Shown here: positions 1-41,751 of the stretch, piece by piece | Position numbering within the stretch: the first letter of the stretch is position 1 | Layout of the letters: each line of letters opens with the position of its first letter | NCBI GenBank assembly: GCA_947507965.1 | Contig: CANNQU010000026.1 | Location: forward strand, 1 to 41,751 | Length of the DNA: 41,751 nucleotides | Direction: 5' to 3' | Source of the DNA: Bacteroidota bacterium | Lineage (GTDB): Bacteria; Bacteroidota; Bacteroidia; UKL13-3 | Program-made: the position numbers and the translations under genes | Notes under the pieces: model-generated | Database searches by the model: none | The model's input: the letters and a program-made list of their open reading frames with translations, nothing else | What the model was told of the DNA's origin: nothing

Positions 1-31
1 AAGTCTTCAATGCATTTTTATTATTTATCAG

Positions 32-52
32 AACACAAAAGTGTGTTTTTTA
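32..52 (+). terminator. Weak hairpin with T-run
   Basis: AACACA pairs with TGTGTT (6 bp, short loop) and is followed by a run of T. It could be the end of a plus-strand unit that lies before the window. The stem is short and A/T-rich, so this is a weak call. Nothing else is visible in bases 1-123. Confidence 0.25.
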
Positions 53-123
53 ATTGATAATCACAAAACTTATCTTATTATACTAATTGGAAAAAAAGGC
101 ATTAAAGTTCAACGGATTTTACT

Positions 124-996
124 TTATATAATATGGTAGTTTTTGTACTCCCCTACCCTCCATCCCGTGGTGCGTTCGATATACATGAGGATACGCATTT
201 TTAGCCCCCATTTTTTTTCAGCCGGATTGAAGGAGAATCTCCAGTTCCTGGCTTTTATTCGTTCCTGCATTACCTTTGGGTGTGTATCGGAGAATTCGGA
301 CAAGGAGTCTATCTGCGAATAATCGAAGGCTGCAACATCTGGAATATTTTTTTGCATCCATTGCTCATCATGCCACATTTTATGAAATGACAATTGCTTT
401 GCTTGCTGTGCTTCGGGTGGTTTCACCCATCCATAATGATACACGAAGGCATCGAGAACCTTTACCCGAAGTTTGGTATTATCTTTTTTTCGAAATCCTT
501 GAGCATCTCGATACGATTGAATAGGAATATTATTTCGAATAATACGTATCTCATTTTTATACCATTTACGGGAACTTCCAACATAGTCGTAGGAGCCATA
601 GAAGTGCAAATACTTAAAAAGAAACCCTTCTACACGGGCATCATTCTTAAACAACTCGAGGGCCTGACGAATGCCCGAATGATATTTTTCATGAATCACC
701 TCATCGGCTTGAATATAAAAACACCAATCGCTCTCCGAAGAAACAGCGGCCAATGCTTTGTTTGTTTCCAGAGCAAGCACTCGCCCACCCTTGCGCAAGC
801 TGTCGTCCCATTGGGTTTCAATGATTTTTATTTTTGGATCATCGATCGATTGAATTAAAGAAAGTGTTGCATCCTCACTGTTTCCGACGGCTACAATTAC
901 TTCATCACATAATGGCAAAATCGATCGGATGGCTTCCACCACTGGATAATCGAATTTTATGGCATTACGAATAAAGGTAAACCCCGAAACTTTCAT
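124..996 (-). CDS. Family 2-like glycosyltransferase
   Basis: Predicted GT-A fold glycosyltransferase of about 290 residues. The N-terminus (VSGFTFIRNAIKFDYP, then CDEVIVAVGNSEDAT) is the usual nucleotide-sugar binding start of family 2 enzymes, and WCFYIQADEVIHE holds the acidic metal-binding motif (a QADE variant of DxD). There is no signal peptide or membrane segment, so it is probably cytosolic and would add a sugar to a glycan or envelope polymer; donor and acceptor cannot be inferred. The frame opens five codons earlier (1011), but those codons contain the promoter word TATTTTTG, so ATG 996 is the better start. It is read alone and away from its neighbours. The family assignment is good; the exact role is unknown. 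Confidence 0.8.
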   Translation of the reverse strand: MKVSGFTFIRNAIKFDYPVVEAIRSILPLCDEVIVAVGNSEDATLSLIQSIDDPKIKIIETQWDDSLRKGGRVLALETNKALAAVSSESDWCFYIQADEVIHEKYHSGIRQALELFKNDARVEGFLFKYLHFYGSYDYVGSSRKWYKNEIRIIRNNIPIQSYRDAQGFRKKDNTKLRVKVLDAFVYHYGWVKPPEAQQAKQLSFHKMWHDEQWMQKNIPDVAAFDYSQIDSLSEFSDTHPKVMQERIKARNWRFSFNPAEKKWGLKMRILMYIERTTGWRVGEYKNYHII

Positions 997-1000
997 AGAG

Positions 1001-1008
1001 CAAAAATA
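1001..1008 (-). promoter_or_regulatory. Bacteroidetes -7 promoter element (glycosyltransferase)
   Basis: On the minus strand the word TATTTTTG is an exact match to the TAnnTTTG -7 consensus and ends only 4 bases before ATG 996. Transcription would start at or next to the start codon, which implies a leaderless or nearly leaderless mRNA. No clear -33 TTG was found. Confidence 0.5.
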
Positions 1009-1048
1009 CAAATTGACTTAGAATAAATTTTTAGTGCTAACGGTGTGT

Positions 1049-1477
1049 TTATTTCAATGAAAATTTGACCGGTAAATTATAGGCGACGTTTACCAATTTC
1101 CCATTTTGCATACCTGGCTTCCATTTAGGCATTGTATAGACCATACGAAGAACTTCCTCATCGCAGCCAAACCCAATACCTCTGATGATTTTTGCATTCG
1201 TTACATCTCCCTCAATACTAACAACGAATTGTACGATTACCTTCCCTACAATACCACTATCTAAAGCGAGTTGCGGGTAGTTGATATTCGCTATTATAAA
1301 TTTCATTAAGGCCGTTTCACCTCCTTGAAACTCAGGCATTCTTTCAACATAGGTTGCCACTTCCTGATTGGGGGATGGAATGGAATCTAATGATTTGTCG
1401 AGTCGCCATTTTTCTGACTGAGAAAATAGTATAGAATATCCGAAGAGGAAAAAAAATAGAATTACTTTATTTAACAT
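1049..1477 (-). CDS. Secreted TonB C-terminal domain protein
   Basis: A 142-residue protein with an N-terminal signal peptide (about residues 1-19, ending FSQ) followed by a TonB C-terminal domain (about 55-140): PEFQGGETALMKFI, NINYPQLALDSGIVGKV, GCDEEVLRMV and the closing MPKWKPGMQNG then LPVKF are all typical of TonB_C. It lacks the membrane anchor and proline-rich spacer of an energy-transducing TonB, so it is more likely a free periplasmic TonB-C domain that binds an envelope partner than a true transducer. Small proteins of this type are common in Bacteroidota and their functions are mostly unknown. It is divergent from the E1 gene; no ExbB/ExbD genes are nearby. Confidence 0.8.
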   Translation of the reverse strand: MLNKVILFFFLFGYSILFSQSEKWRLDKSLDSIPSPNQEVATYVERMPEFQGGETALMKFIIANINYPQLALDSGIVGKVIVQFVVSIEGDVTNAKIIRGIGFGCDEEVLRMVYTMPKWKPGMQNGKLVNVAYNLPVKFSLK

Positions 1478-1662
1478 GGGTATGGGCGATTAATATGGCA
1501 AGAAGCAACGATATCGATTGATAAAACGCAATAAACAAAGCGTTTCGTATTGTTTTTAAGGACACACTACAAGCTTTCTACCAGACTGCACCTTTCGGCT
1601 TCAAAGATGAATAAATCTTTTTCAAATTAAAAATCATTTTCTTTGCACTTAATTTAAAGAGA
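1478..1662. other. Divergent intergenic region
   Basis: This 185-bp region separates the TonB-C gene (minus) from the E1 gene (plus) and must hold promoters for both. The only recognisable signal is the E1 -7-like word; nothing convincing was found on the minus strand. Confidence 0.5.
1638..1645 (+). promoter_or_regulatory. -7-like promoter element (E1 gene)
   Basis: TTTCTTTG, followed by C, matches TAnnTTTG at all but one base. It lies 17 bases before the GTG start at 1663, a usual distance in this phylum. Confidence 0.4.
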
Positions 1663-3735
1663 GTGATAACCAAAGAAATTTTAATCCACGCCTGGCAATT
1701 GATGTGCACTGCACGGCGAATGGCAGAGCTATACGACGAAAACAGGGCACTTACCAAATACGTACATAGCACCAGTAAAGGGCATGAGGCCATACAACTG
1801 GCAGTAGGCATGCAATTAAAACCATATGATTATGCAGCGCCCTATTACCGAGATGAGAGCATGCTTTTGGGCATGGGTTTTAGCCCCTACGAATTGATGT
1901 TGCAATTGCTCACCAAAGCCGATGACCCTTTTAGTGGCGGAAGGAGCTATTATTCACATCCCAGCAGCAAAGCGGCCGACAAACCCAAGATACCACATCA
2001 GAGCAGTGCCACCGGCATGCAGGCCATACCGGCCACCGGCATGGCTCACGGCATTCAATACCTCGAACATCAGCGGTTATTGCAGCCCGAGCAAATGGGA
2101 GAAAACGGAGAGTATCCGATTGTTTTGTGTTCTCTTGGTGACGGTTGTGTTACCGAAGGAGAAGTAAGCGAAGCATTTCAGATGGCCGTTTTGAAGCAAT
2201 TGCCCATACTTTATTTAGTGCAGGATAATGAATGGGCTATAAGTGCTTCAGCAAAAGAAATGCGGGCCATGGATGCCTATGAATTTGCAGCTGGTTTTAA
2301 GGGGTTGGAACGTGTACGCTGCGACGGCACGAATATTATTGAATGTTGGGACACGGTTAAAAAAAGTATCGCCTATGTACGTGAGCAACGAAAACCACTC
2401 TTATTGCATGTTAAATGCCCCCTATTAGGGCATCATACCAGTGGGGTACGTAAGGAATTTTACCGTACAGAGGAGGATATGGCAGCGCATACCAAACGCG
2501 ACCCATATACTAAACTCAAGAGCATATTATGTGATTTTTATTTCACTTCAGAAGAAGAATTGCAGATCATAAAGAGCGAGGCTTTTAAAACAACGGAGGA
2601 CGATTTTTCCCGGGCGGTTGCAGCCCCAGAGCCTCGTGTTGATGAAGTTAGTTTACATGAGTTTGCACCTACGCCTATTGTTGAGGAATGTGGAAACAGA
2701 AGTCCGGAAGGTGGGCATGCCGTAATTATGGTGGATGCCGCCTTATTTGCCTGCAAGGAAATTTTAGCTAAACATCCGGAAGCGCTTATTTACGGACAAG
2801 ATGTAGGAAGCACCTTAGGAGGCGTATTTAGGGAAGCAGCTACCCTTGCAAAAACATTTGGCGATGCACGCGTTTTCAATACTCCTATTCAAGAAGCCTA
2901 TATCGTAGGCTCTACGGTAGGCATGAGCGCAGTGGGAGCCCGCCCCATTGTTGAAATTCAATTTGCCGATTATATCTGGCCGGCTGTAAATCAATTGGTG
3001 GTTGAGTTAAGTAAGAGTTGCTATCTAACGATGGGTAAATATCCGGTTTCATCGGTTATTCGTGTACCCTGTGGGGCATATATTGGAGGTGGACCTTATC
3101 ATAGTGGATGCATTGAAAGTGCTATTTTAAGCATCCGTGGGATAAAAGTAGTTTACCCAAGTAATGCAGCCGATTTAAAAGGACTTTTAAAAGCGGCTTA
3201 TTATGACCCAAACCCTGTGCTTGTATTTGAGCATAAGGGTTTGTATTGGAGTAAGGTACCGGGTACCGAATTGGCCAAGACCATTGAACCTGATGAAGAC
3301 TATAGAGTACCCATTGGTAAAGGGCGAATTGTAAAGCAGGCACTGGATGAAAAAATAAAAAACGGAGAAAGTTGTGTTATCGTCACGTATGGAATGGGTG
3401 TTTACTGGGCCTTAGCGGCAGAAAAAAAATTCATTGGAAATATAGAGATTGTTGACTTACGATCGTTATATCCATGTGATGAAGAGCTTGTTTTTGAGCG
3501 TGTGAAAGCACATGGGAAAGTTATTGTACTCACCGAAGAACAGCTTCTGAACAGTTTTGCAGAGGCCTTGGCAGGACGCATCCAGAAGAATTGTTTTCGC
3601 TATTTAGATGCTCCGGTAGAATGCATGGGATCGTTAAATTTACCCGCTGTGGCTTTAAATATAGGCTTAGAAAAGGCCATGCTACCAAGTGCGGAGAAAT
3701 TGGAGATTTTGGTGGGGAGATTGCTGAGTGAATGA
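1663..3735 (+). CDS. 2-oxoacid dehydrogenase E1, fused alpha and beta subunits
   Basis: Thiamine-diphosphate E1 component that decarboxylates a 2-oxoacid (pyruvate or branched-chain) and passes the acyl group to the lipoyl arm of E2. The alpha half (about residues 1-310) carries the ThDP motif starting with GDG at 159-161 and ending with N189, plus the HxxG-type start SKGHEAIQLAVG. The beta half (about 355-690) holds the pyrimidine-binding domain (YGQDVGSTLGGVFREAA, QEAYIVGSTVGMSAVG) and the C-terminal transketolase domain (VIVTYGMGVYWAL). Separate subunits are usual in other phyla; the single-chain fusion of about 660-690 residues is common in Bacteroidota. The start is GTG; the next candidate, M14, would cut the first helix. 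No E2 or E3 gene is adjacent, so the substrate stays open. Confidence 0.9.
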   Translation: MITKEILIHAWQLMCTARRMAELYDENRALTKYVHSTSKGHEAIQLAVGMQLKPYDYAAPYYRDESMLLGMGFSPYELMLQLLTKADDPFSGGRSYYSHPSSKAADKPKIPHQSSATGMQAIPATGMAHGIQYLEHQRLLQPEQMGENGEYPIVLCSLGDGCVTEGEVSEAFQMAVLKQLPILYLVQDNEWAISASAKEMRAMDAYEFAAGFKGLERVRCDGTNIIECWDTVKKSIAYVREQRKPLLLHVKCPLLGHHTSGVRKEFYRTEEDMAAHTKRDPYTKLKSILCDFYFTSEEELQIIKSEAFKTTEDDFSRAVAAPEPRVDEVSLHEFAPTPIVEECGNRSPEGGHAVIMVDAALFACKEILAKHPEALIYGQDVGSTLGGVFREAATLAKTFGDARVFNTPIQEAYIVGSTVGMSAVGARPIVEIQFADYIWPAVNQLVVELSKSCYLTMGKYPVSSVIRVPCGAYIGGGPYHSGCIESAILSIRGIKVVYPSNAADLKGLLKAAYYDPNPVLVFEHKGLYWSKVPGTELAKTIEPDEDYRVPIGKGRIVKQALDEKIKNGESCVIVTYGMGVYWALAAEKKFIGNIEIVDLRSLYPCDEELVFERVKAHGKVIVLTEEQLLNSFAEALAGRIQKNCFRYLDAPVECMGSLNLPAVALNIGLEKAMLPSAEKLEILVGRLLSE

Positions 3736-3807
3736 ACTAACCCATGAAGAAATTGCCGGGGTCGGTTAAATTTTTTATCTGTGTTCAGACAATACATAAA
3801 TCCTGAT

Positions 3808-3815
3808 TATCTTTG
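3808..3815 (+). promoter_or_regulatory. Bacteroidetes -7 promoter element (methyltransferase)
   Basis: TATCTTTG followed by C is an exact TAnnTTTG match, 20 bases before ATG 3836. It suggests that the methyltransferase pair has its own promoter rather than depending on the E1 gene. Confidence 0.55.
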
Positions 3816-3835
3816 CGTAATATATATAATCCTAT

Positions 3836-4618
3836 ATGGCCGGAACCCGAGAGAGACCTTCTTTTGAAGAAGCAAATAATGTAACTGTAAAACGATGTTT
3901 TTATGCTTATGAGTATGCCCGTCAATTTATCACCGACAAAATCGTGGCTGATATTGGCTGCGGCCCCGCCTATGGCAGTAGCGATATGGCTAAATACGCT
4001 GCACGTGTAACCGGTGTTGATTATTCGCAAGAAACTATTGATGCCAATGCAACAGAACATGCGGCCATAACCAATTTGAGGTTTGTGCGTAGTGTGGTGC
4101 CTCCGATTAATTTACCGGATGCCAGTATGGATGTGATTACCGCATTTCAATTTATAGAACATATCCAAGATCAATCCGGATTTATTAAAGATGTTTACCG
4201 TGTTCTAAAACCTGGAGGTGTATTTTTATGCACCACCCCCAACGCAAAGATGAGTATTGCACGAAATCCTTTCCATATTCATGAGATGACCTTTGAAGAA
4301 ATGCAAAACGAGGCTTCCAAAGTTTTTGGATTGCAGGGGTATGAACTATTGGGATTACAAGGGAACGAAAAGGCAAATAACTATTATGCAGAGAATAGTA
4401 AATGGGTTAAACGTATCATGAGATGGGATATATTAGGCTTGCATAAAATATTACCGGCTTCGCTTTTGGTTAAGCCATACAACTGGATTACGACGATGAT
4501 GCGCGACGAACTGAAAGAAAAGAATGCAGCTACCGTGGAAATCAACACACACGATTTTTTCCTTCAAAACAATAATTTAGATACCACTTGGGATATTTAT
4601 TTGATAGCGCGAAAATAG
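3836..4618 (+). CDS. Class I SAM-dependent methyltransferase
   Basis: A 260-residue methyltransferase of the Methyltransf_11/UbiE-like type. Motif I (VADIGCGPAYG, residues about 38-47) binds S-adenosylmethionine; the acidic end of strand 2 is TGVDYSQETI; motif II/III follows as MDVITAFQFIEHI and VYRVLKPGGVFLCTTPN. The C-terminal third (about 170-260) is not a standard extension and may select the acceptor. There is no signal peptide, so it acts in the cytosol. The substrate is not evident; similar proteins often lie near glycan or lipid genes, and a glycosyltransferase lies 2.8 kb away on the other strand. One base separates its stop from the next start, so the two genes are probably translated together. 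Confidence 0.85.
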   Translation: MAGTRERPSFEEANNVTVKRCFYAYEYARQFITDKIVADIGCGPAYGSSDMAKYAARVTGVDYSQETIDANATEHAAITNLRFVRSVVPPINLPDASMDVITAFQFIEHIQDQSGFIKDVYRVLKPGGVFLCTTPNAKMSIARNPFHIHEMTFEEMQNEASKVFGLQGYELLGLQGNEKANNYYAENSKWVKRIMRWDILGLHKILPASLLVKPYNWITTMMRDELKEKNAATVEINTHDFFLQNNNLDTTWDIYLIARK

Positions 4619-4619
4619 C

Positions 4620-4889
4620 ATGCGAATAATACTAATCCTATTAATATCCTTCTTGTATTCGATTCAAGGTGTTGCATCTCCTGGTGATACTACCCTGGTG
4701 GGGAAAAGCAAAAATGGAGTTCGCCATGGGGCTTGGTCGTATTACGATAAAACCATGCACCTATTGAAAGTAGAAAAATACCGTCGAGGCATACTCAAGC
4801 AAACGTATATCTTCAACTCCAAGGGACAAGTAATAGAGCGCATAAACAAGAAGGGATATGTTACCAAGCTACGAGCTTGTGGATGCTAA
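4620..4889 (+). CDS. Small secreted MORN-like protein
   Basis: An 89-residue protein with a signal peptide (about 1-19, ending GVAS). The mature part has a repeat reminiscent of MORN/toxin-antitoxin antitoxin-type beta strands: SKNGVRHGAWSYYDK, then KVEKYRRGILKQTYIFN, then GQVIERINKKG. It ends in CGC. It starts 1 base after the methyltransferase stop and is followed by a hairpin terminator, so the two form a bicistronic unit. The function is unknown; MORN-like strands are only a structural hint. The reading frame is convincing because of the signal peptide and the coupling. Confidence 0.65.
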   Translation: MRIILILLISFLYSIQGVASPGDTTLVGKSKNGVRHGAWSYYDKTMHLLKVEKYRRGILKQTYIFNSKGQVIERINKKGYVTKLRACGC

Positions 4890-4897
4890 AACGAAAT

Positions 4898-4928
4898 AAG
4901 CCTCTCGAAATTATCGAAAGGCTTACTG
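4898..4928 (+). terminator. Rho-independent terminator after methyltransferase unit
   Basis: AAGCCT-C-TCGA pairs with TCGA-A-AGGCTT (10 pairs, one mismatch, 5-base loop), followed by ACTGTTTTT. It closes the plus-strand unit before the convergent kinase gene. Confidence 0.6.
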
Positions 4929-5079
4929 TTTTTCATTAGCGTAAGAGCTTCAAGGAAGGAGGGTATAGTTTAATTTTCTTTATGCAATACAAATATATGG
5001 GCTATCGTCTCTATCAATGTATTAAAAAATATTCAAAAGATACTAATAATCTTGCATTTTGGGCCTAATGGGTACAATT

Positions 5080-6612
5080 CTATAATTCACTAGGTAGTAT
5101 TTTAAACTCTTCACTAAAACATTTGGTAAAATAGGCCGGACTGCTGAAACCAACGCGGTAGCATATTTCCGAAATATTACCTTCTCTATTTTTGAGTAGC
5201 TCTTTGGCAAGCGTTAATCGATGTTTCCTAATAAAATAATTGGGTGTGACGTTGAGTAATGCTTTTAATTTCCGATTCAGTTGAGACGAGCTCATTGCCG
5301 CTTCTTCGCTTAAATCTTCAACCGAGAGATTTTCATTTACCAAATTTTTATCAACAAATCGCTCTAATTTTTCTATAAATTTCATCTCCCTTTCAGAGTG
5401 TATTATTTTTGTTTCGTTGGTTGGATGTCCCGAATAAAAATTACGAAGACGTTCTCTATTTTCAATTAAGCTTTTCAGCCTTACCGAGAGTTCGTAAGCA
5501 TTAAAAGGTTTCGAAAGGTAATCGTCGGCTCCATATTCGAAGCCTTCGACACGTTTTTCCCAATCCGCCATTGAAGTAAGTAATAAAATAGGAATATGAC
5601 TTGTTCGATTATCCTTTTTTATCTGCTCACAGAGCTCAAACCCACTCATGCGAGGCATCATAATATCGCTAACAATGATATCGGGTACCGTAGAAAGGGT
5701 TTTCTCAAATGCATCCATCCCATCAACAGCGGTAACTATTTGATACGACTTACTAAAAAAGTGAGCTAGATAATTTCGCATATCTTCATTGTCTTCCACA
5801 ATTAACAGAATAGGTAATGACGCCCGTTCCTCGGAGATATTAAGAGCTACTGTATCCTTTCCTCTACTTGGCTTAAGAGGTACAACATTAATAATATGTT
5901 CAAATTTTATATGTTTCGTCTTTACTTTAACCGGTATTCTTAGTGTAAACTCGGTACCAACATCAACGACGCTCTGCACAGAAATTTCTCCATGCATTAA
6001 ATTGGTGAGCTCTTTGCATAACGACAACCCAATACCTGTTCCATCCTGATCTAAAAAGCGTTTCGTGTCGCCTTGATAAAACCTATCGAAAATATGAGGA
6101 AGCTTTTCAGGAGTGATCCCAATACCCGTATCGGTGACTATAATTTGTAAAATATCTTTTTCAATGAGTGATAGTTTTAATGTTACTTTCCCTCCCGTTT
6201 CTGTAAATTTAGAGGCATTTGACACCAGATTATTAAGAATCTTATCCATTTTCTCGTGATCGAGTACGACTAGAAGCTCCTCAAAATCGGTATAGAACAT
6301 GAGCGAGATATTCTTATGTGATACATAAGGAGAGAAGGACTCCAAAAGTTGCTTAATAAAAAAAACAATATCTTTTTCATCCAAATTCAATACCATCTTA
6401 TTGTTTTCGAGCTTACTAATATCAAGCATCTCATTAATCAGTTTAAGCAATCGATTGGCGTTTCTACGAATGATATGTGCATTTTCTCTTGCTACCGGAT
6501 CTACCGATTCTTGTAATATCTGCTCGGCCGGACTAAGGATTAACGTGAGAGGGGTTCGAAATTCGTGTACGATATTCGAATAAAAATTATTTACTTCAGT
6601 ATCAGATTTCAT
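5080..6612 (-). CDS. Sensor-less hybrid histidine kinase / AraC-type regulator
   Basis: A 510-residue single-chain two-component protein. In order: HisKA with phospho-accepting H16 (NIVHEFRTPLT), HATPase with N box (NNLVSNASKF, about 127), G1 DTGIG and G2 DGTGIGLSL, a receiver with phospho-acceptor D316 (IIVSDIMMPRMSG), and a C-terminal AraC-type DNA-binding domain (about 410-510). This is the cytoplasmic half of a Bacteroidetes hybrid two-component system, but the periplasmic beta-propeller/Y_Y_Y sensor and the membrane segment are absent. An in-frame TAA at 6625-6627 rules out a longer start. It would be a soluble sensor-regulator, or a kinase recruited by a separate sensor. It follows valS after 122 bp that contain a probable terminator, so it is probably transcribed separately. 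Confidence 0.88.
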   Translation of the reverse strand: MKSDTEVNNFYSNIVHEFRTPLTLILSPAEQILQESVDPVARENAHIIRRNANRLLKLINEMLDISKLENNKMVLNLDEKDIVFFIKQLLESFSPYVSHKNISLMFYTDFEELLVVLDHEKMDKILNNLVSNASKFTETGGKVTLKLSLIEKDILQIIVTDTGIGITPEKLPHIFDRFYQGDTKRFLDQDGTGIGLSLCKELTNLMHGEISVQSVVDVGTEFTLRIPVKVKTKHIKFEHIINVVPLKPSRGKDTVALNISEERASLPILLIVEDNEDMRNYLAHFFSKSYQIVTAVDGMDAFEKTLSTVPDIIVSDIMMPRMSGFELCEQIKKDNRTSHIPILLLTSMADWEKRVEGFEYGADDYLSKPFNAYELSVRLKSLIENRERLRNFYSGHPTNETKIIHSEREMKFIEKLERFVDKNLVNENLSVEDLSEEAAMSSSQLNRKLKALLNVTPNYFIRKHRLTLAKELLKNREGNISEICYRVGFSSPAYFTKCFSEEFKILPSEL

Positions 6613-6639
6613 TATCGTATATTGTTATTTGCAAAAATT

Positions 6640-6664
6640 AAAAAAAATACTTGCTTCTGCAAGC
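6640..6664 (-). terminator. Probable terminator of valS
   Basis: On the minus strand GCTTGC-AGAA-GCAAGT (6 pairs including one G-T) runs into TATTTTTTTT. It lies 71 bases after the valS stop and before the kinase start. Confidence 0.5.
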
Positions 6665-6734
6665 TTGCATTCAAAAGGCGCCCTTATGAGTAGCAAAAGG
6701 TGGCAGCAAAAAGCAGATCAGCGTATTTTAAATA

Positions 6735-9377
6735 CTAGCTGAGTTGACGTTTAAGGGCTTCTAATTTAGCCTCTGCATCGGCCTGTTTTTGACGCTCCTT
6801 TTCCAGTTGCTCCGGTTTGGCATGAGCAACAAATTTTTCATTACTCAATTTTTGTTCCACACTCCTTAAAAACCCAACGGTATATTCTATCTCCTTCTCT
6901 ATAGCCTCTCTATCAACAGCCAATGCGGATGAAGGTAAGATGAGATACCAGGTATCGGTCTTTAGTGGAAGCGGCGTAGAAGAATCGGGTTGTGTTTTCG
7001 AACTAATGATCGACTCAATATTGGCTAACTTTTTAATCACGGCATCAAATTCCTTTAGCGTCGATATGGCCGCCTCGGTAGAAACAAGTTGCAGAGCCTC
7101 CTTCGGCGACAACCCTTTGCTGCTTCTTATATTGCGCACCTGGGCAATTAAATCAAAAGCTAAACCCGCTTGTTGTAAAACAGTTTCCGTGGCAGCCCTA
7201 TTCAAGTTGGGATACTTGGAAACAATAATACAATCATTTGCCTCACGCTCTCTTAATCCATGCCATATCTCCTCGGTTATAAACGGCATAACGGGATGAA
7301 GTAATTGCATGAGTTGTTCAAAATACCTTATGGTGGTTGAATACGTGACCGCGTCAATAGGTAAGCCATAAGCTGGCTTTATCATCTCTAGATACCAGGC
7401 ACAGAAATCGTCCCATATTAGCTTGTAAATGCTCATCAGCGCCTCGCTAATTTTATACTGTGCGTATAATTGCTCTACTTCAACAATCGTTGCCTTCAGC
7501 TTCTCATCAAACCATGTGATGGCCGTTTTATTTTTAAAGTTACCGTCCTTCTCTTCAGGAGCGTTGTTCGTAATAGCATCGACTGTGAATCCTTTTATTA
7601 GACGAAAAGCATTCCAAATTTTATTGGAAAAATTACGTCCTTGTTCAATATACTTCTCATCGAATAAGATATCGTTGCCTGCTGGTGAGCACACCAACAT
7701 TCCAAAACGTACGGCATCGGCACCACTTTTTTCGATCATATCCAATGGGTCGGGGCTATTACCGAGGCTCTTGCTCATCTTACGTCCTAATTTATCGCGA
7801 ACGATGCCCGTAAAATACACATTGGTAAAAGGAAGCGTATTTTTATACTCATAGCCGGCAATAATCATGCGTGCAACCCAAAAGAAAATGATTTCCGGAG
7901 CTGTAACTAAGTCGTTGGTAGGATAAAAGTAGTTGATGTCTTCCCCTTTGGGATTTTTAAATCCATCGAAAACGCTGATAGGCCATAGCCAGGAAGAAAA
8001 CCAAGTATCTAAAACGTCTTCATCTTGCTTGAGGTTATCGAAGGGCGATTGACGACTTTGAAAAAGTGCTTCCGCTTCATTTTTTGTTTTAGCAACTACA
8101 AAATCTCCCTTTTCATTATACCAAGCCGGAATTCTATGCCCCCACCACAATTGTCGGCTGATACACCAATCTTTTACATTCTCCATCCAATGTTTATAGG
8201 TATTTACAAATTTCTCAGGATGAAATTTAATATTCCCATTGATCACATTATCCAACGCCGGCTTGCTTAAATCGTCCATTTGTAAAAACCATTGCATACT
8301 TAGTCGTGGCTCTACAACGGCTCCGGTTCGTTCGCTAGTACCGATATTATTTTTAATTTCTTCAACCTTTGAAATCAGGCCTTCGGCCTCGAGTTGTTCA
8401 ACTGCCGCTTTGCGTGCCTTAAATCGATCCATGCCCACAAATACCTGCGCCGCCTCACTAATCGTTCCATCTTCCCGAAGCACATCGATCGTTTCCAAAC
8501 CATGTTTCTGACCCAAGGCATAATCATTTTTATCATGTGCCGGAGTAACTTTTAGTGCCCCTGTACCAAAATCCATTTCGATATAATCATCCGCAATAAT
8601 TGGCACTTCACGATGAACAAAAGGCACGATACATTTTTTACCGATGAGGTGTTGGTATCGTTCATCATTTGGGTTAACACATACGGCTACATCGCCCATA
8701 ATGGTTTCCGGGCGCACGGTAGCCACGGTAATATAGTCATCACAATCTACCAATTTGTATTTTACGTAGTAAAATTTCGCTGTGTTTTCCTTCTGAATTA
8801 CCTCATCATCACTTAATGCCGTTTTACCCAAAGGATCCCAATTTACCATGCGAATTCCTCGATAAATTTTTCCTTTATTATACAAATCAATAAACACCTC
8901 TATAACCGCTTCACTTAAAGATGGCTCCATGGTGAATCGGGTGCGCTCCCAATCGCAACTGGCACCTAACTTTTTCAGCTGTTGCAATATGATACCCCCG
9001 TATTTCTCTTTCCATTCCCAGGCATAGCCTAAGAATTCTTCGCGAGACAAATCCTTTTTGTCAATACCTTTTTCCTTGAGCATGGCCACCACTTTTGCTT
9101 CGGTAGCAATACTCGCATGGTCGGTACCTGGCACCCAAACGGCTTCTTTGCCTTGCATTCGAGCCCGACGAACCATTACATCTTGAATGGTGTTATTGAG
9201 CATGTGCCCCATGTGCAATACTCCGGTTACATTGGGAGGAGGAATTACAATACAGTATGCTTGTTTTCCTTCCGCCATTCCACGTTTCGCATCCCCTTTA
9301 AAATAGCCTTGCTCCATCCAGTAATCATACCACTTCTGCTCAATGGCAGCAGGATTGTATTTTGACAAAATCTCCAT
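6735..9377 (-). CDS. valS: Valine--tRNA ligase
   Basis: Class Ia aminoacyl-tRNA synthetase that charges tRNA-Val. The HIGH signature is HMGH at residues 55-58 within PPNVTGVLHMGHML, and KMSKS is at 533-537. The editing domain (about 190-340) includes TVATVRPETIMGDVAV, and the anticodon-binding helices follow from about 630. The C-terminus (about 810-880) is a charged coiled coil, the tRNA-binding arm typical of ValRS. The length of 880 fits the family. The start ATG is 28 bases after the stop of the upstream secreted-protein gene on the same strand, so valS may be read in part from that gene's promoter. No T-box is visible. Confidence 0.97.
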   Translation of the reverse strand: MEILSKYNPAAIEQKWYDYWMEQGYFKGDAKRGMAEGKQAYCIVIPPPNVTGVLHMGHMLNNTIQDVMVRRARMQGKEAVWVPGTDHASIATEAKVVAMLKEKGIDKKDLSREEFLGYAWEWKEKYGGIILQQLKKLGASCDWERTRFTMEPSLSEAVIEVFIDLYNKGKIYRGIRMVNWDPLGKTALSDDEVIQKENTAKFYYVKYKLVDCDDYITVATVRPETIMGDVAVCVNPNDERYQHLIGKKCIVPFVHREVPIIADDYIEMDFGTGALKVTPAHDKNDYALGQKHGLETIDVLREDGTISEAAQVFVGMDRFKARKAAVEQLEAEGLISKVEEIKNNIGTSERTGAVVEPRLSMQWFLQMDDLSKPALDNVINGNIKFHPEKFVNTYKHWMENVKDWCISRQLWWGHRIPAWYNEKGDFVVAKTKNEAEALFQSRQSPFDNLKQDEDVLDTWFSSWLWPISVFDGFKNPKGEDINYFYPTNDLVTAPEIIFFWVARMIIAGYEYKNTLPFTNVYFTGIVRDKLGRKMSKSLGNSPDPLDMIEKSGADAVRFGMLVCSPAGNDILFDEKYIEQGRNFSNKIWNAFRLIKGFTVDAITNNAPEEKDGNFKNKTAITWFDEKLKATIVEVEQLYAQYKISEALMSIYKLIWDDFCAWYLEMIKPAYGLPIDAVTYSTTIRYFEQLMQLLHPVMPFITEEIWHGLREREANDCIIVSKYPNLNRAATETVLQQAGLAFDLIAQVRNIRSSKGLSPKEALQLVSTEAAISTLKEFDAVIKKLANIESIISSKTQPDSSTPLPLKTDTWYLILPSSALAVDREAIEKEIEYTVGFLRSVEQKLSNEKFVAHAKPEQLEKERQKQADAEAKLEALKRQLS

Positions 9378-9405
9378 ATAAAATTATCCCTTTTTTATTT
9401 GCTTT

Positions 9406-10347
9406 TTAACGTATTAATTTCTTGGAGATCATACCTTCGGTTGAATTGATCGTAATAATATAGAGGCCTGGTGTAATTCCATAAAGGTCAATATCATCGA
9501 CCCTACTTGCCGATTGTAGAAGTTGACCCTTCATATTGGTAATATGGATGGATTGAATTTCTATGTTAGGCGACACGTGAATTTTATTTTGCTTTACGAT
9601 TATTTCGGTTTCCTTTGTGGCCTCTATGCCGGTATGCCATGCCGAAGGGGTAAAGCGATATATCGTGCCATTGGGAGGAGTTCCGGTTAAGGTAGTAGCA
9701 AACGACATGTTTGCTGTTCTCAAAGTAGGATTCGATGGATTTCCTTCCAACACAATAAAATTCGTTGAAATGGTCAAGGGGTCTGCAATCTGCACATAGG
9801 GGCCCATTTCTCCATTATAAGAGGTTGATTTCACTTGATTCGGACCATATCGGAACTCTAAGATACTCGATGTTTCATAAATCCATAATTGAAAATTCAT
9901 TGAGTCATTGAAGGCAGGGGCATCGGCCATAAAGCCGGCATTATGAAACTGAATTTTCAATATTCTATTCGGGGTACCGCCTTCCGTTTTGTAACTCACC
10001 TCCGATTTGTTATTGCCTCTGCTATTTAAATCGGTTCCAAACACATCGAAGTAACCATTATTGATGCTATTAAAATAGAGCCCTCCCCAGTCGGTAACTT
10101 CAATAGAGTCGTTGATATTTTGAAAAAAGAATTTAAAGGAAAAGGGTGTCTTAAATAATTTTGAAAAATCATCCCAGTTGCCATTTAATAAACTAGTTCC
10201 ACCTGTAATTTCGGAATAGGTGCCCGTGCTTTTTGCAAAAGAATAATACTGGGATTGAGAGGCAAAAGGCAACCAAAGAAGAAAACCAAGGATGAGTAAT
10301 CGCTGTAAAAAAAATCTTTTTTTGTGATGGAGTCTTGTGAAATTCAT
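9406..10347 (-). CDS. Secreted protein with short T9SS-type tail (paralogue 1)
   Basis: A 313-residue exported protein. The signal peptide covers about residues 1-33 (hydrophobic LLILGFLLWLPFA, ending SQSQ). The body is beta-rich with the shared motifs FSFKFF, DLNSRG, PNRILKIQF, IYETSSILEFRYGPN and IYRFTP. The last 70 residues resemble a type IX secretion sorting domain (ITNMKGQLLQSAS, DIDLYGITPGLYIITI, ISKKLIR), but the usual N-terminal YPNP...L.I part is shortened to HVSPN. It is a clear paralogue of the next gene upstream. It is probably secreted or surface-attached; the function is unknown. It ends 28 bases before valS. Confidence 0.8.
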   Translation of the reverse strand: MNFTRLHHKKRFFLQRLLILGFLLWLPFASQSQYYSFAKSTGTYSEITGGTSLLNGNWDDFSKLFKTPFSFKFFFQNINDSIEVTDWGGLYFNSINNGYFDVFGTDLNSRGNNKSEVSYKTEGGTPNRILKIQFHNAGFMADAPAFNDSMNFQLWIYETSSILEFRYGPNQVKSTSYNGEMGPYVQIADPLTISTNFIVLEGNPSNPTLRTANMSFATTLTGTPPNGTIYRFTPSAWHTGIEATKETEIIVKQNKIHVSPNIEIQSIHITNMKGQLLQSASRVDDIDLYGITPGLYIITINSTEGMISKKLIR

Positions 10348-10407
10348 TTTGAAATTAGATTAAAATAAAAGGTTTAAACGGTTAGTGTATGGCCAATATT
10401 AAAAAAA

Positions 10408-11289
10408 TCAGAGGATTAGTTTTTGGATCACCATTTCGGTGTCGGTAGTTAATGCTATGATATAGCTACCATGCGCCAAGGTTGATAGGTTGATTTCATC
10501 AGCATTGGAAACCGATTGAATACATTGCCCGGTGGTATTATAAATAGATATTAATTTTACGTTCAGCAAGGCCGGCCACAAAATTTTATTTTGAATAATC
10601 TTTATCTGTACCGACTTGTTTTGAATGCCCGTGGCGGAAGGGGTAAATTTATAAATCAAGCCATTCGCCGGCATTCCTACCAAAGGTGCGGTATTGTTCA
10701 TATCGGTGGTATTCACCGTTGGATTGGCGGGATTATTCTCAATACTGATTACGTTATTCGTGTTCGGGTCGTATAAGGTTACATAGGCTCCGCCATCGGC
10801 CCAAGTAGCCATCTTCACACTATTGGGGCCATAGCGAAACTCTATTACGTGTGTGGTTTCGTAAATCCAGCATTGCATATTGGCAGAGTCGATAAGCAAA
10901 GGCACGTCACTATCGAATCCTACATTTTGGTATTCTAATTTAAAAATTCGATTCGGTGCAACCCCCTCCAAGCTGCTGCTTACCTTTGACATTCCTGCTC
11001 CTCTGCTATTGAGATCTTCCCAAAGAAAGCTAATTTCACCATCATAAAAAGTATCTAAACTAAGCGTACCCCAGTCGTCCAGATAAACACTGTCATTTAC
11101 TGCTACACCCCAATATTTAAAGGAAAAAGGAAGCTTAATTCCCTTTTCAATGACTACCCAGTTTCTGTTTTCCAATATGGTAGCACCTACAAGATTTGAA
11201 TATACGCCCGTGCTTTTAGAAAACGCATAATATTGAGCATTTAAGGTCGCGGTAAATGCAATAAGTAAAATTAATAGCAGCTTTTTCAT
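10408..11289 (-). CDS. Secreted protein with short T9SS-type tail (paralogue 2)
   Basis: A 293-residue exported protein. The start is taken at ATG 11289, giving a classic signal peptide (MKKLLLILLIAFTATLNAQ); an upstream in-frame ATG at 11325 would add 12 non-signal residues. The body matches its downstream neighbour in order and spacing: PFSFKYW, DLNSRGAG, PNRIFKLEYQN, WIYETTHVIEFRYGPNSV, LIYKFTPSA. The C-terminal 65 residues look like a T9SS sorting domain (ISIYNTTGQCIQS, INLSTLAHGSYIIAL, MVIQKLIL) but lack the YPNP segment. A TTAATTTG word at 11314-11321 (minus strand) may be its -7 element. The gene is divergent from glyS. Function unknown. Confidence 0.8.
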   Translation of the reverse strand: MKKLLLILLIAFTATLNAQYYAFSKSTGVYSNLVGATILENRNWVVIEKGIKLPFSFKYWGVAVNDSVYLDDWGTLSLDTFYDGEISFLWEDLNSRGAGMSKVSSSLEGVAPNRIFKLEYQNVGFDSDVPLLIDSANMQCWIYETTHVIEFRYGPNSVKMATWADGGAYVTLYDPNTNNVISIENNPANPTVNTTDMNNTAPLVGMPANGLIYKFTPSATGIQNKSVQIKIIQNKILWPALLNVKLISIYNTTGQCIQSVSNADEINLSTLAHGSYIIALTTDTEMVIQKLIL

Positions 11290-11362
11290 GGCGAAATGAT
11301 GATTGTTTACTTGCAAATTAAACAAAAAAAGAAGGATAAATAGTATTAATGATTTAGTATGT

Positions 11363-11370
11363 TATTTTTG
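11363..11370 (+). promoter_or_regulatory. Bacteroidetes -7 promoter element (glyS)
   Basis: TATTTTTG followed by C is an exact TAnnTTTG match, 10 bases before ATG 11381. It supports that downstream start over the longer frame that begins at 11303. Confidence 0.6.
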
Positions 11371-11380
11371 CAATTCAATT

Positions 11381-12859
11381 ATGGCAAAAGAGAAGAATGT
11401 ATTTGAAAGCGTGGTATCGCATTGTAAGGAATATGGATTTGTATTCCCATCGAGTGAAATTTACGATGGTTTAGGTGCTGTTTATGATTATGGCAACTAT
11501 GGAAGCGAGCTTAAAAAGAATATCAAAGAGTACTGGTGGCGCAGCATGGTATATATGCATGAAAATATTGTAGGAATCGACTCTGCCATTTTTATGCACC
11601 CAAAAATTTGGAAAGCGAGCGGGCATATTGATGGTTTCAGCGACCCGATGATTGATAATAAAGACAGCAAAAAACGCTATCGTGCCGATCAATTAATTGA
11701 AGATAAAATTGCCCGTTATGAAAAAGACGGTAAAACAAATAAAGCTGCTGAATTACAGCAAGGCCTTGATGATGCCTTAGTGGATAACCATCTCGACAAA
11801 CTAAAATCGTTAATTGAAGAGCACGAAATTGTATGTCCTATAAGTGGCACACGAAATTGGACCGACGTGCGACAATTTAATTTGATGTACAGTACACAGA
11901 TGGGCAGTGTTGCCGATGATGCCAATGAGATATACCTTCGCCCAGAAACAGCTCAAGGGATATTCGTCAACTTCTTGAATGTTCAAAAAAGCGGAAGAAT
12001 GAAAGTGCCTTTCGGTATTGCACAGATAGGAAAAGCCTTTCGCAATGAAATTGTAGCACGACAGTTTATTATGCGTATGCGTGAATTTGAGCAGATGGAG
12101 ATGCAGTTTTTTGTACGCCCAGGCACCGAAATGCAATGGTATCGTTACTGGAAAGAATCACGCTTAAAATGGCATCTGGCTTTGGGTACTTCGCCCGATA
12201 AATACCGCTTTCACGATCATGTAAAGTTGGCTCATTATGCCAATGCCGCAGTGGATATAGAATTCCAATTTCCATTTGGATTTAAAGAAGTAGAGGGTAT
12301 TCATAGCCGCACCGATTTCGACTTAAAACAACACCAGGAATTTAGTGGCAAGAAATTGCACTATTTTGATCCGGAATTAGGCCCCGATGGTAAAGCCATT
12401 GGAAATTACATCCCTTATGTTATTGAAACTTCGATTGGCGTTGATCGTATGTTTCTACTTACTATGATTAATGCCTATTGCGAGGAGGAAGTAATTAATG
12501 GCGATCAGAAAGACATCCGTACGGTATTAAAACTGCATCCGGCTTTGGCTCCCGTGAAGGTGGCCATATTACCATTAGTGAAAAAAGATGGTTTGCCAGA
12601 AATTGCCAGAAAACTGATGAACAACTTAAAGATGGATTATGTGTGTCAATACGATGAAAAAGATGCCATTGGGAAACGTTACCGCCGGCAAGATGCCATA
12701 GGCACTCCTTTTTGTATAACCGTTGATTATGACACCTTGCAAGACCAATCGGTAACCATTCGATACCGTGACAGCATGAAGCAAGAGCGCATTGCCATCG
12801 ATAGCATTGCCAGTCTGATCGCAAAAGAGGTGAGCCTGAATCGATTATTGACGGAATAA
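11381..12859 (+). CDS. glyS: Glycine--tRNA ligase (single-chain, class II)
   Basis: Charges tRNA-Gly with glycine. This is the homodimeric, eukaryote/archaea-like enzyme (492 residues), not the alpha2-beta2 form of Enterobacteria. It begins MAKEKNVFESVVSHCKEYGF and GAVYDYGNYG; class II motif 2 (GKAFRNEI) and motif 3 (YVIETSIGVDRMFL) are present, and LRPETAQGIFVNF is characteristic. The C-terminal anticodon-binding domain (about 390-492) starts at LAPVKVAILPLVKKDG. The frame is open upstream to 11303, but those 26 codons contain the promoter and do not resemble GlyRS, so ATG 11381 is used. The symbol glyS is applied as commonly done in Bacteroidota; glyQS-type naming also exists. Confidence 0.96.
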   Translation: MAKEKNVFESVVSHCKEYGFVFPSSEIYDGLGAVYDYGNYGSELKKNIKEYWWRSMVYMHENIVGIDSAIFMHPKIWKASGHIDGFSDPMIDNKDSKKRYRADQLIEDKIARYEKDGKTNKAAELQQGLDDALVDNHLDKLKSLIEEHEIVCPISGTRNWTDVRQFNLMYSTQMGSVADDANEIYLRPETAQGIFVNFLNVQKSGRMKVPFGIAQIGKAFRNEIVARQFIMRMREFEQMEMQFFVRPGTEMQWYRYWKESRLKWHLALGTSPDKYRFHDHVKLAHYANAAVDIEFQFPFGFKEVEGIHSRTDFDLKQHQEFSGKKLHYFDPELGPDGKAIGNYIPYVIETSIGVDRMFLLTMINAYCEEEVINGDQKDIRTVLKLHPALAPVKVAILPLVKKDGLPEIARKLMNNLKMDYVCQYDEKDAIGKRYRRQDAIGTPFCITVDYDTLQDQSVTIRYRDSMKQERIAIDSIASLIAKEVSLNRLLTE

Positions 12860-12906
12860 CGTTACTACCGATAAGGTCCTTTCTACTTCCAATCACACTA
12901 AAATTT

Positions 12907-12935
12907 TTGATATCTACAGGTATTGTATATCTTTG
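12907..12935 (+). promoter_or_regulatory. -33/-7 promoter (ELWxxDGT protein)
   Basis: TTG at 12907-12909 and TATCTTTG at 12928-12935 are spaced 18 bases apart, in the usual range for the Bacteroidetes sigma-A promoter. The -7 element ends 20 bases before ATG 12956. Confidence 0.6.
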
Positions 12936-12955
12936 ACTGTACAAATTACCACTAT

Positions 12956-14554
12956 ATGAATAAAGTTTACCTTCTTGTTGTTTTGTCTTTTATACAAACT
13001 ACGCTTAAATCTCAGTTTGTTCAAAAAGTAACGAGTATTAATTACTATGGTAATAATGGCCTCAACCCCAGAGATATCACCGTTTTCAACAATAAGCTGT
13101 ATTTTTTCGGAACAGATGAAAAGATGTATGTAGATAAGTTAATGTCCAGTGATGGTACCGAGGCAGGGACGACAGTAATAAAAACAATAGACTCTGCAAA
13201 AGTATATACCGAACTCCAGCATCTTACTATTTTAAATAGTTTATTGATTTTCAACAATCCAAATCAACTCTGGAAAAGCGATGGAACTACCGCTGGTACG
13301 GGGTTGCTTGCTACCATGAAAGTGGGGTCAGCAAATTATGCTATTCTAAACAACAAGATATATTTCGCTGGCGACAATACCAATTCCTCTCCGATTAAAG
13401 ATCAACTGTGGCAAACCGATGGAACGGTAGCCGGAACGGTGTTGGTTAAAACCATTAATCCTTCAGGGCCAGCCGGAATTGCAAATTTATTTGTTGCCGG
13501 GGGGAAACTTTATTTTAATGCGAGCAATGGAACAAATGCGGATCAACTTTGGGTTTCCGATGGAACAACGGCTGGAACAGCACAGCTAAAATTAATAAAT
13601 CCTACCGGAAGAGCTGTCCCGAGTAATTTCATTTCGTATAACCTGAAAGTTTATTTCAGTGCCGATAATGGTGTTGATGGAGAACAACTATGGGAGAGTG
13701 ATGGCACGGTGCTAGGCACTCTTAAAGTAACCCAAATCAACGCTCCAGGATATGGACTATCTCCACGGTCATTAATTAATTTCAACGGGAAATTATTTTT
13801 TAGTGGACTTGATGCAGGTACTCATTATCAATTATATGCTACCGATGGAACGGCCTTAGGCACCGTAAAAACAAAAACAGATTATAGTGTGGTCAACGGA
13901 ACCCTAGGATTTAACCCTACATCAATGGCCGTACATAAAAACAAACTCTATTTGGTTGGCTATGATTCGATCACCAAATTCGATCAGCTTTGGGTTAGTG
14001 ATGGAACCACGGCAGGAACAGTAAGAGTCACCGCTTCGAATAAAGCACTTTATCCAAGCCGATTATATTCATTTCAGAATCGAATTGTGATGACGGCCAC
14101 CGACACGATTAACAAATCAACCCAATTATGGGCATCCGATGGCACTGCTGCAGGCACGTCCTGCCCTAAACCACCCGACACCTGGTCGTCGTATCCGTTT
14201 TACCCTTTTGAAAGATTTGTACCCTTCAATAACGCTCTTTATTTTAGGGCTGCGTACTCCTATTTTGCCGATTACCAGTTGTGTCGATACACAGAAATGC
14301 CGGCAGGTATTACCGAAGCGAACGAGCGTCGTCTATCCTTGTATCCAAATCCGGCAAAAACAAGCCTCAGAATAACTACAGAAAAAGAATTCGTGTACCT
14401 ACAAATTATTAATTTCAATGGACAACTCATAAGGCAGATACAAAACATGAGTTCGGCTAACCTAAGTATCGATGACTTGTCGCCTGGATTGTATTTAATA
14501 CAGGCTCAAGATATCGATGGATTAAAGTATTCTACCCGATTGGTGAAAGAATAA
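12956..14554 (+). CDS. ELWxxDGT-repeat secreted protein with T9SS type A tail
   Basis: A 532-residue exported protein. The signal peptide is MNKVYLLVVLSFIQTTLKSQ; the upstream in-frame ATG 12923 lies inside the promoter, so ATG 12956 is chosen. Eight copies of an LWxSDGTxxGT-like motif follow (for example LWKSDGTTAGT, LWQTDGTVAGT, LWVSDGTTAGT, LYATDGTALGT), each ending a stretch of about 40-65 residues, as in the ELWxxDGT repeat family thought to form a beta-propeller. The C-terminus (about 460-532) is a good T9SS type A sorting domain: LSLYPNPAKTSLRI, INFNGQLIRQI, LSPGLYLIQA. It is expected to be secreted through T9SS and attached to or released from the cell surface. The ligand is unknown. 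A strong terminator follows. Confidence 0.88.
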   Translation: MNKVYLLVVLSFIQTTLKSQFVQKVTSINYYGNNGLNPRDITVFNNKLYFFGTDEKMYVDKLMSSDGTEAGTTVIKTIDSAKVYTELQHLTILNSLLIFNNPNQLWKSDGTTAGTGLLATMKVGSANYAILNNKIYFAGDNTNSSPIKDQLWQTDGTVAGTVLVKTINPSGPAGIANLFVAGGKLYFNASNGTNADQLWVSDGTTAGTAQLKLINPTGRAVPSNFISYNLKVYFSADNGVDGEQLWESDGTVLGTLKVTQINAPGYGLSPRSLINFNGKLFFSGLDAGTHYQLYATDGTALGTVKTKTDYSVVNGTLGFNPTSMAVHKNKLYLVGYDSITKFDQLWVSDGTTAGTVRVTASNKALYPSRLYSFQNRIVMTATDTINKSTQLWASDGTAAGTSCPKPPDTWSSYPFYPFERFVPFNNALYFRAAYSYFADYQLCRYTEMPAGITEANERRLSLYPNPAKTSLRITTEKEFVYLQIINFNGQLIRQIQNMSSANLSIDDLSPGLYLIQAQDIDGLKYSTRLVKE

Positions 14555-14572
14555 ATTGAATCACTTTAAAAT

Positions 14573-14603
14573 AAAAAAGGAATACCCATGGTATTCCTTT
14601 TTT
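14573..14603. terminator. Bidirectional terminator between T9SS protein and recQ
   Basis: GGAATACC (14579-14586) and GGTATTCC (14590-14597) form a perfect 8-bp stem with a 3-base loop, flanked by AAAAAA on the left and TTTTTT on the right. It can work in both directions and sits between two convergent genes. Confidence 0.85.
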
Positions 14604-14624
14604 ATTTTCTCATTGGCTTTCGGA

Positions 14625-16934
14625 TTAATGCGCCATTTCACTCATAAAACGTATACGCATCAGTTGCAATTCTTCAGAGCTATAATCACCATCGAAATAC
14701 GCTTGAGCAACTTTTAAATCATCGGTTTCTGCTTGCTGGAAATAATCGAAAATTTCTTGCTGTTGACGATCATCCATCAAGCCATTAAGATAATATTTTA
14801 TATTTAACTTCGTGCCACTATTCACAATTTGCTCTATCTCGTCGATCATCTCATCTCGGGTCATGGTGCTTGCTTTTGCTAAATCGGAAATCGGCACTTT
14901 CTTATCAATATTTTGAATGATGGCTACCTTTTTTACTGATTTATTCGCTAACGATTTCACGATTACATCTTCAATTCTCTCGATGTCATTTGCCTCAACG
15001 TATTGGGCAATCGTTTCAATAAATTTCCTGCCAAATTTATGAGCCTTTCCAGCACCTACCCCTTGAATATTGGTAAGTTCCTCCATGGTAATGGGATATT
15101 TGGTAGCCATATCGCTAAGGCTTGGATCACTAAAAATAACATACGGAGGTAATTTATGTTCTTTTGCCGATTGTTTACGCACGTCTTTCAGAATCGTCAT
15201 CAAAGCTTCATCGAGCGTTCCACCGCTACCAGAAGCAACAAATTCTTCATCGTCATCAATACGTTCAAAGGCATTATCCATCGGCATCAGCATCTTCGAT
15301 GGTTTTTTAAGCCATGCCTTACCTTTGTCATTGAGTATCATCATGCCATAGCTCTCGATATCTTTGGTTATTAAACCATTGAGCAAACATAACCGCATGA
15401 TGGCTTTCCAATAAATTTCATCCTTCCCCTTGCCGATACCAAAATACTCGTTGGCATCGTGCCCAAAGGTAATTACCTGCTGTTTACGAATTCCTAATAT
15501 TACATTTACAATATGCTCCAGGTTCACCAAACATTGTAATTTTGAAATGGTAAGCAAAGCATTTTTAACTTCTTGTGTTACATCTTCCATTTTTTTAGGA
15601 TGGCGACAATTATCACACATTTTGTTACACTCTTTCTCGGGAAATTCTTCACCGAAATAGTGAAGCAACATCTTTCTGCGACATGACGAAGATTCGGCGA
15701 AGGAAGCGGCTTCGAACAACAGCAATCCACCAATTTCTTTCTCTGCAACCGGTTTGTCTTTCATGAAACTCTCGAGTTTCTCCAAGTCGCTATAGTTATA
15801 AAACATCAGGCAATCGCCAACCAGGCCATCACGCCCAGCACGCCCCGTTTCCTGATAATATCCTTCCAACGATTTAGGAATGTCATGATGAATCACAAAT
15901 CGAACATCGGGCTTGTCGATTCCCATTCCAAAAGCAATAGTAGCAACGATAACATCCACATCCTGCATTAAAAAAGCATCTTGTGTTTTGCTTCGCTGTG
16001 CCGCTTCTAAGCCCGCATGATATGGCAATGCTTTGATGCCGTTAACATTTAGTACTTGAGCTAATTCCTCCACTTTTTTGCGGCTCAGGCAATATACCAC
16101 ACCACTTTGACCTGGACGTTGACGAATAAACCCAACCATTTCTTTAAAGATTTTATCCTTGGTAAGTTTTGGCCGTACTTCATAATATAAATTACCCCGG
16201 TTGAACGATGATTTGAACACCGTAGCCTCTTCCATTTGCAAATTCTTTTGAATATCGCTTTGTACCTTCGGTGTTGCGGTAGCAGTAAGTGCAATCATGG
16301 CGACTTCCGGCCCCATTTGTTTCACCATATCCTTTATTCGTCGATATTCAGGACGAAAGTCGTGCCCCCATTCGGATATGCAATGAGCTTCGTCGATGGC
16401 AACAAATGAAACTTTTAATTTCTTAAAAAATTCAATGGTCTCGTCCTTCTTTAAGGTTTCGGGAGCGATATAAAGCATCTTCGTTTTTCCGGTTGAAATC
16501 TCCTCCTTCACTCGCTTGCTCTCCGTTTTACTTAAAGAGGAATTTAAAAAATGAGCCATCGAGGCGTTATCGGCGAATCCACGAATTTGATCCACTTGAT
16601 TTTTCATCAACGCGATGAGGGGTGAAACGATGATGGCTACTCCATCCATCATTAAGGCCGGTAGCTGGTAGCATAATGATTTACCGGCGCCGGTGGGCAT
16701 AATAACGAAAGAATCCTTTCCAGAAAGCACATTATTAATGATGTCCTCCTGCATTCCTTTAAATTTATCGAATCCAAAAAAACTTTTTAATACCTCCTTT
16801 GGAGGTTTGCCATGTAGCAGCGACAAACTAAGTTCTTGGTGTGTTGCGGTTGTTGAATTTGTTTCTGTAGTTGCCGTCTTTGATAAGGAAGCTTTACTTG
16901 CTTTTACTTCACTCTTTTTAGCTGTTGTAGCCAT
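14625..16934 (-). CDS. recQ: ATP-dependent DNA helicase RecQ
   Basis: A 769-residue 3'-5' superfamily 2 helicase for recombination repair. Walker A is TGAGKS at residues 81-86 and the DEAH box is at 181-184 (DEAHCISEWGHDFRPEY, the RecQ aromatic-rich loop). The helicase C domain has VRFVIHHDIPKSLEGYYQETGRAGRDG. The zinc-binding RQC region shows CRRKML, ECNKMCDNC; winged helix and HRDC (about 590-660) follow. Two extras stand out: a Ser/Thr/Ala/Lys-rich N-terminus of about 35 residues, probably disordered, and about 100 residues after HRDC (KKVPISDLAKASTMTRDEMI...) that look like an added helical domain, as in other Bacteroidota RecQ proteins. It is convergent with the preceding gene. Confidence 0.95.
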   Translation of the reverse strand: MATTAKKSEVKASKASLSKTATTETNSTTATHQELSLSLLHGKPPKEVLKSFFGFDKFKGMQEDIINNVLSGKDSFVIMPTGAGKSLCYQLPALMMDGVAIIVSPLIALMKNQVDQIRGFADNASMAHFLNSSLSKTESKRVKEEISTGKTKMLYIAPETLKKDETIEFFKKLKVSFVAIDEAHCISEWGHDFRPEYRRIKDMVKQMGPEVAMIALTATATPKVQSDIQKNLQMEEATVFKSSFNRGNLYYEVRPKLTKDKIFKEMVGFIRQRPGQSGVVYCLSRKKVEELAQVLNVNGIKALPYHAGLEAAQRSKTQDAFLMQDVDVIVATIAFGMGIDKPDVRFVIHHDIPKSLEGYYQETGRAGRDGLVGDCLMFYNYSDLEKLESFMKDKPVAEKEIGGLLLFEAASFAESSSCRRKMLLHYFGEEFPEKECNKMCDNCRHPKKMEDVTQEVKNALLTISKLQCLVNLEHIVNVILGIRKQQVITFGHDANEYFGIGKGKDEIYWKAIMRLCLLNGLITKDIESYGMMILNDKGKAWLKKPSKMLMPMDNAFERIDDDEEFVASGSGGTLDEALMTILKDVRKQSAKEHKLPPYVIFSDPSLSDMATKYPITMEELTNIQGVGAGKAHKFGRKFIETIAQYVEANDIERIEDVIVKSLANKSVKKVAIIQNIDKKVPISDLAKASTMTRDEMIDEIEQIVNSGTKLNIKYYLNGLMDDRQQQEIFDYFQQAETDDLKVAQAYFDGDYSSEELQLMRIRFMSEMAH

Positions 16935-17172
16935 ACACTCTAAATTTATTCTAATTTACTTTATAAATACGAATCATTAATACCGCTGTCATTTCACGCT
17001 TTATAATTCTTACCTTTTGTGATCATAAAGATAAATGGCATTAAATATTAATTTTTAACACTTTAAAAGTAAACAAATTCTACGACTCTCACCAATTTTT
17101 TTACAAAAAAAATGGTGAAATAAAAAAACCCTGACTAGGATATAGGCAGGGTTTGAATTTTAAGACACTTAA
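16935..17172. other. Intergenic region upstream of recQ with two hairpins
   Basis: This 238-bp stretch lies between the recQ start and the ompH stop. It holds the ompH-operon terminator (17122-17154) and an A/T-rich inverted repeat (17090-17117, CACCA and TGGTG flanking T7/A8 runs). No gene or clear recQ -7 word was found. Confidence 0.5.
17122..17154 (-). terminator. Terminator of the porG-uppS-bamA-ompH operon
   Basis: On the minus strand AAACCCTG-C-CTA pairs with TAG-T-CAGGGTTT (one mismatch, 5-base loop) and continues into TTTTATT. It starts 19 bases after the last ompH stop. Confidence 0.8.
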
Positions 17173-17727
17173 CTATTTCTTTGGGGCAGGGTTTGGTGCT
17201 GGTGCCGGTACTGGAGCAGGAACAGAAATACCTAGTTTTACCTTCACCGATGCTGAAATATCGTCGGCTTCGGGTTTTACTAAAAGTGCCTGATCATCCA
17301 TCACATAGTTGTAGCCTTTTTCTTTCGCCACTTGCTCAATTGCTTTTTGAAGTTTCTTTTGAATAGGCTCTAATAGCTCTGCTTGCTTATTTTGCATATC
17401 GGTTTGGGCATTTTGTGCAAATTCGTTAATCCTTTGATCTAAATCGGTGAGTTCCTTTTCTTTCATCAATCGCATGGCATCCGAGGTCTTCGCTTTATCC
17501 ATCAAACTATACGCTTCTTGTTTTTTCTGCAACTCCACCTGATAGCTCGTAATTTCGGCCTTCAACGACTTGGTTAGGCTATCCAGCACTAATTCTGCAA
17601 TTTTATAATCATCCATTTTCTGCATAATCTCATTAGAATTCACGTGAGCAATTCGTTGCTGTGCGTTTCCTACGAAACTAATCGATAATAGTAATACGGC
17701 TAAGGCGGCTTTTTTTAGATTCTTCAT
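17173..17727 (-). CDS. OmpH/Skp-family periplasmic chaperone with Pro-Ala tail
   Basis: Skp-like holdase that keeps unfolded outer-membrane proteins soluble on the way to BamA. ATG 17727 gives a clean signal peptide (MKNLKKAALAVLLLSISFVGNAQ); an in-frame ATG at 17772 would add 15 residues. The mature chain starts QRIAHVNSNEIMQKM, the usual OmpH beta-strand, then a long charged helical hairpin (about residues 50-140) for the tentacles, then GYNYVMDDQALLV. The last 15 residues are PAPVPAPAPNPAPKK, a proline-alanine tail not present in the sister gene. It is the last gene of the envelope operon, 80 bases after the other ompH. Confidence 0.88.
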   Translation of the reverse strand: MKNLKKAALAVLLLSISFVGNAQQRIAHVNSNEIMQKMDDYKIAELVLDSLTKSLKAEITSYQVELQKKQEAYSLMDKAKTSDAMRLMKEKELTDLDQRINEFAQNAQTDMQNKQAELLEPIQKKLQKAIEQVAKEKGYNYVMDDQALLVKPEADDISASVKVKLGISVPAPVPAPAPNPAPKK

Positions 17728-17807
17728 TTGAGCGATATAATAATTTGAATATTTGTTTTTTAAAGATTGCAAAGGTGGCTTTTTCTACTGTAATTTAAAA
17801 ATGTTTC

Positions 17808-18356
17808 TTACTTTTTATTTGTCTCATCTGTTACTGCGTACCCCATCAATTCAAGCACATCATCACTCAGGTCGTATTTAATATTTGCCACCAACATGAT
17901 CATTTCGCCATTCTTATCAAAAATAAAGTCGAGGCCGCGTAACTTGGCTATTTTTTGAACGGCATCGAAAATTTTATCTTGAAGTGGTTTTATCAATTCT
18001 TGCTTCTTTTTCTCCAATTCTCCACCTTGCCCAAATTTCGACTTTTGGAAGTCTTTCAATCCCTTTTCTTTTTCCACTATTTCTTGTTGCTTCTTTTGTT
18101 GTTGCTCTTGAGTAAGAACCACCTGTTCGGCCTGGTAATCTTTATACATCCGGTCAATCTCATTGAGGCGCTTCTCGATGTCTTTCTGCCATTCGGCACT
18201 CATATCGTCGAGTCGTTTTTGTGCCGCTTTATATTCCGGCATCTTTCCAAGCATATATTCCGAGTCAACGAAAGAAAATTTTTGTGCTTGAGAACTTGTG
18301 GTAGCTGCTATGGTAAAGAAGCATACTGCGATAAAAAATTTATTTAATGATTTCAT
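17808..18356 (-). CDS. OmpH/Skp-family periplasmic chaperone
   Basis: A 182-residue Skp-like chaperone. The signal peptide covers about 1-24 (ending SSQAQ). The mature protein starts KFSFVDSEYMLGKMPEYKAAQ, then a long coiled-coil region rich in Lys, Gln and Glu (about 45-125), then the second core strand GLDFIFDKNGEMIMLVANIKYDLSDDV. Tandem ompH genes directly after bamA are the usual arrangement in Bacteroidota (for example the PG0191-PG0193 region of Porphyromonas gingivalis). It is a paralogue of the next gene, but the two have diverged strongly and could serve different clients. Confidence 0.9.
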   Translation of the reverse strand: MKSLNKFFIAVCFFTIAATTSSQAQKFSFVDSEYMLGKMPEYKAAQKRLDDMSAEWQKDIEKRLNEIDRMYKDYQAEQVVLTQEQQQKKQQEIVEKEKGLKDFQKSKFGQGGELEKKKQELIKPLQDKIFDAVQKIAKLRGLDFIFDKNGEMIMLVANIKYDLSDDVLELMGYAVTDETNKK

Positions 18357-18442
18357 TGGTATATAAGTTAACTTTGATTTTGATGCTTTCTATAATCGTA
18401 CCAAATTTATTCAATGGTTCTTCAATTGTAAAATTTTAACAT

Positions 18443-20938
18443 TTAAAATGCCTGTCCAATACTAAAATGGAAATTGCCTTTTTTTACTCCGGTAGGGTTA
18501 TCAAATCCCCACCCATAATCTAAACCAAGTAATCCCAGCATCGGAAGAAACACCTTCACCCCTGCTCCGGCAGAGCGATATAGCTCAAATGGATTAAAAT
18601 ATTTAAAGGAGTTATAGGGTTTACCAGCTTCGGCAAAAGCCAATAAATAAATGGTTGCGGCCTGACCGGTAGTTACCGGATACCGTAATTCCATGGTATA
18701 TCGATTAAAGATGGTACTTCCGCCATTATGATTCTCATAAATTTGGGTTAAACTACGATCGGCGTAACCACGCAAGCCAATCGGCTCCGTATTGAAATTA
18801 GCATACCCTGTTAGTTCACTTCCACCCATTACATATCGATCAAATGGCGGCACATCAAACGCTTTTTTATAGGTGCCCATAAAACCAAAGCTAGCTTTAG
18901 CATAAAGAACAAACTTTTTAGGAAGGGGGGTAAACCATTGTGCGTCAAAACGCCATTTATGATATTCAACTAATTTATTTCGTTGGGCTAAAGTGGCATT
19001 ATTATAATCGAAGTTCTTTTGAAAAGCAGAGAATGGCGGTGTAAGTAATACGGATAATGAAAAGTTAGATCCAGAAGTAGGGAAAATAGGATTATCTATC
19101 GAATTACGTGCGATGGTACCTTTATAGTTGACGTTATGTGAGATGCCATTATTAAAGACTTCATTAATTCCGTCATTATTTTTCACCGCGATGAGTTGAT
19201 AATTATGTAAATCATATAACTGATAGGTAAGTGCATGGTTAATCGAAAAGAAATCATCCGGCCATTTCAGGTGTTTCCCTAGGCCTACACTCGCTCCAAT
19301 AATTTTCATTAGTGATTTTGAGGGGTCGCTATATTTTAAATAATCGGAAGAAAGAATGGTATAGTACGTACTGACACTGAACATATTGGGGCGCTTACCG
19401 CCCAGCCATGGTTCTGAAAAAGAGGCATTAAAAGAGGTATAGTAAGCACCTGATGACTGTGCTTTAACACTCAATCGCTGTGCATCGCCACTTGGAATGG
19501 GAGTCCATTCACTCTTCCGAAAGAGCTTTTGAGCAGAGAAATTATTCAAGGTTAAACCTAAAGTACCTACAATATAACCGCCACCCCATCCGCCTTGTAG
19601 CTCAATTTGATCCGACGGTTTTTCCTCCACGGTATATTCAATATCTACGGTACCTGTTTCTGGATGTGGCGTAGGCACCACATTACCTTTTTCAGGATCA
19701 AAAATACCCATTTGGGAAAGTTCCCGTTGGGTACGGATGATATTTGCACGACTAAATTTATCGCCCGGCTTGCTACGTATTTCTCGTAAAATCACATGGT
19801 CGCTGGTTTTTGTGTTTCCTTTAATGGTAATGCTATTTATGATCGCTTGTTTGCCTTCATAAATTCGCATCTCCAAGTCGATGGAATCATTCTCTACTAA
19901 GACCTCCACAGGAGTAATATTGAAAAACAAATATCCATCGTCCATATACAATGAACTAACATCGAGGCCGCCCTCGTTATAGGTCAGCTTTTTATCGAGT
20001 AACGATTGATTGTAAATATCGCCATTATGCAAACCCAACACTTGATTTAACTGTTCGATGGTATATTTTGTATTCCCGATCCAATTTATTTTACGGAAGT
20101 GGTACTGATTGCCTTCTACTATTTTAATATGAATAACTAATCGATTGGATTTAATACTATAAACGGTATCTGTTTTTATTTGTGCATCTCGATATCCCAA
20201 GTTATTATAGCGTGCGATAACTTTTTCTTTATCGTCTTGATATTCCGATTCTTTGAACTTCCCTCCTTGGAAAAAATACCAACGATACCTTTTTGTATCC
20301 TTGAGGGTACGGTAAAGTTTAGAAGAGGCAATATTAGCATTCCCTTCAAATACGATATCACCAATACGTACTTTATCACCTTTTTGAACCTTAAAAACCA
20401 GGATGCTGCTATTTCGTGAAGTGGTATCATTTACTTCATTTACCGCCACCGTAACATTACTGAACCCTTTCCCAATATAATAACCTTTAATATTGGTTGA
20501 TGCCTTATTTTTTAGATATTCATTAACGATATCCCCACTCTTTATTTTCACTTCATCTTTTAAATTTTTAGCTTGATTCTTTGAAAGGCCTAGAAAGCTA
20601 AACTTTGCCAATCGAGGTCGTTCTTCAACCTTAATGAGCAGGTATATTTTATCTTCTTCCATTTTAGCAATAAGCACCTGGATATCACTAAAAAAGCCTT
20701 GCCTCCATAAGTTGTCGATAGCGCGAGAGACCTCTTCTCCCGGCATATTAATGGTTTGGCCAATGGCCAGACCTGCGATATTGTGAATTAAAATGGTGGT
20801 ATCGAGATAAACGGCTCCTTCCATTTCCACACCACCTAAAATATATTTTTTAGGCACATCAAAATTATATTTAAAGTAGGTTTGGGAAAAGCCGAAAAAA
20901 CTTAGTAAAAGAAGTGAAAAGGTGATTTTATTCCTCAT
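18443..20938 (-). CDS. bamA: Outer membrane protein assembly factor BamA
   Basis: An Omp85-family protein of 831 residues that inserts beta-barrel proteins into the outer membrane. It has a signal peptide (MRNKITFSLLLLSFFGFSQ) and periplasmic POTRA repeats over about residues 25-420 (for example GDIVFEGNANIASSKLYRTL, FRKINWIGNTKYTIEQLNQVL, INSITIKGNTKTSDHVILREI, each with the typical G-N and long helix). It ends in a 16-strand barrel domain (about 440-831) with the lid-loop motif MGGSELTGY, a VRGF/Y variant region, and the C-terminal strand GNFHFSIGQAF ending in the required aromatic. It lies between uppS and ompH in the operon. Confidence 0.95.
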   Translation of the reverse strand: MRNKITFSLLLLSFFGFSQTYFKYNFDVPKKYILGGVEMEGAVYLDTTILIHNIAGLAIGQTINMPGEEVSRAIDNLWRQGFFSDIQVLIAKMEEDKIYLLIKVEERPRLAKFSFLGLSKNQAKNLKDEVKIKSGDIVNEYLKNKASTNIKGYYIGKGFSNVTVAVNEVNDTTSRNSSILVFKVQKGDKVRIGDIVFEGNANIASSKLYRTLKDTKRYRWYFFQGGKFKESEYQDDKEKVIARYNNLGYRDAQIKTDTVYSIKSNRLVIHIKIVEGNQYHFRKINWIGNTKYTIEQLNQVLGLHNGDIYNQSLLDKKLTYNEGGLDVSSLYMDDGYLFFNITPVEVLVENDSIDLEMRIYEGKQAIINSITIKGNTKTSDHVILREIRSKPGDKFSRANIIRTQRELSQMGIFDPEKGNVVPTPHPETGTVDIEYTVEEKPSDQIELQGGWGGGYIVGTLGLTLNNFSAQKLFRKSEWTPIPSGDAQRLSVKAQSSGAYYTSFNASFSEPWLGGKRPNMFSVSTYYTILSSDYLKYSDPSKSLMKIIGASVGLGKHLKWPDDFFSINHALTYQLYDLHNYQLIAVKNNDGINEVFNNGISHNVNYKGTIARNSIDNPIFPTSGSNFSLSVLLTPPFSAFQKNFDYNNATLAQRNKLVEYHKWRFDAQWFTPLPKKFVLYAKASFGFMGTYKKAFDVPPFDRYVMGGSELTGYANFNTEPIGLRGYADRSLTQIYENHNGGSTIFNRYTMELRYPVTTGQAATIYLLAFAEAGKPYNSFKYFNPFELYRSAGAGVKVFLPMLGLLGLDYGWGFDNPTGVKKGNFHFSIGQAF

Positions 20939-21007
20939 GGAGAGATTTGATATGATTATGATTTATATTGATAACGGTTTATTCTATTCTTATTTACAGG
21001 TAAAGGG

Positions 21008-21748
21008 CTACTTTATTTGTTCACTGGTTTTGCCATAACGTCGCTCTCTGCCCTGGTAGTCGATGATTGCTTCATAGAGGTTATCTTTTCTAAAGTCGGG
21101 CCATAATATATCGGTGAAATAAAATTCAGCGTATGCTAACTCCCATAATAAAAAATTACTGATCCGGTGTTCACCACTCGTTCTGATCATCAAATCGGGG
21201 TGAGGAAACGCCCCAGTGGAAAGCCTCTGATTCACTTCCTCTTCGCTAATGTCTAATGCTCTTAATTTCCCACTTTCAACCTCGTCAGCCAATTTTTTAA
21301 CGGCATTCACAATATCCAATTTAGCGCTATAACTCAATGCTAAAATCAATGTGGTACTGGTATTATCCTTTGTAATTTCAATACATTCCTGAAGTTCTTT
21401 GAAACATTTCTCCGGTAATTGCTTCAATTCTCCAATCGCTTGCAAACGGATATTATTTTTCATCAGGGTTTTGGTTTCCTTTCGGATGGTTTTAACCAAC
21501 AGTTCCATCAGAGCTGACACCTCAAAAACAGGACGCTTCCAATTTTCTGCACTAAACGCATACAATGTTAAATACTTAATCCCTAACTCAGCGCTTGCCT
21601 CAATAGCTTCTCTCACCGATTTAATGGCACTCTGATGTCCAAAAATCCTTAACTTCCCTTTATTTTTTGCCCATCGTCCATTACCATCCATTATAATGGC
21701 AATATGCTGAGGCAGATTTTTGATATCTATTTTTTCTTTTATACTCAT
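21008..21748 (-). CDS. uppS: Isoprenyl (undecaprenyl diphosphate) synthase
   Basis: Cis-prenyltransferase that extends farnesyl diphosphate with isopentenyl diphosphate to the C55 lipid carrier for peptidoglycan and surface glycans. The catalytic P-loop region is present as HIAIIMDGNGRWAKNKG with its Asp, followed by GHQSAIKSVREA, YLTLYAFSAENWKRP, and near the end LMIRTSGEHRISNFLLWELAYAEFYF with the conserved Arg-x-Ser-Gly-E. The length of 246 is normal. The frame can also start one codon earlier at GTG 21751, but ATG 21748 is preferred. Its neighbours porG-like and bamA are the conserved ones in this phylum. Confidence 0.96.
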   Translation of the reverse strand: MSIKEKIDIKNLPQHIAIIMDGNGRWAKNKGKLRIFGHQSAIKSVREAIEASAELGIKYLTLYAFSAENWKRPVFEVSALMELLVKTIRKETKTLMKNNIRLQAIGELKQLPEKCFKELQECIEITKDNTSTTLILALSYSAKLDIVNAVKKLADEVESGKLRALDISEEEVNQRLSTGAFPHPDLMIRTSGEHRISNFLLWELAYAEFYFTDILWPDFRKDNLYEAIIDYQGRERRYGKTSEQIK

Positions 21749-21837
21749 CACGAACTACGAACCACTGAATAAGCCACCATACGATTAAAACCCAACACGG
21801 TTATCCGATTACTACGAAAACAAAGCCTGCAAAGTTA

Positions 21838-22614
21838 CTAAAAATGATAACATGGCGAAGGCTTTAATCTATAGGAAAAATGAATACCCGATATAACATA
21901 CCAATCATAGGGGTTGGCATCGCCACGTTGCTTTTGAATAGAGCTCATGGAAGCATCTAAGCGTTCCACCGAGCGGTCGCTCATGTGCGCTGCTATCGGT
22001 AGCTTGCCCGAAAGTTCCGGGTAATAACCGCTAACATCATCGAGATAATCGGTGAAAGCCCATCGAAAACCTACCTCAGCAGAGACCACAAACGTGCTGG
22101 TTACATCCCATTTATATCCAATTCCAAAGGGCATGGCAATGGCCATTTTTGGATATGGCTTATCTTGTCCTTCTGTTGTTAATTCACGTAAGTTATACGA
22201 GATGCCCTGGTAACTTGATTTTGGATTATGTAGCGTTACTCCTAAACCGAAAAGCACGTAAAAAGTTGCTTTATTGGGCAAACTACCTACTGCATAAGGC
22301 CTATAATTAAATTCAAAAATTCCGGCGAACTCATTTAAGTTATTAACGAAACTTAGATTACGAAGCGGATTATAGGTAAAATTGGAGTCGGCAGAACCAA
22401 TACGAGCATAATTATAATTCACTCGGAAAGCCCAAAATTTAGAAATGTTTTTTTTTGCAAAGAATCCAATTGCTCCATTCATATTAACCAAGGCTAGCCG
22501 GGGCGACAAATCACCGATATAATTTGATGTACCTAAGTTGACACCCAATTCATATTTCTGACCCAATGAAACGAAGTGGATCACCATAAAAAATGAAAAA
22601 ATAAAATACTTCAC
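21838..22614 (-). CDS. DUF6089/PorG-like outer-membrane barrel protein (copy 2)
   Basis: An exported beta-barrel protein of 258 residues. The start is taken at GTG 22614, which gives a typical signal peptide (MKYFIFSFFMVIHFVSLGQ); the frame is also open from TTG 22635, immediately after the previous stop. Mature motifs are ELGVNLGTSNYIGDLSP, RNLSFVNNLNEFAGIFEFNYR, FGLGVTLHNP, and near the end FTDYLDDVSGYYPEL, then DPYDW-like NPYDWYVISGIHFSYR. They match the upstream gene block by block. The position next to uppS and bamA is that of porG (PG0189 in P. gingivalis), a T9SS outer-membrane component, so a PorG-type role is inferred. There is no RBS-like signal, consistent with the phylum. Confidence 0.82.
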   Translation of the reverse strand: MKYFIFSFFMVIHFVSLGQKYELGVNLGTSNYIGDLSPRLALVNMNGAIGFFAKKNISKFWAFRVNYNYARIGSADSNFTYNPLRNLSFVNNLNEFAGIFEFNYRPYAVGSLPNKATFYVLFGLGVTLHNPKSSYQGISYNLRELTTEGQDKPYPKMAIAMPFGIGYKWDVTSTFVVSAEVGFRWAFTDYLDDVSGYYPELSGKLPIAAHMSDRSVERLDASMSSIQKQRGDANPYDWYVISGIHFSYRLKPSPCYHF

Positions 22615-22635
22615 ACGTAAAGCTATACCATGCAA

Positions 22636-23478
22636 TTAAAAAGTATTACAGTGTATTTTAGATGTTTTGATGAATGTATAACTCAATAAAACTCCCCCAA
22701 ACCCATACCAATCTTGATTGCTTGGATTTCCTCGGATGGTGTTTTTAGGATTTAGAGCTCCTCCTACTTCCCTTGAACGATCGGCTAACTTACCGGCAAT
22801 AGCTGTATATTGTGCGCTGATAAGATCATTCTCGGCATAGAAACCACTTACATCATCTAAATAATCGGTAAGTGTTTTACGCATGCCAAACTCTAATCCA
22901 ATGGTGAAAAAATCGCCCGTATGAAATTTTATACCTCCACCCAAAGGAAAGGCAACGGAGTTAAGATTATATCTTTTTAGATTCGGGTATTTGGTAAGTC
23001 CTTGCCCTTCGGTACCTAAAGGTTGAAGCTCGAATAAAACGGTTTCTCCCCTTAAACTATCATAATAGGTTGTTTGCGGATTAAAGTGAAAAACACTGAT
23101 ACCAAAAAACAAATAAGGTACTACACCCGTCCTGTTTTTATCGGCCTTATAGTTATCGACCAAATTAACCTCTATTTCTGCTGCAAATTCCGAAATCTTA
23201 GATTGAAAGCTTAAGTTCCTCAACTTTCGATGAGCCGCTGTAGCCCCTGCATCAGTACCTGAAACAGAGCCCAGAAGCGCATTGCCTTTCAGAGCTATTC
23301 TACCATTGGTATTAATTCGAAGAAACATCCCACCCGAAGGATGAATTGGCGAAAACAATTTCTCGGTTAAGTCGCCTACATAAAACATCCCTCCTGCCAT
23401 CAAACCAGCTTCAACCTTTTGAGCAAAAGAGCAAAAACCGAGAACTAAAAAAAATACAGCTAATAGAAATCTTTTCAT
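22636..23478 (-). CDS. DUF6089/PorG-like outer-membrane barrel protein (copy 1)
   Basis: An exported beta-barrel protein of 280 residues with a signal peptide (MKRFLLAVFFLVLGFCSFAQ). Shared family motifs are AGLMAGGMFYVGDLTEK, RKLRNLSFQSKISEFAAEIEVN, YLFFGISVFHFNP, TEGQGLTKYPNLKRYN, FGMRKTLTDYLDDVSGFYAEN and QDWYGFGGVLLSYTF. It is the first gene of the operon and has an exact -7 word 21 bases upstream. In related genomes a single DUF6089 gene (porG) precedes uppS; here two stand in tandem. PorG is known to take part in the T9SS with the PorK/PorN ring. Which copy, if either, is the functional PorG cannot be told from the sequence. Confidence 0.82.
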   Translation of the reverse strand: MKRFLLAVFFLVLGFCSFAQKVEAGLMAGGMFYVGDLTEKLFSPIHPSGGMFLRINTNGRIALKGNALLGSVSGTDAGATAAHRKLRNLSFQSKISEFAAEIEVNLVDNYKADKNRTGVVPYLFFGISVFHFNPQTTYYDSLRGETVLFELQPLGTEGQGLTKYPNLKRYNLNSVAFPLGGGIKFHTGDFFTIGLEFGMRKTLTDYLDDVSGFYAENDLISAQYTAIAGKLADRSREVGGALNPKNTIRGNPSNQDWYGFGGVLLSYTFIKTSKIHCNTF

Positions 23479-23499
23479 TACGATAAATTACATAAAATG

Positions 23500-23507
23500 C
23501 AAATGTA
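23500..23507 (-). promoter_or_regulatory. Bacteroidetes -7 promoter element (porG-like operon)
   Basis: On the minus strand TACATTTG followed by C is an exact TAnnTTTG match, 21 bases before ATG 23478. It is the only good -7 word seen upstream of any gene in the block 17173-23478, which supports one operon. Confidence 0.6.
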
Positions 23508-23602
23508 TGATTTTATGTTGAGATTATTAAAACCTAAAAACAAGCTACCTGCCTTGGCGATAAAACCTTTCTGTTCGAGTGGAGTTGAGGCAATAAACAT
23601 CT

Positions 23603-24256
23603 TTACCTATGGGATTTTATCGTTACTAAAAGATTGGAATCAAAAATGGACTGTGGTGAGATAACCACTTCATTATAGGGGATATTAGTACCATACCTCT
23701 CCTTTAATTTTTGTTTTACCTCTTGGCTGGTTAGGTCAAAATCGCTTAGCTTTTGTAATCTACCTATTTCAAGGCCCGTGGTGCTCTTATACAGTTTCCA
23801 AACCAATTCAGAACAATACATTTTCTCGTCGCTCCATCCAAAATACAAATCATAATTCTTATTTATAAAAGCATAAAAACGCACTTGAAGTTGGTTTAAC
23901 CTATCAGGGCTTAAAATACTATCGGCACCGATAATTCGTTTCACCACATAATGCCCATCGACACCCTTTTTAATCCATTCCATTAGAGGCGTTTTCTTCA
24001 CCGGCTGAACGGCCTCATAAACCAACGGAATATTGTTTTCATAAAACACCAAGCCAACATGTGTATAGATACTCTTGGTGGCTAGTTTTATGGCTAAGCT
24101 TTGACCACCCGTGGTGGTCTGAAAAATAATATCTCCACTTTTAAAAAGTGGAATTGGCATTCCTTTTTCAATACTTTTTCTGGTATGAGATGATTCGGCA
24201 AGGATAAAAAAACTAGTGCTAAACGCCAGCAAGACAAAGAAAATAAACTTATACAT
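23603..24256 (-). CDS. YiiX/YebB-like NlpC/P60-family cysteine hydrolase
   Basis: A 217-residue exported protein of the permuted NlpC/P60 superfamily. The signal peptide covers about 1-20 (FIFFVLLAFSTSFFILAES). Visible family features are FKSGDIIFQTTTGGQS, the catalytic histidine in KSIYTHVGLVFYEN, the following acidic strand VYEAVQPVKKTPL, and the catalytic cysteine in KMYCSELVWKLYK. In this permuted group His precedes Cys, as here. Homologues are annotated as YiiX/YebB-like hydrolases; the bond they cut (amide or lipid ester) is mostly unknown. It is read alone, between the porG-like operon and the divergent tRNA-Gln gene. Confidence 0.82.
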   Translation of the reverse strand: MYKFIFFVLLAFSTSFFILAESSHTRKSIEKGMPIPLFKSGDIIFQTTTGGQSLAIKLATKSIYTHVGLVFYENNIPLVYEAVQPVKKTPLMEWIKKGVDGHYVVKRIIGADSILSPDRLNQLQVRFYAFINKNYDLYFGWSDEKMYCSELVWKLYKSTTGLEIGRLQKLSDFDLTSQEVKQKLKERYGTNIPYNEVVISPQSIFDSNLLVTIKSHR

Positions 24257-24340
24257 ATACGAATAAACGCAAGAATCATAAACTTATTGTGGGTAACTAA
24301 GATACCCGATAATGGGGCAGTCACTAAAAATCGGAGAATT

Positions 24341-24373
24341 TTGCAAAAATTATAAAGTTTTTTACTACTTTTG
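24341..24373 (+). promoter_or_regulatory. -33/-7 promoter of tRNA-Gln
   Basis: TTG at 24341-24343 and TACTTTTG at 24366-24373 are spaced 22 bases apart. The -7 word is an exact match and lies 25 bases before the mature tRNA 5' end. Confidence 0.7.
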
Positions 24374-24398
24374 CAATCCGAAAAAAGAAAGAGAAAAT

Positions 24399-24471
24399 TG
24401 TCTGATGGTGTAACTGGCAACACGTCTGGTTTTGGTCCAGAAGAGTCCAGGTTCGAGCCCTGGTCGGACAA
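24399..24471 (+). tRNA. tRNA-Gln (TTG)
   Basis: Cloverleaf: acceptor TGTCTGA pairs with TCGGACA (one T-G), anticodon stem TCTGG/CCAGA with loop TTTTGGT giving anticodon TTG at 24432-24434, and T arm CCAGG-TTCGAGC-CCTGG. Discriminator A at 24471; CCA is not encoded. It reads Gln CAA (and CAG by wobble). Confidence 0.95.
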
Positions 24472-24483
24472 CTGAAGTTTCGG

Positions 24484-24522
24484 TGAGGTCGAAAACTCAC
24501 AAAGTTTTCGACCTCATTTTTT
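24484..24522 (+). terminator. Strong hairpin between tRNA-Gln and prs
   Basis: TGAGGTCGAAAACT (24484-24497) pairs perfectly with AGTTTTCGACCTCA (24503-24516), 14 bp with a 5-base loop, followed by TTTTTT. It is a textbook intrinsic terminator for the tRNA. Only 18 bases separate its end from the prs start, so it may also act as an attenuator of read-through into prs. Confidence 0.88.
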
Positions 24523-24540
24523 AAAAATAGCAGAATCATC

Positions 24541-25509
24541 ATGCCCATAGGTTCCAATCAGGTTAAAATATTTAGTGCACGAGCTACGCAAGGATTAGCC
24601 AAGGCTATTGCTTTGGAATATAGGCAACCACTTGGAAATATGCAGGTTAATGTTTTTAAGGACGGGGAGTTTCAGGTAAGTTATGATGAATCGGTTAGAG
24701 GATGCGATGTGTTTTTAATTCAATCGACCAACCCCCCTGCTGAAAACTTAATGGAGCTATTTATGATGATCGATGCGGCCAAACGTGCATCTGCAAATTA
24801 TATTACCGCTGTCATTCCCTATTTCGGTTATGCTCGTCAGGATAGAAAGGACAAACCACGGGTTCCTATCACCAGTAAAATGATTGCCGATATTTTAACG
24901 GCCGTTGGGGCAAACCGGGTGATGACGATGGACTTGCATGCTCCTCAAATCCAAGGTTTTTTTGATATCCCGGTAGATCACCTGGACGCTCAAACCATAT
25001 TTTCGCCGTATATAAGAAGCTTAAATTTAGCAAATCTGGTCATTGCTTCTCCCGACTTAGGCGCTTCGAACAGAAACAGGCAATTTGCCACCACTTTAGG
25101 CACCACCATGGTTATTTGTGACAAGCACCGAAAAAAAGCGAATGAAATTGATAGCATGACTTTAATTGGTGATGTAACAGGAGCAGATGTGGTTTTAGTG
25201 GATGACATGATCGATACCGGAGGTACTTTATGTAAAGCCGCTGAAATGTTAATGGAAAAAGGCGCAAGCTCGGTACGTGCGGTATGTACGCATCCTGTAT
25301 TATCGGGAAAGGCCTACGAAACTATTGAGAACTCGGCATTAACAGAACTTATTGTATGCGATACCATTCCAGTTAAAAACATCACGACTAAAATAAAAGT
25401 TCTGTCAACTTCACGTTTATTTGCCGACGCTATTCGTAATGTTCACGAATATGGTTCCATTAGTAGTTTATTTAAAGTACAAGAAAGCTTTCAGCAGCAA
25501 ATGCTTTAG
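24541..25509 (+). CDS. prs: Ribose-phosphate pyrophosphokinase
   Basis: Makes phosphoribosyl diphosphate from ribose 5-phosphate and ATP for nucleotide, His and Trp synthesis. A 322-residue class I PRPP synthetase: N-terminal KIFSARATQGLAKAIA, then FKDGEFQVSYDESVRG, the ATP-loop MMIDAAKRASANYITAVIPYFGYARQDRKDKPR, the metal/PRPP helix TMDLHAPQIQGFFDIPVDHL, and the ribose-5-phosphate loop DVVLVDDMIDTGGTL. The order and spacing are complete. The start ATG is 18 bases after the tRNA-Gln hairpin, and no -7 word was found in between; transcription may come through the hairpin. rplY follows after 116 bp, the common prs-rplY order. Confidence 0.97.
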   Translation: MPIGSNQVKIFSARATQGLAKAIALEYRQPLGNMQVNVFKDGEFQVSYDESVRGCDVFLIQSTNPPAENLMELFMMIDAAKRASANYITAVIPYFGYARQDRKDKPRVPITSKMIADILTAVGANRVMTMDLHAPQIQGFFDIPVDHLDAQTIFSPYIRSLNLANLVIASPDLGASNRNRQFATTLGTTMVICDKHRKKANEIDSMTLIGDVTGADVVLVDDMIDTGGTLCKAAEMLMEKGASSVRAVCTHPVLSGKAYETIENSALTELIVCDTIPVKNITTKIKVLSTSRLFADAIRNVHEYGSISSLFKVQESFQQQML

Positions 25510-25625
25510 TAGCATTATATTATTGACCCAATAGAATGTGTCGTGTGATGTAGCATGACACTTTTTAATTAAAACATAAGAGACTTAGAAGCATTTTTTT
25601 ATTTATTAATTTATTATTTTTTATC

Positions 25626-26261
25626 ATGAAAACGTTAGTCATTAAAGGCGACATTCGAAGTAACACCGGAAAGGTAAGCAGTAAAGAGCTGCGTAACGAG
25701 GGCAAAGTGCCTTGCGTGGTGTATGGCGGTACCGAGCACATACACTTCTCTGTTTATTCGGCCGATTTAAAAGCATTAATTTACACACCCAATACCTATT
25801 TGGTGCAATTAACGCTCGGCAGTATGGTACTTACCTCTCACTTAAAAGATGTTCAGTTTCATCCTGTAAGTGATGAAATTTTACATGTTGATTTCCAAGA
25901 AATTGTAGCCGGCAAACTGGTTACCTTACTTATTCCTGTTAAGGTTAAAGGAAACTCCGTTGGAGTTCGTGCTGGTGGTAGACTAGCGCAACCTATCAAA
26001 CGTTTACGCCTACATGGGAAAGCAGAAAACATGCCCGACTTTGTGGAGATCGATGTAGAAAAACTTGATATCGGTCAAGGGATTAGAGTGCGCGACCTTA
26101 AAGTTGCAAACGTTGAAATTTTAGATGCCGCAGCAAATACCGTTGTTGCAGTGGAGGTTACCCGTGCTTCGCAACAAGCTGAAGCTACTCCTGCAGCTGC
26201 TAAAACTACAGGCGATGCAACGAAAGCATCAGCTCCGGCAGCAGCACCTAAGAAAAAGTAA
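25626..26261 (+). CDS. rplY: 50S ribosomal protein L25 / general stress protein Ctc
   Basis: A 211-residue long-form L25 (Ctc/TL5 type) that binds 5S rRNA. The N-terminal L25 domain (about 1-93) has IKGDIRSNTGKVSSKELRNEGKVPCVVYGG and ILHVDFQEI; the C-terminal beta domain (about 94-180) has IPVKVKGNSVGVRAGGRLAQPIKRLRLHGKAENMPDFVEIDV. The last 30 residues are Ala/Lys/Thr-rich and probably disordered. It lies downstream of prs, as is usual in Bacteria, and is closed by a strong terminator. Confidence 0.96.
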   Translation: MKTLVIKGDIRSNTGKVSSKELRNEGKVPCVVYGGTEHIHFSVYSADLKALIYTPNTYLVQLTLGSMVLTSHLKDVQFHPVSDEILHVDFQEIVAGKLVTLLIPVKVKGNSVGVRAGGRLAQPIKRLRLHGKAENMPDFVEIDVEKLDIGQGIRVRDLKVANVEILDAAANTVVAVEVTRASQQAEATPAAAKTTGDATKASAPAAAPKKK

Positions 26262-26284
26262 ACTTCTTGGTTTGTTCAAATTAA

Positions 26285-26319
26285 AAGAGGCTAACTCGTT
26301 GGAGTTAGCCTCTTTTTTA
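26285..26319 (+). terminator. Terminator of prs-rplY
   Basis: AAGAGGCTAACTC (26285-26297) pairs perfectly with GAGTTAGCCTCTT (26302-26314) around a 4-base loop, with T6 overlapping the end of the stem. Terminates plus-strand transcription toward the convergent protease gene. Confidence 0.88.
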
Positions 26320-26367
26320 ATGATTGAATATTATCGCTGTCTATCGTGTTGAACCCATACAAACAGC

Positions 26368-28437
26368 CTATTTTAGCATGTCCCCCATGACATTCACCGC
26401 CTCTTCCAAATATACGTCTTTCTGTAGTTGCCCTATCCATATTTTAGCTTTCGACAACTTCACGGTATCGGATTGCCATAATGCTTGATCGTCGGAGAGA
26501 GATTCAAATTTCAATCGAGATTTATAATTGGTAACGACATCATTTTTCTTGTTGGCCTCCTTATCCTGTTTCAAATTCTCTTTGTATTTTTTAAGGTTAA
26601 GCGAATACGATTGATTATCACGCTCATTTTTCAAACGTTTCGCATATTGTTCTATTAACTTAAATGCTTCGCTTTTATCTACTCGTTTCACACTGTTTTC
26701 TCTTATTTTACTTATCTCCGGAACCTCGTTCCAGATTTCGTATTTCGCCTTCTTTATCTCATCAAAGACCAAAGGGTAATCCTCATCTTTTTCCCCAATA
26801 TCCAAATACTTATATTGATCGGGTAAAATGATATCGGGAATAACCCCTTTAAGCTGTGTTGTGCTGCCATTGATTCTATAAAACTTACTTGTCGTAATCT
26901 TCACGCTTCCGAGGTCTCGCTCACTGAAGGCATTATCCAACTCAAATACTCTTTGAACCGTGCCCTTACCAAAGGTAGAAGGCGACCCCATTATTACCGC
27001 ACGTTTATAATCCTGCATGGCTGCAGCCATTATTTCAGATGCAGAAGCACTTAATTCATTGACCATTATAATTAGTGCTCCGCTATAACGAACTACCGCA
27101 TCCTCATCATTAAGCTGTGAGGCATTTTCTTTGCGATCTTTTACTTGAACCATAGGGCCATCCTTAACAAAGAAACCCGCCATATCAACCACATCAGCCA
27201 AGGAGCCACCTCCATTATTGCGTAAGTCTAAAATAATTCCTTGAGCATTATCTTTTTTAAGTTTTTCGATTTCTTTAAGTACATCGGTAGCACAGCGCCG
27301 ATTGGTGCGTTTACTAAAATCGGCATAAAACTCTGGCAGATAGATATAGCCTAACGTATTTTTCCCCTCCTTAATTAACATCGACTTGGCAAAGGTTTCT
27401 TCCGTTAAAACAATATCACGAACAATAGCAATGATAACCATATTCCCATCGGGCTTTTTAACGGTTAACCTTACCTCTGTTCCTTTTTTACCCCGTATCA
27501 TTTTTACCACATCGTTAAGCGGCATATCCTGAACACTAACCGGTTCTGCACTAGCCTGAGCAACCTTCGTAATAATGTCATCCACCTTAAGCTGTCCTTG
27601 TCTCCAAGAGGCGCTTCCTGTAATAATGGAAGTAACTTTTACGAAGCCATCCTTTTCCTGCAATTGAGCTCCAATCCCTTCGAAACTTCCGCTCATCTGA
27701 TCATTAAACTCTTGCTTTTTAGGTGGTGTAAAATAATCGCTATGTGGATCGCATACACTGGTAATACAATTAAGATAAACACTAAAACGTTCATCTTGAT
27801 CTAATTTACGAAGGCGCTTAAAATAATCAATACTTGCCTTTTTCGTTTTATCCCTTGCGTCTAGTTCTAGTTCGTTATCGGTGCGCATCTTATAGGCTGT
27901 ATCTTTTTTTTCGATAGCCGTATTTTTTTCTTCTAATAAATCGGAATAACGCGATAGAACCTGATATTTTACTAACAGATACCACTGCATACTTAATTCC
28001 TTTTCATCCTTCGCCCATTGTATTTTTTTGGAATCAAGCTGGATACTTTCGTCTCCGTTAAAATCAAAAGGCTTCTCAAATGCATCCAGCATGTACTTTT
28101 CCGACTCATCGATACGCTGTTTATAGCGCGCCGAAGCGACCGTGTAAAACTCGATGGAGCCATACTGCAATTCTTCATCAATTTCCGTTTCGTATTTTTT
28201 GAATTCTTCGATATCCTTACTAAGGAAAAATTTCTTGTTCAAATCGAGATGCTCCAAATACATGTTAAACACTTTTTTTGAAAAACTATCATCCCACTTT
28301 AAATCGCTGAAATGCTCGCTCTGCAAGGTTTTAATCATGGCTTTTAGAATCGACTCTTGCTTATCTGCTATTTTACGAAAAGCAAAGAAAGACAAGGCTG
28401 CAATGATTACAACGACTACTGATATTTTAATTTTCAT
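26368..28437 (-). CDS. prc: Carboxy-terminal processing peptidase (Prc/Tsp-type)
   Basis: An S41 periplasmic tail-specific protease of 689 residues. The start is taken at ATG 28437 (MKIKISVVVVIIAALSFFAF, signal or membrane anchor); an in-frame ATG at 28497 would add 20 residues before it. An N-terminal helical domain (about 20-215) contains SDLKWDDSFSKKVF and YLEHLDLNKKFFLSKDIEEF. The PDZ domain (about 225-310) has FEGIGAQLQEKDGFVKVTSII. The S41 core has ILDLRNNGGGSLADVVDMAG, the catalytic Ser in NELSASASEI (about 463-467) and the catalytic Lys in STFGKGTVQRV. A long C-terminal helical domain follows, as in E. coli Prc. It degrades or trims envelope proteins, possibly lipoproteins and misfolded periplasmic proteins. 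It stands alone between a plus-strand terminator and tRNA-Cys. Confidence 0.93.
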   Translation of the reverse strand: MKIKISVVVVIIAALSFFAFRKIADKQESILKAMIKTLQSEHFSDLKWDDSFSKKVFNMYLEHLDLNKKFFLSKDIEEFKKYETEIDEELQYGSIEFYTVASARYKQRIDESEKYMLDAFEKPFDFNGDESIQLDSKKIQWAKDEKELSMQWYLLVKYQVLSRYSDLLEEKNTAIEKKDTAYKMRTDNELELDARDKTKKASIDYFKRLRKLDQDERFSVYLNCITSVCDPHSDYFTPPKKQEFNDQMSGSFEGIGAQLQEKDGFVKVTSIITGSASWRQGQLKVDDIITKVAQASAEPVSVQDMPLNDVVKMIRGKKGTEVRLTVKKPDGNMVIIAIVRDIVLTEETFAKSMLIKEGKNTLGYIYLPEFYADFSKRTNRRCATDVLKEIEKLKKDNAQGIILDLRNNGGGSLADVVDMAGFFVKDGPMVQVKDRKENASQLNDEDAVVRYSGALIIMVNELSASASEIMAAAMQDYKRAVIMGSPSTFGKGTVQRVFELDNAFSERDLGSVKITTSKFYRINGSTTQLKGVIPDIILPDQYKYLDIGEKDEDYPLVFDEIKKAKYEIWNEVPEISKIRENSVKRVDKSEAFKLIEQYAKRLKNERDNQSYSLNLKKYKENLKQDKEANKKNDVVTNYKSRLKFESLSDDQALWQSDTVKLSKAKIWIGQLQKDVYLEEAVNVMGDMLK

Positions 28438-28671
28438 ACTTAAAGACAAGTTGGTTATAATTTTAAAGGGCAAGGATAAAACGATCGGGTACAACAATCG
28501 AATGGTAAATAACGTTTACAATATTCCAACATTTTTCGAATATATACAGATAATGTGTGTTAAAATTGATTTTCTAAGCTACCCTACAAAAGCAGTTTCA
28601 CGGATAACGGCTTTCAATGAAGAAAAATTAAAGGGACGGCCTCGACTTTTAGATGGCCAATTGGCATAATA
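28438..28671. other. Intergenic region between prc and tRNA-Cys
   Basis: A 234-bp stretch with no convincing gene. A TATCCTTG word on the minus strand, one base off the -7 consensus, may be part of the prc promoter. Confidence 0.4.
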
Positions 28672-28705
28672 AAGGGAGAACTAAAGGCACCTTTAATTCT
28701 CCCTT
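28672..28705 (-). terminator. Hairpin after tRNA-Cys
   Basis: On the minus strand AAGGGAGAATTAAAGG and CCTTTAGTTCTCCCTT form 16 pairs (one G-U) around a 2-base tip, starting 5 bases after the tRNA. The downstream bases are TATTATG, so the T-tract is poor, but the stem length supports termination or 3' processing. Confidence 0.65.
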
Positions 28706-28710
28706 GGATG

Positions 28711-28781
28711 AGGTCCCGAGCGGGGTCGAACCGCTGTACGAGCTTTTGCAGAGCTCTGCCTAACCACTCGGCCACAGGACC
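28711..28781 (-). tRNA. tRNA-Cys (GCA)
   Basis: Minus-strand cloverleaf: acceptor GGTCCTG pairs with CGGGACC, anticodon stem GAGCT/AGCTC with loop CTGCAAA (anticodon GCA), T arm AGCGG-TTCGACC-CCGCT. The discriminator is T (U73), the known tRNA-Cys identity base. CCA is not encoded. Confidence 0.95.
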
Positions 28782-28791
28782 ATCTTATGCT

Positions 28792-28823
28792 GCAAAAATA
28801 GATTTTTTTTTTGCTTCACACAA
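28792..28823 (-). promoter_or_regulatory. -33/-7 promoter of tRNA-Cys
   Basis: On the minus strand TTGTGTG (28823-28817) and TATTTTTG (28800-28793) followed by C lie about 20 bases apart. The -7 word is exact and sits 11 bases before the tRNA 5' end. Confidence 0.7.
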
Positions 28824-28928
28824 TATTTTTATCTCACCTACCCATGGCACGATTATTAATACTTGCATATTCCACCGGAGCAATACGAAATCGACAGACA
28901 ACAATTGGTTTTTTGTATTTTCGCCACC

Positions 28929-30803
28929 ATGGTTTTAAAAAAGTGGTGGTTTATTTTACGATACTTTGGGTTTTGGATGGTAATTTTTGCTGTTTACCGG
29001 CTTCTATTTCTTGCTATCTATCACTCCAAACTTCAGCAAGATAGTTATTTTTCCATTCTAAGCAGTTTCTATCATGCCTTGTATTTAGATGTCTCGTCAG
29101 CATGTTATATTTTGGTTTTGCCTACCTTATTGCTCGGGCTTGGATATATTACTCAAAATCAAAAATTCATAAAAGCAATTCACATTTACACTATTTTTTT
29201 TATTTTTCTATACTCGTTTATTGCCTTAGGAGAAGATGGTATTTATGGGGAGTGGGGCACGAAGCTCAATTACCAGGCATTAACCCATTTCATGCATTTC
29301 AATGAAGTGATCAGCACCGTGTCGAGTTCCTTATTAATCTCCTTTATTGTGGCCAGTAGTTTATTGGGTGGCTTGTTTACCTGGTGGTATTGGAAGGTCA
29401 TACGATTCGATACCCTTTACACCGAGCTGAAGTATCCTTTGGTACGTTATTTACTAGGCCTGACGGTATTGTTTTTAAACTGTTTAACCATTTTTACCGG
29501 CATCAGAGGGGGGTGGTACCCCATTCCTATTAGTCAAAGTGTTTCCTACTACAGCAGGAACCCGGTGCTCAATGATGCGGCAGTAAATTCGGGGTGGAAT
29601 CTATTCTCCAATATCTCTGAAAATTATTTCAATTTGGACCGCAGTCCTTTTTTAGCGATGTCATCAAAAGAGGCCCAAGCCATTGTGGATGAGCTCTATA
29701 AAACACCTCAAGATACCACCATAGAAATTTTAACTACCAACCAACCGAATATCTGTTTTATCATACTAGAAAGTTGGAGTGCGGAGGTCGTTGGTGGTTG
29801 TGGCGGTATCAAAGGCATCACCCCAAACTTCGACTCCTTAAGTTCAAGCGGGGTTTTATTCGACAACATGATTGCTTCGGCCGGAGTATCCGATCAAGGT
29901 ATTGTGGCTATTTTGAGTGGTCATCCACACACCTACCGACTCTATTTCAACCGACAAACGGAGAAGACAAAAAAAATTAGTTGTTTAAGCAAGGCGTTTA
30001 AAAAACAAGGGTATTCATCTTGCTTCTATTTTGGAGGACAACTAAGCTATGGCAATATTAAAAGCTACTTGTATAGTCAGGATTTTGATATCATAAAAGA
30101 AGAAAAAGATTTTGATGATGCATTGCCACGTGCACGATTGGGCCTACATGACGGGATTATGATGCAGCAATTTGCCCATGCCATGAATACAGCGAAACAA
30201 CCTTTCCTTTATAGTCTCTTTACCATTAGCTCCCATATGCCGTATGATATTCCATCCGTGCATCAATTTGATCATTTAAAAGAAGAGGGGAAGTATGCGA
30301 GTAGTGTTTCCTATAGCGATTCTTCCTTAGGCGAATTTTTTAAAACCGCGAGAACGATGCCTTGGTATAAAAATACCTTGTTTGTAATGGTTTCCGATCA
30401 TTCACATAATTCCCCCGTCTTTAATTTCATGCAATCGGCTGAATTCAATCATATTCCCTGCCTATTTTTCGGGGAGGTAATAAAACAGAAATACAAAGGC
30501 ACCCGTATTAGCCGGCGGGTAATGCAGGCCGATTTAGCGGCTACCCTTCTAAAACAATGCCATATAAACACGTCTGCCTTTCCTTGGAGTAGAAATATGC
30601 TTAACCCCACCACACCGCAATGGGCATTTTATCCGGTGCAAAGTGGGGGTGGCTTTGCCGATAATAAAAACTGGGTTGCTTTTGATACCCAACGAAATAG
30701 CTTCTTTTTGAGCAGTAGTACTGATTCAGTAGAAGTAAAGAAACTGAGAAAAAAAGGAGAGGCCTTACAACAAGTGCTTTTTGATGAATTTTTAAAGTTT
30801 TAA
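28929..30803 (+). CDS. LtaS-like membrane sulfatase / phosphoglycerol transferase family protein
   Basis: A 624-residue alkaline-phosphatase superfamily enzyme of the LTA-synthase type. ATG 28929 starts MVLKKWWFILRYFGFWMV; 22 in-frame codons before it are not membrane-like. Five hydrophobic segments occupy about residues 8-210, then a periplasmic sulfatase domain: NICFIILESWSAEVVGG (first metal Glu), the region with the likely nucleophile ASAGVSDQGIVAILSG, SSHMPYD, and FVMVSDHSHNSP (metal Asp/His). In Firmicutes this family polymerises glycerol phosphate; in Gram-negative Bacteroidota the role is mostly unknown and may be head-group transfer to a lipid or glycan. A TATTTTCG word (28916-28923), one base off the -7 consensus, lies 5 bases before the start. 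It precedes the FKBP array by 47 bp. Confidence 0.87.
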   Translation: MVLKKWWFILRYFGFWMVIFAVYRLLFLAIYHSKLQQDSYFSILSSFYHALYLDVSSACYILVLPTLLLGLGYITQNQKFIKAIHIYTIFFIFLYSFIALGEDGIYGEWGTKLNYQALTHFMHFNEVISTVSSSLLISFIVASSLLGGLFTWWYWKVIRFDTLYTELKYPLVRYLLGLTVLFLNCLTIFTGIRGGWYPIPISQSVSYYSRNPVLNDAAVNSGWNLFSNISENYFNLDRSPFLAMSSKEAQAIVDELYKTPQDTTIEILTTNQPNICFIILESWSAEVVGGCGGIKGITPNFDSLSSSGVLFDNMIASAGVSDQGIVAILSGHPHTYRLYFNRQTEKTKKISCLSKAFKKQGYSSCFYFGGQLSYGNIKSYLYSQDFDIIKEEKDFDDALPRARLGLHDGIMMQQFAHAMNTAKQPFLYSLFTISSHMPYDIPSVHQFDHLKEEGKYASSVSYSDSSLGEFFKTARTMPWYKNTLFVMVSDHSHNSPVFNFMQSAEFNHIPCLFFGEVIKQKYKGTRISRRVMQADLAATLLKQCHINTSAFPWSRNMLNPTTPQWAFYPVQSGGGFADNKNWVAFDTQRNSFFLSSSTDSVEVKKLRKKGEALQQVLFDEFLKF

Positions 30804-30807
30804 TCCT

Positions 30808-30815
30808 TAAATTCG
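30808..30815 (+). promoter_or_regulatory. -7-like element before the FKBP array
   Basis: TAAATTCG followed by C is one base off TAnnTTTG and lies 35 bases before ATG 30851. No clear -33 TTG is present, so the array could also be read from the sulfatase gene. Confidence 0.35.
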
Positions 30816-30850
30816 CGCCCAATTCTAAATAATTTTCATTAACATCTATT

Positions 30851-31723
30851 ATGACCAAGTTTTTCATCACCCTTGCAACCGTCGGAATGCTTATTTTATC
30901 TTGTAATAAAATGCAAAAAACGCCGAACGGTTTGAAATACAAAATTTTCACCTCTAACGATGGGGAAAAAATAACATCCGGCTCTTTGGTGTTCTTCAAA
31001 GTTGTTATCAAAACTGGCGACTCTTCCATATTTGATACGCACAAGAACACCGAAAGACCATCCATGAATATGTTAGTTCAAGAGGAAATAAGTCCGGCAA
31101 ACTTCGAAGAAGGCTTAACCCTTCTAGGTAAAGGAGATAGTGCTTTGTTTTTAATTAATGCCGACTCCTTCTATAAAGTATATGCACGCACACCGACTCC
31201 CTCATTCATTAAAAAAGATAAGATATTGAAATTTTTTGTCACGATTGACAGTTTCATCACTAAAAAAACAATGGCTGAAAGGAAAGCAATGCTTGAATTA
31301 GAAAATGCGGAAAAACAAAAAACCGAGGAGATTACGATAGAAGAGTATATCAACAAGTCGGGTAAAAAATTTACTAAAACCTCAACCGGACTATATTACC
31401 TCATTACCAAAGCTACCCAGGGAGCTACAGCATCGATTGGAGATAAAGTTGGTACCAACTACACCGGTACTTTAATTGGTGGGAAGGTATTCGACTCCAA
31501 TACGAAAGACGGTAAAAGCGAACCTTTTGAATTTGTTTTAGGAATGCATAAGGTCATTGCAGGATGGGATGAAATGTTCGGGATTTTACATCTTGGAGAA
31601 AAAGCAACGATTGTCGTTCCCTCTTCACTTGCTTATGGACCGGAAGGTTCAGGAGATGATATTGGCGCCTTCACTCCGTTAATTTTTGATGTTGAATTAT
31701 TAACCATCACTAAAAACAAATAG
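30851..31723 (+). CDS. FKBP-type peptidyl-prolyl isomerase, lipoprotein (array gene 1)
   Basis: A 290-residue exported FKBP protein. The lipobox LILSC (Cys18) predicts a lipoprotein. The first FKBP-like domain (about 25-140) keeps FDTHKN but has lost the active-site Trp: the VI-GWDEG block reads ISPANFEEGLTLLGKGDSA. The second domain (about 175-290) is canonical: NYTGTLIGGKVFDSN, VIAGWDEM, SSLAYG, TPLIFDVELL. The linker (about 140-170) is a charged helix. It is the first of five tandem FKBP genes, 4 bases before the next. Its likely role is folding or chaperoning of exported proteins at the membrane. GldI of flavobacteria is also an FKBP lipoprotein needed for gliding, but assignment to GldI is not supported. 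Confidence 0.88.
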   Translation: MTKFFITLATVGMLILSCNKMQKTPNGLKYKIFTSNDGEKITSGSLVFFKVVIKTGDSSIFDTHKNTERPSMNMLVQEEISPANFEEGLTLLGKGDSALFLINADSFYKVYARTPTPSFIKKDKILKFFVTIDSFITKKTMAERKAMLELENAEKQKTEEITIEEYINKSGKKFTKTSTGLYYLITKATQGATASIGDKVGTNYTGTLIGGKVFDSNTKDGKSEPFEFVLGMHKVIAGWDEMFGILHLGEKATIVVPSSLAYGPEGSGDDIGAFTPLIFDVELLTITKNK

Positions 31724-31727
31724 TTAT

Positions 31728-32618
31728 ATGAATACGATACGACTCTTCTTATTTTCAGTTCTGACTTTATTATTTTGTAATACACAGGCACAGGGCTCAA
31801 AGGTTAAAACAAAAAAAACTCCCGGGGGATTAGAATATAAAATTTTTATTTCCAAAGGGGGTGTAAAAATCGCATCCGGCGATATGGTATATTTTAAAGT
31901 GGTGGGAAAAGCAGGAGACTCTACGCTATTCGACACCTACAAAAATGTACGTCAACCCTACATGAATTTGATCGTTAATGAAACCATCCATCCGGGCAAT
32001 TTCGAAGAAGGATTAATGTTGCTGGGTAAAGGTGATAGCGCTTTGTTTAAAATCAATGCTGATTCTTTTTACGGCGTATATATGGGAACTGAAGTACCTA
32101 GCTTTATTAAAAAAGGAGAGCCCCTTTTGTTTCTCGTACAAATTGACAGTGTGATTGGTAGCAAGGTATTGAAAGCACGAAGTGATGCGCAAGCAATAAT
32201 GGTTAAGGAAAAGCAAAAAAATGAGGCGAGTGTTATTGAAAATTACATACAGAATTCAGGAATAAAATATACTAAAACAGCCACTGGCCTTTACTATATT
32301 ATTACGCACGCAACCAATGGTAATAAGGCATCCAACGGTGATCAAATAGGCGCCAATTATACTGGGAAATTATTAAATGGGGTGGTATTCGATTCGAATG
32401 ATAAAACCGGTAAACCCTTTGAATTTAAACTGGGTGCACATCAGGTAATCGCCGGTTGGGATGAAGCTTTTGAATTATTGAATTTGGGAGAAAAAGCAAC
32501 CCTGTTGCTTCCCTCTGAACTTGCTTATGGTGCGCAAGGTGCAGGGAATGATATTATGCCTTATACCCCTTTAATTTTCGATGTGGAATTAGTTACCATC
32601 ACTAAAGCAGAAAAATAA
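31728..32618 (+). CDS. FKBP-type peptidyl-prolyl isomerase, periplasmic (array gene 2)
   Basis: A 296-residue exported FKBP protein. The signal peptide is MNTIRLFLFSVLTLLFCNTQAQ; its Cys17 is preceded by Phe, a poor lipobox, so ordinary signal peptidase cleavage after QAQ is more likely. The first domain (about 30-145) is FKBP-like but degenerate: VYFKVVGKAGDSTLFDTYKN and IHPGNFEEGLMLLGKGDSA, with no Trp. The second (about 180-296) is canonical: NYTGKLLNGVVFDSN, VIAGWDEAFELL, SELAYG, YTPLIFDVEL. It is a close paralogue of gene 1 in layout and sequence, 4 bases after it and 1 base before gene 3. Confidence 0.87.
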   Translation: MNTIRLFLFSVLTLLFCNTQAQGSKVKTKKTPGGLEYKIFISKGGVKIASGDMVYFKVVGKAGDSTLFDTYKNVRQPYMNLIVNETIHPGNFEEGLMLLGKGDSALFKINADSFYGVYMGTEVPSFIKKGEPLLFLVQIDSVIGSKVLKARSDAQAIMVKEKQKNEASVIENYIQNSGIKYTKTATGLYYIITHATNGNKASNGDQIGANYTGKLLNGVVFDSNDKTGKPFEFKLGAHQVIAGWDEAFELLNLGEKATLLLPSELAYGAQGAGNDIMPYTPLIFDVELVTITKAEK

Positions 32619-32619
32619 A

Positions 32620-33507
32620 ATGAATTCAATCCGGCTTTTTTTAGTTTTATGTTTTACTTTCATACTACTGAATTTGCAGGCGCAGGGTTCCAAAAACAAG
32701 ACTCAAAAAACATCTCTTGGCTTGGAATACAAAATTTTTACCGCCAACAGCGGCGATAAAATTGCTTCCGGCGACCTGGTGTTTTTCAAAGTAATAATTA
32801 AAACGGGCGACTCCATTATTTTCAACACCTATAAGAATGCGGAAGGCCCTGCCATGAATTTATTGATACAGGATAAAATTAGTCCCGCAAATTTCGAAGA
32901 AGGGTTAACCTTATTATGTAAAGGTGATAGCGCCTTGTTTCTTATCCATGCCGACTCCTTCTATAGTATCTACACTCATTCTCCAACGCCTGACTTTGTA
33001 AAAAAAAGCGAGCCACTGAAGTTTTTTGTCAAAATTGACAGTATTATTACCAAAGCAACGTTAGCAGAAAGTAAAGCACTCGTAGAGCAAGAAAGTTACG
33101 TAAAGCAGCAAAACGAATCCATGGTTCTGGAAGCGTATTTGAAGCGCACTGGATTGGCCTTTATACGAACCACCTCGGGGTTAAATTATTTAATCACTAA
33201 AAAAACAAATGGGCCAAAGGCCCATGCCGGCGATAAGATAGCGGCCTTTTATACTGGAAAACTTCTGGATGGAACAGTGTTTGATACGAACAAAGAATCC
33301 GGACAACCTTTTGAATTTACCTTAGGTGCACATCAAGTGATAGCAGGTTGGGATGAAATTTTCGAAATCCTCAACGAAGGAGAAAGCGCTACCCTGGTTT
33401 TGCCATCGTCGTTAGCATATGGAGAAGGTGGAACGGGATCCAGAATAGGCGGCTATTCGTCGTTGATATTTGATATCGAGTTCGTTAAAATCAGTAAAGC
33501 AGAATAG
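32620..33507 (+). CDS. FKBP-type peptidyl-prolyl isomerase, periplasmic (array gene 3)
   Basis: A 295-residue exported FKBP protein with signal peptide MNSIRLFLVLCFTFILLNLQAQ. The N-terminal domain (about 30-145) is close to that of gene 1 (ISPANFEEGLTLLCKGDSALFLI), and the usual FD after the Gly is FN here (IFNTYKN), so a further active-site residue is changed. The C-terminal domain (about 180-295) is complete: FYTGKLLDGTVFDTN, VIAGWDEIFEIL, SSLAYGEGG, SLIFDIEF. It starts one base after the stop of gene 2, which suggests coupled translation. It may act on different clients from its neighbours. Confidence 0.87.
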   Translation: MNSIRLFLVLCFTFILLNLQAQGSKNKTQKTSLGLEYKIFTANSGDKIASGDLVFFKVIIKTGDSIIFNTYKNAEGPAMNLLIQDKISPANFEEGLTLLCKGDSALFLIHADSFYSIYTHSPTPDFVKKSEPLKFFVKIDSIITKATLAESKALVEQESYVKQQNESMVLEAYLKRTGLAFIRTTSGLNYLITKKTNGPKAHAGDKIAAFYTGKLLDGTVFDTNKESGQPFEFTLGAHQVIAGWDEIFEILNEGESATLVLPSSLAYGEGGTGSRIGGYSSLIFDIEFVKISKAE

Positions 33508-33511
33508 TTCG

Positions 33512-34366
33512 ATGAAACTTCGTTCGTTACTCCTGTTTTTTTTAATTTTCTTCTTATTTGGAAGCGAAGCCAATGCGCAATATCTTACAGGACCTAACGG
33601 TGTTCATTATTTTTTTTGGAAAAGTGGTGGACCTGCGCAGCGTGCCGAAATTGGTGATTTAGTGTTTATGGATGTGGTAGGGAAAACCGAGACCGATTCC
33701 ATCATATTAAGTAGTTATATGCAGGGACAACCCTTCCAAATATTTGTTCCTACGCCCACCTACAGAGGCTGTTTTTATGAAATGTTTACCCTGCTTGGGG
33801 AAGGAGATAGTGCTGAAGTTTCGGTTGTTGCCGACTCTCTTTACCTAAAATCGTTCGGCAGGAAGCTGCCTGATTATATACGAGAAGGGAGTAAAATTAA
33901 AATCACGTTAAAGCTCTCTTCCATTGTTACAAAAAAAGAATATGACGACCGAATATTGGAGGAAGGAAAGCATGCTTCTGAGAATCAAACGTCCGATATT
34001 GAACGCTATATTTCAGAGAAGAAACTGCAAATGACCAAGTCAAGTTCCGGAATGTATTATCAATTCGCATTGAAAGGATCTGCCCGACGTGTTAAAAAAG
34101 GCGATATCGTATTGGTTCATTATACCGGCTACTTCCTGGATGGAAAAATATTTGACAGTAGCCTCTCGCGAGAACAGCCATTTGAGTTTGAAGTAGGAAA
34201 TGGAGGTGTAATCAAAGGTTGGGATGAAGCATTACAATTGATGTCGATACGTGATAAATTAATGGTCATCATCCCCTATCAGCTAGGTTATGGCGAAAAA
34301 GGGAATACCGGAATTCCACCCTTTACACCGCTTATTTTCGAAATTGAACTACTAAACATCAATTAA
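33512..34366 (+). CDS. FKBP-type peptidyl-prolyl isomerase, periplasmic (array gene 4)
   Basis: A 284-residue exported FKBP protein, the most divergent of the array. ATG 33512 gives the signal peptide MKLRSLLLFFLIFFLFGSEANAQ; the frame is open from 33470, inside gene 3, but that extension is not signal-like. The first domain keeps only the outline (LVFMDVVGKTETDS, YRGCFYEMFTLLGEGDSAEV) and lacks the FD and Trp positions. The second domain (about 170-284) is canonical: HYTGYFLDGKIFDSS, VIKGWDEALQLM, YQLGYGEKG, FTPLIFEIEL. It lies 4 bases after gene 3 and 2 bases before gene 5. Confidence 0.86.
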   Translation: MKLRSLLLFFLIFFLFGSEANAQYLTGPNGVHYFFWKSGGPAQRAEIGDLVFMDVVGKTETDSIILSSYMQGQPFQIFVPTPTYRGCFYEMFTLLGEGDSAEVSVVADSLYLKSFGRKLPDYIREGSKIKITLKLSSIVTKKEYDDRILEEGKHASENQTSDIERYISEKKLQMTKSSSGMYYQFALKGSARRVKKGDIVLVHYTGYFLDGKIFDSSLSREQPFEFEVGNGGVIKGWDEALQLMSIRDKLMVIIPYQLGYGEKGNTGIPPFTPLIFEIELLNIN

Positions 34367-34368
34367 TA

Positions 34369-35241
34369 ATGCCTAACTATTTATACCTTATATGCCTCAG
34401 TATCCTTTTAGGATGTAGTGGAACAAAAAAAACGGTTACTTCTCCAAGTAAATCCAATCCAGGCAATTCGAATTTATCAGCCACAAAAGAAAACCAAAAA
34501 CAACCCATGAAAGGTCCTGACCCTGTGATTACGTCAAGCGGACTCCGCTATATTATTTTGCAACATACCGCTGGGAGCAATAAACCCAAAAATGGAGACA
34601 AAGTCTCTGTTCATTATCGGGGTAAACTGGAAGACGGCACCGAATTCGACAACAGCTTCAAACGCGGAGAGCCCTTTGAGTTTCAGTTAGGAATAGGAAA
34701 AGTAATCAAGGGGTGGGATGAGGGAATCGCTCTTTTGGCGGAAGGAGATTCAGCCTTACTCATTATACCCCCTTCGCTTGGATATGGAGATCGAGTAATT
34801 GGAAGCATCCCGGCCAACTCCACCTTGTATTTCGAAGTAGTGCTCGTAAAAATAAAGGAGCCCCTTTTTGCAACCGAATACAATTGGCAAAACAAGCAAG
34901 AACATAGTACGGCTTCGGGTTTAAAATATTATATCGTAAAAGAAGGCACCGGGGCCGCTGCCTTCGTAGGAGCCAAGGTAAAAGTGCATTATACCGGCTA
35001 CCTCAAGGATGGAAAAATTTTCGACTCATCCGTATTGCGTGAAGAGCCCATTGAATTTAGTTTAGGTACCGGAATGGTAATTAAGGGGTGGGATGAAGGG
35101 ATATTACTGATGCGACAAGGCGCAAAATATCGATTTTTAATTCCATCCGGCTTGGGTTATGGCGACCAAGACGTTGGAGAAGGTGTAATTCCAGCCAATT
35201 CAGAGCTTATTTTCGACTGTGAATTACTTGAAGTAAAATAG
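34369..35241 (+). CDS. Lipoprotein with two intact FKBP domains (array gene 5)
   Basis: A 290-residue lipoprotein (lipobox SILLGC, Cys16) with a Ser/Asn/Lys-rich linker to about residue 48. Both FKBP domains look catalytically complete. Domain 1 (about 50-163): HYRGKLEDGTEFDNS, VIKGWDEGIALLAEGD, LGYGDRVIGSIPANSTLYFEVVL. Domain 2 (about 180-290): HYTGYLKDGKIFDSS, VIKGWDEGILLMRQGA, LGYGDQDVGEGVIPANSELIFDCELLEV. Unlike genes 1-4 it kept Tyr, Phe-Asp, Val-Ile, Trp and Tyr in both domains. It closes the array; a 159-bp gap follows. Confidence 0.9.
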   Translation: MPNYLYLICLSILLGCSGTKKTVTSPSKSNPGNSNLSATKENQKQPMKGPDPVITSSGLRYIILQHTAGSNKPKNGDKVSVHYRGKLEDGTEFDNSFKRGEPFEFQLGIGKVIKGWDEGIALLAEGDSALLIIPPSLGYGDRVIGSIPANSTLYFEVVLVKIKEPLFATEYNWQNKQEHSTASGLKYYIVKEGTGAAAFVGAKVKVHYTGYLKDGKIFDSSVLREEPIEFSLGTGMVIKGWDEGILLMRQGAKYRFLIPSGLGYGDQDVGEGVIPANSELIFDCELLEVK

Positions 35242-35367
35242 TTTTAAAAGGGAATAAACGCAAAAAAGGTTTATCCATAATTCTCACGAGTCTCCATTAA
35301 TTTATTCCCTTTAAGTTGCAGATTGATATCCAATTTTTGTAGCTGCTTCGTTTCCCAATAATTTTAA

Positions 35368-35375
35368 TATATTTG
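35368..35375 (+). promoter_or_regulatory. Bacteroidetes -7 promoter element (hybrid kinase)
   Basis: TATATTTG is an exact TAnnTTTG match, 25 bases before ATG 35401. It indicates that the kinase is transcribed apart from the FKBP array. Confidence 0.5.
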
Positions 35376-35400
35376 AAGCGCCTTGGCATAGACGTTTAAT

Positions 35401-36945
35401 ATGGGGAGAAATAAGAAAATAACTAATATTGTATTATCCGACAAAGAAAAGTTTTTAATTAATCTTAGTCATCAAATACGTACGCCGCTTTATTCTATAA
35501 TCGGTTTAACGGAAATCTTACAATCATCAAAACTCGATGAACAACAACGAGAATATGTAACCCACGTAAACTCTGCTATCAATACGTTATCAGAACTGGT
35601 AAATAGTCTTTTGGGATTCCTTCAATTGGAGAACAACACCTTAAAACTCAAGGAAGAAATTTTTTCTATTGATGACATTATAACGAATATCATTAGACTT
35701 CACAAGCCAACGATTACCGAAAAGGGGTTGAAGGCTAGCTATTTTATTGATAAAGATATCCCCAATAACCTTAGAGGCGACAAAAGTATTTGCCAAATAC
35801 TAATCAATAATATTGTAAACAATGCGGTAAAATATACCTATAGTGGCAATATAGAAATACGTGTTGCACTATTGGAAGATAAATTACAATCGGTAACCAT
35901 TGAAATAAAAATACAGGATACAGGAATTGGCATTTCAAGAAGCTTACTGGAGAAAATATTCAAAAAAGAATCCCCCCATACCACCGATTATACAGAAGAC
36001 CTGATTGTGCCAGCCCTCGGGTTGCAAATTTCGGAGCAATTGGCTGAACTGATGATGGGGAGCATAAGTGCTCAAAGTACCGAGGGGAAAGGGAGTACCT
36101 TTACCATACAATTACAGCTGAAGAAAGATCTTAGCAAGACGCCGGCGAAACAAGAAAAAAGCAATGAAATATTTTTCAATAACCTACAGTTATTACTGGT
36201 TGAAGACAACCGTCTAAACCAAATTGTCACGCAGAAAATCCTACAATTGCAAGGCATTAATGTACATGTGGCCGACAACGGAAAGGTGGCCGTAGAAATG
36301 CTGAATCATACAAAATATGATATCATCCTGATGGATTTACAAATGCCTGTAATGGATGGGTATGCAACAACATTATTAATTCGTCAAGCCATGTCGGCAC
36401 CATTAAATAAGATACCGATCATAGCCTATACGGCTCATGCCTTCGCCGGAGAATCGGAAAAGTGTTTGGCCGCCGGCATGAATGACTATGTTTCAAAGCC
36501 AATTAATACGGACGATTTAATGAAAAAAATTGCCGTATTGGTTCCGTCTAAAACAAATATTTATTCTAAATCCGAATCTGCACAGAATTTCAAGGAATAT
36601 AAAAACGATAGCGTCGACTTATCGTACCTCCATGAATTATCGAGAGGGAATAAAGAATTTGTACACGAAGTGATTGAAGTTTTTTTAAAAGAAACTCCTG
36701 GCGAAATGCGAATAGGGAAAATAAAGCTGGAAGAAAAAAACTTAGACGACTTATATAAAATTATACATAAATTAAAACCATCATACGCTTTGATGGGTAT
36801 GCACATGGCGTCGGAGGCTGTTTTGGAGGTACAATACGAATGTAAAAACACAAAAGACCTCACCAAAATAACCGGTGCTTTTTTACGAATACAAGGCGCC
36901 TTGAACAAGGCATTGCCGCAGCTAGAATTACAATTAAAGAGGTAA
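35401..36945 (+). CDS. Sensor-less hybrid histidine kinase with receiver and Hpt domains
   Basis: A 514-residue phosphorelay protein: HisKA with H24 (NLSHQIRTPLYSIIG), HATPase (N box NNIVNNAVKYT, G1 DTGIGIS, degenerate G2 PALGLQI in place of GTGLGL), receiver with D312 (DIILMDLQMPVMDG; VEDNRLNQ acidic pair; final Lys in DYVSKPI), and a C-terminal Hpt domain with H456 (IIHKLKPSYALMGM). There is no signal peptide, membrane segment or input domain; an in-frame TAG at 35389-35391 excludes a longer form. It has all relay steps His-Asp-His in one chain but no output domain, so it should pass phosphate to a separate regulator. It is probably soluble. It lies between the FKBP array and a sugar aminotransferase, with no obvious partner beside it. 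Confidence 0.9.
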   Translation: MGRNKKITNIVLSDKEKFLINLSHQIRTPLYSIIGLTEILQSSKLDEQQREYVTHVNSAINTLSELVNSLLGFLQLENNTLKLKEEIFSIDDIITNIIRLHKPTITEKGLKASYFIDKDIPNNLRGDKSICQILINNIVNNAVKYTYSGNIEIRVALLEDKLQSVTIEIKIQDTGIGISRSLLEKIFKKESPHTTDYTEDLIVPALGLQISEQLAELMMGSISAQSTEGKGSTFTIQLQLKKDLSKTPAKQEKSNEIFFNNLQLLLVEDNRLNQIVTQKILQLQGINVHVADNGKVAVEMLNHTKYDIILMDLQMPVMDGYATTLLIRQAMSAPLNKIPIIAYTAHAFAGESEKCLAAGMNDYVSKPINTDDLMKKIAVLVPSKTNIYSKSESAQNFKEYKNDSVDLSYLHELSRGNKEFVHEVIEVFLKETPGEMRIGKIKLEEKNLDDLYKIIHKLKPSYALMGMHMASEAVLEVQYECKNTKDLTKITGAFLRIQGALNKALPQLELQLKR

Positions 36946-37072
36946 TTGAATCGTGGTTTTAGTCAATGATGCACGATTCGACTACCATTCAAAGAAACAT
37001 AGGTTACTCTTTAAATAAATTCAAAAAAATCAATCTCTTGCGATTCTCCCTCTAATTTTTTCTTTCCCTTTC

Positions 37073-38176
37073 ATGGAAGTTCAGTATCTTAATCTTAATC
37101 CACAGAACCAACCTCTAAAACAGGCTTTGTTAAGTGCTGCTGAAAACGTAATCGATAGTAGTTGGTATATTCTAGGCAAACAGGTTGAACTTTTCGAATC
37201 GCAGTATGCAAAATTTTCAAATGTGAAATATTGCAACGGGGTGGCCAATGGCCTTGATGCTTTGATACTTGCTTTAAGGGCATTGAATATTGGCCAAGGT
37301 GACGAAGTTATCGTGCCCAGCAACACCTATATTGCCTCATGGATGGCAATAAGTTATGTTGGAGCAACACCTATACCCGTTGAACCGCGTATTACAACCT
37401 ACAATATCAATCCCGATTTAATTGAAGCCAAGATTACTTCGAGAACGAAAGCGATCATGCCGGTGCACCTTTATGGTCAGAGTTGCGAGATGGAAAGCAT
37501 CCTAAATATCGCAAAAAAATTCAATATCTCGGTTATTGAGGATAATGCACAGGCACAAGGAGCCAAATTTAAGGACCAACTCACGGGGAGTTTTGGCAAC
37601 ATTAACGCCACCAGTTTTTACCCCGGCAAAAACCTTGGTGCATTAGGAGATGCTGGGGCGGTAACAAGTAATGACAACGAGCTGATGAAGGCCGTTCGCA
37701 TACTTCGGAATTATGGCTCGGAACGGAAATACCATAACGAAACATTGGGCATAAATAGCCGATTGGATGAGCTACAAGCCGCTTTATTATGCGTGAAGCT
37801 TCCCCATTTAACAGCTTGGACGAATGAACGTATCGAAAAGTCTAAACAATACCATCATCAACTAAAGGGAATCGGTGATCTTATTTTACCAGCAACGGCA
37901 CAATATGCTACTCATGTTTATCATATTTACATGATACGTACTGCCCGACGTGATGCCCTTCAGAATTATTTAAATCAACACGGAGTGGGCACCTTAATAC
38001 ACTATCCTATACCACCTCATTTACAACAAGCCTATTTCGCACTCCATTATAAGAAAGGCTCTTTTCCAATTGCTGAAGTCATTGCAAAAACTTGTCTGAG
38101 TCTGCCTCTCTACCCCGGTTTAAAGGAAGAGGAAATAGATTATGTATGTTACACAATAAAAAAATTCTTCTCATAA
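37073..38176 (+). CDS. DegT/DnrJ/EryC1/StrS-family sugar aminotransferase
   Basis: A PLP-dependent enzyme of 367 residues that aminates a keto group on a nucleotide-activated sugar. It has the complete fold-type I pattern: [22 protein letters not shown] and [18 protein letters not shown] at the cofactor site, D157 in [11 protein letters not shown], the Schiff-base lysine K186 in [17 protein letters not shown], and [15 protein letters not shown]. It resembles the FdtB/WecE/DesV group making 3- or 4-amino sugars for surface glycans; the exact sugar cannot be told. No other sugar-nucleotide genes are beside it. It could feed glycosyltransferases such as that at 124-996, but this is only inference. 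Confidence 0.9.
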
Positions 38177-38184
38177 GATTTTCT

Positions 38185-38192
38185 TATTTTTG
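38185..38192 (+). promoter_or_regulatory. Bacteroidetes -7 promoter element (ald)
   Basis: TATTTTTG followed by C is an exact TAnnTTTG match, 27 bases before ATG 38220 and 9 bases after the previous stop. Confidence 0.6.
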
Positions 38193-38219
38193 CGCCTTAA
38201 ACTTTAAAACTCATTCGTC

Positions 38220-39335
38220 ATGATTATTGGCTTACCTAAAGAAATTAAAAACAACGAAAATCGTGTGGCGATTACCCCCGCAGGCGTTGCTGAATTTAAA
38301 AAGAACGGGCATACCGTTTATGTTCAAACCTGTGCCGGTATCGGTAGTGGATTTGAAGATTCGGACTACACGGAAGCGGGTGCGATAATATTACCAACCA
38401 TTGAAGAGGTTTATGCTATTGCTGAAATGATTGTAAAGGTAAAAGAACCTATTGATAAAGAATATCCACTAATCAAAGAAAATCAGCTGGTGTTTACCTA
38501 TTTCCATTATGCCTCGTATAAGCCCTTGCTTGATGCGATGTTAAAACAAAAAGGAATTTGTATTGCCTATGAAACGGTAGAAAAAACCGACCGCAGTCTT
38601 CCTTTGCTTATCCCGATGAGTGAAGTAGCCGGTAGGATGAGCATTCAGGAAGGAGCAAAATATTTAGAGAAGCCTATGGGTGGTCGTGGCATTTTGTTAG
38701 GCGGCGTACCGGGAGTAAAGCCTGCCAAGGTGGTAATATTAGGTGGTGGTATTGTAGGCACACAAGCCGCTAAAATAGCGTCAGGAATGGGTGCTGAGGT
38801 GGTTATTATGGATATCTCATTAAAACGCCTTCGCGAACTCGATGATATTATGCCGAAAAATGTGCAGACGGTGATGAGTAATCATTATAATATTGTAGCG
38901 GAAATAAAAGATGCCGATTTAGTGGTAGGTGGCGTATTGATACCGGGTGCTAAAGCACCGCATTTGATTACACGCGATATGTTGAAGCTAATGAAGCCGG
39001 GCACGGTATTAGTTGATGTCGCTGTTGACCAAGGTGGCTGCATCGAAACATGTAAGCCCACAACGCACGAAAATCCAACTTTTGAGATTGATGGAATCAT
39101 CCATTATTGCGTTGCCAATATGCCTGGGGCTGTACCTTATACTTCTACGTTAGCCTTAACCAATGCCACCTTGCCGTATGCCATACAACTGGCCAATAAA
39201 GGCTGGAAAAAAGCTTGCTCAGAAAACGAAGAACTTAAAAAAGGGTTGAACACCATCGGCGATAAAATAGTTTACAAAGGCGTATCTGATGCCTTTAATA
39301 TGGCCTTAAGCCCGGTGGACGACTTTTTAAAATAG
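38220..39335 (+). CDS. ald: Alanine dehydrogenase
   Basis: NAD-dependent oxidative deamination of L-alanine to pyruvate and ammonia, or the reverse. At 371 residues it has the full AlaDH/PNT pattern: MIIGLPKEIKNNENRVAITP with R15, the catalytic K75 (VKVKEP) and H96 (FTYFHYA), PMSEVAGRMSIQEGAKYLE, then the Rossmann motif VVILGGGIVGTQAAKIA with the acidic end VVIMDIS, and VDVAVDQGGCIET. The C-terminus MPGAVPYTSTLALTNATLPYA is typical. It is monocistronic by its own -7 element and is followed by a long non-coding region. Confidence 0.97.
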   Translation: MIIGLPKEIKNNENRVAITPAGVAEFKKNGHTVYVQTCAGIGSGFEDSDYTEAGAIILPTIEEVYAIAEMIVKVKEPIDKEYPLIKENQLVFTYFHYASYKPLLDAMLKQKGICIAYETVEKTDRSLPLLIPMSEVAGRMSIQEGAKYLEKPMGGRGILLGGVPGVKPAKVVILGGGIVGTQAAKIASGMGAEVVIMDISLKRLRELDDIMPKNVQTVMSNHYNIVAEIKDADLVVGGVLIPGAKAPHLITRDMLKLMKPGTVLVDVAVDQGGCIETCKPTTHENPTFEIDGIIHYCVANMPGAVPYTSTLALTNATLPYAIQLANKGWKKACSENEELKKGLNTIGDKIVYKGVSDAFNMALSPVDDFLK

Positions 39336-39528
39336 CTGGTTGTTAAAGCGAATTGAGTTCCTAACGATGATTCGTATTGGATGTGCTGTCGAAAATAAAA
39401 TAATCCGCCAGGACCGTATCAATGATGTTTCGTCATTCCTATTCTGAAGCCTCTTTTCGCAGATCCTAGATCCAAGAACAAGTTACCATTGACGTATTTT
39501 GTTGCTAACGTTATTCCCTTTAAGAATG

Positions 39529-39669
39529 AGATCCTTCCTTCGTCAGGATGACAATACAACACTGATTATTAAGGAGAATGTACGATTGAATGAAATGTAC
39601 GATTGAATGATGGGACAGAGAAATTTGAGTAATTGACCCCATTGTATTGTCCAGACGAAGGAAGGATCT
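39529..39669. repeat. Intergenic inverted-repeat element
   Basis: The left arm (39529-39559) holds AGATCCTTCCTTCGTC plus GACAATACAA; the right arm (39642-39669) holds TTGTATTGTC plus GACGAAGGAAGGATCT. Apart from a few central bases (CAGGAT against CA) the arms are reverse complements over about 26 positions. The spacer is 82 bp. The arms resemble the TGTCATCCTGACGAAGGAAGGATCT type of dispersed intergenic repeat known from Bacteroidota genomes, here as two facing copies. No transposase is present; it could be a MITE-like or REP-like element. Confidence 0.75.
39577..39610. repeat. 17-bp perfect tandem duplication
   Basis: AATGTACGATTGAATGA occurs twice back to back (39577-39593 and 39594-39610) without mismatch, inside the loop of the inverted repeat. 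This looks like a recent slippage duplication. Confidence 0.9.
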
Positions 39670-39880
39670 ATAGTATTTCATCTTAAAAAACTTCTATCCA
39701 AGATTCATGGCAGCGACAAAGGTTTCTTTGTTCTTACTTGACCCGCATTGGAAATTAAGCTTAGCCCAGCACCATCAAATATGGAAATACCCTAAGCGAA
39801 GCCCCTTTTTCTAAACAAATCAATTCAATTTTCAACAATCAAATATTCGCATTGAATTCCGATGTAAATTCACGGCACTT

Positions 39881-41751
39881 ATGTTGTTTTCTCATTTACA
39901 TTGTCATACTCAATTTAGCTTACTTGATGGCGCAGCGGATATAAAAAAGATGCTCGCTAAAGCCAAGGCGGATAATATGCCGGCCTGCGCCATTACCGAT
40001 CATGGCAATATGTTTGGCGTGTTTAAATTTGTTGCCGAAGCTCACAAACAGGGCATTAAACCCATTATTGGATGTGAGTTTTATGTGGTAGAGGAGATGA
40101 GCAGAAAGCAATTTAGTAAAGACGATAAGGACAAACGTTATCATCAATTATTACTGGCCAAAAACGAAAATGGCTATAAAAATCTAATCAAGTTGTGTTC
40201 TCTAGGCTATACCCAGGGGCAGTATGGGAAATATCCCCGTATCGATAAAAAATTAATTGAATTATACCATACCGATTTAATAGCTACCACCTGTTGTTTA
40301 GGTGCGATGGTGCCACAATATATTTTAAAGAAAGGAGAAGATGAGGCAGAAAAAGAATTTGAATGGTGGCTTAACTTATTTGGAGATGATTACTATATAG
40401 AACTTCAGCGTCATCACATGCCTGAGCAAAACCAAGTAAACGAAGTTCTTTTACGGTTTGCAAAGAAATACAATCGTCCGTATATCGCAACCAACGATTC
40501 GCATTATATTGAGCAAGAGGATCATATCGCACACGATATTCTGCTATGTATCAATACGGGTGAAAAACTCTCCACCCCAACCATTAAAGAATTTAGTGAT
40601 GATGATGTAATGGTAAAAGACCGCCGTTTTGCTTTTTTCAATGACCAGTTTTTTTTCAAGAAGACCGCAGAGATGACCTCGTTGTTTCATGACCTTCCTG
40701 CAGCCATCGACAATACCAACTTAATTATAGATAAAATTGAAGACCTCGATCTAAAGCGAGATGTGGCATTTCCAAATTTTATTATTCCAAAAGAATTTCT
40801 AACAGAAAATCAGTACCTGCGCCATTTAACCTTTGCAGGCGCCAAGAAAAGGTATCACGAAATTACACAGGAGGTAGAGGAGCGTCTCCATTTTGAGTTA
40901 CAAACAATAGAAACGATGGGCTTTGCAGGCTACTTTTTAATTGTGCAAGACTTCATCAATCATGGTAAAGATATTGGTGTTTTTGTTGGCCCAGGAAGAG
41001 GTTCAGCGGCCGGCAGCGCCGTTGCATATTGTGTGGGCATTACCAATATCGACCCTTTAAAATATGATTTACTCTTTGAGCGATTCTTAAATCCAGAGCG
41101 GAAATCCTTGCCCGATATTGATACCGATTTCGACGATGAGGGGCGTCAGAAGGTAATCGATTATGTGGCAGAGAAATATGGGAAGGCACAAGTTGCACAA
41201 ATTGTAACGTATGGAAGCATGGCGGCTAAATCGAGCATTAAAGATGTGGCACGGGTGCTGGAATTATCAATTAATGATAGTAACGCTTTGTCGAATTTGG
41301 TGCCCGACCGACCCGGCACCAACTTAAATGCAATCATTAAAAATCCAATAGCAGAACTCAAAGACTTAACCCCGGAGGATTTAGAAAATGTAAAGAAATT
41401 GCGTGAGATTTTAGAAGTAGATTCCTCCTTAGAGGCAACCGTTTTGAAACATGCATTGGTTTTGGAAGGCAGCGTACGTGGAACAGGGGTACATGCCGCT
41501 GGTATTATTATTGCTCCGGAAGACCTAACCAATTTAATTCCTATTGCCACGGCAAAAGATTCTTCATTATACATAACCCAATATGAGGGAAATGTAATTG
41601 AAAATGCAGGTGTTATAAAAATGGATTTTTTAGGATTACGAACCTTATCCATTTTAAAAACGGCCTTGGCGCTTATAGAAAATAATTATGGGATAAAAAT
41701 TAATCTCGATGAGATCCCATTAGATGACTTAAAAACACTTCAGCTTTATCA
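39881..41751 (+). CDS. dnaE: DNA polymerase III subunit alpha (5' part)
   Basis: Replicative polymerase catalytic subunit; the first 623 codons are in the window and the frame is open at the end. It begins MLFSHLHCHTQFSLLDGAAD, the PHP domain with the HxH metal motif, and ITDHGNMFGVFKF, IGCEFYV, NDSHYIEQEDHIAHDILLCI follow. The polymerase palm shows VFVGPGRGSAAGSAVAYCVGI and the catalytic aspartates in PDIDTDFDDEGR; KSSIKDVARVL and GVHAAGIIIAP then KMDFLGLRTLSI follow, the last with the third aspartate. The order is that of a DnaE1-type enzyme, not PolC. No intein or frameshift is visible. The thumb, fingers, beta-clamp binding and OB parts lie beyond the window. Confidence 0.96.
   Translation, partial: MLFSHLHCHTQFSLLDGAADIKKMLAKAKADNMPACAITDHGNMFGVFKFVAEAHKQGIKPIIGCEFYVVEEMSRKQFSKDDKDKRYHQLLLAKNENGYKNLIKLCSLGYTQGQYGKYPRIDKKLIELYHTDLIATTCCLGAMVPQYILKKGEDEAEKEFEWWLNLFGDDYYIELQRHHMPEQNQVNEVLLRFAKKYNRPYIATNDSHYIEQEDHIAHDILLCINTGEKLSTPTIKEFSDDDVMVKDRRFAFFNDQFFFKKTAEMTSLFHDLPAAIDNTNLIIDKIEDLDLKRDVAFPNFIIPKEFLTENQYLRHLTFAGAKKRYHEITQEVEERLHFELQTIETMGFAGYFLIVQDFINHGKDIGVFVGPGRGSAAGSAVAYCVGITNIDPLKYDLLFERFLNPERKSLPDIDTDFDDEGRQKVIDYVAEKYGKAQVAQIVTYGSMAAKSSIKDVARVLELSINDSNALSNLVPDRPGTNLNAIIKNPIAELKDLTPEDLENVKKLREILEVDSSLEATVLKHALVLEGSVRGTGVHAAGIIIAPEDLTNLIPIATAKDSSLYITQYEGNVIENAGVIKMDFLGLRTLSILKTALALIENNYGIKINLDEIPLDDLKTLQLY

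Follow-up and report, generated by a model that had tools for sequence, protein, structure and literature searches.

Five tandem two-domain FKBP genes as a probable enlarged form of a gldI-linked gene cluster of Bacteroidota

Gene organization and predicted export

The window, meaning the whole stretch of 41,751 nucleotides of Bacteroidota DNA that was analysed, carries five tandem genes on the plus strand, designated K1 to K5, which ORF calls separate by gaps of 4, 1, 4, and 2 bases. K1 (30851..31723, +, 290 aa) encodes a two-domain FKBP lipoprotein with an eroded N domain at residues 27-136 and a C domain at 180-287 whose pocket is intact. K2 (31728..32618, +, 296 aa) and K3 (32620..33507, +, 295 aa) encode two-domain FKBPs predicted to be soluble in the periplasm, and in both the N domain (34-143) is eroded and the C domain (187-292) intact. 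K4 (33512..34366, +, 284 aa), a two-domain FKBP of a separate lineage with the same predicted location, has an eroded N domain at 30-139 and an intact C domain at 180-284; its start was set at the ATG at 33512, the mechanical ORF beginning at a TTG at 33470. K5 (34369..35241, +, 290 aa) encodes a double FKBP lipoprotein with domains at 58-163 and 184-290, the pocket being intact in both.

Signal sequences were recognized by eye at the N termini of all five proteins. Using a lipobox pattern together with inspection by eye, lipoboxes were located in K1 (SC/NKMQKT) and K5 (GC/SGTKKT), and these two appear to be lipoproteins that lack a signal for surface export. The signal sequences of K2 to K4 end, as judged by eye, in sites of the QA/QG or NA/QY type; no convincing lipobox was seen in these three proteins, which look soluble and periplasmic. 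The description in the earlier note of five consecutive plus-strand genes, each exported and built from two FKBP-like domains, was confirmed by the ORF calls, the FKBP_C matches, and these signals.

A sulfatase-family gene (PF00884; 28863..30803, +) ends 47 bases 5' of K1 and precedes the array in all five loci from the window's genus; a transcript through the array could possibly begin there. Separate promoters within the array were considered and set aside: sigma-70 style matches numbered 22, no commoner than in shuffled sequences (mean 19.5), which is weak evidence either way, and the element TANNTTTG, the -7 promoter motif of Bacteroidota, was absent from the plus strand of 28601-35300, again weak evidence. 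The gene run is as compact as had been proposed.

FKBP domains and the isomerase pocket

Pfam FKBP_C matched every one of the five proteins in two places at a threshold of E 1, and PF00254 scored above its curated cut-off (21.1) in all five, at 98 to 213 bits. Given whole-protein FKBP_C E-values of 3.7e-28 to 5.3e-64, these matches are not due to chance. In a six-frame search of the genome, seven array domains exceeded the PF00254 cut-off, namely the six pocket-bearing domains and the K2 N domain (26.1 bits), and the match list contained no N domain from K1, K3, or K4. The N domains of these three proteins scored 115.4 to 122.8 bits against an N-domain profile, values that are not independent because the sequences used to build it included the four N domains of K1 to K4. 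Outside the array, the genome contained one further FKBP_C match.

The isomerase pocket was assessed at seven positions (Y26, D37, V55, I56, W59, Y82, and F99, in FKBP12 numbering), with similar residues accepted at five of the seven. It is intact in six of the ten array domains, and every protein retains at least one such domain; pocket residues are lost in the N domains of K1 to K4. The count of ten FKBP-like domains given in the earlier note therefore stands as two per protein but not as ten equal ones, since four have lost pocket residues. Over the whole set of domains tested, all seven positions were kept in none of 115 N domains. They were kept in 90 of 116 C domains where the protein starts with an N domain, and in 98 of 106 where the domain comes from a CC/CCC protein. 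Judged by sequence, the N-terminal domains of K1 to K4 are an eroded FKBP subtype that occurs in many relatives.

The best solved-structure matches in both profile searches were 3jym and 3jxv, multi-FKBP proteins such as wheat FKBP73. Wheat FKBP73 and FKBP51/52 resemble K1 to K5 in carrying tandem FKBP domains in a single chain, but those are eukaryotic proteins with TPR tails, whereas the array proteins are bacterial, exported, and encoded in a gene array. FkpA and Mip share with K1 to K4 a non-catalytic N-terminal part, a linker, and a C-terminal FKBP domain, and the profile of two-domain proteins matched FkpA at 84-226 and Mip at 57-211, linker included. The N-terminal part of FkpA and Mip is a helical dimerisation domain, whereas that of the array proteins is itself an eroded FKBP domain.

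Kinship of the genes and the cluster behind nrnA

In the tree, K1 to K3 and eight rows from the window's genus form a single clade (support 100/100). By this placement K1 to K3 are an expansion confined to that genus, and K4 and K5 as separate lineages, so the five genes are not a single duplication series; the tandem duplication proposed earlier is borne out for K1 to K3 and does not extend to the whole array. Nor is recent copying the origin of K1 to K3, since their amino-acid identity is 59-60% and synonymous sites are at or near saturation. K1 is closer to K3 in N-half windows and closer to K2 in most C-half windows, and the K1-K3 pairing of N domains is supported 99/90, which is suggestive only of gene conversion among the three genes. 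Between two species of the genus (L039 and L041), dN/dS for four array genes was 0.014-0.058, and purifying selection acts between them.

For comparison, 68 loci with an N-domain gene were assembled, the window included. The commonest cluster size is two genes (28/68), single-gene clusters number 5/68, and two other clusters carry six genes; the ten domains of the window's array are the joint maximum. A DHH gene lies directly upstream on the same strand in 58 of the loci, is absent in nine, and is replaced by a contig edge in one; the one protein tested is a DHH/DHHA1, NrnA-like phosphoesterase. The window's genus supplies five of the nine loci without this gene, and there the array is no longer at the nrnA locus. 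The other fetched clusters of the window's family adjoin nrnA, except L044, L068, and L074, which belong to one genus, and L070, which terminates near a contig edge. In a separate tree, 21 N domains from nine loci group together (100/100). A GldI-like gene heads 18 clusters, none of them in the window's family. The search in related genomes that had been proposed places the array at the enlarged extreme of a conserved cluster, which in other loci also reaches five or six genes. A small gldI-linked set of genes, present in many Bacteroidota, has grown in this lineage, and for that reason the array is not a new kind of system. Among the matches listed for the openly licensed PMC literature, no description of this array, or of the nrnA-gldI-FKBP cluster, was present.

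These comparisons bear on two other readings. The five proteins might assemble into a single hetero-oligomeric chaperone particle through interfaces on the eroded N domains; the near-zero gaps, the strong constraint seen in all four genes that were compared between two species of the genus, and the conservation of N domains whose pocket residues are nevertheless lost in 115 of 115 would suit such a particle. The frequency of two-gene clusters, the existence of single-gene ones, and the amplification of K1 to K3 at the level of the genus argue against it, and it is considered improbable. For the same reason, two-gene clusters being the commonest, the statement that the products are needed together overreaches the data. 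The array could also be a dosage or substrate-range expansion of general, FkpA-like housekeeping isomerases of the periplasm with no special tie to GldI, the type IX secretion system (T9SS), or gliding. For each of K1 to K5, the three best matches include both NF008150, the FkpA model PRK10902, and NF008602. Against NF008150, K5 reaches 200.9 bits; the cut-off of 215 is reached neither by K5 nor by the other four (77 to 89 bits). Independent duplications recur in several genera of the tree, as dosage or diversification would have it, and the genome's single additional FKBP_C match is in keeping with a housekeeping role. The nrnA slot shared with GldI and GldI-like heads, and the wide occurrence of the pocket-less N domain, point instead to a more specific history, and general foldases are regarded as possible but rather unlikely.

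GldI, related envelope systems, and proposed role

GldI was represented by TIGR03516, a one-domain model of 177 positions with a cut-off of 157.6 bits, which was exceeded in five of the 198 genomes of the class. In all five of these loci gldI lies behind the DHH gene and ahead of an FKBP gene, that is, in the nrnA slot, and the GldI lead of the earlier note thereby gained substance. Among the 25 next best GldI-like loci, the DHH gene was upstream in 20 (in four it was not found within about 1.4 kb) and an FKBP gene downstream in 24, the exception being L196, with none in 1.5 kb. The five GldI proteins share a single branch (97/83) with three GldI-like array heads. GldI, like the array proteins, is exported and of FKBP fold; it is a lipoprotein, it holds the same nrnA slot as the related clusters, and its model aligns with the C halves of K1 to K3. 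It differs in having one domain where K1 to K5 have two, and an intact pocket was found in none of 18 GldI-like domains, whereas each window protein has at least one intact domain.

K1 to K5 themselves score 35 to 61 bits against TIGR03516, all below the cut-off, and in the window's genus they do not lie directly behind the NrnA-like DHH gene. The top GldI match in the window's genome and six other genomes of the family is the C half of K2 (E 7.9e-16, 58.7 bits, model positions 42-176). None of the 24 GldI-labelled genes falls in the 35 loci fetched from the family, and no GldI-like gene was found in the window's genome, where GldK and SprA are both present. Co-occurrence with the T9SS was set aside as evidence: SprA hardly discriminates, being present in 191 of the 198 class genomes, and two of the seven genomes without it (G073 and G091) have N-domain matches.

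The cyclophilin-FKBP fusion CFBP of Flavobacterium and Chryseobacterium offers a parallel in that an FKBP-domain partner gene adjoins gldI (L179, L181) or a GldI-like gene (L144); the difference is the cyclophilin domain (PF00160), which was found in none of K1 to K5. According to PMC6316441, gldI encodes the fusion. The examined loci contradict this, because in them GldI has its own gene with one FKBP domain and the fusion is encoded by a neighbouring gene, and the statement was therefore not used.

It was also considered whether the products serve the BAM complex of Bacteroidota as accessory subunits, in the manner of BamJ, BamK, and BamM. These isomerase lipoproteins are exposed on the surface, have the FKBP fold, and belong to the envelope in the same phylum. 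Against BamJ (NF053689, cut-off 100), K5 scores 146.8 bits, but this is the sum of two domains whose separate scores, 80.6 and 70.8 bits, are below the cut-off; K4 reaches 94.4 bits, and its C half alone 96.7. Against BamM (NF053691, cut-off 315 bits) K1 to K5 score at most 49.5. The nrnA-slot gene of L046, in the same family, encodes a single-FKBP lipoprotein with 94.1 bits over nearly the whole BamJ model versus 36.5 bits for GldI, and the isomerases of BAM vary among species according to PMC12611786. By the surface-signal criterion given in PMC12578637, the signal is absent in K1 and K5, and 12 of the 102 cluster proteins fitting a loose lipobox pattern have two or more. BamJ membership of K5 was set aside because of the summed score and the missing signal, and K2 to K4 have no convincing lipobox. 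In favour of a BAM link, the window carries a bamA-like gene about 10 kb from the array, and it also has two OmpH/skp-like genes. Their proximity was set aside, none having a counterpart in the other fetched loci, which for bamA is a weak objection because most of those loci stop short of 10 kb on either side; the neighbour survey took the window from base 20800 onward, with bamA outside. Membership in a BAM complex is judged very doubtful.

The array is fairly probably a lineage-specific expansion of the nrnA-gldI type of FKBP locus, supplying periplasmic isomerase-chaperones for outer-membrane and T9SS proteins in the place of GldI. A set of exported folding factors, as had been suggested, is the likeliest role, and outer-membrane and type IX secretion proteins would be the most likely clients. 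The products would act as periplasmic peptidyl-prolyl isomerase-chaperones, K1 and K5 probably lipid-anchored in the outer membrane and facing the periplasm, K2 to K4 free in the periplasm. K1 to K4 would have a Mip/FkpA-like layout, in which a pocket-less N-terminal FKBP-like domain may serve as a client-holding or dimerising clamp and is followed, probably through a helical linker, by a C-terminal FKBP domain that would isomerise prolines; K5 would contribute two working isomerase domains. Together they would assist the folding or stability of secreted proteins and of lipoproteins in the outer membrane, the T9SS and gliding machinery included, and may fill the position occupied by GldI in other families. 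In F. johnsoniae, GldI is needed for gliding, chitin use, and the stability of GldJ and GldK, according to PMC9127263. Points against this reading are that the array of the window's genus has left nrnA, that, within the distances given above, L196 shows no downstream FKBP gene and four GldI-like loci no upstream DHH gene, and that the nrnA-slot lipoprotein of L046 scores higher for BamJ than for GldI. A bolder extension is unlikely to hold in full: the eroded N-terminal FKBP domain would mark a so far unrecognised family of Bacteroidota chaperones with its origin at the nrnA-gldI locus, the two-domain proteins would have replaced GldI altogether in the window's family, GldI would be a pseudo-isomerase binding clamp, and the five products would form mixed oligomers passing clients from clamp to isomerase in T9SS and outer-membrane lipoprotein assembly.

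GldI is needed for gliding and chitin use, yet the available portion of the review text gives no mode of action. Its position in a cluster of several FKBP genes, with its own pocket eroded and those of its neighbours kept, raises the testable question of whether it needs a catalytic FKBP partner from the locus. A second question is whether two-domain FKBPs substitute for GldI where it is missing. A natural test case is the window's genome: no GldI-like gene was found there, while GldK, SprA, and an array of ten domains are present.

The array and its two domain types

The five consecutive plus-strand genes that the earlier note had read as a tandem array of two-domain FKBP genes were confirmed as such by their open reading frames, their spacing, and the two FKBP_C stretches (Pfam) present in 5/5 products. 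These are K1 (30851-31723, 290 aa), K2 (31728-32618, 296 aa), K3 (32620-33507, 295 aa), K4 (33512-34366, 284 aa), and K5 (34369-35241, 290 aa), separated by 4, 1, 4, and 2 bases. Identity among K1, K2, and K3 is 57-59%; K4 and K5 share 30-36% with the other array proteins and with one another. By eye, lipoboxes were predicted on K1 and K5 and ordinary signal peptides on K2-K4. Outside the array, the same genome (3.36 Mb, 99.93% complete) carries one more FKBP_C match, a 145-aa lipoprotein on contig C61. Elsewhere in the window, on the minus strand about 10 kb from the array, lie a bamA-like gene with POTRA and Omp85 domains (18443-20938), an OmpH/skp-like gene (17808-18356, Pfam) with a similar neighbor (17173-17772), and an uppS-like gene (21008-21751).

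An eroded (N) and an ordinary (C) FKBP domain type were told apart using profiles built in this analysis, by which K1-K4 are N-C and K5 is C-C. Pocket residues were compared at seven positions (FKBP12 numbering), with similar residues accepted at five, across 374 aligned domains drawn from 68 loci. None of the 115 N domains and none of the 18 GldI-like domains kept all seven; the corresponding figures are 90/116 for C domains of N-starting proteins, 98/106 for domains in CC and CCC proteins, and 17/19 for the remaining single domains. Six domains in the window have an intact pocket; Y26, V55, I56, and W59 are gone from its four N domains, which retain a tyrosine at the Y82 column, insofar as an alignment of domains so diverged is reliable. 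A tree of 79 domains, built on 107 columns and with many of its forks unresolved, placed 21 N domains from nine loci in a single group (support 100/100). The profile of the two-domain proteins matched FkpA and Mip over the linker and FKBP domain, suggesting a Mip-like layout preceded by a pseudo-FKBP.

A conserved cluster and its expansion

FKBP_C was found in 57 of 58 genomes (that of the window counted), from which 60 stretches, including contig C61, were taken; a further 80 loci were the best 80 matches to the two-domain-protein profile among titled records. The cluster sample comprised the 68 loci, window included, with an N-domain gene above 60 bits (profile built here), some of them near-duplicates (e.g., L055/L151). 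Clusters hold one gene in 5 cases, two in 28, three in 10, four in 21, five in 2, and six in 2; in 102 of 129 cases the gap between genes does not exceed 60 bases. The maximum of ten domains occurs in 2/68 clusters, the window among them. The array is an enlarged version of a conserved gene cluster. The kind of system is already known, and the novelty lies in details (the N domain, the GldI link, and relocation). Carriers among the titled matches listed included Fibrisoma, Pontibacter, Hymenobacter, Mucilaginibacter, Pedobacter, and a Spirosoma MAG, and N-domain profile matches (E 1e-5) occurred in 149 of 198 class genomes, the weakest of which may be ordinary FKBP domains. Both six-gene clusters are from Hymenobacter (L104:9983-14328 and L123:7150-12037); some of their single-domain lipoproteins have acidic residues directly past the lipobox cysteine (e.g., CKKDDEK), unlike K1 and K5, and may be surface-exposed.

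A DHH/DHHA1 phosphoesterase gene (called nrnA here) lies immediately upstream on the same strand in 58/68 clusters; the one protein tested was NrnA-like yet under the NCBIfam cut-off (103.1 vs 350 bits). One cluster ends at a contig edge, and nine lack the gene directly upstream (five from the window's genus, three from a single different genus of the family, and L130). The window's genus has nrnA away from the array (C5:64534-65526 in the window's own genome), followed in three loci examined by what we take to be a TPR-like lipoprotein and a HAD-like hydrolase; a sulfatase-family gene precedes the array in 5/5 loci. A tree of 57 two-domain proteins grouped K1, K2, and K3 with eight rows of the genus (100/100) and K4 with four (100/100), rows from other genera lying between the two clades (93/84); other genera showed parallel duplications. 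The other four genus members each have two K1-K3-clade genes; one of these genes, the second in L042 (7307-8647, 446 aa), has been enlarged to N-C-C by an internal duplication that added a C domain, and copy number is therefore still in flux. Between loci L039 and L041, dN/dS for the four genes was 0.050, 0.058, 0.014, and 0.039.

GldI in the nrnA slot

GldI scored above its curated cut-off in 5/198 class genomes (L179-L183), and in 5/5 loci it lies directly 3' of the DHH gene with an FKBP-domain gene next; both followers scanned (two of the five loci) were cyclophilin-FKBP fusions. Among the next best 25 GldI-like loci, the DHH gene is upstream in 20 and an FKBP gene downstream in 24. No FKBP gene was found within 1.5 kb downstream at L196, whose upstream side ends at a contig edge; at L184, L204, L205, and L206 the nearest 1.4 kb or so showed no DHH gene. 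Unlike most GldI-like loci, Chryseobacterium has a GldI-like gene adjoining a cyclophilin-FKBP gene, and the fetched stretch contains no DHH gene. In Chryseobacterium and relatives a larger FKBP gene comes after the GldI-like one; in L144 (8711-10339) it is a cyclophilin-FKBP fusion, and L137, L150, L156, and L174 carry similar pairs.

The cluster head was labeled GldI-like in 18/68 clusters, using a profile built here from six such genes. GldI-like genes tested individually aligned with almost the full GldI model at 71 to 92 bits, and those fetched in the search of 198 class genomes about 90 to 107. Five GldI proteins and three array heads formed one branch (97/83) in the 79-domain tree. Canonical isomerase residues are missing from all 18 GldI-like domains (W59 is replaced by L, V, or I, and D37 by Y). 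On visual inspection the five GldI sequences over the cut-off look similar, which makes GldI a possible pseudo-isomerase.

In most clusters of the window's family a two-domain lipoprotein comes right after nrnA. One genus has a lone N domain as cluster head (L044:8827-9288, L068:12867-13328, and L074:2591-3055); this lipoprotein is about 153 aa long, and a triple-FKBP gene comes next. No NCBIfam match was found for that of L044. No GldI match better than 7.9e-16 was obtained in seven genomes of the family, those listed for the window's own genome being the C halves of K1-K3, and none of the 24 GldI-labeled genes was in the 35 loci fetched from the family. In one genome of the family (L046), a single-FKBP lipoprotein behind nrnA is closer to BamJ than to GldI, which sustains a reading of the array proteins as subunits of the Bacteroidota BAM complex, like the isomerase-fold lipoproteins that two 2025 papers describe in it (PMC12578637, PMC12611786). 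This is improbable for the array itself, as K5 exceeds the BamJ cut-off solely as the sum of two domains and the acidic surface signal is absent from K1 and K5.

Predicted role of the cluster products

The window's own genome carries SprA and GldK, and a GldI-like gene was not found in it; parts of the T9SS/gliding machinery therefore exist there without a detectable GldI-like gene. The C terminus of a secreted protein at 9406-10347 (minus strand) weakly matches the type IX sorting domain (23.7 bits against a cut-off of 27), in agreement with SprA being present. SprA occurs so widely in the sample that its presence or absence cannot serve to test a T9SS role. A review (PMC9127263) reports that gliding, chitin use, and the stability of GldJ and GldK all require GldI, and that a second isomerase binds the SprA translocon, where it is dispensable. 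From this review and the presence of SprA and GldK, we infer that the cluster would supply the periplasm with isomerase-chaperones whose clients are outer-membrane lipoproteins and T9SS-related proteins; the pocket-less FKBP domains would hold clients and the intact ones would isomerise them.
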